A DNA stretch of 10,863 nt, from positions 1-10,863 of the forward strand of contig CAKSIR010000079.1 in assembly GCA_934462775.1 (NCBI GenBank), written 5' to 3'. Both the position numbers and the translations under genes were made by a program. The notes under the pieces are model-generated. The model saw nothing but the letters and a program-made list of their open reading frames with translations, had not been told where the DNA came from and searched no databases. This DNA comes from an uncultured Ruminiclostridium sp. (lineage in GTDB: Bacteria > Bacillota > Clostridia > Oscillospirales > Ruminococcaceae). Position 1 is the first letter of the stretch. Each line of letters begins with the position of its first letter. Below, piece after piece: positions 1 through 10,863 of the stretch.

Positions 1-294
1 GATTTCGTGGGGGATCTATGTATTTTGACATACTAATGATTATAATACCATATTTCGGGAGAAAATACAATATGGAATGGGGGGGAGTGTAACAGATTGT
101 TGGTTTGTCAATGATACGTTACAATTTTTTGAAAACCGCGACATTAAGACTGAATGCAGGTTCGTGACTGATGTCTTGCTTACACTAAGTCCATGATTTA
201 GTTTAAAGACAGATTCGCCGCATAACACCATTTGAGGATGGTCACAATTATTCTCTTCTCTGAATTTATCCGCTGAAAGATATCGTTGAAACAA
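1..294. other. No recognisable gene; AT-rich flank
   Basis: I see no convincing gene in these bases. Short open frames exist on the minus strand but have no ribosome site or recognisable family, and their composition is that of random AT-rich DNA. A TTGACA at 25-30 and a TATAAT at 41-46 are separated by only 10 bases, so they do not form a normal sigma-A promoter. The stretch lies beyond the terminator of the minus-strand operon and is probably spacer between that operon and whatever lies to the left. Confidence 0.5.
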
Positions 295-323
295 AAAAGC
301 AGCGAATTATCTCCGCTGCTTTT
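295..323 (-). terminator. Rho-independent terminator of the restriction-modification operon
   Basis: A perfect 10-bp inverted repeat (AAAAGCAGCG at 295-304 and CGCTGCTTTT at 314-323) encloses a 9-base loop. Read on the minus strand the stem ends in a run of six T residues, the usual form of an intrinsic terminator. On the plus strand the run is only four T before a C, so the minus orientation is favoured. It follows directly after the stop of the small open frame 466-323 and about 190 bases after the last methyltransferase gene, which makes it the natural end of the minus-strand operon. Confidence 0.75.
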
Positions 324-466
324 CACCGCGTATCTTTTAACTGCGTTGGGTGATTTCTCCAAGATTGCACTATTTTGCTGAATCTTTGACATTGCCTTTT
401 TATATATTTACACCTATCAGTGTTTGACTCGTTCGATGCATCTTCCTCAAACTGATCAGAAATCAT
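323..466 (-). CDS. Possible small protein, 47 aa, unknown function
   Basis: This short open frame lies 48 bases downstream of the second methyltransferase and ends exactly at the foot of the operon terminator. Its ATG (466-464) is preceded by AAGGA with 8 bases of spacing, a good ribosome site. The product would be 47 residues, hydrophilic and highly charged: acidic in the first 17 residues (QFEEDASNE), then basic with two cysteines (CKYIKRQC) and a basic tail. There is no signal peptide or membrane segment. I do not recognise the family. Position and ribosome site argue for a real gene. The short length and the lack of any known homologue argue against, and it could equally be 3' untranslated sequence. 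Confidence 0.35.
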   Translation of the reverse strand: MISDQFEEDASNESNTDRCKYIKRQCQRFSKIVQSWRNHPTQLKDTR

Positions 467-514
467 AGCAAGTTTCCTTCTTCACTTTTAAATCTGCAAG
501 CAAAAGTAACTAAA

Positions 515-1264
515 TCACTTTCTAAATACAAATAGATATTCATGTGCAATCAGAAGAAAATTGTATTTCACGCTGTTGGTTTTCCAATAACCGGTTGCCT
601 TACAGTTGTGCTGCTCTTTGATGATAAGCTCTTTGAGCGTAAAACCTACGTCTTGAAAAATCTTCATGACATCAAAGCTCATGGGGATCATGCAGCCCTT
701 TTGACGGGTATCGCCCATGAGAATAGCACAAAACTTACCCTTTTTCAAAACTCGGTAACTTTCTTCAGCAACAGGCTTCATCTGTTCTAGGAAGTCTTTG
801 ACATTGAGTTGAGATAAATCACCATCAATCCCGTCGCTATACTTGATTATATCAGCGTATGGCGGGTGAGTGCAGATAAGATCTATGCTATCATCAGGTA
901 TGCTATCAAGGCATCGAGCGTCACCTTTGTTAATATACACCTTTCCTTTGGCAGGTTCATAGTCGAAATCTGTCTTTTCACGGCAGCGTTCAAGAGCAAC
1001 ATCGTTTATATCAATGCCGATAATATCACGATTAAGTAGCTTTGCTTCAACAAGCGTTGTGCCGCCTCCGGCAAACTGGTCGAGAACTAAATCGCCCTCT
1101 TGAGAGTATCGAAGAATGATGTTTCTTGGTATATACGGCGACCAGTTTCCTCGCCATTTTGCGTCATGGGTAGCCCAATCGCCTCGCTTTGGGAATGACC
1201 AGTGGGTGGTCATTTCAAGTTCGAAATCATCGGGCTGCCATTTGGTTATTTTTTTAAGTGGCAT
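515..1264 (-). CDS. Site-specific DNA methyltransferase (N4-cytosine/N6-adenine type)
   Basis: A 249-residue S-adenosylmethionine-dependent DNA methyltransferase. The AdoMet-binding motif I is D62-QFAGGGTT-L with the following acidic strand GIDIN at 83-87. The catalytic motif IV is T132-HPPY-A, of the (D/N/S)PPY type but with His in the first position, which I recall as usual for this subfamily. The N-terminal WSFPKRGDWATHDAKWRGN stretch and the C-terminal KEQHNCKATGYW stretch also fit it. Motif I precedes motif IV, unlike the beta-class DpnA enzyme that normally accompanies DpnM and DpnII, so this is not a simple dpnA equivalent. The base modified and the site recognised cannot be read from sequence. 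The ATG is 2 bases past the DUF4236 stop, with an AGG inside that gene's last codons, so translation is probably coupled. Confidence 0.9.
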   Translation of the reverse strand: MPLKKITKWQPDDFELEMTTHWSFPKRGDWATHDAKWRGNWSPYIPRNIILRYSQEGDLVLDQFAGGGTTLVEAKLLNRDIIGIDINDVALERCREKTDFDYEPAKGKVYINKGDARCLDSIPDDSIDLICTHPPYADIIKYSDGIDGDLSQLNVKDFLEQMKPVAEESYRVLKKGKFCAILMGDTRQKGCMIPMSFDVMKIFQDVGFTLKELIIKEQHNCKATGYWKTNSVKYNFLLIAHEYLFVFRK

Positions 1265-1266
1265 AT

Positions 1267-2400
1267 TTACCTATCTAACATAATTCTATCAACAGATTTA
1301 AATCCAGCCGTTTTTGCAAATTTCATTTTCATTTCAAATGTACTTACAAAATCGGAAGCATCAATCCTATCAAAATTTATATTTTCAAAGCCATCTCGAT
1401 TAAATAAAACCGAAAGAATTGTAGCATCTGTTTTATACCCTGTTGATGTATCTAATATTTCATCTACTGCGTGTACCAATACACTTTTAACAGGTAATAA
1501 AGAAAACATTTCTCTTGCAAGCCTAATTGCGCAACTACATACATAATCTTGTGTAATATCATAATACATGGTTTTAGACATAGCTTTTTCAGATAATTTT
1601 CCTGTTTTCGTTAAGCTTAAATTGTTGTTTGGCACAACTTCTTTTGATTTTACTTTAAATTCAATTTCAATATAAGACGCATTGTCAGTTCCAAATTCAA
1701 AATCACTACCATAGTCGGAGAAATCTTCAAAGGGATTTACTTCGTTTATCGCTTCCAAGTATGCATCAATATTGCCATTTATAATTAATTCTGCAAACTC
1801 GTGTTCTGATATCCAATTTTGATAATCTTCTTCATCCTTGTTATGCGAAATTGAAATATCATCATATAATTTTTTCTTTCTTTTTTCGCCTTTTTTCTTA
1901 AATATTTTTTCAAGTAGTGTAGGAGTAAATGAGTTGTATAGATTTGTAGCGTTTAATTCTTTTGGTCCAATATTGCCAAGTTCAAAAGGTGGTAGTTGAT
2001 TATAAATGCTATTCCAGTTTACCTCCGGCTCACATTCTTTGTGTACACTTCTTATCACATCAAGATAATTTTCAAATTCTTCAACTTTTAGTCTATTCAA
2101 CTGTAATTCATTTTGTTTTTGTTGTTCTAAAAGTGCTTTTTGTCTTTGAATTTCTTGCTTTCTTTGATAAGCAGACGAATTATAGGAACGCTTACTTGTA
2201 CTACGACGCTTTGCTCCACCTGAGGATATAGAATACGACATTCCTGTTCCTGGTATGCCTACTGTTGTTGTTCTTCTACCTCTGCTATTTACAGAATATC
2301 TGAACCCTTTGCCACCAACGCTTAAACCTATTCCAGAACCGCTAAGATTCATTCTTACGCCTTTGCAAATTTTAATACTTTTTCTAAACCGTAATCCCAT
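1267..2400 (-). CDS. DUF4236 domain protein, unknown function
   Basis: The first 57 residues are a DUF4236 domain: MGLRFRKSIKI at the start, then NLSGSGIGLSVGGKG and VGIPGTGMSYS, the family's Gly/Ser-rich beta signature. Residues 62-120 are basic and Gln/Glu-rich (a likely helical or coiled-coil linker). The rest (to 377) is a mixed domain with a YYDITQDYVCSCAIRLAREMF segment around 285-305. There is no signal peptide, membrane segment or catalytic motif I can name. The ATG has AGAGGA 5 bases upstream and follows the endonuclease stop by 11 bases, so it is co-transcribed with the restriction-modification genes. DUF4236 has no established role that I know of. Its place inside a GATC operon between the nuclease and the second methyltransferase suggests, by inference only, a defence-linked accessory role. 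Confidence 0.88.
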   Translation of the reverse strand: MGLRFRKSIKICKGVRMNLSGSGIGLSVGGKGFRYSVNSRGRRTTTVGIPGTGMSYSISSGGAKRRSTSKRSYNSSAYQRKQEIQRQKALLEQQKQNELQLNRLKVEEFENYLDVIRSVHKECEPEVNWNSIYNQLPPFELGNIGPKELNATNLYNSFTPTLLEKIFKKKGEKRKKKLYDDISISHNKDEEDYQNWISEHEFAELIINGNIDAYLEAINEVNPFEDFSDYGSDFEFGTDNASYIEIEFKVKSKEVVPNNNLSLTKTGKLSEKAMSKTMYYDITQDYVCSCAIRLAREMFSLLPVKSVLVHAVDEILDTSTGYKTDATILSVLFNRDGFENINFDRIDASDFVSTFEMKMKFAKTAGFKSVDRIMLDR

Positions 2401-2411
2401 AACAATCCTCT

Positions 2412-3272
2412 CTATTTAATTTCTTTTTCAACTATACCATTCTCCAAATCATCAATGGAGTAAATGTGTTCCATAACATCAAAAGTTTCTTCTAGGTTAT
2501 GTCTTGCGCTTGTCCAGCCTGAACCATCAGTAAACCATACAAACTCAAAGCCGTCAATAGTAGCAACTTCCTGCGCAATTTGCTTGTAACTTCGTGCTGT
2601 TTCATTTAGCTTTGAGCCGCCACTTGTGTAGAAATTCGTTTCAATGCCATAAATACAATTGTCAGTCTTGATAATGAAGTCAAATCTCTTTTCAGCTTTG
2701 CCGCTGTTAGAGATCGCCGAGAGGTCAATATCCCATAGTGCTGTTATTTCGTGGATATACATTTCCTTAAAATAGGTCTTGCCTTTAACAAATCCAGCCT
2801 TAACTATAAAGCTCTCGACCAAATCTTCCATCAGATGACCGCCGCGATTTTTGCGACCGTTTGAGTCTAAACCAGTTTCAACACCGGTAACATAATCAAC
2901 GAGAGTATGAATTATATGGTTCTCGAGCAGTTCAAACAACCCGGTTTTACGCATAAATACTGCGTACTGTTCCGGAGAGTAGTTAGCCTTCTTGAAATCA
3001 TACGAAAACTCACCATCGCCGTCAATAGCGTAGATCTCGTTTGCCCTTACTGCGAGCAGAATAGGAATACATTTCAGCGTTTCAGGATATTTCGCAATAA
3101 TATTTTTGAAATCATCCTCTACATTTTTTGAGCCGATGAGGGAGTTGAGGATATTAAGTTCAACCTTGATTTCATTGACATTGCGGTACACCTTGTCAAA
3201 GTCTATGTAGTAGTCATAGCTTGCAATGCTTTTATGAAACTTTGATAACCAATCTGTAAAATTACGTTTCAT
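2412..3272 (-). CDS. dpnB: Stand-alone DpnII endonuclease from an internal start (alternative product)
   Basis: Inside the fused frame an ATG at 3272-3270 opens a 286-residue protein that matches DpnII almost end to end, starting MKRNFTDWLSKF and reading through KVYRNVNEIKVELNILNSLIGSKN. DpnII of Streptococcus is about 288 residues and begins in the same way, so this Met is the ancestral start. It keeps an AAGGAG ribosome site 9 bases upstream (see 3282-3287). The product would cut unmethylated GATC and leave 5'-GATC ends. Whether it is made separately, besides the fusion, is inference from the retained start signals. Confidence 0.6.
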   Translation of the reverse strand: MKRNFTDWLSKFHKSIASYDYYIDFDKVYRNVNEIKVELNILNSLIGSKNVEDDFKNIIAKYPETLKCIPILLAVRANEIYAIDGDGEFSYDFKKANYSPEQYAVFMRKTGLFELLENHIIHTLVDYVTGVETGLDSNGRKNRGGHLMEDLVESFIVKAGFVKGKTYFKEMYIHEITALWDIDLSAISNSGKAEKRFDFIIKTDNCIYGIETNFYTSGGSKLNETARSYKQIAQEVATIDGFEFVWFTDGSGWTSARHNLEETFDVMEHIYSIDDLENGIVEKEIK

Positions 3273-4340
3273 GATTAAGCGCTCCTTAAGATTAGTGTAA
3301 ATGTTGTTTATATCATTTTGTAAACAATATTTTATTATTTCAATAAAATCATGAATATTCGAAAAATAATTCGGATACGCTTTTTTTAGCGCTTCAAAAG
3401 AAGTTGCTCTTACGAGCACCACATTATTGTCGCTATTTAATTCTAATGAATGATATTTTTCGTTAGCTTCGTCAACTTTACTTGGTTGATACTTGGATAT
3501 TACTAGTTTGTTTAATTTGTGCTCTAAACACAGAAGAAAATATGATTCGTCATCTTTATTCGAGCCCTGCATATCTGTTATCACTTGCACAGCGTTTAAA
3601 AAGTCCAAATAATTATATTGGGCATTTAACGATTCAATCTCATGTATTATTTCGTCTATATCATTGGGAGTACCGAAGACCAGAGGCTGTTGTTCGATAT
3701 ATGCAAATAAAGATGATATTAGGGCAAAGAATCTATTAATATCTTTTGAGCCTTGACCTGCTTTCAAATTTTGTTTTAAATAGATTCCCATCGTTTCTAC
3801 TGCAGTTGCCCAAATGTGTTGAAGATGGGTGCGAATTTGTATTTCAATTAGCATACCATCATATTCACTTTTTTCACTATGATACTTGTATATCAAGTGC
3901 ACACCTCTATATCCACTATTTTGAGGCTGTTTTATATAATCAAATTCTTTTTTTAACTCATGCTTAATACTTGAATTTTTGTATTTTTCTGAATATTCAT
4001 ATACTTTTTCAACTGAATTGGTAATTAATCTACATCCCCCAAAATCTTGCATTCTAGATAAACTCATATCTGGAAATCTTTTCATTTTTTCGATTATAGA
4101 ATCTAATCTTTTTAGTCGTTCAGCTACTATGCAGTAATTATCATTAGAGGAATTTTTTTTCAAATGCTTAAATATATAATACAGAGGATAAGCATGAGCT
4201 TCACGCCAATTGTTTACAATTTTAACAGCTTCGTTATATTCATAACTATTATCATCAAACTCAGTTATTTGTTTTCCCGCTTTTTCGATTTGTTTTTTCG
4301 AATAATTAACAGTTGTCCAATTAGGTTTTGGAATTCCCAT
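2412..4340 (-). CDS. RelA/SpoT synthetase domain fused to DpnII-type GATC restriction endonuclease
   Basis: One uninterrupted 642-codon frame joins two families. Residues ~45-195 carry RelA/SpoT pyrophosphokinase motifs: R75-x-K77 and S81-IIEK, M97-QDFGGCR-L (metal-binding D99), a GYRGVH segment around 143-148 (purine-stacking Tyr144) and IEIQIRT with E166, then ATAVE (E182). None of the key synthetase residues looks lost, and no HD hydrolase domain is present. Residues ~200-356 resemble the helical C-terminal part of stand-alone members. Residues 357-642 are a complete DpnII/MboI endonuclease: KNVEDDF, LVDYVTGVETGLDSNGRKNR, IDLSAISN, KRFDFIIK (D554), GIETNFY (E567), SGGSKLNETARSYK. I chose the ATG at 4340, 6 bases after GAGGTG, over a GTG at 4349 that lies in the ribosome site. 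It starts 10 bases after the dam stop. DpnII proteins are normally ~288 residues without this N-terminus. Confidence 0.92.
   Translation of the reverse strand: MGIPKPNWTTVNYSKKQIEKAGKQITEFDDNSYEYNEAVKIVNNWREAHAYPLYYIFKHLKKNSSNDNYCIVAERLKRLDSIIEKMKRFPDMSLSRMQDFGGCRLITNSVEKVYEYSEKYKNSSIKHELKKEFDYIKQPQNSGYRGVHLIYKYHSEKSEYDGMLIEIQIRTHLQHIWATAVETMGIYLKQNLKAGQGSKDINRFFALISSLFAYIEQQPLVFGTPNDIDEIIHEIESLNAQYNYLDFLNAVQVITDMQGSNKDDESYFLLCLEHKLNKLVISKYQPSKVDEANEKYHSLELNSDNNVVLVRATSFEALKKAYPNYFSNIHDFIEIIKYCLQNDINNIYTNLKERLIMKRNFTDWLSKFHKSIASYDYYIDFDKVYRNVNEIKVELNILNSLIGSKNVEDDFKNIIAKYPETLKCIPILLAVRANEIYAIDGDGEFSYDFKKANYSPEQYAVFMRKTGLFELLENHIIHTLVDYVTGVETGLDSNGRKNRGGHLMEDLVESFIVKAGFVKGKTYFKEMYIHEITALWDIDLSAISNSGKAEKRFDFIIKTDNCIYGIETNFYTSGGSKLNETARSYKQIAQEVATIDGFEFVWFTDGSGWTSARHNLEETFDVMEHIYSIDDLENGIVEKEIK
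3282..3287 (-). promoter_or_regulatory. Internal Shine-Dalgarno AAGGAG for DpnII start
   Basis: On the minus strand AAGGAG is followed after 9 bases by the ATG at 3272. It lies within codons for Leu-Lys-Glu-Arg (CTT AAG GAG CGC) of the fused protein. It is one of the best ribosome sites in the operon and sits exactly where the DpnII family starts, so it is unlikely to be chance. It would allow free endonuclease to be made from the same message as the fusion. Confidence 0.65.
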
Positions 4341-4350
4341 GTGATTCACC

Positions 4351-5238
4351 TCAACAATTACAAATCAAAAGTTCATTCACATTACCCCTGCCCGAAGCCT
4401 TGCTGTTTATCATACGCTTTGCAGAAACACGCATAATCGTATAGCTTGAATACAGGTCATCAAAAAAGCTGTCGCTTTCATCGCTGTTCTTAGGGTCTGA
4501 GTTGCTGACGACCACCCTTGCACCCCTTGCCGATATTTCATCAACAAACTTGCCCAGTTCAATCTGCTGTTTATCGCCAAACTCATTCTCTGAATAAGAA
4601 GTGAATGAGGCTGTTGCGGTAAGTGGGCGATAGGGAGGGTCAATATAAACAAAGGTATTCTCGTCAATATAATTGGCACATTCGCTGTAATCTCCGCATT
4701 TTATCTGAACATTCTTAAGAAGTTTACTGATAAATTGTAAGTTTTCAGCATCGCAGATAGTCGGATTTTTATATGCGCCCATAGGGACATTGAAAAGTCC
4801 CTTGCTGTTTACACGATACAAGCCGTTGAAACAGGTCTTGTTAAGGAAAATGAACAACGCCGCTTTTTCAAGGTTAATCTGCTCATCACCATTTACTTTT
4901 AAATCGTTAAAACGCTCACGCTTAGCAAGATACATAGTTTTGCGGTCGTCATTGTTATTCACCCAGAAACTTTCCTGCATTTCAGAAAGCATTTCTATAA
5001 GCTCGTCAACATTATTTTTTATCTGTGAATATGTATTTGCAAGCTCGGCATTTATATCGTTTATCAGTACTTCCTTTGGCTGAAAGTTCGCAAGCACATC
5101 AAGTAGTACCGCACCGCCGCCGACAAATGGTTCGCAGTATTTATCTATTATTTCGGGGTATTTTGTCCGAATTTCATTAAGTAACTGGCTTTTTCCGCCC
5201 GCCCATTTAATAAACGGCTTGACTGTTGTATATTTCAT
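4351..5238 (-). CDS. dpnM: DNA adenine methyltransferase, Dam/DpnM type (GATC)
   Basis: A 295-residue alpha-class (D12) N6-adenine methyltransferase. Motif X is F9-IKWAGGK-SQLL, motif I is E36-PFVGGGAVLLD, the family-typical NKTCFNGLYRVNSKGLFNVPMG segment covers ~133-154, and the catalytic motif IV is D200-PPY-203. C-terminal NVNELLICN is also standard. Together with the DpnII nuclease domain next to it, the target is almost certainly the adenine of GATC, protecting the host from that nuclease. The ATG at 5238 is chosen because GGAG lies 8 bases upstream. An in-frame GTG at 5247 overlaps that ribosome site. It is the first gene of the operon, behind the promoter at 5280-5308, an order that gives methylation before restriction. 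Confidence 0.95.
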   Translation of the reverse strand: MKYTTVKPFIKWAGGKSQLLNEIRTKYPEIIDKYCEPFVGGGAVLLDVLANFQPKEVLINDINAELANTYSQIKNNVDELIEMLSEMQESFWVNNNDDRKTMYLAKRERFNDLKVNGDEQINLEKAALFIFLNKTCFNGLYRVNSKGLFNVPMGAYKNPTICDAENLQFISKLLKNVQIKCGDYSECANYIDENTFVYIDPPYRPLTATASFTSYSENEFGDKQQIELGKFVDEISARGARVVVSNSDPKNSDESDSFFDDLYSSYTIMRVSAKRMINSKASGRGNVNELLICNC

Positions 5239-5279
5239 AAACACCACTCCGGAACGAAAATTATTTTTATTTGATTATA

Positions 5280-5308
5280 ATTATACCACGTACTTTGGAA
5301 TATTTCAA
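5280..5308 (-). promoter_or_regulatory. dpnMp: Sigma-A promoter of the dam-endonuclease operon
   Basis: On the minus strand TTGAAA (5308-5303) is followed after exactly 17 bases by TATAAT (5285-5280), with TGG just before it as an extended -10. Transcription should start near 5273, giving a leader of about 35 bases before the dam ATG. A second TATAAT lies immediately downstream (5279-5274). No other strong promoter is seen before the four following genes, so this probably drives the whole operon. Confidence 0.8.
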
Positions 5309-5569
5309 CAAATTATTTCCTTATACATATGATTTTCTAAGCAAACATCTTTGGCTTATCTATATGCTCAATTATATCACTCTAACAGTCCCAATTTCAG
5401 TACAATTAACTTTCCTACTCACTTTTTTCTCAGCACAACATCAGATAGAATAACATTTTTCGTCTATACCTCTTCACCATTCCGTGTAACATTGAAACAC
5501 ACCTTAAATTTGTTGATAATGTTTGTTTTGCATTGAAATTGCAACGAGCTAATGCCCCTAATGCCGTAT
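5309..5569. other. Intergenic, no gene seen
   Basis: AT-rich sequence between the dam promoter and the transposase relic. The open frames here (plus strand around 5271-5536, minus strand around 5464-5658) lack ribosome sites and recognisable families. Part of it may be the unrecognisable upstream portion of the decayed IS256-type element, but I cannot align it. Confidence 0.45.
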
Positions 5570-5952
5570 TTTAACATCAAGTCAAATAAGAAATATCCGA
5601 ATATCATCAAATCCCTAGATAAAAACCTGTCAGAGCTGACTACTTCCTTTGAGTACACGCAAGGAATCAGAAAGATAATTTATACAACGAATGCAGTTGA
5701 AAGCTACCACTGAATGGTCAGAAAATTCACTAAATCCAAGTCGATTTTTCCGACTGATAATTCCATTCGCAAAGTCATTTATATGAGCGTGAAAGAAATT
5801 CCAAAGAAGTGGACTTTGCCTGTCCGTGACCGGGGCTTGCTTACTCGCAATTTGCAATTTTCTTTGAGGACAGGTTTGCGGGCTGGCGGCTGTCGAAGGT
5901 TTCACCCCCAAACTCTCGAGGTTTATCCGCTTTAGAAATATCCCGTGAATAA
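5570..5952 (+). pseudogene. IS256-family transposase, C-terminal relic
   Basis: Translating 5570-5841 and then shifting frame gives the C-terminal end of an IS256-type (mutator) transposase: KKYPNIIKSLDKNLSELTT, EYTQGIRKIIYTTNAVESYH, VRKFTKSKSIFPTDNSIRK, KKWTLPVRD-GL, then YSQFAIFFEDRFAGWRLSKV. Three kinds of damage are visible. A TGA at 5711-5713 stands where the family has Arg (one C-to-T change). The usual Trp of the VRDWG motif is CGG (Arg) at 5831. A one-base loss near 5839-5841 shifts the last 36 codons, which end at TAA 5950-5952. The catalytic DDE region upstream is absent. It is a dead fragment and not capable of transposition. A TTTACACGG sequence near 6082 might be an old terminal repeat, but this is weak. 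Confidence 0.85.
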
Positions 5953-6148
5953 TGAGAAAAGCAGCAACATTTCTGTCACTGCTCCTCATCGCTTTATTCC
6001 GCGAGCTACGTTGGATCGCTCCTCAGCGTTGCCCTCTTTGGCTGCATTTTTAGTATGGACCGAATTTTGGCGATTATTGCGTTTACACGGTTTGATTTTC
6101 AGAACCCGATTTCTTATGCAACTGAACATATTATTTCCAACGACTTTA
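5953..6148. other. Degenerate DNA between transposase relic and LRR gene
   Basis: No gene is recognised. The right part (about 6141-6170, read on the minus strand) resembles the first codons of the LRR gene family (start codon, then codons like SKKKLI), so it is the stub of a downstream tandem paralogue. The left part is of unknown origin and may include the right end of the IS256-type element. Loss of the downstream paralogue and arrival of the element may be connected. Confidence 0.5.
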
Positions 6149-7552
6149 TCAGTTTTTTCTTTGATTACATGATGTTTGTCCTTTATAAGATATGTAACCG
6201 TAGGGTAATTTGCTTTGAAGCTTGTCTATCTGAGATTGGTCTATATCGTTGTTGCCATCCAAACCCAACCATGTCAGATTTGTAAGTCCGCTAAGGGGGC
6301 TTATATCACTGATTTGATTAACATACAAATACAAAGATGTCAGATTTGTAAGTCCGCTAAGAGGGCTTATATCACTGATTTGATTACGCTGCAAATCCAA
6401 AACTGTCAGATTTGTAAGTCCGCTAAGAGGGCTTATATCACTGATTTGATTATCATTCAAATACAATTCTGTCAGATTTGTAAGTCCGCTAAGGGAGCTT
6501 ATATCACTAATTTGATTACTGTCTAAAAGCAAATATGTCAGATTTGTAAGTCCGCTAAGGGGGCTTATATCATTGATTTGATTATCCGGCATCCACAAAT
6601 CTGTCAGATTTGTAAGTCCGCTAAGGGGGCTTATATCACTGATTTGATTGCACCACAAATTCAAATATGTCAGATTTGTAAGTCCGCTAAGGGAGCTTAT
6701 ATCACTGATTTGATTATCATACAAATTCAAACTTGTCAGCTTTGTAAGGCTGCTAAGGGGGCTTATATCACTGATTTGATTGCACCACAAATTCAAATAT
6801 GTCAGATTTGTAAGTCCGCTAAGGGAGCTTATATCACTGATTTGATTACTCATCAAATCCAAATCTGTCAGCTTTGTAAGGCTGCTAAGGGGGCTTATAT
6901 CATTGATTTGATTTTTAGACAAATCCAAATATGTCAGATTTGTAAGTCCGCTAAGGGGACTTATATCACTGATTTGATTACTCCACAAATTCAAATATGT
7001 CAGATTTGTAAAACTGCTCAAAAAACTTATATCAGTAAGGTTTTTTGATGATAAATCAAGTTTTGTTATATCTGTACGGTATTCTTTTCCGCCAATTACT
7101 ACAACTTCCGTATCGCTTTCTGTTTCCTTAGTTGTGGTAGTTTCAGGAACGGTAGTAGTTTCCGGGGTCGTTGTAGTTTCCACCGCCGTCGTAGTTTCCG
7201 CCGCAGTCGTAGTAACAACCGCCGCTGTTACCTCCACCTTTTCAAACCTGCTGTCGCCCGTTATTTCAAGCGCTTTCAGCCTTGTTTCTTCCGCCTTGTC
7301 ATAATCTCCCAAAGCCTCATAAGCCGCAATAAGTCCCTCGTAAGCGTCTGCGTTCATCGGGTCAACCTCAATTACACGCTGAAATTCTATTACCGCCTGC
7401 TCATAGTTCAGCTCGTCAAGATACCGCTCCGCAAGGGAGAGAATTTTTGCGGGAGAATTGTTTACGCTAACTACAGTTATTGTCGACACAGCGGCGATAA
7501 TTGCCGCTGCGAGGACTGCTATTATGATTATTAGATTTTTCTTTGATTTCAT
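6149..7552 (-). CDS. Membrane-anchored TPR and leucine-rich-repeat surface protein
   Basis: 467 residues. Residues 6-30 are one hydrophobic segment after a basic KSKK, a signal anchor with no lipobox. Residues ~34-98 form a TPR-like helical pair (AERYLDELNYEQAVIEFQRV, then DPMNADAYEGLIAAYEALGDYDKAEE). Residues ~109-147 are a Thr/Glu/Pro-rich wall-spanning type linker. Residues 160-190 are an LRR entry cap (LDLSSKNLTDISFL), 191-432 are eleven 22-residue LRRs of internalin/SDS22 type (NQISDISPLSGLTNLT core), and 433-467 an exit cap. There is no LPXTG sorting motif. The likely role is binding a protein or glycan outside the cell; the ligand is unknown. The ATG has AAGGA 8 bases upstream. The last 11 residues (KGQTSCNQRKN) are read-through past a lost ancestral stop. 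Upstream promoter at 7757-7784. Confidence 0.9.
   Translation of the reverse strand: MKSKKNLIIIIAVLAAAIIAAVSTITVVSVNNSPAKILSLAERYLDELNYEQAVIEFQRVIEVDPMNADAYEGLIAAYEALGDYDKAEETRLKALEITGDSRFEKVEVTAAVVTTTAAETTTAVETTTTPETTTVPETTTTKETESDTEVVVIGGKEYRTDITKLDLSSKNLTDISFLSSFTNLTYLNLWSNQISDISPLSGLTNLTYLDLSKNQINDISPLSSLTKLTDLDLMSNQISDISSLSGLTNLTYLNLWCNQISDISPLSSLTKLTSLNLYDNQISDISSLSGLTNLTYLNLWCNQISDISPLSGLTNLTDLWMPDNQINDISPLSGLTNLTYLLLDSNQISDISSLSGLTNLTELYLNDNQISDISPLSGLTNLTVLDLQRNQISDISPLSGLTNLTSLYLYVNQISDISPLSGLTNLTWLGLDGNNDIDQSQIDKLQSKLPYGYISYKGQTSCNQRKN
6153..6247 (-). repeat. Direct repeat, copy 1: 3' end of LRR gene plus relic of next gene's start
   Basis: These bases match 7536-7631 closely, about 1.38 kb away. 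On the minus strand the shared unit reads exit cap (IDQSQIDKLQSKLP), end of gene, ribosome site, start codon and first codons. In this copy one T of the ancestral TAA stop is missing, and the next gene's ATG is followed by TAA instead of an AAA codon. The downstream paralogue is therefore dead, and the LRR gene ends 11 residues later than its ancestor. Confidence 0.8.
6257..6982 (-). repeat. Eleven tandem 66-bp repeats encoding 22-residue LRRs
   Basis: Each unit has about 48 nearly invariant bases (coding NQISDISPLSGLTNLT) and about 18 variable bases coding the xLxLxx strand. Two sub-types of framework alternate: one with a KLT and SSL variant (seen near 6735 and 6870) and the common GLTNLT one. 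Two units with identical variable segments (YLNLWC) lie 132 bp apart, near 6650 and 6782, which marks a two-unit duplication. The pattern looks like a CRISPR array at first sight but is in-frame coding sequence. Confidence 0.93.
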
Positions 7553-7631
7553 AATGTTTGTCCTTTAATAAGATATGTCACAGTCGGGTAATTTGCTTTG
7601 AAGCTTGTCTATCTGGGATTGGTCTATATTG
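7536..7631 (-). repeat. Direct repeat, copy 2: intact junction between two LRR genes
   Basis: This is the partner of 6153-6247. Here the ancestral arrangement is kept on the minus strand: exit cap ending LPDCDISY, TAA stop (7567-7565), AAGGA, then the ATG (7552) of the intact LRR gene. Two junctions of the same form show that the locus was a head-to-tail array of at least three LRR genes. Confidence 0.8.
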
Positions 7632-7729
7632 TTTCCAATCAATTCCAAATCCGTCAGATTTGTAAAACTGCTCAAAAAACTTATATCAGTAAATTCCCCG
7701 CCTAATAAACTAACTTCCTCGCCATCAAT
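7565..7729 (-). pseudogene. LRR paralogue relic reduced to entry and exit caps
   Basis: Read on the minus strand this gives IDGEEVSLLGG, then FTDISFLSSFTNLTDLELIG, then NNIDQSQIDKLQSKLPD and a stop. The first part matches the GGKEY and entry-cap region of the intact gene at its residues ~153-187, and the last part matches its exit cap. All eleven 22-residue repeats, and the whole anchor, TPR and linker region, are missing. A TAA (7732-7730) closes the frame just upstream. No start codon with a ribosome site is present, so it is very probably untranslated and now serves as the leader of the intact LRR gene. Confidence 0.75.
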
Positions 7730-7756
7730 TTAATAACGGTTGTAAATATATGTAAT

Positions 7757-7784
7757 ATTATACCATTTTCTCATCTAAATTCAA
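7757..7784 (-). promoter_or_regulatory. Promoter for the LRR gene
   Basis: On the minus strand TTGAAT (7784-7779) and TATAAT (7762-7757) are separated by 16 bases, with TGG directly before the -10 (extended -10). This is the same -10 layout as the dam promoter. Transcription would begin near 7750 and run through the LRR relic, giving a leader of about 200 bases before the ATG at 7552. Confidence 0.7.
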
Positions 7785-7800
7785 TAAAAACATTTAAAAT

Positions 7801-7840
7801 ATCATATAATTACATAATATTTCATAATATTGCATAATTT
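7801..7840. repeat. Four 10-bp phased CATAAT-type repeats in the divergent promoter region
   Basis: Four successive decamers share the form NN-CATAATAT: CATATAAT at 7803, CATAATAT at 7813, CATAATAT at 7823 and CATAATTT at 7833. The period is exactly 10 bases, one helical turn, so all copies face the same side of the DNA. They lie between the minus-strand promoter (7757-7784) and the plus-strand promoter (7903-7931). Next to them TGAACAT occurs at 7853 and 7877, the first as part of a short inverted repeat (ATGTT, 5 bases, AACAT). Likely roles are intrinsic curvature or cooperative binding by a regulator; this is inference. Confidence 0.5.
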
Positions 7841-7902
7841 ATTTATGTTTTCTGAACATCTCTTTTATTCATTTTATGAACATATATCATCTTACCTATC
7901 TA

Positions 7903-7931
7903 TTGAATTTTAATTTAAAACAGTTTATAAT
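7903..7931 (+). promoter_or_regulatory. Promoter for the two-gene unknown operon
   Basis: TTGAAT (7903-7908), 17-base spacer, TATAAT (7926-7931). The start of transcription should be near 7938, about 33 bases before the ATG at 7971. A GAGG ribosome site (7961-7964) lies 6 bases before that ATG. Confidence 0.75.
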
Positions 7932-7970
7932 ATTCATATACATATTATACCATTTTGCCCGAGGTCTTTT

Positions 7971-9401
7971 ATGAACAAAATAGTATTCGACCTATCCGTA
8001 GCTGACACCAACAATTTTAAGATTTCACCAATCGATAGAGCACTTGCAATTGCAGAGTCAAGGAAACTGCAAATAACAGAAAGTCTAAAAACAATAAAAG
8101 TTATAAAACCAGAATGCGATGAACTTGATTACGCATTGGCGGCTGCGTCCGGAGCGCTGTGCGGTATTATTGACATTTTTTTGGTTGGAATCCCAAAGAA
8201 ATCCGTACTGGGATCCATATCAGACAAATGGTTTGCAGATAAGACAAAAGCGTTTGCAAAATTATGCGGATGGAAAGGAAACGACAAATTATCGTCCGCG
8301 ATTTTATTCCTTGAAAAGAATTTCAAGGTTTCCTATGACCAAAATGGACTTGGTGTATCAACAAGCGAGGTCTATGACCTTTACCCTTCAAATCATCATT
8401 TCAAATCGCTTGGACATAACCCAACGCTGTTAGGACTATTCTTTTCCATACTAGACCAATATACAAATTCATCAGATTTTGTTTCTGTCGGAAATCATAT
8501 CTCCGTAAAAAATACATCTGCTGTCCCGGAGCTTAAAGGGGAAAATATTGTACAAAAGATCTTTTTTGCATTTGTAAATTGGATAGGACATCTCATGTCG
8601 GATGCCTCTGGTTCGTCAAGCGGTAAAGGCAGAGGAACAGGAATACCGTCCCCCTTGCTTTGCTGGACCAACGACATAATCGTTTTAAAATCAAAGCTCG
8701 GGCTCTCACACACTGACTTTATAAACCAGATAAACGAACTTGCTGTAACTATATACAAAAATGGATTTGACATACGCTTTCAAGCTGCGCAGTCTATCCC
8801 TGTTCTCATCAATGAAATGCTTGTGCGTTTTATATACTGTATCAGACGATTTGTAAAACTTTACAGCGAATCAAAGAGATTGCCACAAATAAAACAGTGC
8901 CTGATGGAGTCCTACAGCCTTTCCGATAATCCAACGCTCAGCAGAATGCTGGCAGTGGCTCACGGAACATTCTGCATTATGGATGTGGGGGATGCCGCTA
9001 TCCAAGGCTTTGTTAAAGGCGGCGGTACATTCAACCCGGTAGAATTTCTGCTTAGAATTAACATTACGGGAATATGCCGATTTACCGTTTCCCTTTACGG
9101 TGAAGTAAAAAAATCAATTTTTACTCATAATGCAGAGCGTGATATAATTATACTGCATTTTGAAAATATACAAATAAAGGATTATATTGAATCCTTGCAA
9201 AAACTCTCACATAAGTATGACGTCAAAGCTATTTACCAATCCATTGAAAGCTTTAAATCTCAAAACAAGTATGCGAAATCATTGAAAAAAACCGTTGAAT
9301 TAGCAAATAAGTGGGATATACCTCACGATGAAATAATACATAATATAAAAGAGCTTGACAAAACAATCTATGAGGACTTAAAAAATGGGCGAATCAGGTA
9401 A
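7971..9401 (+). CDS. Conserved-looking protein of unknown function, first gene of a two-gene operon
   Basis: 476 residues; I cannot name the family. Visible features: a hydrophobic Gly/Ala stretch at 54-73 (DYALAAASGALCGIIDIFLVG), a HNPTLLGLFFSILDQYTN segment at 149-166, a Trp/His-containing helix FVNWIGHLMSDASGSSSGKG at 201-220 running into a Gly/Ser-rich loop RGTGIPSP, a second repeated-type motif NPTLSRMLAVAHGTFCIMDVGDAAIQGF at 320-347, and a helical charged tail from ~385. The two NPTL motifs suggest an internal duplication or two similar lobes. There is no signal peptide and no nuclease, NTPase or methylase motif. It has its own promoter and GAGG site and overlaps the next gene by 17 bases, so the two products are probably made in a fixed ratio and may act together. 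Proximity to restriction genes suggests defence (inference). Confidence 0.88.
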   Translation: MNKIVFDLSVADTNNFKISPIDRALAIAESRKLQITESLKTIKVIKPECDELDYALAAASGALCGIIDIFLVGIPKKSVLGSISDKWFADKTKAFAKLCGWKGNDKLSSAILFLEKNFKVSYDQNGLGVSTSEVYDLYPSNHHFKSLGHNPTLLGLFFSILDQYTNSSDFVSVGNHISVKNTSAVPELKGENIVQKIFFAFVNWIGHLMSDASGSSSGKGRGTGIPSPLLCWTNDIIVLKSKLGLSHTDFINQINELAVTIYKNGFDIRFQAAQSIPVLINEMLVRFIYCIRRFVKLYSESKRLPQIKQCLMESYSLSDNPTLSRMLAVAHGTFCIMDVGDAAIQGFVKGGGTFNPVEFLLRINITGICRFTVSLYGEVKKSIFTHNAERDIIILHFENIQIKDYIESLQKLSHKYDVKAIYQSIESFKSQNKYAKSLKKTVELANKWDIPHDEIIHNIKELDKTIYEDLKNGRIR

Positions 9402-10479
9402 TTTAAAAAAGAAATACATTGAAGCTGAAAAAAAGCTGTCGGAAAACATCGAGGAGCTTGGAAAACAAGGCGAAATTCTATATTCAGACTATATACAGAT
9501 TCAAGAGTTGTTTGATAAAATAAGGAATGTTTCATCAACTGAAATAGAAATCTTCAACGAAATCAGAAACTCATATCTCAGTTGGAAGCAGACAGCCCAA
9601 AGCTTAGAGAATCCCAATAAGCACAATCAAATAAAAACAGCGAGCAGTAGTGCTATGGGGATTGGTACAGGAATTGCCGTTGCGTCGGTTTCTCCTACTA
9701 TTGCCATGGGCATAGCAACAACATTCGGTGTTGCCTCAACAGGAACGGCTATATCATCATTAAGCGGAGCGGCAGCAGTCAATGCCACATTAGCGTGGCT
9801 GGGCGGCGGAACGTTGGCAGCCGGAGGCAGCGGTATTTTAGGAGGAGGACTGCTTCTTGGAATGGCAGGTCCTGTTGGATGGGCAATTGCAGCTGTTGCG
9901 CTGGCTGGCGGAGGAATTGGCATCATAAAAAATGTTGCTGACAAAAAGCGTCTTGAATACATATTCGATGAGATTAATGTTCGCAACACATATTCACTAA
10001 ATCTTGCCAACGTCGATATTGAAACCCGTATTGATAATCTAAAAAAAGATCATAAATCGCTTATTAAAGCAATAGAAGACGTCCGTTCTCTCGGAACTGA
10101 TTACAAAAGCATGAAAAGGCCGGAAAAGGCAATGCTTGCCACAAACTTAAATATGTTCAAAATCTCTCAACATCTTTTAACAGATCCAATAGAAGGTTTG
10201 AAACCGGTTTATACTGAAATCGATTTAAACAAATTTATGAATAATTGCAGCAAATCAGATCTTGATGTGTGTCAGTCCGGGAAAAATCTGATTATATCAT
10301 TGGCAGGCATCTTATATAAAGTTAACGTAAAGGAAGAGGATAAGGAGTTTCTGTGGAAAAAAGTGTTCGGCAATAAAAAGTTTTTGTCACAACTGGAACT
10401 AAGCAAAAAACAATTTGACTATACTGTCCTTGATACAGTATCAAGGGCGCTTGAATTCAAATATAAAACTGATAATTAA
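9385..10479 (+). CDS. Coiled-coil protein with long Gly/Ala-rich membrane-insertion-like segment
   Basis: 364 residues in three parts. Residues 5-75 are charged and helical (KKKYIEAEKKLSENIEELGK), a probable coiled coil. Residues 88-182 are almost free of charge and rich in Gly, Ala, Ser and Thr with GxxxG-like spacing (for example TTFGVASTGTAISSLSGAAA and GGGTLAAGGSGILGGGLLLG); this could form a membrane hairpin or pore-like bundle. Residues 183-364 are charged and helical (KKDHKSLIKAIEDVRSLG). No export signal. Glycine-rich segments of this style occur in many uncharacterised bacterial proteins, and I cannot name a characterised family. The ATG follows GAGG by 9 bases and lies within the previous gene's end, so translation is coupled. 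A membrane effector kept in check by its partner is one possible reading, not shown by sequence. Confidence 0.87.
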   Translation: MGESGNLKKKYIEAEKKLSENIEELGKQGEILYSDYIQIQELFDKIRNVSSTEIEIFNEIRNSYLSWKQTAQSLENPNKHNQIKTASSSAMGIGTGIAVASVSPTIAMGIATTFGVASTGTAISSLSGAAAVNATLAWLGGGTLAAGGSGILGGGLLLGMAGPVGWAIAAVALAGGGIGIIKNVADKKRLEYIFDEINVRNTYSLNLANVDIETRIDNLKKDHKSLIKAIEDVRSLGTDYKSMKRPEKAMLATNLNMFKISQHLLTDPIEGLKPVYTEIDLNKFMNNCSKSDLDVCQSGKNLIISLAGILYKVNVKEEDKEFLWKKVFGNKKFLSQLELSKKQFDYTVLDTVSRALEFKYKTDN

Positions 10480-10558
10480 CTTTATAAACCCTCATCAAAT
10501 CTGCCTTTACACCCCTCAAAAATTGTGTACTATCATAATCACCCCTCGCCTCCACCAT
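10480..10558. other. Short 3' spacer of the two-gene operon
   Basis: These bases separate the stop of the second gene from its terminator. They contain no open frame with a ribosome site; they read as ordinary untranslated sequence. Confidence 0.5.
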
Positions 10559-10598
10559 AAGTCCACCGTAATTTTGATAGAATTACGGTGGACTTTTT
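10559..10598 (+). terminator. Rho-independent terminator, perfect 15-bp stem
   Basis: AAGTCCACCGTAATT (10559-10573) is repeated exactly inverted at 10581-10595 around a 7-base loop, followed by T residues to 10598. It ends the 7971-10479 operon. Because the stem begins with AA and ends with TT it could work to some degree in the other direction as well. Confidence 0.9.
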
Positions 10599-10641
10599 CC
10601 ATGCCCGAAAACCGCTTGAAATAAGGCTTTTCGACCGTTTC

Positions 10642-10696
10642 AGCACATAAGCGAACCCACTGCAGAGCAATTCTGCGGCGGGGTTTCGTGCTTTTT
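10642..10696 (+). terminator. Large GC-rich hairpin followed by T5, second terminator-like structure
   Basis: Nested complementary arms AGCA/TGCT, CGAACCC/GGGTTTCG (one bulged T) and CTGCAGA/TCTGCGG (one G-T pair) close on a GCAAT loop, and five T residues follow at 10692-10696. It stands 44 bases past the operon terminator, in DNA clearly richer in GC than the operon. It may be a back-up terminator or the end of a different unit. No gene is seen between it and 10747. Confidence 0.5.
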
Positions 10697-10746
10697 GTGC
10701 GGATTGTGGCGTTCTGTTCCGCTGTAATTGTTAAAAAGCCGAGTAA

Positions 10747-10863
10747 TCGTTGAACTACTGGGAGGTATTCGTTAAACCACTGAGTTCCGATAATACTCCT
10801 TATGAGAAAATAGGCGATGAAGTGCGGTCGCTGGCGGATGAGGTACCGTTTGACATTCCTGAT
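10747..10863 (+). CDS. Possible type I restriction specificity subunit (HsdS), partial at window edge
   Basis: An open frame runs from after a TAA (10744-10746) to the window end. It reads WEVFVKPLSSDNTPYEKIGD and then EVRSLADEVPFDIPD. The YEKIG...DEVPFDIPD stretch is characteristic of the conserved segment just before a target-recognition domain in HsdS proteins, which usually continue as SWEWVRLG. HsdS gives a type I restriction-modification complex its DNA target. The 5' boundary is unclear: the only near start is a TTG at 10750 with no ribosome site, and the usual N-terminal part of HsdS is not found upstream in any frame. It could be a fragment of a shuffled or inverted specificity gene. 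The call rests on a short motif. Confidence 0.42.

Follow-up and report, generated by a model that had tools for sequence, protein, structure and literature searches.

The window, by which we mean the whole 10,863-nucleotide stretch of DNA that was analysed, carries on its minus strand a GATC restriction operon in which a CapRel-type gene and dpnII share one reading frame. The genes of the operon and the features of the fused frame are as follows:

515..1264, minus strand: third operon gene, a type II DNA methyltransferase (N6_N4_Mtase; PADLOC MTase_II, 472 bits)
1267..2400, minus strand: DUF4236 protein of 377 aa, between dpnII and the second methyltransferase (GC3 0.20)
2412..4340, minus strand: CapRel-DpnII fusion gene, 642 codons from the ATG at 4340
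2412..3272, minus strand: complete DpnII endonuclease of 286 aa (PF04556), with an in-frame ATG at 3272
3273..3320, minus strand: 16-residue linker, residues 341-356, putatively former intergenic DNA
3282..3287, minus strand: Shine-Dalgarno sequence AAGGAG within the fusion frame, 9 bases upstream of the ATG of DpnII (3272-3270)
3321..4340, minus strand: CapRel part, residues 1-340, toxSYNTH plus a C-terminal pseudo-zinc-finger antitoxin/sensor
3366..3377, minus strand: YPNY, residues 322-325, the YXXY autoinhibition motif as aligned to Y352/Y355 of CapRel SJ46
3780..4121, minus strand: RelA_SpoT (PF04607) core of toxSYNTH, residues 74-187 (77-190 in the 645-residue numbering)
3909..3911, minus strand: G-loop tyrosine Y144, by alignment the equivalent of Y155 of CapRel SJ46
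4351..5247, minus strand: adenine methyltransferase of the dam/dpnM type (PF02086, 226 bits; TIGR00571, 298 bits, cut-off 115)

On the plus strand, the gene at 7971-9401 matches PADLOC BnzB (326 bits) and the gene at 9385-10479, which overlaps it by 17 bases, matches PDC-M09A (191 bits); the pair (7971-10479) constitutes a further defence system of Bunzi-like type, next to the restriction operon. A leucine-rich-repeat protein is encoded at 6149-7552; it contains numerous almost identical repeats and a stretch rich in Thr and Glu, and a truncated repeat copy was seen by eye at about 7561-7735.

A single frame encoding CapRel and DpnII

The minus-strand frame from 4340 to 2412 contains no internal stops, and an alternative in-frame GTG start at 4349 would extend it to 645 codons. 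Pfam searches with the fusion protein returned RelA_SpoT (PF04607, 68 bits; cut-off 27) and DpnII (PF04556, 369 bits; cut-off 23), the latter over 278 of 278 model positions. A first-pass annotation had proposed one continuous frame at 2412..4340, its strand unstated, in which a RelA/SpoT synthetase domain is followed by a whole DpnII. The frame does lie there, on the minus strand; every synthetase motif it listed is found (R75-L-K77, QDFGGCR at 98-104, GYRGVH at 143-148 and IEIQIRT at 165-171), and the full-length PF04556 match bears out the whole endonuclease. The kinship to toxSAS and CapRel toxins that it suggested is seen in the match of residues 1-340 to CapRel SJ46 over its length. The RelA/SpoT domain is present as described but is too small a unit, since residues 1-340 correspond to a whole CapRel with its antitoxin/sensor.

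By alignment and fold match, a YXXY motif and a pseudo-zinc-finger antitoxin lie in the same chain as toxSYNTH, and residues 1-340 are recognised on this basis as a complete CapRel-type fused toxin-antitoxin. This half is 28-34% identical to CapRel SJ46, and the fold match of the predicted model to that protein reaches model residue 342 and chain residue 372. R75, R104 and Y144 align with R79, R116 and Y155 of CapRel SJ46, the adenine-binding arginines and the G-loop tyrosine, and form invariant alignment columns among the CapRel relatives, and they are also kept in the family-wide comparison described below; the roles of the CapRel SJ46 residues (G-loop Y155, and Y352/Y355 of YXXY) are those given in passages of PMC9712102. 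In PADLOC the CapRel half matches PDC-S33 (model PDLC04999) over nearly its full length. A housekeeping alarmone synthetase of the RelQ/YjbM type was rejected, NF053588 scoring 59.4 bits, far below its cut-off of 320, as was membership of the PrrC sequence family (ABC-ATPase plus HEPN), no Pfam domain other than PF04607 and PF04556 being found in the fusion at E<=0.001. Judged by family, the reaction would be expected to be tRNA pyrophosphorylation, not alarmone signalling. Locus scans that used the single CapRel half as query confirmed no relatives.

The DpnII half shares 81% identity with the stand-alone DpnII of a viral contig (L111) and 61-74% with the DpnII proteins of L112-L121. At the 130 positions that are at least 95% conserved among 118 DpnII relatives, the window protein departs at two and a second fused protein, P0001, at none. 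A Dam-family methyltransferase adjoins the gene (4351-5247), as in a DpnII-type system. The structure model of this half consists of blocks mostly below pLDDT 60, its fold family is neither claimed nor excluded, and a PDB sequence search with it returned no credible relative. Another DpnII protein, P0002 (453 aa), is partly duplicated, with two PF04556 stretches.

The protein homologue search scored 7998 candidates, 1116 of them with E<=0.001, and among the 120 matches listed P0001 alone has both Pfam domains. It is thus a homologue of the same two-domain architecture, for which the first-pass annotation had recommended a search. P0001 (641 aa) is encoded on a contig of 173,913 bases and is 95% identical to the window protein over 99%, with a linker of equal length and a different C-terminal tail; it represents a cluster of 411 sequences, of which it is the one member examined. 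An assembly or base-calling artefact at the junction, suspected earlier near 3272-3290, is very improbable: that zone is free of stops in the fusion frame, and P0001, from another contig and representing 411 members, has the same architecture and junction at 95% identity, which argues against an assembly error. The CapRel-DpnII fusion is real, and neither a chance product nor a lone assembly error. A protein-level search of 395 genomes gave no locus that spans both halves; no close DNA copy of the fusion was found in 394, 4 and 391 genomes (partly overlapping sets), and a junction-pattern scan of viral contigs found none. The fusion is one narrow cluster, 1/120 among the matches listed.

The window protein and P0001 differ at 38 positions, 16 in CapRel plus linker and 22 in DpnII (one of the latter being a missing last residue). 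The divergence is 15/341 for the CapRel half and 22/286 for DpnII, or 16/280 minus the C-terminal tail, so that amino-acid divergence of the CapRel half is not higher than that of DpnII, and neither diverged copy contains a stop or a frameshift. All 40 family-wide CapRel positions are kept in both fused proteins (ORFs outside 320-420 aa, including L018 and L063, were left out of this set, and the odd row L055, at 16% identity, was kept in). Since the probability of 0/40 changed is 0.15 if the 15 changes were random, this retention is by itself no proof of selection within the fused pair. The same observations count against a decaying CapRel half, with DpnII the only part that matters and made from an internal start. 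That explanation would account for L100F, K140Q and P222F in the window protein, which are changes at close-relative consensus sites, and for the fact that such sites are not avoided: four of the 15 CapRel changes fall at positions conserved among 120 close stand-alone relatives (118/341; P(X<=4)=0.36), about as expected by chance. The DpnII changes avoid conserved positions (2/22, with 130/286 positions conserved; P=0.0002). The fused proteins also depart from 19-22 of the 118 close-relative positions, against a mean of 1.25 and a maximum of 8 among the relatives, a tight set picked as best matches. Decay is judged improbable. Because changes at conserved sites occur at about the chance rate and 19-22 of the 118 positions are departed from, the CapRel half may be less constrained, and we consider it to be kept, perhaps under looser constraint.

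The junction and the origin of the fusion

Aligned stand-alone CapRels end at about residue 340, before the linker, where the fusion frame continues through a CAA codon. The ATG at 3272 is the usual DpnII start and is in frame with the fusion. The linker DNA ends CTTAAGGAGCGCTTAATC-ATG, and the dam end and spacer ahead of dpnII in L112 read TTTTAAGGAGCGCTAAGAT-ATG. A 10-mer of the linker, AAGGAGCGCT, is common to the dam/dpnII spacer of L112 only, among 11 loci compared; the other loci have different purine-rich sites upstream of dpnII, not AAGGAGCGCT. The RNA fold around the internal start is unremarkable (z -0.65), and the structure model has pLDDT <50 from residue 345 onward. The linker appears to be the old spacer, still holding the dpnII ribosome-binding site. 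As that site survives, free DpnII is probably made from ATG 3272 besides the fusion, and if translation of DpnII begins mostly at this internal start, the fused protein may account for only a small share of the product.

The CapRel ATG lies 10 bases past the dam stop and is preceded by GAGGTG. GC3 is 0.42 for dam, 0.41 for dpnII and 0.43 for the methyltransferase, compared with 0.23 for CapRel and 0.20 for the DUF4236 gene. Twelve DpnII loci (L111-L121 and L123; stretches of 3.3-6.3 kb) were compared with the window, and none of these stretches contains a CapRel match (0/12). In all twelve, dam and dpnII are neighbours, sometimes separated by a spacer or another gene, namely one for a PD-(D/E)XK protein in L113 (2371-2907) and L115 (2374-3012) and a methyltransferase in L121; genes seem to have been inserted at the dam/dpnII junction repeatedly. 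A homologue of the window's third-gene methyltransferase directly follows dpnII in eight of the twelve and is 81-84% identical in L112, L113, L115 and L116. From the low GC3 of CapRel and DUF4236 and the gene order of related loci, it appears that a normal dpn operon received two foreign genes at its gene junctions, CapRel probably having entered an ordinary GATC restriction operon between its dam and dpnII genes. The DUF4236 protein has no PADLOC match and may be another defence payload.

The first-pass annotation had offered, as its alternative, a stand-alone gene inserted between dam and dpnB that lost its stop codon. As an origin of the fusion this is supported, because stand-alone relatives end at about residue 340, the 12 DpnII loci all lack CapRel and the base composition differs; CapRel was most likely joined to DpnII via a lost stop codon. 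The stop may also have been lost neutrally, leaving a read-through that does not alter the working of either half and a join that is functionless. The CAA codon at the aligned relatives' stop, the spacer-like linker with its intact dpnII Shine-Dalgarno sequence and the confinement of the fusion to one narrow cluster are all consistent with this, but the frame is open in both the window and P0001 despite their 38 differences. A neutral read-through is plausible, at somewhat under an even chance.

CapRel relatives beside restriction genes

CapRel loci were analysed in 80 genome contigs (of 127 found) and 24 viral contigs, 104 in total. At 11 of them (L001, L005, L007, L008, L010, L016, L018, L024, L045, L063 and L085) CapRel lies within 25 bases of hsdS or hsdR, with both neighbours within that distance in L005, L007, L008 and L085 and one neighbour in the other seven; no type I gene was found within 25 bases of CapRel in the remaining 93/104. 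The CapRel ORF of L063 looks chimeric, its N-terminal part being another protein, and was counted only for its distance to hsdR. CapRel overlaps its neighbour by 4-17 bases in six loci (L007, L016, L018, L024, L045 and L085), as called with mechanical ORF starts, by which some overlaps are overestimated (91 bases in L008). A separate search yielded L141 as an additional restriction-housed case. On the viral contig L085 (3528-10247) the order is hsdM-hsdS-CapRel-hsdR, with overlaps of 17 and 4 bases, and a Dam/DpnII cluster lies 4 kb upstream of the hsd operon. Type I operons with CapRel also have other genes next to it: one for a PIN-domain protein at L021:4815-5780 and, at L018:4115-5848, one for a 577-aa protein without a Pfam or PADLOC match.

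A second fused chain was found in L022 (1754-6205; Oscillospiraceae MAG iMGMC-582), where a frame of 1483 residues comprises CapRel at residues 2-342 (PDC-S33 model) and a type I endonuclease subunit, HsdR, at residues 359-1468. Profiles detected no hsdM or hsdS from 1.7 kb upstream to 2.5 kb downstream, and no ribosome-binding site was seen by eye at the join. The CapRel-HsdR fusion is represented by one sequence only in the protein database and is for that reason weaker evidence than the DpnII fusion; as a second union of CapRel with a restriction endonuclease, in another lineage, it nevertheless counts against a neutral read-through. PDC-S33 is matched nearly full length by this fusion and by the CapRels of L045 and L085, the two hsd-housed ones tested.

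A CapRel tree of 124 rows was built by a quick method (LG+G4, with long-branch warnings) that included every fourth of 120 close homologues and left out L055 and ORFs outside 320-420 aa (L018 and L063 among them). The 11 restriction-housed rows included and three fused rows fall in one 64-row part (support 88). The fused pair lies within a 45-row set (support 99), in which 11 of the 13 source-named rows are Bacillota. Restriction-housing required 6 changes on this tree, compared with 10.5 with shuffled labels, and 0/500 shuffles were as low. The association of CapRel with restriction genes is not a one-off, and from the tree, restriction-housing looks to have arisen or disappeared on several occasions in a single part of the CapRel family.

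A two-layer reading and comparison with known systems

The explanation that we favour, with moderate confidence, is a two-layer antiphage gene in which a CapRel inserted between dam and dpnII was covalently joined to DpnII by stop loss. It builds on the architecture of the gene, the intact key residues of both halves, the CapRel-free related dpn operons, the foreign base composition, the in-frame Shine-Dalgarno sequence before the DpnII ATG and the recurrent housing of CapRel next to restriction genes. Dam would protect host GATC sites, and DpnII, as free enzyme and as the C-terminal part of the fusion, would cut unmethylated phage DNA, while the CapRel half would be held closed by its YXXY/pseudo-zinc-finger domain. 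A phage that survived restriction would make a protein bound by the CapRel sensor; CapRel would then open and pyrophosphorylate tRNA 3' ends, so that translation stops and the infection is aborted. Restriction would thus act first and translation arrest by CapRel as back-up, analogous to PrrC in EcoprrI with another toxin, and the fusion would keep both layers co-expressed and co-inherited. Counted against this reading are a possibly looser constraint on the CapRel half, the narrow cluster, the single CapRel-HsdR sequence, the 93/104 CapRel loci that have no type I gene within 25 bases and the fusion possibly being a minor product. The probabilities attached to it and to the other explanations are not exclusive: a functionless join is compatible with two working layers, and the neutral read-through differs from the two-layer reading only in the role of the join.

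A direct coupling of the halves, in which the state of DpnII controls CapRel, would go further. DpnII that is bound to DNA, blocked on it, or inhibited by an anti-restriction factor from a phage would shift the C-terminal anchor of CapRel next to it and open the toxin, in the way that inhibition of EcoprrI sets PrrC free. CapRel SJ46 has a C-terminal helix that anchors its antitoxin domain, according to passages of PMC9712102, and the fusion point comes after the corresponding helix; a similar logic for endonuclease-toxin fusions is proposed for HEPN domains in passages of PMC3710099. The same order of CapRel and endonuclease recurs with HsdR in L022, where profiles detected neither hsdM nor hsdS nearby and no internal start signal was seen by eye, and related CapRels lie in hsdM-hsdS-CapRel-hsdR operons. 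Conversely, the linker resembles an old spacer, the model is of low confidence from residue 345 and DpnII is probably also made alone. That DpnII gates CapRel directly is an attractive possibility, which on this evidence we regard as unlikely. Equally doubtful is a wider version, in which CapRel became an effector of endonucleases on more than one occasion (in CapRel-DpnII and CapRel-HsdR chains and in hsdS-CapRel-hsdR operons); the endonuclease, through DNA engagement or phage inhibition, would gate the toxin, and one polypeptide would cut phage DNA and stop translation if cutting failed.

If the halves cooperate, the gene would encode a self-contained defence combining DNA cutting and translation arrest, and CapRel would join PrrC and HEPN domains as a restriction back-up toxin. 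The coupling of immunity to suicide, a long-standing idea according to passages of PMC3506569, could be tested with one gene that holds both activities in the same chain, with separable active sites and known CapRel residues to inactivate. CapRel triggers would be worth seeking in phages that defeat restriction.

Compared with the fused toxSAS phage sensors CapRel SJ46 and CapRel Ebc, the CapRel half has the same full-length fold, catalytic residues and pseudo-zinc-finger with YXXY; unlike either of them, CapRel-DpnII has a restriction endonuclease after the C-terminal anchor. The PADLOC candidate PDC-S33 shares this CapRel half, whereas the DpnII half matches other models; PDC-S33 was presumably found by embedding originally, judging from the general account of PDCs in passages of PMC12988326. 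The known DpnII operon (dpnM-dpnB plus a second methyltransferase) has the same dam, dpnII and further methyltransferase in order, and the window has two genes more, one of which is fused with dpnII.

HEPN toxin domains are described in passages of PMC3710099 as repeatedly fused to restriction endonucleases. HEPN-endonuclease and DpnII-TIR fusions resemble the present protein in joining a toxin-type domain to an endonuclease, and differ in the type of toxin. In P0078, a DpnII-TIR protein, the extra domain is C-terminal, whereas CapRel is N-terminal in CapRel-DpnII. P0062 has a C-terminal region after DpnII with the motif RNKMEH, which we take to be HEPN-like, and no Pfam match there. The toxin of DarTG2 is an ADP-ribosyltransferase. 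DarTG2 stands between hsdS and hsdR of a type I R-M system in the RptR island of EPEC (passages of PMC12255303), likewise as a toxin-antitoxin between these genes, but as separate genes.

PrrC, an ABC-ATPase/HEPN anticodon nuclease, resides in the EcoprrI hsd operon as a second line of defence and is silenced by the R-M complex, according to passages of PMC3710099, PMC3506569 and PMC12707154. The likeness lies in a translation-blocking toxin that accompanies a restriction system, related CapRels occupying the same kind of hsd site, and the toxin is physically linked to that system, by fusion in the window and by position next to hsdS or hsdR in 11/104 relatives. The difference is that CapRel brings its own antitoxin domain, whereas PrrC, by the same passages, is silenced by the R-M complex.

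Among the matches listed in open-licence PubMed Central (titles, abstract starts and passages), no paper was found in which CapRel or any other toxSAS is linked with DpnII or with a type I R-M operon. The earlier statement that no system of this form had been described therefore holds, within that literature, for the CapRel/DpnII pairing, but not for its general plan. Fusions of restriction endonucleases with toxins and toxins within R-M operons are already known (passages of PMC3710099, PMC3506569, PMC12255303), and the CapRel family is listed in PADLOC; what appears to be new, in the literature searched, is that the toxin is a CapRel and that it is covalently joined to DpnII or HsdR.
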